This document shows, one piece after another, positions 1 through 64,000 of a stretch of 64,000 nt of DNA (position 1 is its first letter; every line of letters begins with the position of its first letter). The DNA is from Buchnera aphidicola (Aphis gossypii). Its GTDB lineage: Bacteria > Pseudomonadota > Gammaproteobacteria > Enterobacterales > Enterobacteriaceae. Under the pieces are notes generated by a model, which did not search any database, had not been told where the DNA came from, and was given only the letters and a program-made list of their open reading frames with translations. The stretch covers positions 1-64,000 of the forward strand of contig NZ_CP056771.1 of NCBI RefSeq assembly GCF_013394915.1. The letters run 5' to 3'. The translations under genes were made by a program, and so were the position numbers.

Positions 1-373
1 CACTAAACTTTCTTTTCAGTAAAACTTCTGCTTGAAAAATATCTCCGTTTCCAGTAGCTAAATAATAACGACTAAAATCGTTAATACGCCATTTTATATA
101 AGAATCTACAATAAGATCTTTTTTCTCTTTCGTTACAAAACGATCAGCTTGATTATCCATAGTATGAATACGAGCATCTAGCATTTTAACAGTTTCTAAA
201 AACGGAATTTTAAAATGCAATCCAGGATTATAAACTAATGCTTTTTGATTATTATTCTTTAAAACTTTTCCAAACTGTAATACGATGCCACGTTCCCCTT
301 CTTTAACAATAAACAATGAAGAAGAAAATAAAAGAAGAAAAACGCTTGATAAACAAATTAGTAATTTATTCAT
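1..373 (-). CDS. hflC: HflC, modulator of FtsH protease (partial, C-terminal part outside window)
   Basis: The first 124 residues of HflC are visible and the rest lies beyond the left edge. The product begins MNKLLICL, followed by one hydrophobic membrane anchor at about residues 4-22. The SPFH/prohibitin start comes next (VKEGERGIVLQFGKV, then NPGLHFKIPFLETV and LDARIHTMDNQADRF), which matches E. coli HflC closely. HflC pairs with HflK in the inner membrane and forms a large periplasmic cage around the FtsH protease, moderating membrane-protein degradation. The start lies 4 bases after the hflK stop, so the two are surely co-transcribed. The assignment is confident despite truncation. Confidence 0.95.
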   Translation of the reverse strand, partial: MNKLLICLSSVFLLLFSSSLFIVKEGERGIVLQFGKVLKNNNQKALVYNPGLHFKIPFLETVKMLDARIHTMDNQADRFVTKEKKDLIVDSYIKWRINDFSRYYLATGNGDIFQAEVLLKRKFS

Positions 374-377
374 ACAA

Positions 378-1610
378 TCATTCTCTCTCTGTATTTTTAA
401 TGTCATTATGTATTGAATTAGTACGTTGTCTTTTTAAAAAATTATCAGGAGATAATGAAGATAAATAATTAATACCTTGGTCTTTTTTTGAAAAATTATA
501 TTTATTTTGTACTGGTTTAGTAGAATTTAAAAACGGTGTATTGTTATCTTGTTTATCATTTATGAAATTATTTAAAGATAAAAAAAATGTTGAATCGCTA
601 TTTTTATCGATAAAAATTTTTTTAGTATTACTTAATAGTTTTTCCATAGATTCTATATAAATTCTTTTAAGAGTAATTTCTTTAGCTTTTTTATACTCTG
701 GTAAAATTTTTAAAAATCGAATAATTTCTCCTTGAGCTTCTAAAATTATACGAGAAGAATATGCTTTTGCTTCTTCTAAAATACGTTGAGCTTTTCCATG
801 AGCTTTTGGTTGAACCTCATTTGCATATGATTCAGCTTCACGTACATATTGCTCTCGATTTTCACGAGCTGCAATCGCATCATCAAAAGCAGATTTTACT
901 TCTTCAGGAGGTCTAGCCGTTTGAAAATTAACATCTAATACAGTTAATCCCATATGATATGGTCGAATGGTTTCTTCAATTTCCTTTTGTGTATCATGCC
1001 TTACCAAAGTCCGTCCTTCAGTCAAAATACGATCCATAGTAGAGCGTCCGATAACTCCACGTAAAGCACTATCAGTTGCTTGTCTTAAACTGTCATCTGG
1101 ATATGCAACAGAAAAAAGATAATTTGAAGGATTAGTAATTTTATATTGTACGTTCATTTCTACACGTACTACGTTTTCATCTGAAGTTAACATTATGCCT
1201 GAAGTAGCTAATTCGCGGACTGTTTCAACATTTACTGCTTGTACATTATTAATAAAAACTGGTCTCCAATTTAATCCTGGTTCAACTAAATGACTAAATT
1301 TTCCAAAATGAGTTACAACTCCACGTTCAGCCTCTTTAATAGTGTAAAATCCACTAGCGCACCAGACAAAAAAAGCTATAAAAATTAATATTAAAAAAGG
1401 ATGAATTTTTTTATTTAACAAATTTTTAGAATTATTTGTATGATTAATTATACTGCTAAAATTAAATAAAAATTTTTTAAAATTGATTGAATTTTTTTTT
1501 TCACGAGTCGTTTTTTGATCTTTTTTTTCAGAATAATCTTTTTCTGAACTATGCTTTTTTCCCCATGGGTCTAGTTCTGGTTGATGATTTTTTGTTTTAT
1601 TCCAGGCCAT
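378..1610 (-). CDS. hflK: HflK, modulator of FtsH protease
   Basis: Partner of HflC in the membrane complex that restrains FtsH. I place the start at the ATG at 1610, giving MAWNKTKN, because E. coli HflK also begins MAWN and a GAGG ribosome site sits 7 bases upstream; an in-frame codon 12 bases earlier is less likely. The protein is 410 residues (E. coli 419). It has a polar N-terminal tail with a DPWG motif, one membrane segment at about residues 69-89, an SPFH domain (KEAERGVVTHFGKF, NVETVRELATSG) and a helical region rich in Glu/Ala (AIAARENREQYVREAE). In E. coli hfq and hflX lie between miaA and hflK; here the 163 bases before hflK hold neither. Confidence 0.97.
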   Translation of the reverse strand: MAWNKTKNHQPELDPWGKKHSSEKDYSEKKDQKTTREKKNSINFKKFLFNFSSIINHTNNSKNLLNKKIHPFLILIFIAFFVWCASGFYTIKEAERGVVTHFGKFSHLVEPGLNWRPVFINNVQAVNVETVRELATSGIMLTSDENVVRVEMNVQYKITNPSNYLFSVAYPDDSLRQATDSALRGVIGRSTMDRILTEGRTLVRHDTQKEIEETIRPYHMGLTVLDVNFQTARPPEEVKSAFDDAIAARENREQYVREAESYANEVQPKAHGKAQRILEEAKAYSSRIILEAQGEIIRFLKILPEYKKAKEITLKRIYIESMEKLLSNTKKIFIDKNSDSTFFLSLNNFINDKQDNNTPFLNSTKPVQNKYNFSKKDQGINYLSSLSPDNFLKRQRTNSIHNDIKNTERE

Positions 1611-1773
1611 TTTATGCCTCATTTATTAGTTTTAACGCTATATCATATAATTTTAAAAAATTTAGAAATAATATATCTTATATTTTAAGATATGAAAACC
1701 GTATTTTTTTACAATTTTTTAGAAATTAGTTAATATAAAATCTTTTAATAAGTAGAAAATAAAATTTTGTAAT

Positions 1774-2745
1774 TTAAAATTCAATATCTAATTGATGTGT
1801 TTTAAAAATTTTTAACATTTTTTTAAAAATAATATTTGGTTTAGAACTAGTCAAAAAATAAACATTTTTCCATTTTTTTAACCAAGTTAATTGATGTTTA
1901 GCTAACTTTCTTGTTGAAAAAACAATTTTTAAAAACATTTCTTCATAACTAGTTCCATGTTCAAGATATTCCCACATTTGCCTATATCCTATGCATCGTA
2001 TAGATGGTAATTGTTTATTTAAATCACCTCTAAAAAATAATTTTTCTACTTCTTTTTGAAAACCTAAAGTCAACATTTTTTTTATACGAAGTTCAATTTT
2101 TTCATGTAACCATTCTTTACTTTTTGGTAAGATAGAAAATTGAATTATATTATATGGCAATTTATTTAATCTATCGTTTTTTAAAGACGTCAGTGTCTTT
2201 CCAGAAACATAAAATATCTCCAATGCTCTTAATAATCTTTGACAATCGTTTTTATGAATATTATTAGCAGATGTAGGATCTACTAAATTTAACTGTTCAT
2301 GTAAAAAATATTGATTGTATTTTGTTTTATTCAATAAATACTTTCTAATTTCAAAATTAGAAGGAGGAAGATTAGATAAACCATATAATAACACATGGTA
2401 ATAAAGCATTGTCCCTCCAACAAGTAAAGGTATTTTCCCTAATTTTAAAATATTTTCAATTTCTCTATAAGCATCTTTTCTAAATTCAGCAACTGAATAA
2501 ATTTCACTAGGATCTTTAATATTTAATAAGCGATGTGGGTGCATCTGTAAATCTAAATGATTTGGTTTATCTGTACCAATATCCATATCACGATAAATTA
2601 AAGCAGAATCCACACTAATTATTTCTATTGGTAAATATTTTCTAAGATATATAGCAATTTTACTTTTACTGCATCCAGTTAAGCCCATTAAAAACAAAAC
2701 AATTGGTTGTTTTGGTTTCAAAATTTTTATATTTTTCATATACAT
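1774..2745 (-). CDS. miaA: tRNA dimethylallyltransferase MiaA
   Basis: Transfers the dimethylallyl group to A37 of tRNAs that read codons starting with U. The protein has 323 residues (E. coli 316). Family landmarks are present: SVDSALIYRDMDIGTDKP near residues 45-62, LVGGTMLYYHVLLYGLSNLP, the QRLLRALEI segment and IRCIGYRQMWEYL. The N-terminal P-loop is unusual. It reads GLTGCSKS at residues 21-28, where the family has GPTASGKT/S, so the glycine before the catalytic lysine is serine. Two starts are possible, the ATG at 2745 and another six bases in (2739); homology cannot choose. The neighbour on the 5' side is a gene desert where E. coli has mutL. Confidence 0.95.
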   Translation of the reverse strand: MYMKNIKILKPKQPIVLFLMGLTGCSKSKIAIYLRKYLPIEIISVDSALIYRDMDIGTDKPNHLDLQMHPHRLLNIKDPSEIYSVAEFRKDAYREIENILKLGKIPLLVGGTMLYYHVLLYGLSNLPPSNFEIRKYLLNKTKYNQYFLHEQLNLVDPTSANNIHKNDCQRLLRALEIFYVSGKTLTSLKNDRLNKLPYNIIQFSILPKSKEWLHEKIELRIKKMLTLGFQKEVEKLFFRGDLNKQLPSIRCIGYRQMWEYLEHGTSYEEMFLKIVFSTRKLAKHQLTWLKKWKNVYFLTSSKPNIIFKKMLKIFKTHQLDIEF

Positions 2746-3424
2746 AATATTTTATTAATATTTATTTTATCTAATGATTATAAAAAAATTTTTATAGTTT
2801 ATAGCTAAAAAATTTTATTTTTTAAGATTTATTTACTTTTATTATTTGGTTATTTTAAAACTTTTTTAATATCCAATTCATTTAAAAATAAATAAAAAAT
2901 TATTTAAATAAATTCACATCTAATATTTTAAAATATAAAAGATTTTTTAAATTTAAAAAATTGCTAAAAAATTAAAAAGATTAATTTAAAAATGACTAAT
3001 TTTAAAAGCAAATTATAAAATTTTATAAAAATAAGATAAAATTAAATATTTTAAAAAGTTTGAATAATATTATTCATTTAAATAGTTTATAATATTAATT
3101 ACTTTAATTATAATGAAAAATTACATTAATTTTTTAATACTGACGTTAAAATAGCAAGTTATCAATACAGTTTTTTATTTTTTTAGAAATGATAAAATAA
3201 ATTAAAATGATATTTAATTTATATTGGTTATTTGGTCATTAACTTAAATAAAATTTTTAAAAATCTATTGAATATTCATTTTAATATTTTCAGCTCTTCA
3301 TGCATGATTGTTTATAAATTTTTTTAATAAGATAAATTTTTATGTAAAATACTTAATTATCAAAAAAATAAAAACATCGATTAAAACCCTTTAAAAACAG
3401 CTAAAATAGTCTAATCATAAAAAA
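2746..3424. other. 679-base AT-rich gene desert between miaA and mtlD
   Basis: No open frame of useful length, no RNA gene and no repeat is recognisable here. The sequence is almost entirely A and T with many stops in all frames. In E. coli mutL lies directly before miaA, and mtlR lies directly after mtlD. Both genes point into this gap in the ancestral arrangement, so it probably holds the eroded remains of one or both. I could not match any stretch to either protein by eye. It must also contain the promoter for the miaA transcript and the end of the mtlAD transcript. Confidence 0.6.
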
Positions 3425-4603
3425 CTAAATATACAATTTTTTAGAATAAACATTATCAATTGAAATATATTCAGAAGCAATCAAATTAATTTCTGGACTA
3501 TCTATTTGTAAGTTAGAAACTTGATTTAATGTTTTTTTTATTCCAAAATTTCTTATTAAATTGCCAATTTGCATTGATTCTAAATCATTTTTATTTCTAT
3601 AATATAAAGCTGCTGCAATGCCTTTGGTTAAATTGTGATATAAAAAATTATATTTTTTTGCTAATAAAAAAGGTTTGATTAAACGTTCATCTTGTCGTAG
3701 TTTTTGCAATGGATTTCTAGCAATTCGTTCAATTTTGTCTGATAAAAAGGGATTTTGGAAACGAACTAAAATTTTATCAATATAAGAAAAATGACTGTTT
3801 TTATTAAACTTATATTTTTTAATTAAGGTTAATCCACTTTCTTTCATTGCACCTTTTACAATATTTTTTATATCACTATCTTGAATGCTTTCGTATATAG
3901 TTTTATATTTTTTTATCCAACCTAAATATGCTGTTATAACATGCCCTGTATTTAATGTTAATATTTTTCTATCTATAAAAGATTTCAAGTTATCACTGAT
4001 TTTCATGTTAATAATTTTAGGTATAATCCCTTTGAATTGTTTTTTATCTACAATCCATTCTTGAAAATCTTCAGCAATTAAAGATAATATATTTTTTTTA
4101 CAAGAAGATGTTGATGGCACAATCGTATCAATACTGCAATCAACGAAGCCAACATATTCATTTAAATATTCATGATATTTGATAGAAATTTTTTCAAAAA
4201 TAATTTCTTTTAAATAAGAGGTTGCTTGAGTTTTATTTTCGCAAGCAATAATATTTAATGGTATTTTAGATTTTAATTTAATTTTTAGCATAATTCCTTG
4301 CGATAAAATAATTGCAATATTATCGAGAGAAGATGCTCCAACAGAAGTTGTAATTAAATTTGCATTAGATATAATTTTTGATATATTAGAATTATTTAAA
4401 TTAATCGCATGAAAATTATTAATATTAATGATTTCTTGATAGTTACATCCAACTAATTTAATTTGATATTTTTTATAATAATTTAATGCATCTATTATGT
4501 TTTTGTTAATATCAGTAAATGTAAGAGTAAAACCAGACTGTAATATTGATCTTCCAATAAAGCCTCGACCAATATTACCAGCTCCAATATGTAAAACGTT
4601 CAT
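3425..4603 (-). CDS. mtlD: Mannitol-1-phosphate 5-dehydrogenase
   Basis: Oxidises mannitol-1-phosphate to fructose-6-phosphate with NAD, feeding glycolysis. The product has 392 residues (E. coli 382) and opens with the NAD-binding motif MNVLHIGAGNIGRGFIGR. Later landmarks are VGFVDCSIDTIVPS, LTLNTGHVITAYLGW and the FQNPFLSD segment, all typical of the polyol dehydrogenase family. The start is set at the ATG at 4603, with GGGA six bases upstream; an in-frame TTG 12 bases earlier is rejected because E. coli MtlD starts at the same point. It follows mtlA by 19 bases, forming an mtlAD operon. The regulator mtlR is not seen downstream. Confidence 0.96.
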   Translation of the reverse strand: MNVLHIGAGNIGRGFIGRSILQSGFTLTFTDINKNIIDALNYYKKYQIKLVGCNYQEIININNFHAINLNNSNISKIISNANLITTSVGASSLDNIAIILSQGIMLKIKLKSKIPLNIIACENKTQATSYLKEIIFEKISIKYHEYLNEYVGFVDCSIDTIVPSTSSCKKNILSLIAEDFQEWIVDKKQFKGIIPKIINMKISDNLKSFIDRKILTLNTGHVITAYLGWIKKYKTIYESIQDSDIKNIVKGAMKESGLTLIKKYKFNKNSHFSYIDKILVRFQNPFLSDKIERIARNPLQKLRQDERLIKPFLLAKKYNFLYHNLTKGIAAALYYRNKNDLESMQIGNLIRNFGIKKTLNQVSNLQIDSPEINLIASEYISIDNVYSKKLYI

Positions 4604-4622
4604 ACAAAATCCCAATTAATTT

Positions 4623-6512
4623 TTAAATATTTAAGTATGATAAAACATCTTGGATATTTTTTGTTTTAGATAATTTCATAATAATATCTGGGTCATCTAA
4701 CGCATTTGTAATTTGACTCACGACCATAATATGTTCATTATTTTTAGCTGCAATTCCAATCACAAGATAAGCTATATCATCAAAATTTTCTCCAAAACGC
4801 ACACCATTTGGGAATTGACAAAAAATTATTCCAGTTTTTAAAATATTATCTTTTGCCTCTATGGTACCATGAGGCAAGGCAACATGCTCTCCTAACCACG
4901 TAGATGTAATTTTTTCTCGTGCTAACATTGAGTCAATATAATCAGTTTTTACATAACCTTGTTCTACCAAATGTTTTCCAACTATTTTAATAGCTTGTTC
5001 TTTATTGGAAGCAAATTGATTAAGAAAAATATTTTTTTCATTTAGTTGAAATAATTTTTTAGCTTTATCTTTTTCACTAAAAACATTTATTTTACTTATA
5101 TTTGTTGGATTATAAAAATTTTTATTTTTAACTAATTTGTTCACTAAAGAATCATAAAAAATATTATCAAGAAAGTTCACTAAAGATATATGTTTAGAAT
5201 TAGGAGCATATTTTTTAGCGCGAGAAGTTAAATTTTTATGTGTGATTACCATATCAGTATTTTTAGGTATGCAATGAATAGACGAATTAGATATAGATAT
5301 ATGCATTAATTTTTTTTCTGTTATTTTTTTACGAAGTATATTTGCACCTATTGCACTCGATCCCATACCAGCGTCGCAAGCTACTACAATAGTATTGATA
5401 TTTTTAAAAAAATAATCTGATTTGTCATGATGCTGATAATTTAACAATTTTTTGTTAATTGTTTTTTGAGATAAATTAAAAAATTTTTTATTTTTATTAT
5501 TAATAAACTTCAATAATATAATAGAAGTTAAAAAAGAAACAAAAAAAGAAGAAAAAATAGAAAATATATTAATACAATAAAAATTTTTTTTTGTCATTGC
5601 TAAAATTGATAAAATAGATCCAGGTGAAACAGCTCCAATTAATCCGCCTTGAAAAAAAACAAGTATAAAAATATTAGTCATACTCCCTAAAATAAGAGAT
5701 AATAAAAATTTTGGATTTGCCAAAACGTAAGGAAAATAAACTTCATGCACTCCTCCTAAAAAATGAATAATAGAAGCTCCTCCAGCTGATTTATAAAACT
5801 CTCCTTCTCCAAGAAAAAAGCATGCTAGTAATATTCCCAATCCAGGCCCGGGATTAGATTCTATTAAAAAAAATATAGAATTCTTGTTTTCTAGTATTTC
5901 TTGAAGTCCAAATGGAGAAAAAACTCCATGATTAATTGCATTATTTAAGAAAAATATTTTAGCAGGTTCAACTATAATCGCTACAAGAGGCAATAAATTG
6001 CAATTTATAATAGTTGTTAATAAATAACGTATAGAATTTGATATATATTCTATAAAAGGTCCAATAAAAAAAAATGAAATAATTGTTAAAAATATTCCAA
6101 TTATTGCAATAGAAAAATTGCTAACTAACATTTCAAATCCATTTTTTATCTTATCTTTTATTAAAACATCAAAATTTTTAACAATCCATCCGCTTAATGT
6201 TCCAGAAATCATACCTCCGAATAACATGGGTATTTTTGCACTAACAATCATACCAACAGTGGAGATACTCCCAACTAAACCTCCTCTTTCTCCTCCGATT
6301 AATCGACCTCCGGTATATCCAATAAGAATAGGTAAAAGATAAAATATCATAGGTGAAATTAATTGCGCTAAAATTTTATTTGGATACCAACCTAACGGCA
6401 TAAAAAAAGCGCTCATAATGCCCCATATAATAAAAATACTTATATTCGGCATCATGATATTACTTAAAAATCGACTAAAACTTTGCATTTTAAACTTAAT
6501 TAACTGAAACAT
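4623..6512 (-). CDS. mtlA: Mannitol-specific PTS enzyme IICBA
   Basis: Inner-membrane permease that imports mannitol and phosphorylates it using phosphoenolpyruvate-derived phosphate from HPr. The 629-residue protein keeps all three domains of E. coli MtlA (637). The membrane IIC domain (about 1-345) carries the substrate-site motif [10 protein letters not shown]. The IIB domain has phosphocysteine C379 in [14 protein letters not shown]. The IIA domain has phosphohistidine H548 in [11 protein letters not shown]. It starts [18 protein letters not shown], parallel to the E. coli start, and is followed at once by mtlD. With mtlD and pgi it forms a local sugar-entry cluster that delivers carbon as fructose-6-phosphate. 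Confidence 0.97.
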
Positions 6513-6629
6513 ATTAATTGCTCATAATCTAGAAACACATTAGTATTAAATAACAATAAAAATCAAGTAGTAAAATATCATTGAACATTTAGTGAAAATC
6601 TTGAGTTCTTTCAAATACTAAAAATATTT

Positions 6630-8288
6630 TTATTTATAAAAAAATTTATAAAAATTTATTAAACCTTGCGTAGAAGAGTCGAGACGTTTACTATTTTCTA
6701 TAGTAGAAAAATTTTTATAAATATTTTTAGCTAAATTTTTTCCTAGTTCAACACCCCATTGATCAAAACTAAAAATATTTAATAGATGACCTTGAACAAA
6801 AATTTTATGTTCATATAGAGCAATTAAACAACCTAAATTATAAGGTGTAATTTTTCGTATTAAAATAGAATTTGTTGGTTGATTACCTATGCATTCCTTG
6901 AATAGAAAGTTTTTGCTTTTTTTGTTTAGATCTCTTTTATTCTCTTTAACAATATTTGATTCTTGTAAAAAAGATATTTCTGAAGTTCCAAATGCAAGCG
7001 CTTTAGTTTGAGCAAGAAAATTAGATATTAGTTTTATATGATGCTCTCTTAGATTATTATGTGAAATAATAGGCGCGATAAAATCACTTGGAATTAATTT
7101 AGTACCTTGATGTATTAATTGAAAAAAAGCATGTTGACCATTAGTACCTGGTTCACCCCAAATAATAGGTCCTGTTTGATAAGATATTTTTTTACCATTT
7201 TTATCAACTGATTTACCATTAGATTCCATATTAGCTTGTTGAAAATAAGCTGCAAATCGATGCATATATTGATCATATGGAAATATCGCTTCTGTTTGAG
7301 TATTAAAGAAGTTTGTATACCAAACGCTAATCAGCGCCAATATTATTGGTATATTTTTTTCATATTCTGTATTATAAAAATGATTATCCATAGCATGAGC
7401 GCCATTTAAAAACTTTTCAAAATTGCTAAATCCAATAGATAGAATTATAGATAATCCTGCAGAAGACCATAATGAAAAACGACCTCCAACCCAATTCCAA
7501 AATTGAAAAATATTTTCAATATTAATACCAAAATCTAATGCGTTTTGTACATTAGCTGATAACGCAAAAAAATGTTTATTTAAAGCAGATTTTTTTTTTA
7601 TATTTTTTAGAAACCATATTTTTGCACTATTTGCATTAGTGATTGTTTCCTCTGTAGTAAATGTTTTAGAAGCTATCAAAAAAATTGTAGTTTCAGGCTT
7701 AATTTTTTTTAAAACTTCAGATAAATGAGTGCCATCTATATTTGAAACATAATGGATATTTAAGTGATTTCTATATGGACGTAATGCTTCTGTAACCATA
7801 TAAGGGCCTAAATCAGAACCTCCAATTCCTATGTTCACAACATCTGAAATAGATTTTTGAGTACAACCTTTCCATTTTCCAGTAATAACCTGTTCTGAAA
7901 AATTTTTCATTTTTCTTAATACGCGATTTATTTCAAACATAACATTTGAATTATCTACAAAAATTGGTGAATTACGTCTATTTCGTAAAGCAATATGTAA
8001 CACGGGACGATTTTCTGTTTCATTGATTTTTTTTCCAGAAAACATTAATTGAATAGCATTTTTAACATCCATTTCTTTCGCTAAATCTAATAAATATTTT
8101 AAAGTATTTTGAGTAATAAGATTTTTTGAGAAATCAACTAACATTTCATTTTCAAAAAAAATAGAAAATTTTTTAAATCGATCACTATCTGACAAAAAAA
8201 GATCTTTTAAATTTATATTTTTCATTATATGAAAATGATTTTTTAAAATTTTCCAAGATCTAGTTTGAATCGGATTTACATATTTCAT
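6630..8288 (-). CDS. pgi: Glucose-6-phosphate isomerase
   Basis: Interconverts glucose-6-phosphate and fructose-6-phosphate in the cytoplasm. The protein has 552 residues (E. coli 549) and aligns from the first residue ([15 protein letters not shown]). It contains the family signatures [33 protein letters not shown], the active-site region [19 protein letters not shown], and the C-terminal signature [13 protein letters not shown]. It lies 117 bases upstream of mtlA on the same strand, so MtlA, MtlD and Pgi may share a transcript; this is inference. Its 5' side faces orn in a divergent arrangement. Confidence 0.98.
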
Positions 8289-8452
8289 TTAGCTAATCTC
8301 TTGATATTTTTATATTGTAATGATTATAAATAATATTTTTAATTTTTAACATCTATTAAGAATAAAAAACTTGATATTTTTTAAAAAACTAATATTTTAA
8401 AATGATAAACATCATACAACATAATATATTAAAAACATCAAATAAAAAAATT

Positions 8453-9004
8453 ATGAAATTGGATAATGAAAATTTGATTTGGATTGATTTAGAAATGACA
8501 GGTTTAAACTCTAAAATCCATCGAATTATTGAAATAGCAACTCTAATTACAGACGAACAACTAAACATTCTTGCACAAGGTCCAGTTATTGCTATTAATC
8601 AAAAAGAAAAGCATATGCTACTTATGAATGAATGGAACAAAAAAAATCACATGAAAACTGGATTAGTTGAAAAAGTAAAAAAAAGCACTTATAATGAATC
8701 CAAAGCAGAGTTTAAAACTATATCTTTTTTAAAAAAATGGGTTTCTCTGAAGTCATCTCCTATGTGTGGAAACAGTGTTTATCAAGATCGAAAATTTTTG
8801 AATCAATACATGCCGAAATTAGAAAAATATTTTCATTATCGTTCTATAGATGTGAGCACTATTAAAGAATTAGTATCCCGTTGGTACCCTAAAACAAAAA
8901 AGTTCAAAAAACAAAAAAATCATACCGCATTAGATGATATCAAAGAATCAGTTGTAGAGTTACGTTTCTATAAAAAATTCTTTTTTAATACTTCAATTAA
9001 ATAA
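8453..9004 (+). CDS. orn: Oligoribonuclease
   Basis: 3'-to-5' exonuclease of the DEDDh family that degrades two- to five-base RNA fragments left by RNA decay. Motifs visible: exo I in WIDLEMTGLNS, exo II in CGNSVYQDRKFL, exo III in HTALDDIKESVVEL, and the FHYRSIDVSTIKEL segment. The start is chosen at the ATG at 8453 (MKLDNENLIWIDLEM), which gives 183 residues (E. coli 181). An in-frame ATG at 8402 would add 17 residues without counterpart in E. coli. Neither has a clear ribosome site, so the start is less certain than the identity. It is divergent from pgi. Confidence 0.95.
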   Translation: MKLDNENLIWIDLEMTGLNSKIHRIIEIATLITDEQLNILAQGPVIAINQKEKHMLLMNEWNKKNHMKTGLVEKVKKSTYNESKAEFKTISFLKKWVSLKSSPMCGNSVYQDRKFLNQYMPKLEKYFHYRSIDVSTIKELVSRWYPKTKKFKKQKNHTALDDIKESVVELRFYKKFFFNTSIK

Positions 9005-9046
9005 TTAAATAAAGACAGATATAAATTAAATTTTTGAAAGTAAAGC

Positions 9047-9075
9047 TTGATTAATAGATTTGATCTATATAAAAT
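9047..9075 (+). promoter_or_regulatory. Putative sigma-70 promoter of the tRNA-Gly gene
   Basis: A TTGATT hexamer at 9047-9052 and a TAAAAT hexamer at 9070-9075 are separated by exactly 17 bases. They match the -35 and -10 consensus at four and five of six positions. Transcription would start near 9082, about 24 bases before the tRNA. In such AT-rich DNA chance matches are common, so confidence is moderate. Confidence 0.45.
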
Positions 9076-9105
9076 ACATACAGTATTCAAAAATTAATTT
9101 ATTTC

Positions 9106-9181
9106 GCGGGAATAGCTCAGTTGGTAGAGCACAACCTTGCCAAGGTTGGGGTCGCGAGTTCAAATCTCGTTTCCCGCTCCA
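9106..9181 (+). tRNA. glyV: tRNA-Gly (anticodon GCC)
   Basis: A complete cloverleaf of 76 bases. The acceptor GCGGGAA pairs with TTCCCGC, the anticodon stem CAACC pairs with GGTTG around loop TTGCCAA, and the T-loop reads TTCAAAT. The anticodon GCC at 9139-9141 reads GGC and GGU. The terminal CCA is encoded (9179-9181). It stands alone between orn and amiB. The symbol is uncertain because E. coli has several identical GCC copies. Confidence 0.97.
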
Positions 9182-9229
9182 AAATATAAAAATAAATATA
9201 ATAGATAGCTAAAAAATTAAGGAAATTTT

Positions 9230-10108
9230 ATGATTTTTTATTGTTCTTACAAATGGATAATTTTAGCTTTTTTATTAATTATTTTTCAAACAAAATTCAA
9301 AAAAAATATTGAAAAAAAAAACATTAATAAAATAATATTTGTAAAAAAAATAAATCATTATCAAAAAAAAAAAAATATTAGCGAACAAAAGAAAATTATT
9401 ATATTAATAGATCCAGGACATGGCGGGCAGGATCCAGGATCAATTGGGCACAAGGGTTTAAAAGAAAAAGAAGTTACCTTAAAAATTGCTATTAAACTAA
9501 AAAAATTATTAGACAGTAATACATTGTTTCAAGCTGTCTTAACTCGTAATAACGATTCTTATTTGTCTTTAAAAAAACGAAAAAATTTTTTAAAATGTCG
9601 AGAAGTAAGTTTGCTATTATCTATTCATGCAGATTCTGCGCAACAAACATACGTATCAGGAACATCTATTTGGATCGTATCAAATAATCGAATACATCGT
9701 GAAATTAATAATTTTATAAATAATAAAGAAGAAAAAATTTATTTTTCTAAAAATATTGAAGATACCTTTAAGAATAACGAAAATGATATATATTTGAAAA
9801 AAACTATTCTTGATTTACAATTTCACAGTTTTCAATCTATAGGTATGGATTTATCAAAATATATATTTCAAGAATTTAAAAAAATCACAAAAGTAAAAAA
9901 AATACAACCAAATTATGCTAGTTTAGGGATATTAAGTTCTATAAATACACCATCTATTTTAATTGAAACTGGATTTATTACCAATTTCGAAGAAGAAAGA
10001 AAATTAAAAACAATTTCCTATCAAAAAAAAGTGGCTAATGCTATTTATATTTCATTAAAAAATTATTTCCAAAACAAATCTATACCCAATTTTAAAAATA
10101 TTAATTGA
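9230..10108 (+). CDS. amiB: N-acetylmuramoyl-L-alanine amidase (AmiB type, no AMIN domain)
   Basis: Zinc amidase that cuts the bond between N-acetylmuramic acid and the peptide stem, splitting septal peptidoglycan during cell separation. The Amidase_3 domain occupies about residues 55-285. Zinc and catalytic residues are visible: H64 in DPGHGGQDPGS, E79 in GLKEKEV, H133 in SIHAD and the Glu of LIETGFITN. The N-terminus has a hydrophobic segment (WIILAFLLIIFQ), a signal or anchor. At 292 residues it is about 150 shorter than E. coli AmiB. The missing part is the N-terminal AMIN domain that targets the septum; only a Lys/Asn-rich linker remains. AAGGAA precedes the ATG. In E. coli amiB lies beside mutL and miaA. 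Confidence 0.9.
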   Translation: MIFYCSYKWIILAFLLIIFQTKFKKNIEKKNINKIIFVKKINHYQKKKNISEQKKIIILIDPGHGGQDPGSIGHKGLKEKEVTLKIAIKLKKLLDSNTLFQAVLTRNNDSYLSLKKRKNFLKCREVSLLLSIHADSAQQTYVSGTSIWIVSNNRIHREINNFINNKEEKIYFSKNIEDTFKNNENDIYLKKTILDLQFHSFQSIGMDLSKYIFQEFKKITKVKKIQPNYASLGILSSINTPSILIETGFITNFEEERKLKTISYQKKVANAIYISLKNYFQNKSIPNFKNIN

Positions 10109-10127
10109 AATTTTTCAATTTAATATC

Positions 10128-10163
10128 TTTTAAGCATCAAAATACCATTTAAGATGCTTAAAA
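10128..10163. terminator. Rho-independent terminator between convergent amiB and rpmE
   Basis: An 11-base perfect inverted repeat (TTTTAAGCATC at 10128-10138, GATGCTTAAAA at 10153-10163) with a 14-base loop lies between the convergent stops. A run of nine T follows a few bases later on the plus strand. It could serve both genes, though the minus-strand T tract is weak. Confidence 0.55.
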
Positions 10164-10203
10164 TTAAAAATTTTTTTTTAATTAAAAATAAAAAATGACG
10201 ATT

Positions 10204-10422
10204 TTATATCGTTTTTGATTTGGTCATTTTAAAACGTTTTTTAAATCTTTCAACACGTCCTCCAGTATCAATAATTCTTTGTTTTCCAGTATAAAATGGA
10301 TGACATTTAGAACATATATCTAAATTTATATTATGATTAATAGTTGAAAAAATTTCAATTATATTTCCACATGAACAAGTAGCTTGTATCTGAGAATAAT
10401 AAGGATGTATTTTTTCTCTCAT
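10204..10422 (-). CDS. rpmE: 50S ribosomal protein L31
   Basis: Zinc-binding type L31, a loosely attached protein at the bridge between ribosomal subunits. The four zinc cysteines are kept in CSCGN (residues 16 and 18) and CSKC (37 and 40), and the core [10 protein letters not shown] is identical in type to E. coli. The start is the ATG at 10422 (MREKIHPYY), preceded by AGGAG at 8 bases. The frame stays open 45 bases further upstream but that part has no counterpart in L31. The product has 72 residues (E. coli 70). It converges on amiB. Confidence 0.97.
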
Positions 10423-10508
10423 AGAAGTGCTCCTAAAATTATTAAAAATATTTATTCTATTATACAATCATTATTAAATTAATTATCAATTTTCAGAAAA
10501 AATAAAAA

Positions 10509-10755
10509 ATGTATCAAAATCAAAATAAAATTAGTTCAATGTATTTTAAAAAAAAAAAAATTTAAATTTAAAAAATATAATTTATTTACTATCTTACTAG
10601 TAATAATTATTTTTTTAATTTTTTTTAATGTGTTTTCAAAGAAAAAAAATGATATACAAAAAAAAATATGCACTCAAAAAAAAGAAGATGAAAACACACT
10701 ACCTGCTAAACCAAAAGAAAGATGGAAATATATTAAGAAATTAGAAAATTTATAA
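10509..10755 (+). pseudogene. ftsN: Minimal FtsN remnant, frameshifted at an A13 tract
   Basis: In E. coli ftsN lies directly before hslV, and this small element sits in that place. From the ATG at 10509 the frame reads MYQNQNKISSMYF and runs into thirteen A at 10548-10560. The next frame (no ATG of its own) then gives a membrane segment (LFTILLVIIIFLIFFNVF), a charged stretch and LPAKPKERWKYIKKLENL before TAA at 10753. The last part matches E. coli FtsN 75-91 (LPPKPEERWRYIKELES). It keeps W83, Y85 and L89, which are known as critical for FtsN to activate septal synthesis. One A fewer in the mRNA joins both frames into 81 residues. The long linker and SPOR domain are gone. Functional gene or dying remnant is undecided. 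Confidence 0.75.
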
Positions 10756-10821
10756 AATAAATACTTTTAAAATATATTTGTTTATTTTTAAATAAAAACG
10801 TTACTTTTAAGAGGTTTTCTT

Positions 10822-11352
10822 GTGACCACAATATTAAGTGTAAGATTAAAAAATAAAGTAGTAATCGGAGGTGATGGACAAGCAACTTTAGGCAATACTA
10901 TTATGAAAAGTAATGTCAAAAAAATTAAAACTCTATATCATGATAAAGTAATTGCTGGTTTTGCAGGAGGTACAGCAGACGCTTTTACTTTGTTCGATAT
11001 GTTTGAAAAAAAATTATCTATGTATCAAGGTCAATTACAGAGATCAGCAATTGAGTTAGCAAGGGATTGGAGATCTGATAAAATGCTTAGAAAATTAGAA
11101 GCATTATTAGCCGTAGCTGATAAAAATAGTTCGTTAATTATTACTGGAAATGGAGATGTAATACAACCTGAAGATGATTTAATTGCGATTGGATCAGGAG
11201 GGTATTATGCTCAATCAGCTGCTCGCGCATTGATAGAAAACACTAGTCTTAATGCTAAAAAAATTGTAGAAAAGTCACTAAAAATTGCCGCAAATATTTG
11301 CATATATACAAATCACATTTTTACTATAAAAGAATTACTTTCAGAAAAATAA
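10822..11352 (+). CDS. hslV: ATP-dependent protease peptidase subunit HslV
   Basis: Proteolytic core of the HslUV (ClpQY) protease, a double hexamer that degrades unfolded and regulatory proteins. The start is a GTG with AAGAGG upstream. After removal of Met the mature enzyme begins with the catalytic threonine (MTTILSV). The motif [26 protein letters not shown] and [18 protein letters not shown] match E. coli HslV, and the length is the same (176). hslU follows after 9 bases in one operon, ended by the terminator at 12702. I see no convincing sigma-32 promoter just before it, unlike ibpA and groES. Confidence 0.98.
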
Positions 11353-11361
11353 GGACTATAT

Positions 11362-12693
11362 ATGCCTGAAATGACTCCTCTTCAAATTGTTTCTGAACTT
11401 GATAAGTTTATTATAGGTCAAGAAAAAGCTAAAAAAGCTGTATCTATTGCATTAAGAAATCGTTGGCGAAGAATGCAATTAAGTGATGAATTAAAACAAG
11501 AGATTACGCCCAAAAATATTTTAATGATTGGGCCTACTGGGGTGGGAAAAACAGAAATTGCTAGGAGATTAGCTAAGTTAGCTAATTCTCCATTTATTAA
11601 AGTAGAAGCGACTAAATTTACAGAAGTAGGATATGTAGGAAAAGAAGTAGATTCAATTATTCGAGATTTAACAGACGCAGCTATAAAAATAATTCGAATT
11701 AAAAATATTGAAAAAAATAAAGCTAAGGTAGAAGAAATCGTCGAAGAAAGAATACTTGATATTTTAGTTCCAAGGCCGAAAAGTAATTGGAAAGAAAACG
11801 AGAAAAATGAAAGTCTTACAAACACTTTACAAATATTTCGAAAAAAATTAAGAGAAGGGGTTCTTGACGATAAAGAAATTGAAATCAACTTATTAGCTAG
11901 CAATATGGGTGTTGAAATCATGGCGCCTCCTGGCATGGAAGAATTGACAAGCCAATTGCAATCTTTATTTCAAAATTTAAGCGGTCATAAAAAAAATACA
12001 AGAAGATTGAAAATTAAAGATGCAATTTCACTCTTGAAAGAAGAAGAGGCTGCAAAATTAGTTAACTTAGAAGATATTAAAAAAGAAGCTATCAACGCAG
12101 TAGAGCAGAATGGGATAGTATTTATTGATGAAATTGACAAAATATGTAGACGTAGCGACATATCTGGACCAGATGTTTCAAGAGAAGGAGTTCAAAGAGA
12201 TTTACTCCCCTTAATTGAAGGTTGCACTGTATCTACCAAATACGGAATGGTAAAAACAGATCATATTTTATTTATTACATCTGGTGCATTCCAAACATCT
12301 ACACCTTCTGATTTGATACCTGAGCTACAAGGTAGATTACCAATTAAAGTGGAATTAAATGCATTAACAATAGATGATTTTGAAAAAATACTTACTGAGC
12401 CTACTGCCGCAATTACAACTCAATATAAAGCTTTAATGCAAACAGAAGGAGTATGCATAAATTTTACAAAAAAAGGAATTAGGCATATTGCAGAAGCAGC
12501 ATGGCGAGTTAACGAATCAATGGAAAATATAGGAGCTCGAAGATTACATACAATATTAGAAAAATTAATGGAAGATATTTCTTTTAATGCTAACAATATT
12601 AGTGGTCAAACAATTGAAATAGATGAAAAATACGTTGGAAAACACTTAAATCAATTAATATCTAACGAAGATCTTAGCCGTTTTATTTTATAA
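11362..12693 (+). CDS. hslU: ATP-dependent protease ATPase subunit HslU
   Basis: AAA+ unfoldase of the HslUV protease, feeding substrates into HslV. The length equals that of E. coli (443). Visible features: the N-terminal [15 protein letters not shown] box, Walker A in [17 protein letters not shown], the GYVG pore motif in [12 protein letters not shown], a divergent I domain at about residues 110-240, Walker B in [11 protein letters not shown], the sensor region [15 protein letters not shown] and [11 protein letters not shown]. The last residues (SRFIL) are the tail that docks into HslV pockets. It is translated from an ATG just downstream of the hslV stop. Confidence 0.98.
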
Positions 12694-12701
12694 AAAATTA
12701 A

Positions 12702-12750
12702 AATATTTATCCATTAAAAAAAATTATTTACAATGGATGAATATTTTTTT
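12702..12750 (+). terminator. Rho-independent terminator of hslVU
   Basis: A 14-base stem (AATATTTATCCATT at 12702-12715, AATGGATGAATATT at 12732-12745, one T-G pair) encloses a 16-base loop and runs directly into seven T. It stands 8 bases after the hslU stop and separates hslVU from ibpA. Confidence 0.8.
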
Positions 12751-12761
12751 ATAACATTGCT

Positions 12762-12790
12762 ATTGAAAAAAACAAAAAAGATCACATATA
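12762..12790 (+). promoter_or_regulatory. Sigma-32-type heat-shock promoter of ibpA
   Basis: ATTGAAA at 12762-12768 and CACATATA at 12783-12790 are 14 bases apart. The sigma-32 consensus is CTTGAAA, about 14 bases, then CCCATNTA. The match, the spacing and the small heat-shock gene behind it all agree. Transcription would start at about 12796-12799. A similar element lies before groES. Confidence 0.65.
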
Positions 12791-12798
12791 AAAATTAA

Positions 12799-12868
12799 GA
12801 AACTTTTTTGCACATTAAAAATATTATTTAGAATCATTAAAATATATTTTATAAATAAAAAGGAGTTT
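12799..12868 (+). promoter_or_regulatory. Possible RNA thermometer in the ibpA leader
   Basis: The start of the predicted leader (AAACTTTTTT at 12800-12809) can pair over ten bases with AAAGGAGTTT at 12859-12868, which contains the ribosome site AGGAG. The pairing includes two adjacent U-G pairs opposite the GG of the Shine-Dalgarno sequence, a feature of temperature-labile hairpins. E. coli ibpA is known to carry a ROSE-type thermometer, but this sequence is not a recognisable ROSE element. A/T-rich DNA makes chance pairing likely, so this is a hypothesis. Confidence 0.35.
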
Positions 12869-12871
12869 TTT

Positions 12872-13345
12872 ATGTCTTATCGTTCATTTTCTTTCTTGCC
12901 AAATATAAATCATAATAGTGTTTTTTCAAATAGATTTAATCAAATTGATAAAATGTTCAGCACTTTAACTGGAGAAAAACCACTATCAGAAACTCCATTA
13001 TATAATCTGATACAGATTAACGAAAAAAAATATATATTAATATTAAATATTGCTGGATATGAAGAAAAAGATTTAGATATATCTGTTCATAAAAATCAAT
13101 TAATTATTCAAGGAAAAAAAGAGAAAAAAAATTATAACAATGAAAAAACAGAAAAATATCTACATAAAGATATTACGTTCAGTAATTTTTCTTTAAATTT
13201 TAATTTCGGTCACAAAATAAAAGTAAACAAAGCAGATTTGTCTCTAGGTTTGCTAGAATTGCATTTTGAATGTCAAATTCCAGATGAAGAAAAACCTAAA
13301 AAAATATCTATTAATAGTAATAATATGCAAATTAGAAATAAATAA
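12872..13345 (+). CDS. ibpA: Small heat-shock protein IbpA
   Basis: Holdase chaperone that coats aggregating proteins and passes them to DnaK/ClpB. The alpha-crystallin domain spans about residues 45-140. Landmarks are YILILNIAGYEEKDLDISV, LIIQGKKEKK, and the core LSLGLLELHFECQIPDEEKPKKISIN, where the family has GLL-I/L-x-[IL]. The 157 residues exceed E. coli IbpA (137), mainly in the N-terminal arm and in a Lys/Asn-rich insertion near residue 90. The C-terminal IxI motif appears as ISINSNN. A strong AAAGGAG precedes the ATG. It has its own heat-shock promoter and leader. Confidence 0.95.
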   Translation: MSYRSFSFLPNINHNSVFSNRFNQIDKMFSTLTGEKPLSETPLYNLIQINEKKYILILNIAGYEEKDLDISVHKNQLIIQGKKEKKNYNNEKTEKYLHKDITFSNFSLNFNFGHKIKVNKADLSLGLLELHFECQIPDEEKPKKISINSNNMQIRNK

Positions 13346-13368
13346 AATGTAAAAATGTTTAAAAAATA

Positions 13369-13419
13369 TTTTAATAATCATTATGCTAAATTTAACAAGA
13401 AGTATAATGATTATTAAAA
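13369..13419 (+). terminator. 16-base perfect inverted repeat after ibpA
   Basis: TTTTAATAATCATTAT at 13369-13384 and its exact complement at 13404-13419 enclose a 19-base loop between ibpA and fpr. It would form a long A/U-only hairpin in the ibpA mRNA. No run of T follows, so it may protect the transcript end or mark a processing point and not act as a classical terminator. Confidence 0.45.
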
Positions 13420-13449
13420 ACGATTTTAATCAACCCATAAGAAGATAAG

Positions 13450-14202
13450 ATGAATCCATGGATTAATGCTAAAGTATTAAAAATAAAAAAATGGACTGAA
13501 AATTTGTTCAGTATTTTTTTAAAAGCGCCTATATTAAATTTTCAAGCTGGTCAATTTACAAAATTAGCTTTATATGAAAATAACCAAATAAAAAAAATCC
13601 AGAGAGCATACTCTTTTGTCAATGCTCCAAGTAATAAAAATTTAGAGATTTACATCATTCGTATTCTAAATGGAAAATTAAGCAATCTTTTATATAATTT
13701 AAAAACTGGAGATAATGTATTAATTAAAAAAAATGCATTTGGATTTTTTGTTTTAAAAGAAATACCTAATTGTGAAACATTATGGATGTTTGCTACTGGA
13801 ACTGCAATTGGCCCTTATTTATCTATATTACAAGAAGGTCAAGATATTGAACGATTTAAAAATATTGTTTTATTACATGCTGTTAGATATAGAAATGAGT
13901 TAGTTTATCTTCCTTTAATGAAAAAATTATATCAAAAATATAATGGAAAATTAAAAATTCAAACTATAGTAAGTAGAGAAAAAGATAGAAATTCTTTATT
14001 AGGAAGAATTCCTTTTTTATTAAAAAATAAAATAATAGAAAATAAAATTGGATTAGAAATTAACTATAAAAATTCACATGTTATGTTGTGTGGAAATCCT
14101 TTGATGGTAAAAGAAACATATTTCTTATTAAACCAAGAAAGAAATATGACCAAACATTTAAGAAAAAGAAAAGGACACATCACTATGGAAAATTACTGGT
14201 AA
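13450..14202 (+). CDS. fpr: Ferredoxin/flavodoxin-NADP+ reductase
   Basis: FAD enzyme that moves electrons between NADPH and ferredoxin or flavodoxin, supplying reductant for Fe-S assembly and radical enzymes. It aligns end to end with E. coli Fpr (250 versus 248 residues). Motifs: FAD-binding [13 protein letters not shown] with the RxYS signature, flavin/phosphate segment [18 protein letters not shown]-binding [27 protein letters not shown], and the C-terminal aromatic tail ENYW. It could serve the ferredoxin encoded at 36389-36724. It converges on epmA with a 6-base gap. Confidence 0.97.
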
Positions 14203-14208
14203 ATTTAT

Positions 14209-15185
14209 TTAACAACGATCAAATGAAAATGAAATAACTTCATCAATGCTTTTCTTTTTTAATGCAATCATTATTAGTCGATCTATACCTATTGCTACTC
14301 CTGAACATACAGGCAACCCATGTTTTATTGCATTTAAAAAATTATCATCTATTTTTCTTATAGGTAAATTCATTTTTTTTCTGCTTTTGTTATCGTTAAT
14401 TAAACGTTTTTTGTTTTCCAAATAATTTGTAAGTTCATAAAATCCATTTCCTATTTCCATTCCTTTAAAAAATATCTCAAATCTTTCTGCGAAACGATTA
14501 TCTTTGTGATTTTTAGCAGCAAGAGAAGCCTGTTCTATAGGAAAATGGTATATAAATATAGGTTGATTCTCTTGCCCTAAAAGGGGTTCTACTACTAAAG
14601 TAAATAATATTTCTATTAATATATGTAAATTTTTTTCTGAGCATGTTAAATGCTGTAAATTAAATTTTTTTGAAATTTTATATAGTTCAGCAACATTAGT
14701 AGAAAAAGGATCTATATTTAAATATTTTATAAACACTTCTTGATAAGAAATTTTTTTTGATTGTTTAGATTTTAATATTTTTTGAAAAAATAAATCTATT
14801 TGATCAATAAATTCTTTCATAGAATACGAAATTTGATACCATTCAAGCATAGTGAATTCTGGGTTATGATGTTTTCCATGTTCTTTGTTTCTAAAGCTAC
14901 GACATATTTGATATATTGGCCCACTTTTAGCTGCCAATAATCGTTTCATATGATATTCTGGACTAGTTATTAACCATAATTTTAATTTATTTGTATTATC
15001 TTCTGAAAAAAAATAATTAGTTTCAAACGGTGTTAAATTTATATCTGTAACTGTTGATTGAGATAATAATGGAGTTTCTACTTCTAAAATTTTTTTTTCT
15101 AAAAAAATAAGCGAATATTATTAATGATCTCTGCTCTTTTTATTAAATCTTTAATAGAAGCGCTTGGTTTCCAATTATTTTTCAT
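14209..15185 (-). pseudogene. epmA: EF-P lysyl-transferase EpmA (PoxA/GenX), frameshifted at a 7-base homopolymer
   Basis: Class II lysyl-tRNA-synthetase-like enzyme that attaches beta-lysine to Lys34 of EF-P. Reading starts at the ATG at 15185, with AAGGAAG upstream, and gives NNWKPSASIKDLIKRAE and IINNIRLFF, then meets TAG in a run of seven A (plus strand 15101-15107). One more base there would join it to LEKKILEVETPLLSQSTVTD, and on through LWLITSPEYHMKRLLAAKSG, FRNKEHGKHHNPEFTMLEW and CSGVAIGIDRLIMIAL to the end. All this matches E. coli EpmA. The part from 14949 downward has an ATG but lacks motif 1, so it is unlikely to work alone. Either a fresh pseudogene, slippage rescue, or a base-calling error. 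Confidence 0.88.
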
Positions 15186-15278
15186 ATAGCTTCCTTATAA
15201 ATTTTTATATAAAATCTAATATTTTTATTTTAATTATAACTAAAATAAAAATTATTTATAAATAAAAAACAATAAAAA

Positions 15279-15779
15279 ATGAAAAAAACAGCAATTTACC
15301 CAGGTACATTTGATCCAATTACATATGGACATTTAGATATTATAACTCGCGCAATAAAAATTTTTGATAACATAATTATTGCTGTTTCTGCTAGCAATTT
15401 AAATAAAAAAACTATTTTTAGTTTAAAAGAACGTATTAAATTAACTAAATTAGCTACATTACACCTTAACAATATAAAAAAAATAATTGGTTTTAATGAT
15501 TTATTGGCTAATTTAGCTAAAAAAGAAAATACTAATATTTTAATTAGGGGGGTGCGTACAATATTCGATTTTGATTATGAAATTAAATTAGCTGCAATAA
15601 ACAAACAGATATATCCTGAATTAGATAGCATATTTTTGCTGTCATCTAAAGAAACTTCATTTATATCATCGTCTTTTGTGAAAGAGATTGCAAAATATAA
15701 AGGAAATGTAAAACCATATCTACCAAAAGAGATACATTTTGCTCTATTAGAAAAAATTAAAAAAATTAATACTTTATAA
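15279..15779 (+). CDS. coaD: Phosphopantetheine adenylyltransferase
   Basis: Adenylates 4'-phosphopantetheine to dephospho-CoA, the fourth step of coenzyme A synthesis. The nucleotidyltransferase motif is in YPGTFDPITYGHLDII with the TxGH signature. Further landmarks are LIRGVRTIFDFDYEIKLA and SSKETSFISSSFVKEIAKYKG. The length is 166 residues (E. coli 159). The ATG at 15279 is fixed by homology; no clear Shine-Dalgarno sequence precedes it. A strong terminator follows. Confidence 0.97.
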   Translation: MKKTAIYPGTFDPITYGHLDIITRAIKIFDNIIIAVSASNLNKKTIFSLKERIKLTKLATLHLNNIKKIIGFNDLLANLAKKENTNILIRGVRTIFDFDYEIKLAAINKQIYPELDSIFLLSSKETSFISSSFVKEIAKYKGNVKPYLPKEIHFALLEKIKKINTL

Positions 15780-15796
15780 TCGAAATAATGCAAAAC

Positions 15797-15826
15797 AATA
15801 GGGCATAAAGCCCTATTATTTTTTTT
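15797..15826 (+). terminator. Rho-independent terminator of coaD
   Basis: An 8-base perfect stem (AATAGGGC, loop ATAAA, GCCCTATT) with four G-C pairs is followed by A and eight T. It is one of the clearest terminators in the window. It lies between coaD and the convergent orphan gene. Confidence 0.9.
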
Positions 15827-15846
15827 AAATAAAAAATTTCAAAAAG

Positions 15847-17373
15847 TTAATTAACAAAATATGAATGCTTTATTATTGGTGCATCTGAATATGAAAAAAT
15901 TACAGTTGTTTTAACTCCAAAAGAATGATGTTCTGTTACATCATTCGCATTAACTGAGTAAAAATCAGATAAATTAGTAGCTACAATTCTAATTGTACCG
16001 TCTTCTAGATGGGTAATCTCATAAAAATTGTTCGCCCGTACAATATGAGAACCATTTAACGCTGGATTTTCAGCAATTAATTTTAAATAAGATGGTTTTA
16101 ATAATGTCGGATTAGCATATTGAGAAATAAATTTTTGTTCTATATCATTCGTGATTAATTTTTTAAAACTTTTAATCATTTCCTCTTTAGTTGAAGAAGA
16201 AATTAAATGTCCATCAATTAAAAAAACAGCAGAATCAAAGTCTATCATGAAATATTCATGTAATTCTTTAGGAACCTCTAAATCTTTATACATATCTTTA
16301 TAATAAGATACTGTATTATTTGATTGTGGATATGATGGAGGCTCTTTAAAAACTGTCCATGGATGTTTATCTTTGTCAAAATAATTATAATGAGCTTTTT
16401 CAATACTTCTGTTCATTTTATCTTTAAATGATTGATTAACTTTTAAACTTCTTTGTTGTACTATAATGTTAAAATCTTCATCTAAATCATTTGGATACTG
16501 TATTTTAAAATTTTCTTCTTTTGGAATTTCAACATCTAAATCAGGGAAAGAACTTTCATATTCAGGATGTTTAGGATTATGATTTAATTTGTTAATTACC
16601 CTTAATCTTCCTTGTTCTCTTATTCTTTCAATTAAAGCATGTATAAATGTTTTTGAAGATTCAATTGTTTTTCTTAACTTTTTAACATATTCAATTAGAC
16701 TATCAATTTTATCATTTACTTGCTTAGTAGACTCATCCATTGATGATCCCATGATAAATTTGTAACCTGCATCAAAAATTTTCTTAAATGTAGTTCCATC
16801 AAATAAGTTAATAATTTCATTTTTAATCGCTTTATAAGCTGCACATATTTTTTCTTGTAATAGATCAATTATTTTTGCACTTAATTCTTTAAGATTGATT
16901 TTATCAATTGTATCTTTAATGAGATTTATCAAATAGTTAAAAGAATTTGGGAAAAAATCTAAAATAGATTGAATAATGGATTTCAGAAGAGGTTTCAGAA
17001 GGGAGTTTAACAGCAGTTTTTTTTTCACAGAACTTATATTTTTAAATTTATTAATATTGTTATTAACATCAATTTCATTGTTTTCTGTTGATTTTCTTTT
17101 TATATTTTCTACTTTATCTAGTTCAGATAAAAATTTTTCATATAAACTTTCTAATTTTATTAGATTTAATTCAGTTTCATTTGAAGATGTTGTAATTTTA
17201 ATATCTTTAGAAGTTTTATAATTTGTAGAATTTTTATTTAATTCTTTACGATAATCTTCAATTTTTTTACTAATATGTTCAAAATCGTTAGGATTTATTT
17301 TAATTTTTAAATTATCATTTTTTTCAAAAGATATTGGATTTAATTTATCAACTAGATTAATATTAGATGACAT
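15847..17373 (-). CDS. Orphan protein of 508 residues, function unknown
   Basis: I do not recognise this protein. It has no E. coli counterpart that I can name, and recalls the few Buchnera-specific hypothetical genes, but I cannot match it to one. Residues 1-110 are polar, rich in Asn, Lys and Ser, with heptad-like helices (LESLYEKFLSELDKVENIK). Residues 118-190 form strongly amphipathic helices (LLLNSLLKPLLKSIIQSIL, LSAKIIDLLQEKICAAYKA). Residues 200-260 look coiled-coil. The remaining 250 residues look mixed alpha/beta with many aromatics (YNYFDKDKHPWTVF, AVFLIDGHLISSSTKEEM, DGTIRIVATNLSDFYS). No signal peptide, P-loop or zinc motif is visible. A long intact frame in a shrinking genome suggests selection. 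AGGA precedes the ATG at about 10 bases. Confidence 0.85.
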   Translation of the reverse strand: MSSNINLVDKLNPISFEKNDNLKIKINPNDFEHISKKIEDYRKELNKNSTNYKTSKDIKITTSSNETELNLIKLESLYEKFLSELDKVENIKRKSTENNEIDVNNNINKFKNISSVKKKLLLNSLLKPLLKSIIQSILDFFPNSFNYLINLIKDTIDKINLKELSAKIIDLLQEKICAAYKAIKNEIINLFDGTTFKKIFDAGYKFIMGSSMDESTKQVNDKIDSLIEYVKKLRKTIESSKTFIHALIERIREQGRLRVINKLNHNPKHPEYESSFPDLDVEIPKEENFKIQYPNDLDEDFNIIVQQRSLKVNQSFKDKMNRSIEKAHYNYFDKDKHPWTVFKEPPSYPQSNNTVSYYKDMYKDLEVPKELHEYFMIDFDSAVFLIDGHLISSSTKEEMIKSFKKLITNDIEQKFISQYANPTLLKPSYLKLIAENPALNGSHIVRANNFYEITHLEDGTIRIVATNLSDFYSVNANDVTEHHSFGVKTTVIFSYSDAPIIKHSYFVN

Positions 17374-17599
17374 AATTTTTTTTCCTTGTTTAAACTATTT
17401 CAAACTATAAACTTGTTTGATAAAAATATTTTTATTTAATTTTTAAAATTTTTTTAAAAGTTAATATAAAATAAATTAGTGTTTTTTAGTTTATTATTTT
17501 TTATTTTTTATGAAATATAAAAAATAAAAAGTTTTATTTCATACATTTTAAATCTATTTTTAGAAAAGTCAATTATTAATAATAAAAAATAAAAATATT

Positions 17600-18349
17600 A
17601 TGAATATATATTTAATTGTAAAAAATACTAATGTTAGATTACAAAAAATAATTAAAGAATATAATATAAAACACGATGAAAATTCTTCTTTTGCATTAAT
17701 AATAAACAATAATATATTAGAGTTATATGATCGTTCAAAAATGTGTAAAATAAATATCAAAGTTGATTTTTTGTCTAAACAAAATAATTACAGATGTGTA
17801 AACTTTAAAAAAAAAAATGAAGCTTTGTATAAAGCGTTAGGTATTAAAGCAAATTATTTTCCTTCTGTTGTTGACGCAACAGCTGGATTTGGAAAAGACG
17901 CGTTTTTAATTTCTTTTTGGGGGTGCTATGTTATGATGATTGAACGTCATCCAGTAGTTGCTGCTTTATTAAAAGATGGATTACAAAGAGCATATGAAAA
18001 TAAAAATATTGGATGTTGGTTAAAAAAAAGACTACATTTTATTTTTTATGACAGTTTTAAAATGCTTGAAATTCCAATTTTTCAACCAGATATTGTGTAT
18101 TTAGACCCAATGTATCCAATTAATAAAAAAAAATCACTACCTAAAAAAAATATGCAATTTTTACGAAAAATAATAAAAAATAATAGCAATTATAAAGAAT
18201 TATTAAATATTTCTAGAAAATTTGCAAGAAAAAGAATTATTGTTAAAAGACCAATTTATGCTAAACCTTTATCTAATGAAAAATTTGAATTTTCGATTAA
18301 GAATAAAAATCATCGTTTTGATATATATTTACCTTTTAGAACAAAATAG
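17600..18349 (+). CDS. rsmJ: 16S rRNA (guanine1516-N2)-methyltransferase RsmJ
   Basis: Methylates G1516 in 16S rRNA with S-adenosylmethionine. The protein has 249 residues (E. coli 250). Landmarks are the SAM motif VVDATAGFGKDAFLISFWG, MIERHPVVAALLKDGLQRA, the catalytic DPMYP-type motif in VYLDPMYPINKKKSLPKK, VKRP and the end HRFDIY. The first 60 residues are diverged and Asn/Lys-rich. The gene shares a spacer of 226 bases with the divergent orphan; that spacer holds only A/T runs and a 14-base T/A hairpin (17498-17530). Confidence 0.96.
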   Translation: MNIYLIVKNTNVRLQKIIKEYNIKHDENSSFALIINNNILELYDRSKMCKINIKVDFLSKQNNYRCVNFKKKNEALYKALGIKANYFPSVVDATAGFGKDAFLISFWGCYVMMIERHPVVAALLKDGLQRAYENKNIGCWLKKRLHFIFYDSFKMLEIPIFQPDIVYLDPMYPINKKKSLPKKNMQFLRKIIKNNSNYKELLNISRKFARKRIIVKRPIYAKPLSNEKFEFSIKNKNHRFDIYLPFRTK

Positions 18350-18382
18350 GAGTACAATTAAATAAATATGAACTCCTATTTT
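18343..18382. terminator. Bidirectional terminator between rsmJ and pitA
   Basis: An 11-base perfect inverted repeat (AAAATAGGAGT at 18343-18353, ACTCCTATTTT at 18372-18382) with an 18-base loop separates the convergent genes. It includes the rsmJ stop codon. Short T tracts lie on both sides. Confidence 0.6.
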
Positions 18383-18403
18383 AAAAATTATAGTTAATAT
18401 TTT

Positions 18404-19855
18404 TTATTCTATCAAAGATAATGCTATCCAATATAAAACACCAGAAAGTAAAATTGAAATAGGTAAAGTTAATACCCAAGCAATAATAATATTTTTCGTA
18501 GTAGTTTTTTGGATTCTATCGCCATCAGCTAACATTGCACCTGCTACTGAAGATGAAAGAATGTGTGTTGTAGAAACAGGAATACCTGTATAACTAGCTA
18601 TTCCGATAGAAAAAGTAGCAGTTACTTGAGCAGACATAGCTTGCGCATACGTCATTCTTTTTTTACCTATTTTCTCACCAATAGTTACAACTATACGTTT
18701 CCATCCAAACATTGTACCTACAGATAAAGAAAACGCAATAATTGTTATTATCCAAACTGGTGCGTATTCTATAGTTCTAAGTATATTTTTTTTGATTTGA
18801 TATAAAAAAATTTTTTCATCTTTATTAATATTGAAACTGTTAATTTGATCGATATCATCAGAAATACAAAGTAAAAAATGACGTAATTGAAATCTTTTTT
18901 TTATATTTAAAATATTATAATCATCAACATTATTTAGTAATATTTGAGTTTTTTCAACATTTTTTACTATTTCAGAGTAATTAAGATGCAATTTTTTATT
19001 GTATTTTTTTATTATATTTATATTATTATTTGAATAATATTTGTATAAATGATTAAGCGCACTTTTTGTATAATTAATCTCTTTTTTTGAAGCATCTAAG
19101 TTGATTAAAAAGCTAGCTGGTATAATACTGATAAGTACAAGCATAATTAATCCTATTCCCTTTTGACCATCATTCGCTCCATGCGCATAACTAACTCCGA
19201 TAGATGATAAAATCAGTGCTATTTTGATTGAAAGTGGTGGATGTTTTTTTCCTTCTTTTTTTTCATGTTCTAATGGAGTCATATGAATTCGATTAAATTT
19301 TTTATATTTACTTGTAATATAACGCAATAAAAATATTAAACTTCCAGAGATGATTAACCCTATAATAGGAGATAAAATTAAAGATAGAAAAACATTCAAA
19401 ATTTTAGATATATTTAACGCATTAACCAAAGAAGAACCTGTAATGATTGCGTTGGTTAAACCTACTCCAATAATTGCTCCAATAAGAGCATGAGAACTAG
19501 ATGCAGGTAAACAAAAATACCAAGTAGATAAATTCCACAATATAGCCGCGCACAAAATAGAAAAAATCATTACAAGTGCATGTTGAGAATTATTATTTAA
19601 CAATAAGTCATTAGGTAATAAATGAACAATAGCATATGCTACTGTTAAACCTCCAAGTAAAACACCTAAAAAATTAAATATACCAGACATTATCACTGCA
19701 AGATTTGTGGGCATAGCTCTGGTATAAATTAAAGTCGATACAGCATTTGCTGTGTCATGAAAACCATTAATAGCTTCATAAAATAAAACAAAAAATAAAG
19801 CTAAAAAAATAAATAAACTATGATTCAAGTCAGAATAAGAAAATAAATATAGCAT
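18404..19855 (-). CDS. pitA: Low-affinity inorganic phosphate transporter PitA
   Basis: Inner-membrane carrier that imports metal phosphate with protons. The 483-residue protein (E. coli PitA 499) has the inverted duplicated Pit signatures: YEAINGFHDTANAVSTLIYT near residue 27 and SYAHGANDGQKGIGL near 222. It also shows SSSHALIGAIIGVGLTNA and GIPVSTTHILSSSVAGAM. About ten hydrophobic segments flank a central hydrophilic loop of some 100 residues rich in Asn/Lys. No pst system is visible in the window, so it may be the main phosphate route; that is inference. Confidence 0.95.
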   Translation of the reverse strand: MLYLFSYSDLNHSLFIFLALFFVLFYEAINGFHDTANAVSTLIYTRAMPTNLAVIMSGIFNFLGVLLGGLTVAYAIVHLLPNDLLLNNNSQHALVMIFSILCAAILWNLSTWYFCLPASSSHALIGAIIGVGLTNAIITGSSLVNALNISKILNVFLSLILSPIIGLIISGSLIFLLRYITSKYKKFNRIHMTPLEHEKKEGKKHPPLSIKIALILSSIGVSYAHGANDGQKGIGLIMLVLISIIPASFLINLDASKKEINYTKSALNHLYKYYSNNNINIIKKYNKKLHLNYSEIVKNVEKTQILLNNVDDYNILNIKKRFQLRHFLLCISDDIDQINSFNINKDEKIFLYQIKKNILRTIEYAPVWIITIIAFSLSVGTMFGWKRIVVTIGEKIGKKRMTYAQAMSAQVTATFSIGIASYTGIPVSTTHILSSSVAGAMLADGDRIQKTTTKNIIIAWVLTLPISILLSGVLYWIALSLIE

Positions 19856-19954
19856 AATATTTTAGAGCCATTTTGATGAATTGAACTAAGCTTATTATCC
19901 TTGAGAAACTATCTTTTGGGAAAGTAAAATATCATGTTTTTTAAAAAACATTTT

Positions 19955-21160
19955 TTAATTAAATTTTTTTAATTTTAAAGACAAAAATATTCCGTAAATT
20001 AAAATAATTATCATAAAAATTGAAATTCCCAGCCATTTTGAATAAAACCAAAAAAATCCACTAAATGTTCCAAATATACTTGAACCTAAATAATAAAAAA
20101 ATAAATATAAAGAAGTAGCTTGTATTTTTGCAAATTTTGCATACGCGCTAACCCAGCTACTAGCAATCGAATGAGAAGCAAAAAACCCCCCTGAAAAAAT
20201 TATTAATCCTAAAATAATAATTATGATTTGATTAAACTGCGTAATTAACAAACCTAAAATCATTAATAACAGAGATATTATTAGTATATTTATTTTATTA
20301 TATTTATTTATTAAAATTCCAGCTTTAGGAGAACTATATACGCCAGTTAAATAAATAATGGATAACATACCTATACTCGATGCATTAAATAAAAATGGTT
20401 TTAATATTAATCGATATCCAATATAATTAAAAATAGTAATGAAACTTCCCATTAATAAAAAACCTATCATAAATAGAATAAATAATATTGGGTTTTTTAA
20501 ATGCAAATAAAAATTATTTAAAAATTTTTTATAATCGACGGGAATTGGATAAAAGTTTTTTGAAGATGGTAAAAAATATAAAAATAAAAAAGATGATATC
20601 AATGAAAAGACACCAATTGTAAGTAAAGAAATATTCCATGAAAAATGCTCGGATATAATACTACTTAAAATTCTTCCGCAACATCCGCCTATGGTGTTTC
20701 CGCTTATATATAATCCAATACAAAATGATAATGAACTAGAGTGAATTTCTTCAACTATATATGTGATAGCAATCGCAACAACTCCACTTAAAGATAATCC
20801 TATTAAGGCACGAAGGATAATCATCATATTCCAGTTATCTATGAAAGAACAGATGATTGTTAAAATTGACGCAATCAACAAAGATGCAGACATAATTAAT
20901 TTTCGGCCAATTATATCTGATATAACACCAGTAAATAAGGTACCTATAGCCATAGTTGCGGTTGTTGCGGACAAAGATAAGCTGCTTTGTGAAGCAGTTA
21001 AGCAAAATTGCCTCGAAAATATAGGCAAAATTGATTGTACGCAATATAAAATAGAAAAACTAGAAAATCCTCCTAAGAAAAGACATAAAATAATTTCATT
21101 GAATTTTTTTGTATTTTTTTGGATATATGTTTTTTTTTCAACAATATTTTGATTTTTCAA
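19955..21160 (-). CDS. ynfM: Major facilitator superfamily transporter, YnfM-like
   Basis: A 12-helix transporter of 401 residues. It resembles E. coli YnfM along its length: FSILYCVQSILPIFSRQF, TLFTGVISDIIGRKLIMSA (the MFS loop 2-3 signature), RALIGLSLSGVVAIAITYI, EEIHSSSLSFCIGLYISGN, GFLLMGSFITIFNYIGYR and LYLFFYYLGSSIFGTFSG. The substrate is not known to me; YnfM belongs to a group of presumed exporters. The reading starts with TTG at 21160, with AGAGG 12 bases before, and no ATG occurs before the first membrane helix. In a symbiont with few transporters its retention suggests metabolite exchange with the host. The symbol rests on similarity only. Confidence 0.85.
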   Translation of the reverse strand: MKNQNIVEKKTYIQKNTKKFNEIILCLFLGGFSSFSILYCVQSILPIFSRQFCLTASQSSLSLSATTATMAIGTLFTGVISDIIGRKLIMSASLLIASILTIICSFIDNWNMMIILRALIGLSLSGVVAIAITYIVEEIHSSSLSFCIGLYISGNTIGGCCGRILSSIISEHFSWNISLLTIGVFSLISSFLFLYFLPSSKNFYPIPVDYKKFLNNFYLHLKNPILFILFMIGFLLMGSFITIFNYIGYRLILKPFLFNASSIGMLSIIYLTGVYSSPKAGILINKYNKINILIISLLLMILGLLITQFNQIIIIILGLIIFSGGFFASHSIASSWVSAYAKFAKIQATSLYLFFYYLGSSIFGTFSGFFWFYSKWLGISIFMIIILIYGIFLSLKLKKFN

Positions 21161-21189
21161 AATTCTTAAAAACCTCTAAAATTGATATA

Positions 21190-22044
21190 TTATATATATA
21201 TGCAACCTTCATAAATATATCTTGCTGGCCCTGTCATATATAAAGAATGTCCAAAACCTTTCCATTTAACTGATAGAATTCCACCTAATAATTCAACTTT
21301 AACAGTATTACAAAGGATATTCTTTGCAATACCTACTGCAACTGCAGCGCATGCACCGCTACCACAAGATTGAGTTTCTCCTTCATTACGTTCGTAAACC
21401 CTTAATTTAATATAATTTTTATTTAAAATTTGCATAAAACCTACATTTATCCCGTCAGGAAAAATAGATTTTTTTTCTATTATTTCACTGATGGTTTTTA
21501 CAGGTGCATTTTTTATCGATTCTACTTGAAAAACGCAATGAGGGTTTCCAATGGAAACTAAGCTGCATAATAAAAGATTGTTAAATATTTTTACTGAAAA
21601 ATTATGCTTTCGGAATTTTTTAGGATTTATTATTGATTTTAATTCAAAGACAGGTTCATTCATGTCAACTTCAATAATATCCTCAGAAAAAAAATTAATG
21701 ATTATACTTTTTTTATTAGTACTAAGATTGATGATTTTTTTATTCGTAAAACCTTTTAAAATAAGAAATAATCCAACGCATCTAGCTCCATTTCCACATT
21801 GTTCGACTTCATTGCCATTTGAGTTAAAAATACGATAATGAAAATCGAATTTAGCATCTTTTGATTTTTCGATTAATAATAATTGATCAAACCCTATTCC
21901 TGTATTTCGATTTGATAATTTTTTTATTTTTGATGGAGATAAAACAAAATCTTGTGTAATTGATTCAATAACCATAAAATCATTACCTAAACCATGCATT
22001 TTACAAAAATTAATTTTTTTTTTATTGTTAATATTTAAATACAT
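21190..22044 (-). CDS. dapF: Diaminopimelate epimerase
   Basis: Converts LL- to meso-diaminopimelate, the direct precursor of lysine and of peptidoglycan cross-links. Both catalytic cysteines are visible: EQCGNGARC and [32 protein letters not shown] near the N-terminus and [12 protein letters not shown] complete the family pattern. The length is 284 residues (E. coli 274), longer by a short Asn/Lys extension before the conserved start. It is divergent from cyaY, as part of the E. coli cyaY-dapF neighbourhood. Lysine is an essential amino acid for the aphid, so the gene serves host nutrition as well as the cell wall. Confidence 0.97.
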
Positions 22045-22153
22045 TTAATATTCCATTAGTTGTTAGTTATTTATATCAAACTTTATGATTAAATAAAATT
22101 ATACAGATTTTGTTTTTTTTTTAAATGCATTAAAAAAATTTTAGGAAATATTA

Positions 22154-22501
22154 ATGAAAAGTAAAACAATTTCTAATCAAAAAAACAATTTTCATGAACT
22201 AGTAAATAAATTATTTCTCAAGATTGAAAAAAAATTAAATTTATATATTGATAAAATTGATTTTGATTATGAAATACAAGATTATATGATGAGTATTACC
22301 TTTTTAAACAAAAGCATGATCATCATTAATAAACAAGAATTTTTAAAACAAATTTGGCTAGCCACAAAATTAAATGGATATCATTTTAATTATAATGCAG
22401 ATCAATGGATTTGTAATCGTAGCAATAAAAATTTTTGGGAAATATTTCAAAAATCTTTTTCAATACAATCTAATAATAATGTAACATTTTATAATATTTA
22501 A
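22154..22501 (+). CDS. cyaY: Frataxin-like protein CyaY
   Basis: Bacterial frataxin, an iron-binding regulator of the IscS/IscU cluster-assembly machine. The protein has 115 residues (E. coli 106). The beta-sheet core is recognisable: [42 protein letters not shown]. The acidic first helix is weaker than in E. coli, with several Lys. The isc operon lies at 32306-36724. In E. coli cyaY is divergent from cyaA; here cyaA is missing and hemC follows on the same strand. Confidence 0.95.
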
Positions 22502-22606
22502 AAAATTGTGATAATTTTAAATAGATTATAATAAATTATATATTTGATTATAGTTTCATAATGATTCAAAAAACATGTTTTATACTAAATATAAAAAACA
22601 AGTAAT

Positions 22607-23539
22607 ATGAAAAAAAAAATATTAAGAATTGCTACTAGAAAAAGTCCTTTAGCTTTAGAACAAACTAAATATGTTAAAAAGAAAATATTATCTTTATATC
22701 CCGATTTAAATATCAAATTAGTACCGATAGTAACACATGGAGATAATATTTTAAACAAATCGCTCTCTAAGATTGGAGGAAAAGGGCTTTTTATTAAAGA
22801 ATTAGAATTTGCTCTTCTTGAAAACAGAGCAGATATTGCAATACATTCAATGAAAGATCTCCCTGTTCATATTACTAAAGAATTATGTTTAGTTGGTATA
22901 TGTCAAAGAGGAAATCCATTAGACTCATTAGTTTCTAATCATTATAAATCTATTAATCAATTACCTAAAGGAGCAATAATTGGAACGTCAAGTTTAAGAA
23001 GGCAATGTCAATTAATAACTTATCGTCCTGATTTAATTGTCTCACCTTTGAGAGGAAATATAGAAACAAGAATAGCTAAATTAGATCAAGGTCAGTATGA
23101 TGCAATAATTCTAGCTACTGAAGGATTAAATAGATTGCATTTAAATCATCGAATTACTCAAATCATACCTGCGGAATTATCTCTTCCTTCATGTGGACAA
23201 GGAGCTATTGGAATACAATCTAGATTGCATGATAAAAAAATATTGTTCTTTTTATCTCGTTTAAATCATATTAATACTTTTATTGAAATTAGTGCAGAAC
23301 GTGCATTTTGTCAAAATTTAGAAGCAGGATGTCAAATTCCAATTGGAAGTTATGCTATTCTTAGGCAAAACAAAATATGGTTACGTGGATTAATCGGTTC
23401 ACCGGATGGCACTATTGTATTAAAAGGAGAAAGATTTGGATGGTATGATACCGCTAAAGAAATGGCTTTCTCTTTAGCTAACGAATTACTTAGCAATGGT
23501 GCTCAGAAAATTCTTGATAATATTTATACTCAAAATTAA
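22607..23539 (+). CDS. hemC: Hydroxymethylbilane synthase (porphobilinogen deaminase)
   Basis: Joins four porphobilinogens into hydroxymethylbilane. It has 310 residues (E. coli 313). Features: [85 protein letters not shown], and the cofactor cysteine in [13 protein letters not shown]. hemD follows after 6 bases. No other haem gene is in this window. The pair could supply uroporphyrinogen III for sirohaem (sulfite reductase), which fits symbionts that reduce sulfate; that role is inferred. Confidence 0.97.
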
Positions 23540-23545
23540 ATTAAA

Positions 23546-24291
23546 ATGAAAATACTAGTCATGAGACCTTCTCCTGAAGGTGAAAAATTAGTCAATATAC
23601 TAAATAATATAGGCATTTTATCCTGGCATTTTTCTTTGTTTAATTTTTCACCTAGTTCAAGTACAATTAGTTTATCAAAAAAAAAATATGAGTTATATAC
23701 CTCAGATGTAATGATTATTTTTTCTAAAAAATCTGTTCATTATACAAATTTGTATTTAAATAAAAATAATTTACACTGGCCTCTTAATCCGGATTATTAT
23801 GCAATTGGAAAAGGTACAGCTATTTTTCTTGAAAAATACATTAAAAAAAAATTTTATTTCCAAATGATGAAGAAAATAGTGAAGCTTTATTAAATCTTTT
23901 ATATAAAAAAAATATTAAAAAAGCTAAAATAATTTTATTAAAAGGAGAAAATGGAAGAACATTAGTAGAAAAAAATTTATCAAAAAATAACTTCAATATA
24001 TCTGTGATAGAATGTTATAAAAAATCTTTTAAAATAATTAGTAGTTTATCAATAAAGCAGTGGCGTGCTTATAAAATCAATACGTTAATAATAACTAGCG
24101 GTGATGTTTTAAAAAAGTTAAATGAAGTAATCGATGTTCTTAATAAAAATGAATGGCTATTTAGATGCAAGATATTTGTTGTAGGTTATAGATTAGCTGA
24201 AATAGCTAAAAAAATAGGATGGAAAGATATTATTGTATGTAATTATGCTAATAATGAAAACTTATTAAAAATTATAAAAAAACATAATTAA
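23546..24291 (+). pseudogene. hemD: Uroporphyrinogen-III synthase HemD, frameshifted at an A9 tract
   Basis: Closes hydroxymethylbilane into uroporphyrinogen III. The first frame (MKILVMRPSPEGEKLVNIL, LSWHFSLFNFSP, YYAIGKGTAIFLEKYIKKK) matches E. coli HemD up to nine A at 23843-23851, then runs off to a stop at 23891. Adding one A gives KKKILFPNDEENSEALLNL, which matches E. coli QKILYPQDREISEVLLQL. The frame then stays open and homologous to the end (ILLKGENGRTLVEKNL, TLIITSGDVLKKLNE, AKKIGWKDIIV). The rejoined protein would be 248 residues, the normal size (E. coli 246). Apart from the one base nothing is degraded, so rescue by RNA polymerase slippage is plausible. A base-calling error is also possible. 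Confidence 0.9.
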
Positions 24292-24298
24292 ATTTTAT

Positions 24299-24372
24299 TC
24301 GGCGAAAGAGGATTTGAACCTCTGACCTACTGGTCCCAAACCAGTTGCGCTACCAAGCTGCGCTATTCGCCG
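24299..24372 (-). tRNA. proM: tRNA-Pro (anticodon TGG)
   Basis: Full cloverleaf of 74 bases: acceptor CGGCGAA pairs with TTCGCCG, anticodon stem ACTGG/CCAGT around TTTGGGA, T-loop TTCAAAT. The anticodon TGG reads all proline codons with modification. No CCA is encoded. It is third in an Arg-His-Pro cluster that matches E. coli argX-hisR-leuT-proM with leuT missing. Confidence 0.96.
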
Positions 24373-24388
24373 TTTTAATGAAATTTTG

Positions 24389-24462
24389 GGTGGCTAATGG
24401 GATTTGAACCCATGACCACTGGAATCACAATCCAGCACTCTACCAACTGAGCTATAGCCACC
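24389..24462 (-). tRNA. hisR: tRNA-His (anticodon GTG)
   Basis: Cloverleaf of 74 bases that includes the extra 5' G (position -1) unique to tRNA-His, which pairs with C73. Acceptor GTGGCTA pairs with TAGCCAC; the anticodon loop is TTGTGAT. Full CCA is not encoded. It lies between the Arg and Pro genes in one transcript; 16 bases separate it from tRNA-Pro, where E. coli has leuT. Confidence 0.96.
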
Positions 24463-24496
24463 AAATAGAACATAAAAATATTTTATCATAATAATT

Positions 24497-24570
24497 TGCG
24501 CTCGACAGGATTTGAACCTGGTACCTCTACCTTCGGAAGATAGTGCTCTATCCAAATGAGCTACGAGCGC
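24497..24570 (-). tRNA. argX: tRNA-Arg (anticodon CCG)
   Basis: Cloverleaf of 74 bases: acceptor GCGCTCG pairs with CGAGCGC, anticodon stem CTATC/GGTAG around TTCCGAA, T-loop TTCAAAT. Anticodon CCG reads only CGG, a rare codon in such AT-rich DNA, so its retention is of note. No CCA is encoded. It is first in the cluster and has a good promoter just upstream. Confidence 0.96.
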
Positions 24571-24590
24571 TTTTATAAAATACAAATTAA

Positions 24591-24619
24591 ATTTTATGAC
24601 TAATCATCGCTATTGTCCA
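24591..24619 (-). promoter_or_regulatory. Sigma-70 promoter of the tRNA Arg-His-Pro cluster
   Basis: On the minus strand TGGACA (24619-24614) and TAAAAT (24596-24591) are 17 bases apart, each matching the consensus at five of six positions. The start site would fall about 14 bases before the tRNA-Arg gene. It lies after the rho stop, so the tRNAs need not depend on read-through from rho. Confidence 0.65.
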
Positions 24620-24637
24620 GCTTTTTTTATAAAAATT

Positions 24638-25897
24638 TTAAGAACGCTTCATCATATCAAAAAATTCGTCATTAGTTTTAGTCATAGATAATTTATTTAA
24701 TAAAAACTCCATTGCATCTATTTCGCTCATTGGATGAATAATTTTTCTTAGTATCCACATTTTTTGAAGTTCATCTGGTAAAGTTAATAATTCTTCTTTT
24801 CTAGTTCCAGATCTATTATAATCAATAGCTGGAAAAACGCGTTTTTCTGCTATTTTTCTAGATAATGGCAATTCCATATTACCTGTTCCCTTAAACTCTT
24901 CATAAATGACTTCGTCCATTTTTGAACCTGTATCAACTAATGCGGTTGCAATTATTGTTAAACTACCGCCTTCTTCTACGTTACGAGCAGCGCCAAAAAA
25001 TCTTTTAGGTCTATGTAATGCATTGGCATCGACCCCCCCTGTTAAAACTTTCCCTGACGCTGGTACAACAGTATTATAAGCACGTGCTAAACGAGTAATC
25101 GAATCAAGTAATATAATAACGTCTTTTTTATGCTCTACTAACCGTTTAGCTTTTTCAATTACCATTTCTGCTACTTGTACGTGTCTTGATGCAGGTTCAT
25201 CGAAAGTAGAAGCTACAACTTCTCCTTTCACTAATCTTTGCATTTCAGTAACTTCTTCTGGTCTTTCGTCAATTAATAACACCATTAAAACGCAATCTGG
25301 ATGATTATAAGCTATACTTTGTGCGATATTTTGTAGTAATATTGTCTTCCCTGCTTTTGGAGGTGCTACAATTAAACCTCTTTGACCTCTTCCTATAGGC
25401 GAAGCTAAATCTAAAACTCTTGCAGTTAAATCTTCTGTTGAACCATTTCCTCTTTCCATTCTTAAACGAGAATTAGCATGTAAGGGTGTTAAATTCTCAA
25501 ATAAAATTTTGCTTCTTGCGTTTTCAGGTTTATCATAATTAACTTCGTTTACTTTCAATAAAGCAAAATATCTTTCACCTTCTTTAGGTGGTCTGATCTT
25601 TCCTGAGATAGTATCGCCAGTTCTTAAATTAAATCTACGAATTTGACTAGGCGATACATATATATCATCAGGACCAGCTAAATAAGAACTATCAGAAGAA
25701 CGAAGAAATCCAAATCCATCTTGTAATATTTCTAAAACTCCATCTCCAAATATATCTTCTCCACTTTTTGCGTGTTGTTTAAGGATTGCAAAAATAATAT
25801 CTTGTTTACGCATACGCGCTAAATTTTCCAACCCCATTTTTTCACCAAGAATAATTAATTCGGAAACTGGCATATTTTTAAGTGCGGTAAGATTCAT
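24638..25897 (-). CDS. rho: Transcription termination factor Rho
   Basis: Hexameric RNA helicase that ends transcription of untranslated RNA. The 419 residues equal the E. coli length and conservation is very high. The N-terminal RNA-binding domain has [20 protein letters not shown] and [18 protein letters not shown]. Walker A is [15 protein letters not shown] near residue 180, Walker B is [17 protein letters not shown], the Q-loop is [19 protein letters not shown] and the R-loop follows in [14 protein letters not shown]. The neighbour upstream is trxA; E. coli rhoL is not seen. Confidence 0.98.
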
Positions 25898-26013
25898 AAT
25901 GGTGGGTTCTTAGTAAAATCGGGGTAAATCTTGAAATGATAATTTTGACATAATGTATATTTTATTAATAAATTTTATATAAAATTTAATTTATAAATGA
26001 AAAATTAGTAAAT

Positions 26014-26340
26014 TTATTTAATATTCTCATCTAAAAATTTTTGGAGTTGTAACTTGGAAATTGCTCCGATTTTAGTAGCAAGAACCTGACTTTTATGAAA
26101 TAATAATAATGCAGGAATCCCTCGAATGGAATACATTGGAGCTGTTTTTGGATTTATTTCTATATTTAATTTTCCAACTTCTATTTTATTAACATATTCA
26201 TTAGCGATTTCCTCTAAAATAGGTGCTAACATTTTACATGGATTACACCATTCAGCCCAAAAATCAACTAATATGAAACCTGTTTTTTTTAAAACTTTTT
26301 CTTCAAAATTTTGATCTGTTAACTCAATAATATTGTTCAT
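26014..26340 (-). CDS. trxA: Thioredoxin 1 with CNPC active site
   Basis: Small dithiol carrier that reduces ribonucleotide reductase, PAPS reductase and other proteins. The 108-residue protein matches E. coli TrxA ([32 protein letters not shown] with the cis-proline). The active site is C32-N33-P34-C35; the usual Gly33 is Asn. The residue between the cysteines tunes redox potential in this family, so the change may matter. Both cysteines, Trp31, Asp26 and the cis-Pro loop are kept. It lies between rep and rho as in E. coli, with rhlB and gpp missing. Confidence 0.97.
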
Positions 26341-26550
26341 TGTTTACTTTGCTCTATTTTGATTTAATTTATAAAAAAACTGAGAGAAATTTAATTTTTT
26401 AATCAATTTTATATATAATATTATCATTTTTAAAAATTGATTTAAACTAAAATTAAAGAATTTTTATATTTTAATATTCTTTAAAAATTGATTCTTTAAT
26501 TATTTTTTTGAGTAATTTATTTTTATTTAAATTTTATTTTTAATAGTAAC

Positions 26551-28488
26551 CTAAAAAAAATTTTTATCCCAATGCAAATCTTCTTCAGGTAATTCAAATA
26601 AAAACCTACTAGGTAATGTATATAATTTTTGACCATACTGCATTCTGGTTTGGCAATACGTTAAAAACAATTCTTTTTTTGCTCGAGTGATTCCTACATA
26701 GGCTAATCTTCTTTCTTCTTCTATATTATTTTCATCGATGCTTTTTGAATTTGGCAAAATACCTTCACTCATTCCAACAATAAAAACATAAGAAAATTCT
26801 AACCCTTTAGATGAATGCAATGTCATTAATTGTACTTGATTTAAATCTTTAGGTTTTTTTTCGCTATTAATTATATCACGAAGTGTCATTTTTGTAATAA
26901 CTTCTAACAAACTCATAGGTTTTTCGATATCATTTCCTTTTATTAAACTTTTTATCCAATGAGATAAAGTATGTACATTATTTATGCTTTGATTTATTTT
27001 ATCAGGCTCTTTTAAATGCTTTGATAACCATGCTTCATATTGAATATCATGAATAATAATATCTAAAATATTATAAGGTTTTGAAATAGATATTAAATAA
27101 ATTTTATTTATCCAAGAAACAAATTTTTTTATTTTTTCTAATGTTGATTGTCGTAGAAAATTGTTTATTTCTGGGTGGCTACTTACTTGAAAAAAACTTA
27201 TATTTTTTTTAATAGCAAATGCTTCTATCTTATTAAGTGTAGAAATTCCTATTCGGCGACATGGAACATTTAAGATTTTTGAAAAAGCATAATTATCATT
27301 TGGATTAATTACTAATCTAAGATAGCTTAATAAATTTTTAATTTCAGGGCGCGAAAAAAATGATGAATTGTTAGAAATTCTATAAGGAATATTTCGTTTT
27401 AGAAAAATTTTTTCAAGAATTTGGGATTGATGATTTCCTCTATATAATATTGCATAATCTTTATATTGTATTTTATTTTTAGAATATGCGCAAAGTATTT
27501 TTTGTGCTATTTTTTCAGCTTCAATTTCTTCATTTTGACCAATTAAGATTTTTATTTTATTCCCATATTTTAACTCAGAAAATAATTTTTTTTTAAAATA
27601 ATTCGGGTTATATGATATAAGTTTATTTGCAGCTTTTAATATTCTTCCATAAGAACGATAATTCTGCTCCATTTTTATAATTTTTAAAGTAGGAAAATCT
27701 TTTTTTAGTAAAAAAATATTTTGAGTAGTAGCACCTCTCCATGAATATATCGATTGGTCATCATCTCCAACTAAAGTAAAATTAGAATTTATTTTAGTTA
27801 AAATTTTAATTAATTCATATTGACTATGACTTGTATCTTGATACTCATCTACTAATAAATAAGTAATTTTTTTTTGCCAACGATGCTTTATAATTTTATT
27901 TTTCTTAAATAGCAATGTTGGAAGACAAATTAAATCATCAAAATCTAATATATTTGATTCACGTAAATAAATAGTATATTTTTCATAAAAATATGCGAAA
28001 TCTTTTTCTTGACTAGATTGTGACAATAGTTGAGCATCTGAAGGTGTGTAAAATTTATTTTTCCAATACGATATAGTGAAAATTAAATTTTTTAGTAATT
28101 TTGTATTGTTTTTAATATTTTTATTAGTGATTTTTTTTAATAATGAAATTTGATCTTTTTCGTCAAATAAAGAAAAATTAGAATTTAATTCTAAAAAATC
28201 TATTTCTTTTTTAATAATTTTTAATCCAAATGAATGAAATGTTGAAATAGTGATTTGTTTTATTTCAAATATATCTAAATATTTTAAAAGACGAAGTTTT
28301 ATTTCATGTGCAGCTTTGTTGGTAAATGTTAAAGCGATAATATTTTTAGGTTGATATTGACAATATTTTATCAAATAAATAATTTTATTGATAATCACTT
28401 TAGTTTTACCAGAACCAGCCCCTGCTAATATTAGACAGGGACCATTTATAAATTCTACAGCATTTTTTTGAATACAATTAAGAGGCAT
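26551..28488 (-). CDS. rep: ATP-dependent DNA helicase Rep
   Basis: Superfamily 1 helicase that moves 3' to 5' and clears proteins ahead of the replication fork. The 645-residue protein (E. coli 673) shows all UvrD/Rep motifs in order: Q motif and I in LNCIQKNAVEF and ILAGAGSGKTKVI, Ia in IIALTFTNKAAHEI, II in LLVDEYQDTSHSQYEL, III in LVGDDDQSIYSWRGA, IV in MEQNYRS, V in LMTLHSSKGLEFSYVFIVG, VI in EERRLAYVGITRAKKEL. The start MPLNCIQKNAVEF aligns with E. coli. The C-terminus is short, a part that binds DnaB in E. coli Rep. It follows ilvC by 51 bases. Confidence 0.97.
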   Translation of the reverse strand: MPLNCIQKNAVEFINGPCLILAGAGSGKTKVIINKIIYLIKYCQYQPKNIIALTFTNKAAHEIKLRLLKYLDIFEIKQITISTFHSFGLKIIKKEIDFLELNSNFSLFDEKDQISLLKKITNKNIKNNTKLLKNLIFTISYWKNKFYTPSDAQLLSQSSQEKDFAYFYEKYTIYLRESNILDFDDLICLPTLLFKKNKIIKHRWQKKITYLLVDEYQDTSHSQYELIKILTKINSNFTLVGDDDQSIYSWRGATTQNIFLLKKDFPTLKIIKMEQNYRSYGRILKAANKLISYNPNYFKKKLFSELKYGNKIKILIGQNEEIEAEKIAQKILCAYSKNKIQYKDYAILYRGNHQSQILEKIFLKRNIPYRISNNSSFFSRPEIKNLLSYLRLVINPNDNYAFSKILNVPCRRIGISTLNKIEAFAIKKNISFFQVSSHPEINNFLRQSTLEKIKKFVSWINKIYLISISKPYNILDIIIHDIQYEAWLSKHLKEPDKINQSINNVHTLSHWIKSLIKGNDIEKPMSLLEVITKMTLRDIINSEKKPKDLNQVQLMTLHSSKGLEFSYVFIVGMSEGILPNSKSIDENNIEEERRLAYVGITRAKKELFLTYCQTRMQYGQKLYTLPSRFLFELPEEDLHWDKNFF

Positions 28489-28539
28489 AATAAAATATTA
28501 ATTAGTAAGGGTTTTAAAAAAAATTGTGTATAATATAAA

Positions 28540-30012
28540 TTATTCACCTACTGAAATTTTTTTCATTTCTTTCATATAATTTCTTAGTTTAAAACCAATA
28601 ATTTCAATTGGATGATTTCGTATTTGTTCGTTGACTTTATATAATTCAACATTATCTATTGTAGTATCATCTAATGATTCGCCTAAATCAGATCTTTTAA
28701 GACTCATTATAATATTTTTCAAGATAGGATAAGCTGATTCAGAAAATAAATAACTACCATATTCAGCAGTATCTGAAATTACTATATTCATTTCATATAG
28801 TCTTTTTCTTGCGATTGTGTTTGCGATTAATGGTAGTTCATGTAAAGATTCATAATAAGCTGATTCGCTTTTAATACCTGATTTCAACATTGTTTCAAAA
28901 GCTAATTCAATTCCTGCTTTTATTATTGAAACCATTACTGTACCATGATCATAGTATTCTTGTTCACGTATTTTTTTTGAGCAAATAGGAGCTTTTTCAA
29001 AATTTGTTTTTTTTGTATTATTACGCCAATTTAATAATTTTTCATCATTGTGTTTCCAATCATTCATCATTTCATGAGAAAATTCACCTGAAATAATATT
29101 ATCCATGTGCTTGTCAAATAATGGTATTAATATTTTTTTTATTTTTTCAGCTAATTTAAAAGCTCTTATTTTAGATTGATTTGTCAGTCGATCCATCATT
29201 AATGTTATACCTCCATGTTTCAACGATTCAGTAATTGTTTCCCATCCATATTGTATTAATTTTCCTGAATAATCAGATTTATGGCCATCTGCAATTAATT
29301 TCTCGTAACATATTAATGATGCTGTTTGTAACATTCCGCATAAGATTGTTTGTTCTCCCATTAAATCTGATTTTACTTCAGCTACAAATGATGATTCTAA
29401 AACTCCAGCACGATGACCACCCGTCGAAAAAGCCCATGCTTTAGCAATTTCTAAACCAATCTTTTTAGGATCATTATTTGGATGAACAGCAATTAATGTA
29501 GGAACTCCAAAACCTCTTTTAAATTCTTCTCGGACTTCTGTTCCAGGGCATTTTGGTGCTACCATAATAACTGTAATGTCTTTTCTTATTTTTTCATTAC
29601 ATTCTACAATATTAAAACCATGAGAATAACCTAAACATGAATATGGTTTCATCAATTTTTGAACTTCTTGAACTACATTTTGATGTTGTTTGTCAGGTGT
29701 TAAATTAATAACAAGATCAGCATTTGGAATTAAGTTTTCATAATTGTTTACTGTAAAATTATTGTTTTTAGCATTCCACCAAGATTTATTTTTTTTTAAA
29801 ATACTATCATTTTTTAATGCAAAAGCTACATTTAATCCTGAGTCTCTCATATTTAAACCTTGGTTTAAACCTTGAGATCCGCAACCTATAATAACAATAT
29901 TTTTTTCTTTTAAAATGTTGTTTTTATTTTCAAATTCTTTTTTTTTCATAAAACGACATTTTTTAATTTCTTCGATCTTTTCACGAAAAGATAATTTATT
30001 AAAATAATTCAT
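28540..30012 (-). CDS. ilvC: Ketol-acid reductoisomerase
   Basis: Second step of isoleucine and valine synthesis: isomerises and reduces acetolactate or acetohydroxybutyrate with NADPH and magnesium. It is the long class II form, 490 residues (E. coli 491). Motifs: NADPH-binding [42 protein letters not shown], metal and substrate site [20 protein letters not shown], and two knotted C-terminal domains ending in [19 protein letters not shown]. It is 49 bases after ilvD on the same strand. The E. coli activator ilvY, divergent from ilvC, is gone, so control must be lost or different. Both products feed host nutrition. Confidence 0.98.
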
Positions 30013-30061
30013 CTGAGTATTTCCGAATAAAAAATTAATTTATTATTAAATATCTAATTTA

Positions 30062-31915
30062 TTAAAGATTAAATAATTTTTTTTTGTCTCTTATTGCACC
30101 AGTATCTGCGCTAGTTGCACAAGAAGCATAATATTGCAGGGCTAATGAAATTTTTCTCTTTCTATTTAATGGCTTAAATGCTTTATCACCTTTTAATTCC
30201 TCTTTTTTCATACGATTTTCAATTTCTTTTTCAGTGATATTTAAATGAATTTTTTTTTCATAAATATTAATTTTAATATTATCTCCATTTTGAATTAATG
30301 CTATTATTCCTTTATTTGCAGCTTCCGGAGAGATATGTCCTATTGATAATCCTGATGTTCCTCCAGAAAATCTACCATCAGTAATTAATGCACATTTTTC
30401 ATCTAATTTCATAGATTTTAAATATGTTGTTGGATATAGCATTTCCTGCATACCAGGACCTCCTTTTGGTCCTTCATATCGAATAACTATTACATCTCCA
30501 GGATAAACTTGGCCTTCTAATATTGATTTCACTGCTTCCTCTTGACTTTCGTATACTTTTGCAATACCAGAAAAAATGTAATTTTCTTTTTTTACACTAG
30601 CAGTTTTTATTATACAACCATTTTTTGCTAAATTACCATATAAAACAGATAGACCACCTTCCTTGCTGTAAGCATTTTCACAAGATCGAATACAACCTGT
30701 GATACGGTTTGTATCTAGTTCATTCCATCTAAAATTTTGTGAAAATGGTTTAACTGTTCGTACACCACCAGGTCCTGCATGAAACATTTTTATTATATTA
30801 TTTTTTTTTGTAGATAAAATATCATAATTATCTATTGTTTCTTTTAAAGTCAATCCTAATATATTTTTAGTTTGATTATTTAATAAATTAAAACGATTTA
30901 ATTCTCCTAATATACCCATAACACCGCCTGCTCGGTGGACATCTTCTACATGATATAATTTTGTACTTGGAGAAACTTTACAAATATGTGGGGTATTTTT
31001 TGAAAGTCTGTCAATGTTAGACATCTTAAAATCAATACTTCCTTCATTTGATGCTGCTAATAAATGCAATATAGTATTAGTGGATCCACCCATAGCAATA
31101 TCTAACATCATTGCGTTTTCAAAAGATTCTTTATTTGCAATGTTTCTAGGTAAAAATTGTTTTTTATCATTTTCATAATAATCTTTTGTAATTTTTACTA
31201 TTATTTGAGCTGATTGTTGGAATAATTTTTTTCTATCAACATGAGTAGCTAACAATGTTCCATTCCCCGGCAATGATAAACCTATTGCTTCCATTAAACA
31301 ATTCATAGAGTTTGCAGTAAACATACCTGAGCAAGATCCGCACGTAGGACAAGAAGATAATTCAATATTTTTTATGAAATCATCTGAATTATTAGGATTA
31401 CCTCCGTGAATAATTGCATCAACTAAGTCAATTTTTTCTATTTTCTCTTTGATTTTTGTTTTACCTGCCTCCATTGGCCCACCTGAGATGAAAACTGAAG
31501 GTATATTTAATCGCATTGCAGCCATGAACATTCCAGGTGTAATTTTATCGCAATTAGAAACGCATATCATTGCATCTACACAGTGCGCATTAATTACATA
31601 TTCTATAGAATCTGCAATCAATTCGCGAGAAGGTAAAGAATATAACATTCCTGAATGACCCATTGCTATTCCGTCATCTATAGCAATAGTATTAAATTCT
31701 TTAGGTACACCACCTGATTTTGCAATTTCTTTTGAAATAATTTGAGCTACTTCTTGTAAATGAATATGACCTGGAACAAACTGAGAAAAAGAATTAACTA
31801 TGGCGATAATGGGTTTTTTAAAGTCTTCATCGTTCATTCCAGTAGCTCGCCATAAAGACCTAGCTCCAGACATATTTCTTCCTTGTGTTGTTGTAAAAGA
31901 ACGGTATTTAGGCAT
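30062..31915 (-). CDS. ilvD: Dihydroxy-acid dehydratase
   Basis: Third step of valine and isoleucine synthesis, dehydrating dihydroxy-acids to keto-acids with an oxygen-sensitive iron-sulfur cluster. I set the start at the ATG at 31915 ([14 protein letters not shown]), the same as E. coli, with GAGGT 8 bases upstream; an ATG 15 bases earlier overlaps that ribosome site. The length is 617 (E. coli 616). Cluster cysteines lie in [13 protein letters not shown] and [18 protein letters not shown], and the catalytic C-terminal part in [19 protein letters not shown]. ilvA, which follows ilvD in E. coli, is absent; ilvC follows directly. Confidence 0.98.
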
Positions 31916-32052
31916 TTTAGATAACCTCATAAGAATATTATTTTATTTGATATTTTTTTGAAAATGTGCATATTTATTTTTTAGCAGGAGTAATCATTTT
32001 ATATGATTTGCTTTTAAAGGAAATTATTGCATAAATCTGATGAGTGAAATTT

Positions 32053-32128
32053 TGGCAGGGGTGGAAGGATTTGAACCTACAACTTTCGGTTTTGGAGACC
32101 GATGCTCTACCAATTGAACTACACCCCT
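32053..32128 (-). tRNA. trpT: tRNA-Trp (anticodon CCA)
   Basis: Cloverleaf of 76 bases: acceptor AGGGGTG pairs with CACCCCT, anticodon stem TCGGT/ACCGA around CTCCAAA, T-loop TTCAAAT. The terminal CCA is encoded (complement of 32053-32055). It lies between iscS and ilvD and reads away from iscS. Close match to E. coli trpT. Confidence 0.96.
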
Positions 32129-32188
32129 AATGATGTTTAGATTTTTAATTATATTTTAAAAACTAATTATATTCTTAATTAATAAAAA

Positions 32189-32216
32189 AGTCTAGTTTGT
32201 ATTTTATAAAATTCAA
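32189..32216 (-). promoter_or_regulatory. Putative sigma-70 promoter of tRNA-Trp
   Basis: On the minus strand TTGAAT (32216-32211) and TAGACT (32194-32189) are 16 bases apart, each four of six to consensus. It would start about 55 bases before tRNA-Trp. The match is only fair. Confidence 0.35.
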
Positions 32217-32305
32217 CTAGAAAAGTGTATTAATTTTAGATCTAATTTTTTTTTAAAATGATAGAATATTAATATTACGTAAAAATAAAAACAAGGTAAT
32301 TTTTT

Positions 32306-33520
32306 ATGAAAACTCCAATTTATTTAGATTATGCAGCCACTACTCCAGTAGATTATCAAGTTGCTAAAAAAATGATGAATTATTTAACAATTGATGGAAT
32401 GTTTGGAAATCCGGCTTCTCGGTCACATAAATTCGGTTGGGAAGCTGAAGAGGTAGTTGATGTTGCTCGTAATCAAATATCTGATTTGATTGGAGCAGAT
32501 TCACGCGAAATTATATTTACTTCTGGTGCTACTGAAGCAAATAATTTAGCTATTAAGGGTATTGCTTTGTTTCATAAAAAAAAAGGCAATCACATTATTA
32601 CAAGTAAGACGGAACATAAATCAGTATTAGATTCCTGTAGATATTTAGAGAGCGAAGGTTTCTCTGTAACTTATTTGACCCCTAAAAATAATGGGATCAT
32701 TGATTTAAATGATTTAAAAAAACATATAAAGAAGAATACTATATTAGTTTCCATTATGCATGTAAATAATGAAACTGGAATTATACAAGATATAAAAAGT
32801 ATATCTGAAATTTGTAGATCTCGTGATGTTTTTTTTCATGTAGATGCAACGCAAAGTGTAGGTAAAATTAATGTTAATATAAAAAATTCATTTATAGATT
32901 TGATGTCTTTTTCAGCTCATAAATTATATGGACCAAAAGGTATTGGTGGTCTATATGTTCGTCGAAAACCTCGAGTTCGTTTGTTAGCATCTTTACATGG
33001 AGGTGGTCATGAAAGAGGAATAAGAGCTGGAACTTTACCAGTACATCAAATTGTTGGTATGGGAGAAGCTTTTGAATTAGCGAGAAAAAAAATAAAAGAT
33101 GATCTTACACATTTAAATAATTTAAGAAATGATTTATGGAATGGAATTAAAAATATTGAAGAAGTTTATTTAAATAGTGATTTAAAGCAAGGAGCTCCTC
33201 ATATATTAAACGTTAGTTTTAATTATGTTGAAGGTGAATCATTGATTATGTCATTAAAAGATTTAGCTATTTCTTCTGGTTCAGCATGCACTTCATCTAG
33301 TTTAGAGCCTTCTTATGTACTAAGAGCTTTAGGAATAAAAGATGAATTAGCACATAGCTCAATTCGTTTTTCTATTGGGAGATTTACAACAAAAGAAGAA
33401 ATTCAACATACAATACAATTAGTTCATAAATCTATTTCTAAACTTCGGGAGCTTTCACCGTTATGGGAAATGTTTAAATCAGGAGTTGATTTAAACAGTA
33501 TAGAGTGGGATCATAGTTAA
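32306..33520 (+). CDS. iscS: Cysteine desulfurase IscS
   Basis: Pyridoxal-phosphate enzyme that takes sulfur from cysteine and hands it to IscU for clusters, and to TusA/ThiI-type carriers for tRNA thiolation. It has exactly the E. coli length (404) and very high similarity. PLP lysine K206 is in [16 protein letters not shown]; catalytic cysteine C328 is in [27 protein letters not shown] and [18 protein letters not shown] are also present. Ribosome site AAGGTAA. The repressor gene iscR, first in the E. coli operon, is missing; instead a tRNA-Trp gene lies divergently upstream. Confidence 0.98.
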
Positions 33521-33551
33521 AACAACATCTTTTAAATTAAAGGTAGTGAAA

Positions 33552-33938
33552 ATGGCATATAGCAAAAAAGTTATGGATCATTATGAAAATCCTCGAAATG
33601 TTGGTTCTTTTTCTAATACAGACATTAACGTGGGAAGTGGTTTAGTCGGTGCACCTGCTTGTGGTGACGTTATGAAATTACAAATTAAAGTTAATTCAAA
33701 AGGTATTATTGAAGATGCTTGTTTCAAAACATATGGTTGTGGTTCTGCCATTGCTTCTAGTTCACTTGCAACAGAATGGATAAAAGGAAAATCAATAAAG
33801 GAAGCGGAATCTATTAAGAATACAAGTATAGTAGAAGAATTAGAACTTCCTCCAGTTAAAATTCATTGTTCAATTTTAGCAGAAGATGCTATTAAAGCGG
33901 CGATTGCAGACTATAAAAATAAAAAAAATAGAGAATGA
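33552..33938 (+). CDS. iscU: Iron-sulfur cluster scaffold IscU
   Basis: Scaffold on which 2Fe-2S clusters are built from IscS sulfur. Start ATG at 33552 (MAYSKKVMDHYENPRNVG) with AAAGGT upstream; a GTG six bases earlier is not needed. 128 residues, as in E. coli. Ligands C37 (APACGDVMK), D39, C63 (YGCGSAIASSS) and C106 (KIHCSILAEDA) are kept, and so is the HscA-binding motif LPPVK at 99-103. An extra cysteine at 57 replaces Arg. The next gene in E. coli, iscA, is missing and a hairpin follows. Confidence 0.98.
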   Translation: MAYSKKVMDHYENPRNVGSFSNTDINVGSGLVGAPACGDVMKLQIKVNSKGIIEDACFKTYGCGSAIASSSLATEWIKGKSIKEAESIKNTSIVEELELPPVKIHCSILAEDAIKAAIADYKNKKNRE

Positions 33939-33948
33939 TATTTTTTAT

Positions 33949-33982
33949 ATTTAATGTTGAAAAATTTTTTTCAACATTAAAT
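33949..33982 (+). terminator. Hairpin between iscU and hscB
   Basis: ATTTAATGTTGAAAAA at 33949-33964 is followed by its complement at 33967-33982, giving at least 14 pairs with a tight loop. Further T-rich sequence follows. It stands where E. coli has iscA. It could act as a partial terminator or an RNA-stability element, making more IscSU than HscBA-Fdx. It may also end the first transcript altogether. Confidence 0.5.
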
Positions 33983-34023
33983 TTTAATTTAATATTTTAA
34001 CATCAATGTAATTTAGGTGTTTT

Positions 34024-34521
34024 ATGAATTATTTTACATTATTTACATTGCCAAAAAAATTTCGGATAAATAAAGATTTATTAAATAAAAATTTTTATAA
34101 ATTGCAATTAAAATTTCATCCTGATTTATTTATAAATGAATCTGATTCTAAAAAAAAATGGGTTTTAAAAAAATCTATTCAAATTAATAAAGGATATAAA
34201 ATCCTAAAAAATTCATTCAATCGATCAATGTATTTACTTTTTTTGAATGGTATTAAAGTAGATGAAGAAAAATTATTATCTCATAATCAATATTTTTTAA
34301 AAAAATATTTTTTTTTACATGAAGAGTTAGAAATTTTAAAAAAAACGAATAATCCAAATATAATTTGTTTCAATAATTTTTTAAAAAAAATAGAAAATGA
34401 AATAAAAGATTGTGAAAATATGATTAATAACGAATTTCATAATAAAAATTGGAATGCAATTATTAGTGCAACATCTCAATTGTTATTTTTAAAGAGAATA
34501 AAAGGGAAATTAAAAAAATAA
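34024..34521 (+). CDS. hscB: Co-chaperone HscB
   Basis: J-domain partner of HscA that delivers IscU for cluster release. 165 residues (E. coli 171). The J-domain start is NYFTLFTLPKKFRINKDLL and its HPD tripeptide is in LQLKFHPDLFINES. The C-terminal three-helix bundle that binds IscU is diverged and rich in Lys, Asn and Phe. It is followed by hscA, 41 bases from its preferred start. Confidence 0.94.
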   Translation: MNYFTLFTLPKKFRINKDLLNKNFYKLQLKFHPDLFINESDSKKKWVLKKSIQINKGYKILKNSFNRSMYLLFLNGIKVDEEKLLSHNQYFLKKYFFLHEELEILKKTNNPNIICFNNFLKKIENEIKDCENMINNEFHNKNWNAIISATSQLLFLKRIKGKLKK

Positions 34522-34562
34522 AAATTTTTTTGCTTAAATTACATAAATTAGGATGTTTTTAT

Positions 34563-36389
34563 ATGATTTTTTTAAAAGAAAAATTTAATCAAAAATTAAT
34601 TTTAGGAATTGATTTTGGCACTACTTACTCCCTCATATCTACCATAGAAAATAATCATGCTGTATTATTATCCGATAATAACAAACGTTATTTATTACCT
34701 TCTATTATACATTGCGGGAAAAATGATTTTACTATAGGTTGGGATGCTGTTAACAAAGTTCTTCAAGATCCAAAAAATACAATTGTTTCAGTGAAACGTT
34801 TAATTGGTCGATCTATTGATTTTATTAAAAAAGAATTTCCAATTCTACCTTATACCATAGAACAAGATAAAAATGGAGATCTTTTTTTTTACACTGATTC
34901 AGGGCGAATTTCTTCTACTCAAGTTGTAAGCAAAATACTGAAATATTTAAAAAAAAGAGCTTCTTCTTTATATAATACACAAATCGATATGACAGTTATA
35001 ACTGTACCAGCATATTTTAATAATATTCAGCGTTCTTTAATAAAAAATGCTGCTACTATTGGAGGAGTTAATTTAGTTAGATTATTAAATGAGCCAACAT
35101 CTGCAGCTGTTGCATATGGTTTAGAAAGAAATAAAAAAGGCATTGTTATTGTATATGATCTTGGTGGTGGTACTTTTGATGTTTCTGTATTAAATTTAAA
35201 TAAAGGGTTATTTGAAGTATTAGCTACAAGTGGTGATTCTAATTTAGGCGGTGATGATTTTGATATAATTTTAGCAAATTATATATATAAGAAAGCTAAT
35301 TTATTACATCATCAATACAATGATTCCTTTCATGCTTTATTATTAGCAGTTGCAAAAGAAACTAAAATAAAATTAACTTATCATGAAACTGTAGAAGTTA
35401 ATGTTTTGAATTGGAATGGAATTGTTACTCGTAATGAATTTAACTTGATTATTAAAAATTTAGTTAAAAAAACTTTATTAATTTGTACGAAAATATTTAA
35501 AGAAATAGATTTAAATATCAAAGAAATTAAAGAAGTTATTATGGTGGGAGGTTCTACGCGAGTTCCATTGGTTTATAATGAAGTTAAAAATTTTTTTTTA
35601 AAAAATCCATTAATTTCAATTAATCCAGATCAAGTCGTTGCAATTGGTGCTGCATTGCAATGTAGCATGCTTGCATCAAGTAATAAAAAGAATCAAATAA
35701 TATTACTAGATGTTGTTCCTCTTTCCTTAGGAATCGAAGTTATAGGAGGATTTGTAGAAAAAATTATTTTTCGTAATAGTCATATACCTATTTCTAAAAC
35801 TAAAGAGTTCACAACTTCAAGAGATAATCAAACAGGGATCGTTGTTCATATCTTGCAAGGAGAAAGTGAGCTCGTAAAAAATTGTGTTTCACTTTCTCGT
35901 TTTGTTTTGAAAAATATTTTACCTAGAAAAGCAGGTACAATTAGGATTTTAGTTACATTTCAAATTGATACCGATGGTTTAATTAGTATAACTGCTCATG
36001 AAAAGAGCAGTAATAAACAAAAAACAATTCAAATTGATCGTTCTTGGTTAGATTATACAAATAATTTTAAAATGATTAAAAATGATTTTAATTATTTGAA
36101 AAATGATTATTATTTTAGAATTAAAGAAGAAAAAAAAATTGAATCTAAAAATGTTTTAGATTTATTGGCGTCAGCTTTAAAACAAGATAGTCATTTAATT
36201 AGCATACAAGAATTAAAAAAAATAAAATTAAATCAAGAAAAATTACAAAAATCAATTGATGAAGATGATTTTTATTCAATTAAATTAAATTTAAAAAAAT
36301 TGGATGAAGTAACTAAAAATTTTTTTTCATTGCGGTTAAAAAATGCAATTAATGATTCAATAAATAATCAAAAAAACGAGACTAAATAA
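34563..36389 (+). CDS. hscA: Fe-S assembly chaperone HscA
   Basis: Hsp70-family ATPase specialised for IscU. Start ATG at 34563 ([14 protein letters not shown]) with AGGA upstream; a TTG 33 bases earlier is unlikely. 608 residues (E. coli 616). ATPase motifs: [16 protein letters not shown], phosphate 2 region [51 protein letters not shown]. Substrate domain begins [13 protein letters not shown]. The C-terminal lid (from about residue 500) is strongly diverged. The stop overlaps the fdx start by one base, implying translational coupling. Confidence 0.97.
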
Positions 36390-36724
36390 TGCCTAAAATT
36401 CTTTTTCTACCTCATAAATTTATATTACCTAAAGGTGCTATTTGTATTTGTAAAAAAGGAGAAACTATCTTAAATGTTGCATTATTAAACAATATTAAGT
36501 TGGAACATGCATGTGAAAAATCATGTGCTTGTAGCACTTGCCATTGTATTATACGAAAAGGTTTTCTTTCTCTTTCAGGATGGACTGAGAAAGAAGAAGA
36601 TGTTCTAGATAAAGCGTGGGGTCTTGAATCTACAAGTCGATTAAGTTGTCAAGCTATCATAGGAGATAGCGACATAGAAGTAGAAATTCCTTTATATAAT
36701 GCTAATCATGTTTCTGATAATTAA
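36389..36724 (+). CDS. fdx: Adrenodoxin-type 2Fe-2S ferredoxin
   Basis: Electron donor for cluster assembly on IscU. It has 111 residues, the same as E. coli. The four ligands are C42, C48 and C51 in [14 protein letters not shown] and the later Cys in SRLSCQAII. Fpr at 13450-14202 could reduce it. The start ATG overlaps the hscA stop (TAATG). The stop abuts the convergent der stop with no base between. iscX, last in the E. coli operon, is absent. Confidence 0.98.
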
Positions 36725-38083
36725 TTAAATATATGGATTTTTTATATCTTTGAATTTAATTTTAATTGGTATTCCATTTATTTTTAAAGATTCATGAATA
36801 AAATTTTTTAAATATTTTTTGTAAGTTAATGGTAATTGTTTTGTTTGATTACCATGTATAATAATTTGAATCGGATTAGAACTTCCTAAATGTATATATT
36901 TTAATTTTATTCGACGACCTTTTATAATTGGAGGTTGATGTTTTCTTATTGCATCTTGCATGGTTTTCATGAGTTTTGAAGTATTTATTTTTGTTTTATA
37001 AAATCTATAAAGATTTTCAACTAATTTAAATATTTCAAAAACTTTTTTATTTTTTAGTGCTGATATAAAATGTATTTTTAAAAAAAATAAGTTTTTTAGT
37101 TGATCATTTATTGATTTTTTAAATTTATTTTTTTCTATGGAACTTAACAAATCGCATTTATTAACTATTATGATTAGTGGTTTGCCAAATTTTTCAGTAA
37201 TATTTACTAGTAATAAATTTTGATTGCATATTTTTTGTTGTTCTTCTTTTGCATCTATAATCAATAATATTATATCTGCTGTTTCGATGGTTTCGATGGT
37301 TTTAATCATAGATATTTGTTCAATTTTGCTTTTTTTTCTTTTCTTTTTTGATGTTCCTGCAGTGTCAATTAAAATATAATTTTTATTATTATATTCTATA
37401 GGAATAGATATAGTATCTAATGTTGTACCTGGTGTATTAGAAGTAATAATTCTATTTTGCATTGTAAGTGTGTTGATTAATGTTGATTTTCCAACATTAG
37501 GCTTGCCTAAAAATGCAATTTTTATTGGAATATTTTCTAATTTTATTTCTTTTTTTGTGACTTTTTGTATTTTTTTATTAAATGTAAAATCTATCCAAGG
37601 AATTAAATATTTATTAACAAAATTATTAATTCCTTGGTTATGACTTGCGGAAATTTTTATGGTTTTTTTAAATCCTAAAGCATAAAATTCATTAATTTTT
37701 TCTATTTCTTTTATTCCATCTATTTTATTAATCAGTAAAAATGATTCTTTTTGGTGTTTTCTTATAATTTTTAATATTTCATATTCCTCCGGTAGTATTC
37801 CTTCGCGAGCATTTACTATAAATAAAATTAGATCAGCTTCTTTAATAGCTATTAATGTTTGTGCATAAGCTTTTGTTTTTATTGGTTGCCATTTAAAATC
37901 AAAACCAGCAGTGTCTGTTAAGATAAATTTTTTATTTTTTTCTATGTAACAAAATTCATAATTTCTATCTCGAGTAAGTCCTGAGAAATTTGAAACTAAT
38001 GCGTTTCTTTTTTTAGTTAGAATATTAAATAAAGTAGATTTTCCTACATTTGTACGACCAATTAATGCGATAATAGGTAACAT
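36725..38083 (-). CDS. der: GTPase Der (EngA), ribosome assembly
   Basis: Double-GTPase needed for 50S ribosome maturation. First G domain: Walker A ALIGRTNVGKSTLFNIL near residue 6, DTAGFD, then NKIDG. Second G domain: AFLGKPNVGKSTLINTL near residue 192, DTAGTSKKKRKKSK, VNKCDLL. A C-terminal KH-like domain ends the protein. The length is 452 (E. coli 490); the acidic linker between the G domains is shorter. bamB, between yfgM and der in E. coli, is missing and the two genes are 25 bases apart. Confidence 0.97.
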   Translation of the reverse strand: MLPIIALIGRTNVGKSTLFNILTKKRNALVSNFSGLTRDRNYEFCYIEKNKKFILTDTAGFDFKWQPIKTKAYAQTLIAIKEADLILFIVNAREGILPEEYEILKIIRKHQKESFLLINKIDGIKEIEKINEFYALGFKKTIKISASHNQGINNFVNKYLIPWIDFTFNKKIQKVTKKEIKLENIPIKIAFLGKPNVGKSTLINTLTMQNRIITSNTPGTTLDTISIPIEYNNKNYILIDTAGTSKKKRKKSKIEQISMIKTIETIETADIILLIIDAKEEQQKICNQNLLLVNITEKFGKPLIIIVNKCDLLSSIEKNKFKKSINDQLKNLFFLKIHFISALKNKKVFEIFKLVENLYRFYKTKINTSKLMKTMQDAIRKHQPPIIKGRRIKLKYIHLGSSNPIQIIIHGNQTKQLPLTYKKYLKNFIHESLKINGIPIKIKFKDIKNPYI

Positions 38084-38108
38084 TTTAGTATTAACTCTTT
38101 TTTATTTT

Positions 38109-38714
38109 TTATTTGATTTGAGCTTCGTTTATCTTCATGTTAATTATTTCTTTTGATGTTTTAGATTCTTCAAGAAATTTACTTTTCTTCCAACATTTAA
38201 TTGCTAGTTTTTTGTTGCCATTTTTCATAAAAATATCTCCTTTTATATTTTCTACTATACTTTTCCAAGAATCGTCTTGAATTTCTTGAATAATTTGCAT
38301 TGCATCTTTGTTTTTATTTTGTTGTATTTTTATTTTTGACATTCTTAATCTTAAAATATTTTTTAAGTTTTCTTCATTTGTATATTTTAAGCTTGTTTTT
38401 AATTGAATAAATGCTTCTTCTAGATGGTTTTTTAAAATGTATTTTTTTGATAATGATAAAGAAATTAAAGTACCATAAACATTTTTATTTTCTATGATAA
38501 ATTTTTCTGCATTGAAAAAATTTGCATTTTTATTTGCATTTATCTCTTTTATTATTTTTTCATAGGTATTTTTATTTACATTCTTTGTTTGATTTATAGG
38601 TTTTATAATTAAAAAGAATATAAAAAAAACTAGAATAAAGAAAAATATAATTAAAAAAAATTTTTTTTTAAAGATTTTTGATTTTTTAATTGAATTATTC
38701 TGTGTTAAATACAT
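38109..38714 (-). CDS. yfgM: YfgM, membrane-anchored TPR protein
   Basis: In E. coli an inner-membrane protein with a periplasmic TPR-like domain, associated with the Sec translocon and PpiD. Here 201 residues (E. coli 206). A cytoplasmic tail is followed by a single strong hydrophobic segment at about 20-41. The rest matches in pattern: AEKFIIENKNVYGTLISLSL, NLKNILRLRMSKIKIQQNK, SWKSIVENIKGDIFMKNG, KKLAIKCWKKSK. It is upstream of der, and its 5' end faces the probable replication origin. Confidence 0.9.
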   Translation of the reverse strand: MYLTQNNSIKKSKIFKKKFFLIIFFFILVFFIFFLIIKPINQTKNVNKNTYEKIIKEINANKNANFFNAEKFIIENKNVYGTLISLSLSKKYILKNHLEEAFIQLKTSLKYTNEENLKNILRLRMSKIKIQQNKNKDAMQIIQEIQDDSWKSIVENIKGDIFMKNGNKKLAIKCWKKSKFLEESKTSKEIINMKINEAQIK

Positions 38715-39147
38715 CTTTTTTCCTTATTTTTTTTGAATATAGATAAATTTTTATATAAATTTGTATAAGTTTAATCTTTTTAATAATAAAAAGATATTTT
38801 TAAAAAATTTTTTATCATGAATGCAATATTGATTCTTAAAAAATTTTTTTTTTTCATTTTTATTTAAAAAAAATAACTTTTTAAAAAACTTATCCCCATA
38901 AAATACACTAATTATACACAGCTAATTAATAGAAGAAGTTCCTTTATTATCAATGCTCAAGGTGACTTATCCACAGATTTTATATTTACTAATAATAATA
39001 ATATATTATTATTGTTTTTTTTTCTTTTTAAACAACTTAAAGATAGTCTTTAATATTAATGTCTTATTTTTAATGTTTACATGTGTTATCTTGATTTAAA
39101 TATTAATACTGTATAAAATATTTTTTAACATTTTAAAGGGTTTTTAT
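38715..39147. other. Probable origin of replication (oriC)
   Basis: This 433-base spacer between divergent yfgM and mnmG has three DnaA-box-like sites in one orientation and long T/A runs (such as 38840-38880) that could open easily. mnmG (gidA) borders oriC in E. coli too. Gene direction switches here: yfgM and der run left and mnmG-atp run right, as expected for leading-strand genes. I see no GATC in the spacer, whereas E. coli oriC has many, so Dam/SeqA control is unlikely. dnaA itself lies 12 kb away. Promoters for yfgM and mnmG must also be here. Confidence 0.8.
38890..38975 (+). promoter_or_regulatory. Cluster of three DnaA boxes
   Basis: TTATCCACA at 38967-38975 is the perfect consensus; TTATACACA at 38912-38920 fits TTATNCACA; TTATCCCCA at 38890-38898 has one mismatch. 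All read on the plus strand. In a sequence this rich in A/T, three C-rich nonamers within 86 bases stand out clearly. Confidence 0.85.
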
Positions 39148-41043
39148 ATGTTGCAGTCAAGTTTAAAAATTTTTGATGTAATTATTATTGGTGGAGGTCA
39201 TGCAGGAACTGAAGCTGCATCAGTTTCTGCGAGATTAGGATGTAAAACATTATTATTAACCAAGAATATAAAAGATATTGGTGTTTTATCTTGCAATCCA
39301 GCAATTGGTGGAATTGGAAAAAGTCATTTAGTAAAAGAAATAGATGCTTTGGGCGGAATTATGGCTCAAGCAATTGATCGGTCAGGTATTCAATTTAGAA
39401 TTTTAAATAGTAAAAAAGGTCCCGCTGTACGATCTACTCGAGCGCAAGCTGATAGATTGCTTTACGCTCAAAATGTGAAAAAATTATTGTATCAAGAAAA
39501 TCATTTATTAATTTTAGAGGAAGAAATAAAAGATTTAATTATTAAAAATTATCAGGTTGTTGGTGTATTAACACAAAATGAAATAAGTTTTTATGCTAAA
39601 TCAGTTGTTTTGTCTACTGGCACTTTTTTAGGGGGGAAAATATATATCGGTACGAATAGTTATTTTGCAGGAAGAAAAGATGCGAAAGCTTCATTAGATT
39701 TAGCATATCGCTTAAGAGAATTACCTTTTCGCGTTAATCGATTAAAAACAGGAACTCCACCTAGAATTGACGTAAGTACTATTGATTTTCATAATTTATT
39801 TGTACAGCATGGAGATATTCCTGTTCCAGTTTTTTCTTTTATAGGAAAAATTTCAGATCATCCGGAGCAAGTACCATGTTATCTTACACATACAAATGAA
39901 AAGACTCATCAAATAATACGTGATAATTTAGATAAAAGCCCGATGTACAAAGGTTTTATAAAAGGCGTGGGACCTCGATATTGCCCTTCTATTGAAGATA
40001 AAATTGTACGCTTTCCTCATAAGATATCGCATCAGATTTTTTTAGAGCCAGAAGGTTTGTCTAGTTGCAAGATATATCCTAATGGAATTTCGACTAGCTT
40101 ACCGTTAAATATTCAAGAAAAAATAGTTAAATCTATAAAAGGTTTGGAGCAAGCTAAAATTATTGAACCAGGATATGCAATAGAATATGACTTTTTTGAT
40201 CCTAAAGATTTAAATTTGACTTTAGAAAGTAAATGGGTCAAAGGGCTTTTTTTAGCAGGCCAAATTAATGGTACTACTGGATATGAAGAAGCTGCTTCTC
40301 AGGGTCTTTTGGCGGGTTTAAATGCTGGACTATATGCTTTAGATCGAAAACCATGGTTTCCTAGACGTGATCAAGCTTACTTAGGTGTGCTTATTGATGA
40401 TCTTACTACACAAGGTACTAATGAACCATATCGAATGTTTACTTCACGTGCTGAGCATCGATTAATTTTAAGAGAAGACAACGCTGATATACGTCTTACT
40501 GAGATTGGTCGTAAATTTGGATTAATCAATGATTTAAGATGGTCCCTTTATAGTAGTAAATTATTAAATATCAATTCTGAAGTGAAATATTTAAAAAAAA
40601 CAAAAATATATCCCGAATCTTCTAATGCTAAAATTTTAAATAGTTCTTTTAATATTTTATTAACTAAAAAAACAAATATTTTTAGTTTACTCAAACGACC
40701 AGAAATAACCTATAAAATTTTATCTGATTTGAATCTTTTTTCTTCAAAAACTTCTGATTTATCGGTTATTAATCATGTAGAAAATGAAATAAAATATGAA
40801 GGTTATATTAAACGACAATTAGAAGAAATTGATAAACATTTAAAAAATGAAAATACTTTTTTGCCATTTCCATATGACTACAAAAAAGTAAAAGGTTTAT
40901 CACATGAAGCAATTGTTAAATTAAATGATTATAAACCAGTTTCCATTGGTCAGGCATCTCGTATTTCTGGTATCACACCTGCGTCTATATCTGTTTTATT
41001 AATTCATTTAAAAAAAGAATCGTGTAAAAAACTTATGTCATAA
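39148..41043 (+). CDS. mnmG: tRNA uridine-5-carboxymethylaminomethyl modification enzyme MnmG (GidA)
   Basis: FAD protein that with MnmE builds the cmnm5U34 group in tRNAs for two-codon boxes. It has 631 residues (E. coli 629). Features: dinucleotide motif [83 protein letters not shown], and the C-terminal helical domain [20 protein letters not shown]. It opens the rightward replichore just after oriC, as in E. coli. mioC (other side in E. coli) and rsmG (next gene in E. coli) are absent; atpB follows after 132 bases. MnmE is encoded at 55551-56918. Confidence 0.98.
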
Positions 41044-41166
41044 AAGGTTTACGATCTAATTTAGAATATAATATAATTATTTTAAAATATAGATATTAAA
41101 TAGCATTTAAGTAAAATTTTTTTAAATATTTATGTTTTTATATTAAATTTAATATAAAATAGATGA

Positions 41167-41994
<828 letters not shown>

Positions 41995-42021
41995 GATAAA
42001 ATTTGACTATAATCCTATTAA

Positions 42022-42276
<255 letters not shown>

Positions 42277-42315
42277 TTTTTTAAAAAATAGTTTTTATTT
42301 AAAAATAATTAGCAA

Positions 42316-42346
42316 AATCTTTACGTTTTTGAATGGCGTAAAGATT
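42316..42346 (+). other. Stem-loop between atpE and atpF
   Basis: AATCTTTACG at 42316-42325 and CGTAAAGATT at 42337-42346 form ten perfect pairs with an 11-base loop. No T run follows, so it is not a standard terminator. Its place after atpE suggests an mRNA-stability or processing element that raises subunit c relative to later subunits; this is inference. Confidence 0.6.
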
Positions 42347-42369
42347 AATTTAACATAAGGCGTGCGATT

Positions 42370-42861
42370 GTGAATCTTAATGCAACAATTTTTGGACAAG
42401 CAATTTCATTTGTTTTATTTGTTTGGTTTTGTATGAAATATATATGGCCTCCTATTATTTTAGCTATAGAAACAAGACAAAAAAAAATTGAAGATACTTT
42501 AATTTTTTCAAAAAAAGTTGAACAAGAATATTTGATTATGCAAAAAAAGATGAATCAAATGATTAAAGATAGCAGGAAAAAAGCTTCTTCTATTTTAAAC
42601 GAAGCGAATCAACAAAAGTTATTCATTCTAGAAGAAGCAAGAAATGCAGCGATTCAAGAAACTAAAAAAATTTTTTTAGACAGTAAGTTAAAAATTGATC
42701 TTGAAGTTGAACATGCTCGTCAAGATTTAAAAAAAGAAATTGTAGATTTATCTGTTTTAATGGCTGAAAAAATAATTAAAAAAAATATTCAAGAAGGTAA
42801 AAATAAATTTTTTGTTAACAATGTAGTTGCGTCTCTATCAGAGATAAAAAAATTAATATAA
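42370..42861 (+). CDS. atpF: ATP synthase Fo subunit b
   Basis: Peripheral stalk subunit that links Fo to F1. 163 residues (E. coli 156). One membrane helix at about 8-26 (ATIFGQAISFVLFVWFCMKY) leads into a long charged helix that dimerises (ARNAAIQETKKIF, ARQDLKKEIVDLSVLMAEKI). The start codon is GTG, as in E. coli, with AAGG upstream. Confidence 0.97.
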   Translation: MNLNATIFGQAISFVLFVWFCMKYIWPPIILAIETRQKKIEDTLIFSKKVEQEYLIMQKKMNQMIKDSRKKASSILNEANQQKLFILEEARNAAIQETKKIFLDSKLKIDLEVEHARQDLKKEIVDLSVLMAEKIIKKNIQEGKNKFFVNNVVASLSEIKKLI

Positions 42862-42872
42862 GGTAATATTTG

Positions 42873-43403
42873 ATGTCATTTGATACTATTGCTAGACCTT
42901 ATGCTGAAGCTATTTTTTCAATAGCAATAAAGAATAATGCAATAATGAAATGGAAAAAAATATTAATTTTAATTAATCAAATTATTGCATGCAAAAATGT
43001 TCAAAAATTTTTATCTGGATCTTTATCTCCAAATTATTTATCATCTTTTTTTATATCTGTTATTGATGAACATCTTGATAAATATTCAAAAAATTTAATA
43101 AAATTATTAGCTTATAATCAACGATTTAAAGTATTTGGTAATATATTAAAACAATTTCTCAAATTAGAAGCTTCTCATCAAAAAATTATCATTGTTCAAT
43201 TAACATCAGCATATATTTTGAAGAAAGACGAAGTTATTAAAATACGTTTTCTTTTAGAAGAAATATTGTCTTCTAAAATTAAATTTATATATAAAATTAA
43301 TAGTTGTATACTTGATGGTATAATTATAAAAATAGATGATCAAATTTTTGATTTTTCTATACGCAATCATTTAAAACAATTATCTTTAGCATTAAATTTT
43401 TAA
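42873..43403 (+). CDS. atpH: ATP synthase F1 subunit delta
   Basis: Caps the F1 head and joins it to the b stalk. 176 residues (E. coli 177). Start ATG at 42873 ([18 protein letters not shown]); a TTG directly before it is ignored. The N-terminal RPYAEAIF motif and the end [19 protein letters not shown] are typical, while the middle is diverged with many Ile and Lys. It is 11 bases after atpF, and AAGG lies before the start. Confidence 0.96.
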
Positions 43404-43414
43404 GAGAACAATAT

Positions 43415-44950
43415 ATGCAATTAAATTCTACAGAAATTAGTCAATTGATTAAAGAAAGAATTGCTCAATTTGAGGTTTTTAATCAGTCTTATAATGAAGG
43501 AACTATTATTTCTGTTAACGATGGTATTATAAAAATATATGGTCTTTCTGAAGTGATGTTAGGAGAAATGATTTCATTACCTAGCAATGACGAATACGCT
43601 ATTGCACTTAATATAGAAAGAGATACTGTTTCAGCTGTAATTATGGGGTCTTATGTTCATATTAGCGAAGGTATGAAAGTAAGATGTACAGGAAAAATTT
43701 TAGAGGTACCTGTAGGTACAAATTTTTTAGGCCGCATTGTGAATTCATTAGGTTTTCCTATTGATGGTAAAGGGATTATAAAATATGATAGTTTTTTGCC
43801 AGTAGAATCTAATGCTCCAGGAGTTATTGATCGCCAATCAATTAATCAACCGATACAAACTGGTTATAAAGCTATTGATGCTATGATCCCCATTGGTCGT
43901 GGACAACGGGAATTGATTATTGGAGATCGTCAAACAGGTAAAACTGCACTTGCAATAGATACTATTATAAACCAAAAAAAATTCGACATCCCATGTATTT
44001 ACGTTGCTATAGGACAAAAACTTTCCACTGTTATTAATGTTGTAAAAAAATTAGAAGAATATAATGCTTTATCGAATACCATTGTTGTTGTCGCTTCTGC
44101 TTCTGAATCTGCTTCTTTACAATACCTAGCGCCATACTCAGGCTGTGCTATGGGAGAATTTTTTCGTGATCAAGGAAAAGATGCTTTAATTGTATATGAT
44201 GATCTTTCTAAGCATGCAATTGCTTACCGTCAGATTTCTTTGTTATTACGTCGTCCTCCTGGAAGAGAAGCTTTTCCTGGGGATATATTTTATCTTCATT
44301 CTCGTCTATTAGAAAGAGCAGCGCGTGTTTCCGAAGAGTATATAAAAAATATTACTCAGGGAAAAGTTATAGGGAAAACAGGTTCGCTTACAGCTTTTCC
44401 AATTATTGAAACACAATCTGGTGATGTTTCCGCATTTGTTCCAACTAATGTTATTTCTATTACTGATGGTCAAATATTTTTAGAATCTAATTTATTTAAT
44501 TCAGGTATTCGACCTGCTGTAAATGCTGGTATTTCTGTATCTCGAGTTGGAAGTGCCGCTCAAACTAAGATTATTAAAAAATTATCTTCTGGTATTCGAA
44601 CAGCATTAGCTCAATATCATGAACTCGCAGCATTTTCACAATTTGCATCAGACTTAGATCCAACAACACAAAAACAGCTTCTCTATGGTCAAAAAATTAC
44701 AGAAATTCTTAAGCAAAAACAATACAATCCATTAAGTATAGCTGAACAAGCATTAATATTTTTTATTTCGGAAAATCATTTTTTTGATGATATTTCTGTC
44801 GAAACAATTTCTCAATTTGAACGAGATATTTTAATATATGCGCATAATAATTATTTAAATTTAATAACAGAAATAAACCAAAATGGAGAGTATAATGAGA
44901 AAATAAAAAAACAGTTTACCCAGTTAATAGAAAGCTTTAAAAATTCTTAG
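43415..44950 (+). CDS. atpA: ATP synthase F1 subunit alpha
   Basis: Non-catalytic nucleotide-binding subunit of the F1 hexamer. 511 residues (E. coli 513). The P-loop is [14 protein letters not shown] near residue 169; other landmarks are [21 protein letters not shown] hinge sequence, [19 protein letters not shown] and the signature [17 protein letters not shown]. It lies in the ATP synthase operon between delta and gamma. Confidence 0.98.
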
Positions 44951-45000
44951 TTTCATATTTGTTATTATATAAAAATTATTACAGAAAAGAGAAAATACTA

Positions 45001-47294
<2,294 letters not shown>

Positions 47295-47324
47295 ATTATA
47301 ATAAATATTTTTTTGGATGTCTCC

Positions 47325-47738
47325 ATGCATTTTTATTTAGATATTGTTAGTGTTGAAAAACGTATATTTTCCGGATTAGTTAAAAAAATACAGATTTCTG
47401 GAAGTGAAGGAGAAATGGGCATTTATCCGGGACACACTCAATTATTAAGTATAATTAAACCAGGAATAATATATATATCGCATAAAAATAAAACAGAAGA
47501 GTGCCTGTATATATCAGGAGGAATTTTAGAAGTTCAACCTTCTATTGTTTCTATTTTAGCAGATATTGCAATTCGTGGTGCAGATTTAGATCGAGAACGT
47601 ATTTTAAAAGCGAAAAAGCAAGCCGAAGAATGTTTTAAAAGTCAAGATAAAACAATTAAAAAAGATGATCTTTTAATACAGATATCTCAAGAAATTGCAA
47701 AACTTCGTGTTCTTGAAATAATAAGTAAACTTAAATAA
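47325..47738 (+). CDS. atpC: ATP synthase F1 subunit epsilon
   Basis: Rotor subunit that couples c ring to gamma and can inhibit ATP hydrolysis. Start ATG at 47325 ([15 protein letters not shown]) with GGA upstream; a TTG 12 bases earlier is possible but unlikely. 137 residues (E. coli 139). Beta-sandwich landmarks: [49 protein letters not shown]. The C-terminal inhibitory helices are present but changed. Last gene of the operon. Confidence 0.96.
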
Positions 47739-47748
47739 AAATATGTTC

Positions 47749-47769
47749 GCGGCTGGTTTTTCCTGCCGC
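47749..47769. terminator. GC-rich hairpin between convergent atpC and gyrB
   Basis: GCGGC at 47749-47753 pairs with GCCGC at 47765-47769, extended inward by GG/CC after one mismatch, with a T-rich loop. G/C-rich hairpins are rare in this DNA. T tracts after it are weak on both strands, so it probably ends both transcripts, but not ideally. Confidence 0.6.
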
Positions 47770-47819
47770 AATGAATTTTAGAAATATATCAATATATAAA
47801 AAAATTGTATTAAATTTTT

Positions 47820-50285
<2,466 letters not shown>

Positions 50286-50307
50286 TTATTATATGTTAAC
50301 TTTCAAA

Positions 50308-51408
50308 TTAACGTTTTAGTAGCATTATAACGTAAACGGTTGAAGAATGATTTTCTGGTTCAATTTGTATAGAAGTTTGAGATTCATTTAAAAACAAAAA
50401 AATATTTTTAGTATTAATACTGTTAAGTACATCTAATATATAATACACATTAATTGATATTTCTATTGTATTATCAAAATATTCAACGTTAAACTTATCT
50501 TGTGCAGTTTCTTCTTCTTGGTTATCAGATATTGTTTTTAGCTCACCATTTTTAATAATAATTTCAATTCCAGAGAATTTTTCATGTGACAGAATAGAAG
50601 TTCGTAATAATGATTGTTTTAATAAATTATTGTTGATAATAATAGGTTTTTTAGGTTGATCTAATAAAACGCTATTATAATCAGGATATTTTCCTTCGAT
50701 TAATTGAGTAGTAAAAATTAAATTATTGATGTATATCCTCAAATTATTAGTTCCTATTAAAATATGTAATAACGTTTCTTTTGTATTTAGTAATCTTAAT
50801 ATTTCTACTATTCCTTTATTTGGAATAATAATAGAAAAAGAATTTATACTTTCTTTTAAAAAAGTATATGATGTTGCTAGTCTATATCCATCTGTTGAAA
50901 CGCTTCTAAAGCAATTTTCTTTTTTTTCGAATAACATACCGTTAAGATAATAACGAACATCTTGCTTCCCCATTGCAAATTCAGTTTTTAAAATCATATT
51001 TTTTAAGGTATCTGATGATATATAAAAACTAGAAGTATGATCAAAATTTTGGCGATTAGGAAAATTTTCAGCTGGTAAGGTTGATAGTATATAACTACTA
51101 TTTTCGCAAGAAATATATATTTTATTATTTTTTAATTGTATTTGAACATCTGATGTTGTTGGTAAATTTTTGCAAATATTTAATATTTTTTTTCCTGAAA
51201 TAGTTATTTTACCTGGTATATGTTCTCTCAACGTTTTGATGTTTGCAATTATTTCATTTTCTAAATTTGTTGTTGTTAAAAATAATATACCTTTTTTGAT
51301 TTCTATAAGAATATTTTCTAAGATAGGAAGTGATGTGTTTTTAACTAACAAACGAATAATTTTTTTTAAATTTTCAACTAAAATATTATTTTTAATAACG
51401 AATTTCAT
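50308..51408 (-). CDS. dnaN: DNA polymerase III beta sliding clamp
   Basis: Ring clamp that holds polymerase III on DNA. 366 residues, as in E. coli. Three repeated clamp domains are seen: [36 protein letters not shown] with [12 protein letters not shown], and [19 protein letters not shown]. The C-terminal residues VYVIMLLKR correspond to the client-binding edge (E. coli ends in PMRL). It starts 4 bases after dnaA in one operon. No recF follows. Confidence 0.96.
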
Positions 51409-51412
51409 AAAA

Positions 51413-52777
51413 TCACACGGATAAAGTTCTAATTAAGTTGGAAAAATCTTCTTTAATATCATGACATTCTTTTCTTAATTGTTCAATTTTACGACAAGCA
51501 TGTAGCACGGTGGTGTGATCTCTTCCACTAAATGCATTACCAATTTCTGGTAAGCTATGATTAGTTAATTTTTTTACCATAGCCATAGCCATTTGTCTTG
51601 GTCTAGTTATTGAACGAGAACGTCTTCTAGATAATAAATCTGATATTTTGATTTTATAGTACTCTGCAACTGTTTTTTGGATGTTATCAATTGTTATCAG
51701 CTTTGTTTGTAAAGCTAATATATCTTTTAGTGCTTCTCGTGCGAATTCAATTGTAATAGATCTATGCGTAAAATTAGAATTAGCAATTATTCTATTTAAA
51801 GCGCCTTCTAGTTCGCGAACATTAGAACATAAACGTTTAGCGATAAAAAAAGCGACTTCGTCAGGTAGTATAATTTTTTTTTCATCGGCTTTTTTAATTA
51901 GTATAGCCACTCTTGTTTCTAGCTCTGGTGGATCTATAGAAATAGTTAAACCCCATCCAAATCTTGATTTTAATCGATCTTCCACACCCTTTATTTCTTT
52001 TGGATAACGATCTGAAGTTAATATAATTTGATGATTTCCTTCTAAAAGAGTGTTAAATGTATGAAAAAATTCTTCTTGAGAGCGTTCTTTATGCGCAAAA
52101 AATTGAATATCATCAATTAACAATGCGTCAACTGAACGATAATATAATTTAAATTTTTCGATTTCATTGTTTTTTAAAGCTTGAACCATATCTTGAACAA
52201 AACGTTCAGAATGCATATAAGTTATTTTCATATTATATTTATATGTTAATATCTTATTTCCAATAGCGTGAAGCAAATGTGTTTTACCTAACCCAGTTCC
52301 TCCATATAAAAAAAGTGGATTATAAGAATTACCTGGATTATGAGCTACTTGAGAAGCTGCTGCACATGCCAACTGATTGGATTTTCCTTCTATAAAGTTT
52401 TCAAATTTATTTTTTTTATTAATGTTAGAATTATAAGATATATCATTCGAAATAGGTATTTTATCCCATTTTCGTTTTATTTTTATTTTTTTTAAATAGT
52501 TTAAACTGTTTTTTTTAAATTTTTTTTCTTCAGAATTTTGGTATACTTTAAATGTTAATAATGGTGTGTTTAATCCACAAACACTCTTTAGTATTTTTTT
52601 AAAAGTAATTAAATATTTATCTTTTACCCACTCTAGTATAAATTGATTTGGAGCATGTATTTCTAAAATATTGTTGTTTAGTTTAGCTTTCAGAGAGCGT
52701 ATCCACATACTAAATTCTGTGGATGGTAACTCATCCTGTAACTGGTCAAGACATTGTTTCCAAAGACAAAGTGACAC
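51413..52777 (-). CDS. dnaA: Chromosomal replication initiator DnaA
   Basis: Binds DnaA boxes and opens oriC. 454 residues (E. coli 467); it starts with GTG like E. coli ([21 protein letters not shown]). Domain I is residues 1-85, domain II a shortened linker. AAA+ domain III has Walker A in [18 protein letters not shown] and Walker B in [13 protein letters not shown], then [20 protein letters not shown]. Domain IV has the box-binding [20 protein letters not shown] helix-turn-helix. Presence of this gene is notable, since some obligate symbionts lack it. Its targets would be the boxes at 38890-38975. I see no DnaA box in its own promoter region. Confidence 0.98.
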
Positions 52778-53155
52778 GGTATAGACTCCAAGCCAACGAA
52801 TTGAATAAAATTAAAGTTTTATAAAAAATTTTTTATTTCTATGTTAAAAAATTATATAACATCATATTTTTAAAGTAAAAGTTATATAATTTAAAATGGG
52901 TTCATATAAAAAAAATGATCTGACTTATTTTCTGGGTGTTTACTTGGTAAAATTATTTTATCTATATTTTATTTTTACAACTCATAACTTAATCGTATAT
53001 TTAAAATAAAATATCAAAATATTTATAAATATTTTTCATATTTTAAAAAATTTTAAAAATTTTTTTGAAATAAATTAATTTTTAAAAATATGTTTTTTGT
53101 ATTTATACTTAACTAATTATACAATCTTATTAATTTTTTCTAGGTAAATATTAAA
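52778..53155. other. 378-base divergent spacer between dnaA and rpmH
   Basis: No gene is seen. This space must hold the dnaA (minus) and rpmH (plus) promoters. For rpmH, TTTAAA at 53081-53086 and TATACT at 53104-53109 are 17 bases apart and may serve. I looked for DnaA boxes and found none, so neither the origin nor dnaA autoregulation is supported here. The rest is A/T runs. Confidence 0.6.
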
Positions 53156-53299
53156 ATGAAGCGAACTTTTCAACCATCAATATTAAAGCGTAATCGTTCA
53201 CATGGGTTTAGAATTCGAATGGCAACTAAAAATGGCCGTTATATTTTATCACGAAGACGTGCTAAATTGAGAGCTCGTTTGAGTATTTCTAATAAATAA
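53156..53299 (+). CDS. rpmH: 50S ribosomal protein L34
   Basis: A 47-residue basic protein (E. coli 46). It reads [18 protein letters not shown] then [19 protein letters not shown] and ends in a short tail, the full L34 pattern. L34 sits deep in 23S rRNA. It is first in the classic rpmH-rnpA-yidD-yidC-mnmE string, opposite dnaA as in E. coli. TAGG lies a little upstream of the ATG. Confidence 0.98.
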
Positions 53300-53312
53300 T
53301 AGGTTTCATATA

Positions 53313-53657
53313 ATGTTAAATTATTTTTTTAAAAAAAAATCTAGATTATTAAAGCCTATAAATTTCGAATACGTTTTTAAAAAAAATTGCGTTCAAAAAA
53401 ATTTTGAACTAACTATTTTAGGACGACCAAATTTATTAGGATATCCTAGATTAGGTATTAATATACCTAGAAAAAATATAAAATATGCATATAAGCGCAA
53501 TATAATTAAAAGATTAATTCGAGAAACTTTTCGTTTATTACAACATAAATTAACTTCTATGGATTTTGTAGTAATAGCCCAAAAGAATGTTATTTTTCTA
53601 AAAAATAAGAATGTTATTAACATATTGGAGAATTTATGGTTAAAATATCGTCAATAA
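53313..53657 (+). CDS. rnpA: Ribonuclease P protein component
   Basis: Protein cofactor of RNase P, which trims 5' ends of tRNA precursors. 114 residues (E. coli 119). The RNR signature is in YKRNIIKRLIRETFRL, and LGINIPRKNIKYAYKRN precedes it. The N-terminus is Lys/Phe-rich (MLNYFFKKKSRLLKP). It is 13 bases after rpmH and overlaps yidD by 22 bases. Confidence 0.95.
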   Translation: MLNYFFKKKSRLLKPINFEYVFKKNCVQKNFELTILGRPNLLGYPRLGINIPRKNIKYAYKRNIIKRLIRETFRLLQHKLTSMDFVVIAQKNVIFLKNKNVINILENLWLKYRQ

Positions 53658-53893
53658 TTGTACGATTTTTAAGTTTCTTTATTTTGACTTATCAGTATTG
53701 TATCAGTCCTTTTATGCAATCACGTTGTCGTTTTTATCCAACTTGCTCAACGTATATGTTATTATCTTTACGTAAATTTGGTTTTATTAAAGGTGTGATA
53801 TTAACAATTTTTCGTTTATTTAAGTGTCATCCATTGCATTCGAATGAATGCAATTCTATATCTTTAAATGCAAAAGATAAAAGCGAATATTAA
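53636..53893 (+). CDS. yidD: Membrane protein insertion efficiency factor YidD
   Basis: Small membrane-associated protein that aids the YidC/Sec insertion route. 85 residues as in E. coli. Core motif: YQYCISPFMQSRCRFYPTCS, YMLLSLRKFGFIKG, and FRLFKCHPLH, including the three conserved cysteines. The ATG lies inside the end of rnpA in another frame, with GGAG upstream; yidC follows 2 bases later. The overlap order is conserved in many bacteria. Confidence 0.95.
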   Translation: MVKISSIIVRFLSFFILTYQYCISPFMQSRCRFYPTCSTYMLLSLRKFGFIKGVILTIFRLFKCHPLHSNECNSISLNAKDKSEY

Positions 53894-53895
53894 TT

Positions 53896-55494
53896 ATGGA
53901 AGTACAGCGTAATTTTTTTATTTTTGTTTTTTTGTTTGTCTCTTTTTTATTGTGGCAAAAATGGCAAAACCAATCATTTTCAAACGATTATAATAATGAA
54001 AAAAGCAGTATAAATATTAATTTTAAAAAAAAAGATTATCTTAATCACATTGTAATTAAAAACGATGTCATCCGTTTAGTGATAAATATGCATGGAGGCG
54101 ATATAGAAGAAGCTAGCTTATTAACTTATAAAGATAAATTAAATTCTCCTAAACCACTTAAATTGTTAGAAACAAGATCAGATTTTATTTATCAAGCACA
54201 AAGTGGATTGATCGGAAGAGATGGTCCTGATAATGCAGAGAATTATAGCAGACCACTCTATCATGCAAAAAATAATTTTTTTGAATTGAAAAAAAATCAA
54301 AAAGAATTACGTGTTCCAATAATTTTTACTAATAAAAATAATGTTATTTATACTAAAACTTTTATTCTTAAACCAGACAAATATGATATAAAGATAGAAT
54401 ATAACATACATAATTTTAGCAAAAATAGTTTACAACTTCGCATGTTTAATCAGTTAAAACAAACCATCAAACTTCCTAAAGAACGCGATATTTATAGTGG
54501 AAATTTTGCTTTACAGACATTTCGAGGAGCCGCATATTCAAGTACTGATACAAAATATGAAAAATATAAGTTTGATGATATTTCTAATAATCAACAATTA
54601 CATATTTTCACTAAAAGTGGTTGGATTGCAATGTTGCAACAATATTTTTCTGTAGCGTGGATACTTGAAGAAGATGTAAATTTGAATACTATTTACACCT
54701 CTTATATTGATCATAATATTGCCGCTATCGGATATAAATCTTCTTTTTTTAATATTCCCTCTGGTTCAGAGTCTATTATAACATCAAAAATTTGGATAGG
54801 TCCTGCTTTACAAAAAGATATGGCATTGGTAGCTGCAAATTTAGATTTAACAGTAGATTATGGATGGCTTTGGTTTTTATCACAACCGTTGTTTAAGTTG
54901 TTAAGTATGTTACATAGTATTATAGGAAATTGGGGTTTTTCTATTGTTTTAATTACATTTATTATGAAAGCTATAACTTATCCTTTAACAAAAGCACAAT
55001 ACATTTCTATGGCTAAAATGCGAAAATTACAACCTAAAATTAATGAAATAAAAAATAATTTTAGTAAAAATAAACAGCGTATGAGTCAAGAAATAATGAA
55101 TTTATATAAAAAAGAGAAGATTAATCCATTAGGAGGTTGTTTGCCTGTTTTTATACAAATGCCTATTTTTTTATCTCTTTATTATATGTTAATTGGATCT
55201 GTCGAATTGCGTCATGCTCCTTTTTTGCTATGGATTAAAGATCTATCTGATCAGGATCCTTATTATGTTTTACCTGTTATTATGGGTATTACAATGTTTT
55301 TTATTCAAAAAACATCATCTAGTCATTCTTCGGATCCATTGCAACAAAAAATAGCACATTTTATGCCTGTTGTTTTTACTGTATTTTTTTTATGGTTTCC
55401 CGCTGGATTAGTTTTATACTATATAGTGAGCAATTTAGTCACTATTATACAACAAAAAATTATTTTATTTAATTTTGAAAAAAGAAATAATTAA
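53896..55494 (+). CDS. yidC: Membrane protein insertase YidC
   Basis: Inserts and folds inner-membrane proteins, alone or with SecYEG; ATP synthase subunits a and c are known clients, encoded at 41176-42276. 532 residues (E. coli 548). An N-terminal anchor (FFIFVFLFVSFLLW) is followed by the large periplasmic domain to about residue 320, then the conserved core: LHSIIGNWGFSIVLITFIMK, the hydrophilic-groove region ITYPLTKAQYISMAKMRKLQ, the coiled coil with LYKKEKINPLGGCLPVFIQ, and LWFPAGLVLYYIVSNLVTII. Confidence 0.97.
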   Translation: MEVQRNFFIFVFLFVSFLLWQKWQNQSFSNDYNNEKSSININFKKKDYLNHIVIKNDVIRLVINMHGGDIEEASLLTYKDKLNSPKPLKLLETRSDFIYQAQSGLIGRDGPDNAENYSRPLYHAKNNFFELKKNQKELRVPIIFTNKNNVIYTKTFILKPDKYDIKIEYNIHNFSKNSLQLRMFNQLKQTIKLPKERDIYSGNFALQTFRGAAYSSTDTKYEKYKFDDISNNQQLHIFTKSGWIAMLQQYFSVAWILEEDVNLNTIYTSYIDHNIAAIGYKSSFFNIPSGSESIITSKIWIGPALQKDMALVAANLDLTVDYGWLWFLSQPLFKLLSMLHSIIGNWGFSIVLITFIMKAITYPLTKAQYISMAKMRKLQPKINEIKNNFSKNKQRMSQEIMNLYKKEKINPLGGCLPVFIQMPIFLSLYYMLIGSVELRHAPFLLWIKDLSDQDPYYVLPVIMGITMFFIQKTSSSHSSDPLQQKIAHFMPVVFTVFFLWFPAGLVLYYIVSNLVTIIQQKIILFNFEKRNN

Positions 55495-55550
55495 AGTAAG
55501 AATTTTGATTTTAATTTAAAAAAAATTTATTTTAAATAAGAAAGTATTTT

Positions 55551-56918
55551 ATGATACGAAATGATACTATTGTTGCTCCAGTTACTTACCCAGGTAAAAG
55601 CTCTGTTGGAATATTACGTGTTTCTGGAATAAATGCAAAAGAAGTTGCGATAAAAATTCTAGGTAAAATACCTAAACCAAGATTTGCAACGTACACAAAA
55701 TTTTTAAATAAAAATAATAAAGTTTTAGATCAAGGAATATCTTTATGGTTTCCTGCTCCTTTCTCGTTTACAGGCGAAGACGTATTAGAATTGCAAGGAC
55801 ATGGCAGTCCGTTGCTAATGGACTTATTGATAAAAAGAATTTTATCTATTAAGCATACAAGATTAGCTAAACCAGGTGAATTTTGTGAGCGTGCTTTTTT
55901 AAATGGTAAAATTGATTTAGTTCAAGCTGAGGCTATAGATGATTTAATTAATTCTGAAACTGAATCTATGGCAAAAGGTGCATTAAGTTCTTTAGAGGGA
56001 AGTTTTTCATATTACATAACTAATCTAGTTGAAAGATTAAATAAATTTCGTATTAATATCGAGTCTAGTATAGATTTTTCAGAAGAAGAAATTGATTTTA
56101 ATTTTGATGATATTATTCTTCAACATTTAAAAGAATTAGATAATCAATTTTTACAAATAAAAAAAGTGATTATAAACAAAAGCGTGATAAGAGAAGCGAA
56201 AAAAATTATAATTTTTGGGCCTCCTAATGCTGGAAAATCTAGTTTATTAAATGTTTTATCTTCGCGTAATCGAGCAATAGTCACGAATATTCCTGGTACA
56301 ACACGCGACCTTCTTTATGAGCATGTAAATATTAATGGTTTTTTATGTGAAATAATTGATACAGCAGGTTTACATAATACTAAAAATGAAGTTGAAAAAA
56401 TTGGTATTAATCGAGCCTGGGATACACTTAAAACATGTGATCATGTTTTATTTGTAATAGATAAGACAATAGATATTGAAATACAAAAGAAAATATCGCA
56501 TGATTTTATTAAAAAAATTAATTCATATAATTGTTGCATACAAACAACTTTCGTTTTAAATAAAAATGATTTATTAAAAGATGAATTTGATATAAAAAAA
56601 ATAGGAGATTATTACTTCATTAGTATTTCTGCTATTACAGGTCAAGGATTAGATATATTAAAGAAACATCTTGTAAAAGTAGAAAAAAATAAAGAAAAAG
56701 AAGGTTTATTTGTTGCTAGAAGACGTCATTTACATCAAATTGAATTATCTTATGTTGAGTTTCTAAAAGCAAAAAAAACATGGTTAAATTATAAAAATAT
56801 TGAGTTATTAGCTGAATCATTGCGCTTAATAAATCAATTATTAGGAGAAATAACAGGTTCTTTTAGTTCGAATGATTTATTAAGTCGTATTTTTTCTACT
56901 TTTTGCATAGGAAAATAA
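55551..56918 (+). CDS. mnmE: tRNA modification GTPase MnmE
   Basis: GTPase and folate-binding partner of MnmG for cmnm5U34 formation. 455 residues (E. coli 454). N-terminal folate domain: [60 protein letters not shown] domain near residue 225: [46 protein letters not shown]. It ends in the catalytic CIGK motif. It closes the rpmH string; tRNA-Phe follows on the opposite strand. Confidence 0.98.
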
Positions 56919-56935
56919 ATTGTTAGAAAAATTTA

Positions 56936-57008
56936 TGCCCGGAGGCGGAATTGAACCGCCGACACGGGGATTTTCAGTCCCCTGCTCTACCGACTGAGCT
57001 ATCCGGGC
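56936..57008 (-). tRNA. pheV: tRNA-Phe (anticodon GAA)
   Basis: Cloverleaf of 73 bases: acceptor GCCCGGA pairs with TCCGGGC, anticodon stem GGGGA/TCCCC around CTGAAAA, T-loop TTCAATT. No CCA is encoded. It is on the minus strand, convergent with mnmE, with a strong promoter almost touching its 5' end. The symbol is by E. coli analogy. Confidence 0.96.
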
Positions 57009-57017
57009 ATTTTTTAC

Positions 57018-57047
57018 ATTAAATCATCAAAGGTAAAACTTTGTCAA
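57018..57047 (-). promoter_or_regulatory. Sigma-70 promoter of tRNA-Phe
   Basis: On the minus strand the perfect -35 hexamer TTGACA (57047-57042) stands 18 bases from TTTAAT (57023-57018), five of six to the -10 consensus. Transcription would start only a few bases before the tRNA, leaving a very short 5' leader for RNase P. Confidence 0.6.
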
Positions 57048-57136
57048 TACTTTTTTTGTCTAAATTAAATTACATACTATATTAAGAACTGATTTAAACA
57101 ATATTTAAAAAAAACTCATTAAAAATAATTTTTACC

Positions 57137-57165
57137 CTTGAAACTTTTCATAAGCATCCCTATAT
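57137..57165 (+). promoter_or_regulatory. Sigma-32-type heat-shock promoter of groESL
   Basis: CTTGAAA at 57137-57143 is a perfect -35 element for sigma-32. CCCTATAT at 57158-57165 is close to CCCATNTA, and the spacer is 14 bases. A start near 57172 gives an 80-base leader before groES. The G/C-rich block CATCCC stands out from the local A/T. The rpoH gene for the factor is at the right end of the window. Confidence 0.8.
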
Positions 57166-57252
57166 TTAATATTAAAGATAAAATATTAAAAAATATAAAT
57201 CTAAAAATATATTTTAAATAAATAAAAGGATTATTCACAGGAGTATTGTTAT

Positions 57253-57543
57253 ATGAAAATTCGTCCGTTGCATGATCGTGTACTTGTAAAACGTCAAGAA
57301 GCAGAATCAAAATCTGCCGGTGGTATTGTTCTTACAGGATCTGCTGCCAGCAAGTCAAACCGAGGCACAGTTACAGCAGTTGGTAATGGTCGTATTCTGG
57401 ATAATGGAAATATTAAACCATTAGATGTGAAAGTTGGAGATATTGTAATTTTTAACGAAGGTTATGGTGCAAAAACAGAAAAAATTGATAACGAAGAATT
57501 ATTAATTTTAACTGAAAGTGACATTTTAGCGATTGTTGAATAG
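57253..57543 (+). CDS. groES: Co-chaperonin GroES
   Basis: Seven-subunit lid of the GroEL cage. 96 residues (E. coli 97). Features: [20 protein letters not shown], the mobile loop [20 protein letters not shown] with the IVL contact, [36 protein letters not shown] lies upstream of the ATG. groEL follows 58 bases downstream under the same heat-shock promoter. Confidence 0.99.
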
Positions 57544-57589
57544 TAAAATATGCTAACTATGCTTATATATCTATAAAAAATATATTTAA

Positions 57590-59248
<1,659 letters not shown>

Positions 59249-59288
59249 AAATTTTTTAGTTAATCATTGTTCAAATTAATTTAAAGAT

Positions 59289-59321
59289 TTCTTTCCTCAG
59301 ATATATTTTCTGAGGAAAGAA
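59289..59321 (+). terminator. Terminator hairpin of groESL
   Basis: A 13-base perfect stem (TTCTTTCCTCAGA at 59289-59301 and its complement at 59309-59321) with a 7-base loop lies 40 bases after the groEL stop. The following TTGATTTT is a modest T tract. It should end the groESL mRNA or protect its 3' end. Confidence 0.75.
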
Positions 59322-59526
59322 TTGATTTTAAATAAAAATAAAAGTTTCATAGCTAAAATTGTAAGAGTTATATTTTAAGATATAAATAACTTTTTAAAAT
59401 AATTTAATTTTTTTATTTTATTAATTATAAAAACTTATTTTAAATTTTTTTAGTTAATGCATAATAAATATATATTGAAATTTTGTTTTTATAAGAAAGA
59501 TTAATATCTTTCGTTATAGAGGTTTC

Positions 59527-60093
59527 ATGAGAGTATATCAAAGCAATAATTTTCGTGTTGGTTGCAAAATTATTTTTGAAAATCAACCTTGTTTAATAGA
59601 ATCCAGTGAATTTGTTAAACCTGGAAAAGGCCAAGCTTTTGTTCGTGTTAAATTAAGAAAATTGTTAACAAATCAACTGATAGAAAAAACATTTAAATCA
59701 ACAGATTCATTAGAAGTAGCTGATGTTTCAGAATATAAATTATCTTATTTATATAATGATGGTAATTTTTGGTATTTTATTAATAATGACACTTTCGAAG
59801 ATTTATCAGTGGAAAAACAAATTATCGGTTTAAATTCAAAATGGTTATTAGAGCAAGATACGTGCATTATTACTTTTTGGAATAACCAACCCATTTCTAT
59901 TACACCTAATATTTTTGTAGAGTTAAAAGTAGTAGATACAGAAGCAACTTTAAAAAGTGATACTATAAGTACAAATACTAAATTAGCTAAATTAAGTACA
60001 GGAGCAGTTGTAAAAGTTCCATCATTTATACAAATTGGATCTTTAATTAAAATTGATACACGTTCGGGTGAGTATGTAGCTAGAGTTAAATAA
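59527..60093 (+). CDS. efp: Translation elongation factor P
   Basis: Binds between the P and E sites and rescues ribosomes stalled at polyproline. 188 residues, as in E. coli. The modified lysine K34 is kept in [20 protein letters not shown], and the C-terminal OB domain ends [10 protein letters not shown]. The modifying enzyme gene epmA (14209-15185) is frameshifted. epmB, which in E. coli lies between groEL and efp, is absent from the 278-base spacer. A small hairpin (GAAAGAT/ATCTTTC at 59495-59512) precedes the AGAGG ribosome site. Confidence 0.98.
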
Positions 60094-60114
60094 AAACCTC
60101 AAATCAAACATTTA

Positions 60115-60855
60115 TTAGTATTCATCGCCTTTGACATATTGTCTATAGCTTTCCCATTCAAAAGTTAACCATAAACTATTACCTAATCTCATTCTATCAA
60201 TTACTCTTTCTCCTAATAAGTTTTTCATTCCTTTATGATCTAAGTTTGATAGCATACCAGTAGATCGTTTTGAAGATGATCTTCTATCAACGATTTGGTT
60301 GATAATTACTTTTTCATATCTTGACTCAGTTTGCATTCCAATTTCATCAATCATTAATAAATCAACACTACTTAGATTATGTAATAAATTTTCTTCAGTG
60401 ATATTGCTAGATCCGCTAAATGTACCTTTCATATTGGACATTAAATCGGCTACCGTTACTATTAAAATACTTTTTCCATGTAAAATTAAATAGTTTCCTA
60501 TAGCTGATGCTAAATGATTTTTACCAGTTCCAGGTCGACCTGAGAAAATAAAACTTGCAATATTTTCATTAAACTCTTCAGCGTAACGTTTTGCTGCTTT
60601 AAGTACTTTTCTTTGCCCTTCATGTTCAATTTTATAATTTTCAAATGAACAATTCATATATAATTCACGAATTCCAGATCTTCCTAACACTCTTTGCATT
60701 TTCATTGCTTTATTTTGACGTAATATTGATTCAGAAGATATTCTTCCTTGTTCTTGATTCCAAGCTAGTAAATCTTGATCATTTTCAAATTTAGGTTTTA
60801 TATTGTTAGGCATAATGCGTTGAAGACGTTTAAAAAATTCAGTATAAAATGTCAT
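60115..60855 (-). CDS. dnaC: Helicase loader DnaC
   Basis: AAA+ ATPase that loads DnaB helicase at the origin. 246 residues (E. coli 245). Walker A is FSGRPGTGKNHLASAIGN near residue 105, Walker B is VDLLMIDEIGMQTES, and the box VIINQIVDRRSSSKR and LLGERVIDRMRLGNSLWL follow. The N-terminal DnaB-binding part FFKRLQRIMPNNIKPKFEND is clear. Its ATG overlaps the dnaT stop by one base. It converges on efp. Confidence 0.98.
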   Translation of the reverse strand: MTFYTEFFKRLQRIMPNNIKPKFENDQDLLAWNQEQGRISSESILRQNKAMKMQRVLGRSGIRELYMNCSFENYKIEHEGQRKVLKAAKRYAEEFNENIASFIFSGRPGTGKNHLASAIGNYLILHGKSILIVTVADLMSNMKGTFSGSSNITEENLLHNLSSVDLLMIDEIGMQTESRYEKVIINQIVDRRSSSKRSTGMLSNLDHKGMKNLLGERVIDRMRLGNSLWLTFEWESYRQYVKGDEY

Positions 60856-61364
60856 TAGTTCCCTCTAAATCCATCAGGTGTTTTTTTATCAGGTACTGGT
60901 ATATAAGTAATATCTTTTTGTTTTTTAAGCAAATTAAAAGAACGCACTTTCTGTAGACTTCTTGCTAATTTTTGCTCCCATTGTACGTGATAAAAAAAAC
61001 AACCTTCAGCTTCCCAATAAGAAATAAAAGCATTAAGTTCGTGACTTGATACTTCTTTATCTAATATTATACCCCATAACGCTGCTTTTCGAAGAAAGTC
61101 TTTATCAGGAGTCCATTTTGAATGCATAGAAAATTTTTGTTTTATTTTTTTTTCTTTTGATATATCTTCTTGTTCAAAATTGTATTCAAGATCAAATATT
61201 TTTTTTAATACTGTTGGAGTTACAACATAAAAAAGAATTTTTTTATTTTTTGATATAGATAGAACTCCATTTTTAGCTTCATTTATCATATTAATAGGAT
61301 TTTTACAAAATAAATCTAGATTTATATTTTTAGATACTAAAATTTTCATAAATTTTGATTCCAT
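60855..61364 (-). CDS. dnaT: Primosomal protein DnaT
   Basis: Replication-restart protein that helps PriA/PriB pass DnaB-DnaC to DNA. 169 residues (E. coli 179). The C-terminal half is well matched: KWTPDKDFLRKAALWGIIL, FISYWEAEGCFFYHVQWEQ, KLARSLQ, TPDGFRGN. The N-terminal half is diverged. A second ATG at 61349 (MKILVSKNI) with GGA upstream may be the true start. It is coupled to dnaC as in E. coli. Confidence 0.94.
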   Translation of the reverse strand: MESKFMKILVSKNINLDLFCKNPINMINEAKNGVLSISKNKKILFYVVTPTVLKKIFDLEYNFEQEDISKEKKIKQKFSMHSKWTPDKDFLRKAALWGIILDKEVSSHELNAFISYWEAEGCFFYHVQWEQKLARSLQKVRSFNLLKKQKDITYIPVPDKKTPDGFRGN

Positions 61365-61381
61365 TTAATTTGTTAATGCTT

Positions 61382-61963
61382 TTAAATTTTAATCTTTTCG
61401 TAAATATAAAGATAGAATGCAATATTATTGGTTGTTTTTTTTTTATATAAAGTAAAATTATGTGGTATGATTAAAGATTGATTTTTTTTAGTTTCTATAT
61501 AAATTATTGACTTATTTTTTATCCATTTTCTTTTCTCTAGTAAAATTATAGTATTTTCTATTAATTTTGTATTATATGGTGGATCTATAAATATTATATC
61601 ATATGGTTTCTTCGTTTTTTTTAACCACTCCAAGGTGTTCGTATGTATGATTTCTATGTTAGATACATTTAATTCTTTTGAGTTTTTTATCAATGAAAAT
61701 ACGATTTTTTTTTCTATTTCTAGTAAAGTAACAAATTCAGCATGTCGAGATATAGCTTCTAATCCTAATGCCCCACTTCCTGCGAAACAATCTAGACAAC
61801 GAGAATTTTTAATATCTTTAGCAAGCCAATCAAATAGTATTTCTCTAATTCGATTAGTTGTTGGACGTATATTTAAATTATTTTTAAAAGATATTTTCTT
61901 TCCCTTAAGCTTGCCTGAAATAATATAAACTCTTCCATTTTTTCTTAAAAAAGAATTATACAT
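61382..61963 (-). CDS. rsmD: 16S rRNA (guanine966-N2)-methyltransferase RsmD
   Basis: Methylates G966 of 16S rRNA. 193 residues (E. coli 198). Features: VYIISGKLKGKKISFKNN, LNIRPTTNRIREILFDWL, SAM motif LDCFAGSGALGLEAISRHA, and the catalytic DPPY in YDIIFIDPPYNTKL. The end is Lys/Asn-rich. It is divergent from ftsY, as in E. coli, with a 127-base spacer. Confidence 0.97.
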   Translation of the reverse strand: MYNSFLRKNGRVYIISGKLKGKKISFKNNLNIRPTTNRIREILFDWLAKDIKNSRCLDCFAGSGALGLEAISRHAEFVTLLEIEKKIVFSLIKNSKELNVSNIEIIHTNTLEWLKKTKKPYDIIFIDPPYNTKLIENTIILLEKRKWIKNKSIIYIETKKNQSLIIPHNFTLYKKKTTNNIAFYLYIYEKIKI

Positions 61964-62090
61964 TTTATTAGATGTCTATGTTAGTGATATAATTCATTTT
62001 ATTATTAAATATAATTTAAATAAATATTTAATTTTGCATTTTTATAATATTGAGTAAATAATTTTTACTTTTTAATTAGGAGGTAATTGA

Positions 62091-63155
62091 ATGAATGATA
62101 ATAAAAAAAATAATTTATTCTCTTGGATTAATTCAAAAATCATTAAAAGAAATAAATCTGATTTAAATAAAAATGAAATAAATAAAAAAATTAATACTGT
62201 AGTTATTAAAAAACAAGAATCTAAAAATAATATAAAAATTGATTTTTTTTTTAAATTAAAAGAAAGTTTAAAAAAAACTAAAAATTTTTTTAATAATCGT
62301 ATTATTCAGATTTTTAGTTCAAAAAATATAGATCAATCTTTATTTGAAGAATTAGAAGATACTATGATTTTATCTGATATTGGTATCAATACTACTGAAA
62401 AAATTATTAAAGGATTAATTAATGACACTAATCGTCGGAAATTAAAAAATCCAAAATCAGTATATTTTATTTTGAAAGAAAGAATGCACTTAATCTTAAA
62501 GAAAGTAGAAATACCTCTTTTAATTTCGAATAAAACGCCATTTGTTATATTAGTAGTTGGTGTAAATGGAACCGGGAAAACTACAACTGCTTTAAAATTA
62601 GCAAAAAAATATAAATTAGATGGAAAATCTGTAATGTTAGCGGCAGCTGATACATTTCGTGCTGCTGCGATAGATCAATTAAAAACATTAGGAAAAACAC
62701 ATGATATTCCAGTTATAGCTCAAGTTTCAGGGGCGGATCCAGCGGCAGTAGCATTTGATGCATTAAAATCTGCTATTTCTAAGAAAATTGATGTTTTAAT
62801 CATTGATACAGCAGGAAGACTACATAACAAGCAACATTTATTAGAAGAGCTTAAAAAGATAGTTAGAGTTGTTAAGAAACTAAATGTATCTGCTCCACAT
62901 GAAATAGTGCTAGTGATTGATGCTTGTAATGGTCAAAATACAATTAGACAGACTGAAATGTTTAATAAATCACTTAATTTAACTGGGTTAATTATTACTA
63001 AATTAGATGGCACAGCTAAAGGAGGAGTAATTTTTTCTTTATCAGATCAATTTTCTATTCCTATTCGTTATATTGGAACTGGTGAAAAATCAACTGATTT
63101 GATTACTTTCAATAGTAATAATTTTATTAATTCTATTTTTGATGATATAAAGTAA
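62091..63155 (+). CDS. ftsY: Signal recognition particle receptor FtsY
   Basis: GTPase that docks SRP-ribosome complexes at the membrane. 354 residues versus 497 in E. coli. The acidic A domain is missing and replaced by about 60 Lys/Asn-rich residues. N domain: LFEELEDTMILSDIGINTTE. G domain: G1 VVGVNGTGKTTTALKLA (usual GxNGxGKTTT), ADTFRAAAIDQLKTLG, G3 LIIDTAGRLHNK, G4 LIITKLDGTAKGG, closing loop PIRYIGTGE. AGGAGGT before the ATG is a perfect ribosome site. ftsE and ftsX, which follow in E. coli, are missing. Confidence 0.97.
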   Translation: MNDNKKNNLFSWINSKIIKRNKSDLNKNEINKKINTVVIKKQESKNNIKIDFFFKLKESLKKTKNFFNNRIIQIFSSKNIDQSLFEELEDTMILSDIGINTTEKIIKGLINDTNRRKLKNPKSVYFILKERMHLILKKVEIPLLISNKTPFVILVVGVNGTGKTTTALKLAKKYKLDGKSVMLAAADTFRAAAIDQLKTLGKTHDIPVIAQVSGADPAAVAFDALKSAISKKIDVLIIDTAGRLHNKQHLLEELKKIVRVVKKLNVSAPHEIVLVIDACNGQNTIRQTEMFNKSLNLTGLIITKLDGTAKGGVIFSLSDQFSIPIRYIGTGEKSTDLITFNSNNFINSIFDDIK

Positions 63156-63268
63156 TTTTTTGTAAAATTTTAAACATAAAATAGTTTGTATTATTTGTTT
63201 CAATATTAATGTGTGTAATATTTATATAAATTTTTGATTTTAAATTTTAATTAAAGTATGATAAAAAA

Positions 63269-63314
63269 TCCCACATACTTGTAATTTATTTAATGTATTT
63301 CATTCATGCGGGAG
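63269..63314 (+). promoter_or_regulatory. Possible hairpin covering the rpoH ribosome site
   Basis: TCCCACAT at 63269-63276 can pair with ATGCGGGA at 63306-63313 (one mismatch, 29-base loop), which holds the GGGAG ribosome site of rpoH. E. coli rpoH mRNA is a known thermosensor, but its pairing involves coding sequence. The G/C-rich arms stand out here. Only a hypothesis. Confidence 0.3.
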
Positions 63315-63319
63315 TTAAC

Positions 63320-64000
63320 ATGGCCAATAAAGTACAGATTTTGTCTGTTACATCATTAGGTAACTTAGATGCTTATATTAGAATAGCTAATTTATGGCCT
63401 ATGTTATCTATTGAAGAAGAAAAATTATTAACTCGACGCTTACGTTATCACGGTGATTTAGATGCTGCTAGAACTTTAATTCTTTCTCATCTTCGGTTTG
63501 TCATTCACATTTCACGAAATTATTCAGGGTATGGTTTGCTTCAAGCTGATCTAATACAAGAGGGAAATATAGGTTTAATGAAAGCAGTTCGAAGATTTAA
63601 TCCAGAAATTGGGGTTCGTTTAGTGTCTTTTGCAGTTCATTGGATTAAATCTGAAATACATGAATATGTGCTTAGAAATTGGCGAATTGTAAAAGTAGCA
63701 ACTACAAAATCTCAAAGAAAATTATTTTTTAACTTAAGAAAAAGTAAAAATAGATTAGGTTGGTTTAATAAAGAAGAAATTGAAATAGTTGCTCGAGAAT
63801 TAGGTGTAACTACAGCTGATGTTAGAGAAATGGAATCTCGTATGTCAGCTCAAGATATAACGTTTAATCCATTTCCAGATGATGATTTAAAAGATAGTAA
63901 GAATAGTTTAAATATGCATTATTTGCAAGATAAAACATCTGATTTTGCTCATGGATTTGAACAGGATGATTGGGATGAACATGCAACACATAAATTAAGT
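63320..64000 (+). CDS. rpoH: RNA polymerase sigma-32 factor (partial, 3' end outside window)
   Basis: Heat-shock sigma factor. The first 227 residues are visible and open to the right edge. Region 2 is very well kept: [58 protein letters not shown], the RpoH box [12 protein letters not shown], and AARELGVT-like region 3 as [19 protein letters not shown]. It would drive the ibpA and groESL promoters in this window. GGGAG precedes the ATG. It follows ftsY after 164 bases with ftsEX gone. Confidence 0.97.

Follow-up and report, generated by a model that had tools for sequence, protein, structure and literature searches.

Introduction

The closest known counterpart of the locus presented here is FtsN of E. 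coli (319 residues; NCBIfam NF008179 / TIGR02223), with which it shares the position before hslV, the strand, the topology and the E segment residues W83, Y85 and L89. According to a review, these three residues are the only critical ones in the periplasmic part of the E. coli protein (PMC4632607), and residues 75–93 have been reported to be both essential and sufficient (PMC7939390). A minimal E. coli FtsN made experimentally from this region (PMC7939390, PMC9525312) contains about the same periplasmic part as has been kept naturally in Buchnera, although it is an engineered construct, which has been reported to be sufficient on overexpression (PMC9525312). A shrunken FtsN is already known from Serratia symbiotica SCc and STs, also an aphid symbiont, in which the non-essential FtsN domains were naturally lost (PMC5013485), and a similar truncation is seen here in several reduced genomes. 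The S. symbiotica authors regard most such diminutions as common in small genomes. Theirs is another lineage, for which a poly(A) frame break is not described in the ftsN passages of that paper; Buchnera is unnamed in the same passages and may figure in the supplement.

In a 2023 review, ftsN is tabulated as present in 0% of 38 + 15 Buchnera genomes, and its conclusion is that the organisms covered developed other ways of activating septal wall synthesis (PMC10591338). The accessible part of a further paper likewise shows no ftsN for Buchnera (PMC9116674). In the passages considered from open papers naming both ftsN and Buchnera, no report of the protein in this genus was found.

Tamas et al. 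reportedly showed in 2008 that symbiont genes frameshifted at poly(A) tracts are corrected by transcriptional slippage. Slippage-corrected genes of this kind share with the locus described below a poly(A) indel within an otherwise conserved frame (PMC3164680, PMC3017870). The differences are that the Buchnera gene, hereafter mini-FtsN, is known here from DNA alone and that its tract lies in a tail which flips frame among relatives.

An FtsN homologue between rpmE and hslV

The window is the whole stretch of DNA that was analysed, namely the first 64,000 nucleotides of the forward strand of contig NZ_CP056771.1 from Buchnera aphidicola (Aphis gossypii); the source assembly (GCF_013394915.1) consists of a single 628,098-base contig. 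Between rpmE (ribosomal protein L31, named and given its start by reading; 10204..10422, reverse strand) and hslV (10822..11352, forward strand, the right neighbour as in E. coli), two overlapping frames were found on the forward strand. The first starts with ATG and ends in a stop (10509..10565); it reads as the cytoplasmic tail, MYQNQNKISSMYFKKKKI. It meets the second at an exact run of 13 A (10548..10560, forward strand), the length and frame of which differ among relatives. The second, conserved frame (P0001, 10555..10755, forward strand) reads KKFKFKKYNLFTILLVIIIFLIFFNVFSKKKNDIQKKICTQKKEDENTLPAKPKERWKYIKKLENL and comprises the end of the tail, a membrane helix, a linker, the E segment and a stop. 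Upstream it is open to approximately position 10483 and contains no ATG; the first start listed for it is the GTG at position 10630, by the distal end of the helix. The helix itself, YNLFTILLVIIIFLIFFNVF, was delimited by eye from the sequence (10576..10635, forward strand, approximate limits), and a hydrophobic stretch is found there in all 31 rows of the genus alignment. The E segment, LPAKPKERWKYIKKLENL (10699..10752, forward strand), corresponds to E. coli FtsN 75–92, with W at 10723, Y at 10729 and L at 10741. It is followed directly by the stop codon (10753..10755, forward strand), after which no SPOR domain follows. A promoter scan was uninformative (5 sites against 4.7 expected).

The initial annotation had proposed that the two frames, joined over the A13 tract, encode a membrane helix and an E segment, and that the spacer is the place of E. 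coli ftsN. Reading of positions 10509–10755 bears out the former, and the latter agrees with the gene order in one E. coli record, rpmE (reverse strand), priA, cytR, ftsN, hslV, hslU. As expected of ftsN, the gene lies to the right of rpmE and upstream of hslV, on the same strand as the latter; the FtsN topology, a cytoplasmic tail at the N-terminus followed by a single membrane helix, is present as judged by eye, here across the A13 frame break.

The conserved frame aligns collinearly with E. coli FtsN (BLASTP E-value 1e-9, 20 of 52 positions identical). When it was compared with 18950 NCBIfam models, the two best were those for FtsN (PRK10927, E-value 2.1e-6, and TIGR02223, 8.6e-5), unrelated models starting behind both at 7e-4. 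The scores are far below the curated cut-offs for full-length proteins (27.5 bits for a cut-off of 525, and 22.2 for one of 107.65), which indicates a homologous fragment rather than a full-length member of the family. On sequence grounds, the rpmE–hslV reading is thus an FtsN homologue. In sequence searches of the PDB, the 81-residue joined reading retrieved no FtsN chain, and the full E. coli protein retrieved a single FtsN entry, the SPOR domain (1uta). Compared with the E. coli protein, the Buchnera copy stops at the position corresponding to residue 92, without the linker or the SPOR domain that follow in E. coli. The tail also differs. The RDY motif, which is the contact of FtsN with FtsA, is gone, Buchnera tails resembling MYxNxNKINSMYF where E. 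coli has VAQRDYV, and the A-rich frame of the tail is broken in many of the genomes considered.

Conservation across the genus

The genus sample consisted of 36 genomes, in 35 of which hslV was found. The rpmE–hslV place was readable in 34, leaving out G029 (unreadable there) and G003 (partly unreadable). Immediately ahead of hslV, 31 of these 34 genomes encode the helix and the E segment, which G018, G004 and G024 lack. The only invariant columns in the 31-row alignment are the W, Y and L equivalent to E. coli W83, Y85 and L89, together with the last L, and all 31 copies terminate three residues past L89. No match to the SPOR domain (PF05036) was obtained in any of the 36 genomes at E-values up to 0.01, while 7 of 14 controls, E. 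coli included, did match.

Several earlier proposals can be judged from these data. The orthologous spacers do keep the helix and the W/Y/L motif. The retention of W83, Y85 and L89 in a segment aligned with E. coli residues of about 75–90, first noticed in the window alone, extends to every one of the 31 copies, and the description of the protein as an FtsN cut to its anchor and E segment, without linker or SPOR domain, holds equally for all of them. With the BLASTP and NCBIfam results, the motif in 31 of 34 readable genomes also upholds the view that the likeness to FtsN is beyond chance.

Two further observations concern this region. In G018 (L032/L095), the spacer before hslV gives a reading of the form MYNN..INLIYF with two stops which resembles a decayed tail, and suggests that the gene was lost there. 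An AmiB-like amidase is retained at 9230–10108 of the window, though the SPOR domain, a binder of denuded glycan, is unmatched in the genus.

Purifying selection on the helix and E segment

Omega was estimated with a codon model on the hslV tree and tested against 1. For the helix and E segment together, the values were 0.24 for a set of 8 close genomes (p 1e-9), 0.41 in the 13 genomes with an intact frame (p 3e-8) and 0.32 in the 17 frame-shifted ones (p 2e-15), the branches of the last set possibly including times at which the frame was intact. In two clades consisting entirely of shifted members, it was 0.30 (5 genomes, p 4e-6) and 0.28 (3 genomes, p 8e-4), though some stretches of their branches may be older than the shift. 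Over all 31 genomes, the E segment gave 0.33 and the helix with linker 0.51 (both p < 2e-6). Selection on the helix–E part, for which the initial annotation had called for a test, was therefore detectable in each of the three main sets (0.24–0.41), with every value far from 1. The corresponding value for hslV in the 17 frame-shifted genomes is 0.033, and a codon run without the transition parameter on 9 close genomes gave 0.19 for mini-FtsN and 0.03 for hslV. The constraint on mini-FtsN is thus real but moderate, being far from neutral and yet much weaker than on hslV. The raw counts are unimpressive: between the window genome and L002 there are 5 synonymous and 14 nonsynonymous codons, that is, many amino-acid changes.

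The ATG frame of the tail was examined over its first 13 codons in the 22 of 30 genomes in which it can be aligned without gaps, the other 8 tails being left out since gaps were needed. Omega was 0.30 (p 5e-4) for this set; in the 11 shifted genomes among the 22 it was 0.40, which is not significant (p 0.06). Purifying selection on the helix and E segment leads us to regard the gene as a retained, minimal FtsN.

Reading-frame state of the A-rich tail

The state of the tail could be scored in 30 of the 31 genomes, the tail of L023 not being recognisable. An ordinary ATG-to-stop open reading frame of 79–84 residues is present in 13 of them, while in 17, the window genome included, indels in the A-rich tail interrupt the frame. 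The initial annotation had described the conserved frame as lacking an ATG, which is correct for the window genome and 16 others and does not apply to the 13 intact ones. Nine of the broken copies carry a surplus base, 6 are a base short and 2 are broken twice. The break is confined to the A-rich stretch and the frame is conserved elsewhere, as in genes rescued by slippage. Among genomes with A runs of 9–11, the tail is broken in 6 of 13 and the helix–E part in 0 of 13 (Fisher p 0.015), although the latter figure holds partly by construction, since the gene was recognised through an open frame around W-x-Y.

We consider it probable that the gene is a retained minimal FtsN, the E segment of which switches on FtsWI, and that the copy in the window is made via slippage on the A13 tract. 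In such a protein, the short basic tail and the single helix would serve as an anchor in the inner membrane, with the 18-residue E segment on the periplasmic side. There it may turn on the FtsL/FtsB-FtsW-FtsI septal wall synthase, as is established for E. coli and proposed here by homology. RNA polymerase would slip on the A tract, so that a share of the mRNAs joins the tail to the helix–E frame; the initial annotation had likewise proposed that one A is lost in the mRNA, which may be the case. We infer in this way that mini-FtsN is expressed, that slippage takes place, and that the product contacts FtsWI and FtsL. For the frame-shifted copies, RNA polymerase slippage is our best guess, as both directions of shift occur and the rescue of genes by slippage has been reported in Buchnera and Blochmannia (PMC3164680, PMC3017870). 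It would serve both directions, which a –1 ribosomal shift alone cannot do, given that 9 genomes need one base less and 6 one more. Against slippage counts a transcriptome-wide study in which no frame-restoring transcription error was observed for Buchnera (PMC5574713).

Slippage is one of several possible routes, and the best of them. The helix–E protein could instead be produced by ribosomal frameshifting on the tract or from a non-AUG start after it, which would fit a helix–E part that keeps its frame though the tail does not. Poly(A) is, moreover, a slippery site for ribosomes. We give this route a minor but not negligible chance, since the opposite needs of the 9 and the 6 genomes mean that no single shift serves all of them, the codon at the end of the tract shows no conservation as an initiation codon (the window genome has TTT there, and L002–L009 have ATT or ATC), and the ATG frame of the tail is itself conserved, with the omega of 0.30 given above.

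The frame-shifted copies, that of the window included, might on the other hand be young pseudogenes generated by a poly(A) indel, mini-FtsN being used only by the in-frame relatives. A broken frame, a conserved frame without ATG and the existence of two genomes with FtsW and FtsI that lack mini-FtsN all point in this direction. Decay of this kind would however have to be reconciled with shifted frames in 17 of the 30 genomes, with two clades shifted in every member in which the helix–E frame is without a stop and omega is near 0.3, and with W, Y and L kept in all 17. Mapped onto the hslV-region tree, the frame state also shows a minimum of 8 changes, so that frame flips must be frequent. Taken together, this makes pseudogenes an unlikely explanation.

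Slightly less likely still is that the A13 run represents a miscount in sequencing or assembly, or a mixed population, with the true gene in frame. Long homopolymers are error-prone and the longest A run in the tails of the 30 genomes varies between 8 and 19, but errors would be needed in up to 17 of them, and the tail is also broken in L010, L014 and L016, whose longest run has just 9 bases.

Divisome partners and PBP1b

The proposed targets of a retained minimal FtsN are widely present. Matches to FtsW (with internal stops in G005), to an FtsI-type transpeptidase and to FtsL were each obtained in 35 of the 36 genomes. The FtsB family was matched in 34 of 36, 8 of these falling below the cut-off and that of G024, inside a 559-residue frame, being doubtful. 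G024 is without FtsW, the transpeptidase and FtsL, and also without mini-FtsN. G018 and G004 retain FtsW and FtsI without mini-FtsN, which shows that the latter is not indispensable everywhere; the FtsL of G018 has WRELM in place of a WRNLI segment, while G004 has no FtsB match and an FtsL without that segment. In G016, the FtsB match was missed, and mini-FtsN and the FtsL segment are kept. With so few losses, the pattern of co-loss is only suggestive.

The E segment could also have been retained for the regulation of PBP1b and not for FtsWI/FtsL. This possibility is grounded in in vitro and crystal evidence from E. coli; in vitro, the E peptide bound PBP1b and did not bind FtsW-PBP3 or FtsBLQ (PMC7939390). 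A PBP1b transpeptidase match is however missing in 11 genomes, of which all but G024 keep mini-FtsN, the window genome among them, and in these ten mini-FtsN has an omega of 0.38 (p 2e-7). An unbroken GT51 domain is likewise missing in 9 of the ten (it is present in G012), with GT51 remnants left in 5 of the 9, so that some of the PBP1b losses may be recent. Conversely, G004 has a 763-residue PBP1b frame and no mini-FtsN. Unless the losses are all recent, the ten genomes favour FtsWI/FtsL over PBP1b as the selected partner, and we regard PBP1b regulation as improbable. In the window genome, PBP1b resembles a decayed remnant (contig 1, 253.2–253.7 kb), with a broken GT51 and no transpeptidase match. 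A conserved RNA or regulatory element instead of a protein, which the spacer position upstream of hslV and the conserved elements reported in many Buchnera spacers (PMC3164680) might bring to mind, is hardly credible given the codon-model selection, the protein-level likeness to E. coli FtsN and the Rfam search of the mini-FtsN region, which gave no match up to an E-value of 1.

A parallel in FtsL

The FtsL segment WRNLIIEKN also lies past an A tract. Among 34 genomes it is in frame in 15, out of frame in 18 and missing in 1; this set leaves out G029 as well as G024, which has no ftsL, and includes G005 and G032 as classed by eye. In the window genome (L093, contig 1, about 283.3 kb), ftsL is broken at an A12 run just ahead of the segment. 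In E. coli, the E88K change in FtsL is said to lessen the dependence on FtsN (PMC7733951). Position 88 is a lysine in all 33 Buchnera genomes with the segment (L093, L096–L128; numbering of 8hhf_L). Of 27 relatives searched, 15 could be read at this position, and 14 of them have a glutamate. As AT-biased mutation also favours the change from GAA to AAA, K88 may be an adaptation, as a possibility among others.

A more far-reaching reading can be put forward tentatively, and we hold it to be rather doubtful as a whole. The switch for septal activation in Buchnera would consist of a roughly 80-residue FtsN together with an FtsL that has its activating WRNLI segment past a poly(A) break. Both would be set by slippage, be produced at part of the level of their mRNAs and work in a system eased by FtsL K88, and the partner of the E segment would be FtsWI/FtsL and neither PBP1b nor the targets of SPOR. 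If this were true, the natural series of deletions among symbionts would tell which partner of the E segment matters.

FtsN in other reduced genomes

A profile built from the Buchnera copies gave a match at E-values up to 0.01 in 309 of 392 genomes of the family, a number that is too high by at least 8 owing to chance hits in small genomes. Nine weak matches (L078, L081–L088), out of 22 match rows that were read, are not FtsN, and eight of the genomes concerned have no other match. One of the 4 loci from a contig-wide scan (L092, from Acidobacteriia) was judged to be a chance or contaminating match. The 26 best-match loci outside the genus (L041–L066) all read as FtsN, 23 of them with hslV in the fetched stretch; their frames are mostly of 250–350 residues and are shorter in reduced genomes. 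The open reading frame stops no more than 4 residues from L89 in G073, G289, G184, G123, G292 and G358, and no more than 25 from it in G135, G316, G053, G150, G195, G215 and Pantoea carbekii. Both lengths can be found within one genus (g48), where G215 has a short copy (116-residue frame, genome of 0.9 Mb) and G360 a longer one (249-residue frame, 3.6 Mb). If copies with up to 31 residues past L89 are scored as short, this state requires at least 5 changes on a 39-row tree of HslV, a rough count because support varies over the tree and AT-rich sequences may be drawn together. The tree covers 39 of 44 loci, the other 5 being without HslV in the fetched stretch, and 5 of its rows are from the genus of the window.

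Unlike the copies in that genus, L073 and L080 (g45) carry an ATG-to-stop mini-FtsN with a KDF tail motif, and KDY or KDF is kept in some other reduced genomes. In P. carbekii (L091, 1381–1734), a 118-residue FtsN frame was observed in which the W-Y-L segment is still readable; ftsN of this species has been termed degraded in a review (PMC5091035).

Significance for Buchnera and other symbionts

Set against the 0% tabulated for ftsN in Buchnera (PMC10591338), the FtsN trigger is retained in 31 of the 34 genomes readable at this place, cut to the part that is essential in E. coli. This suggests that surveys of reduced genomes miss genes of the essential core which have no ATG or no full-length match. 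The symbionts thereby offer a natural experiment on the minimal requirements of FtsN and on whether PBP1b is a required target, as well as on how cells survive with division genes that flicker in and out of frame at poly(A) tracts.
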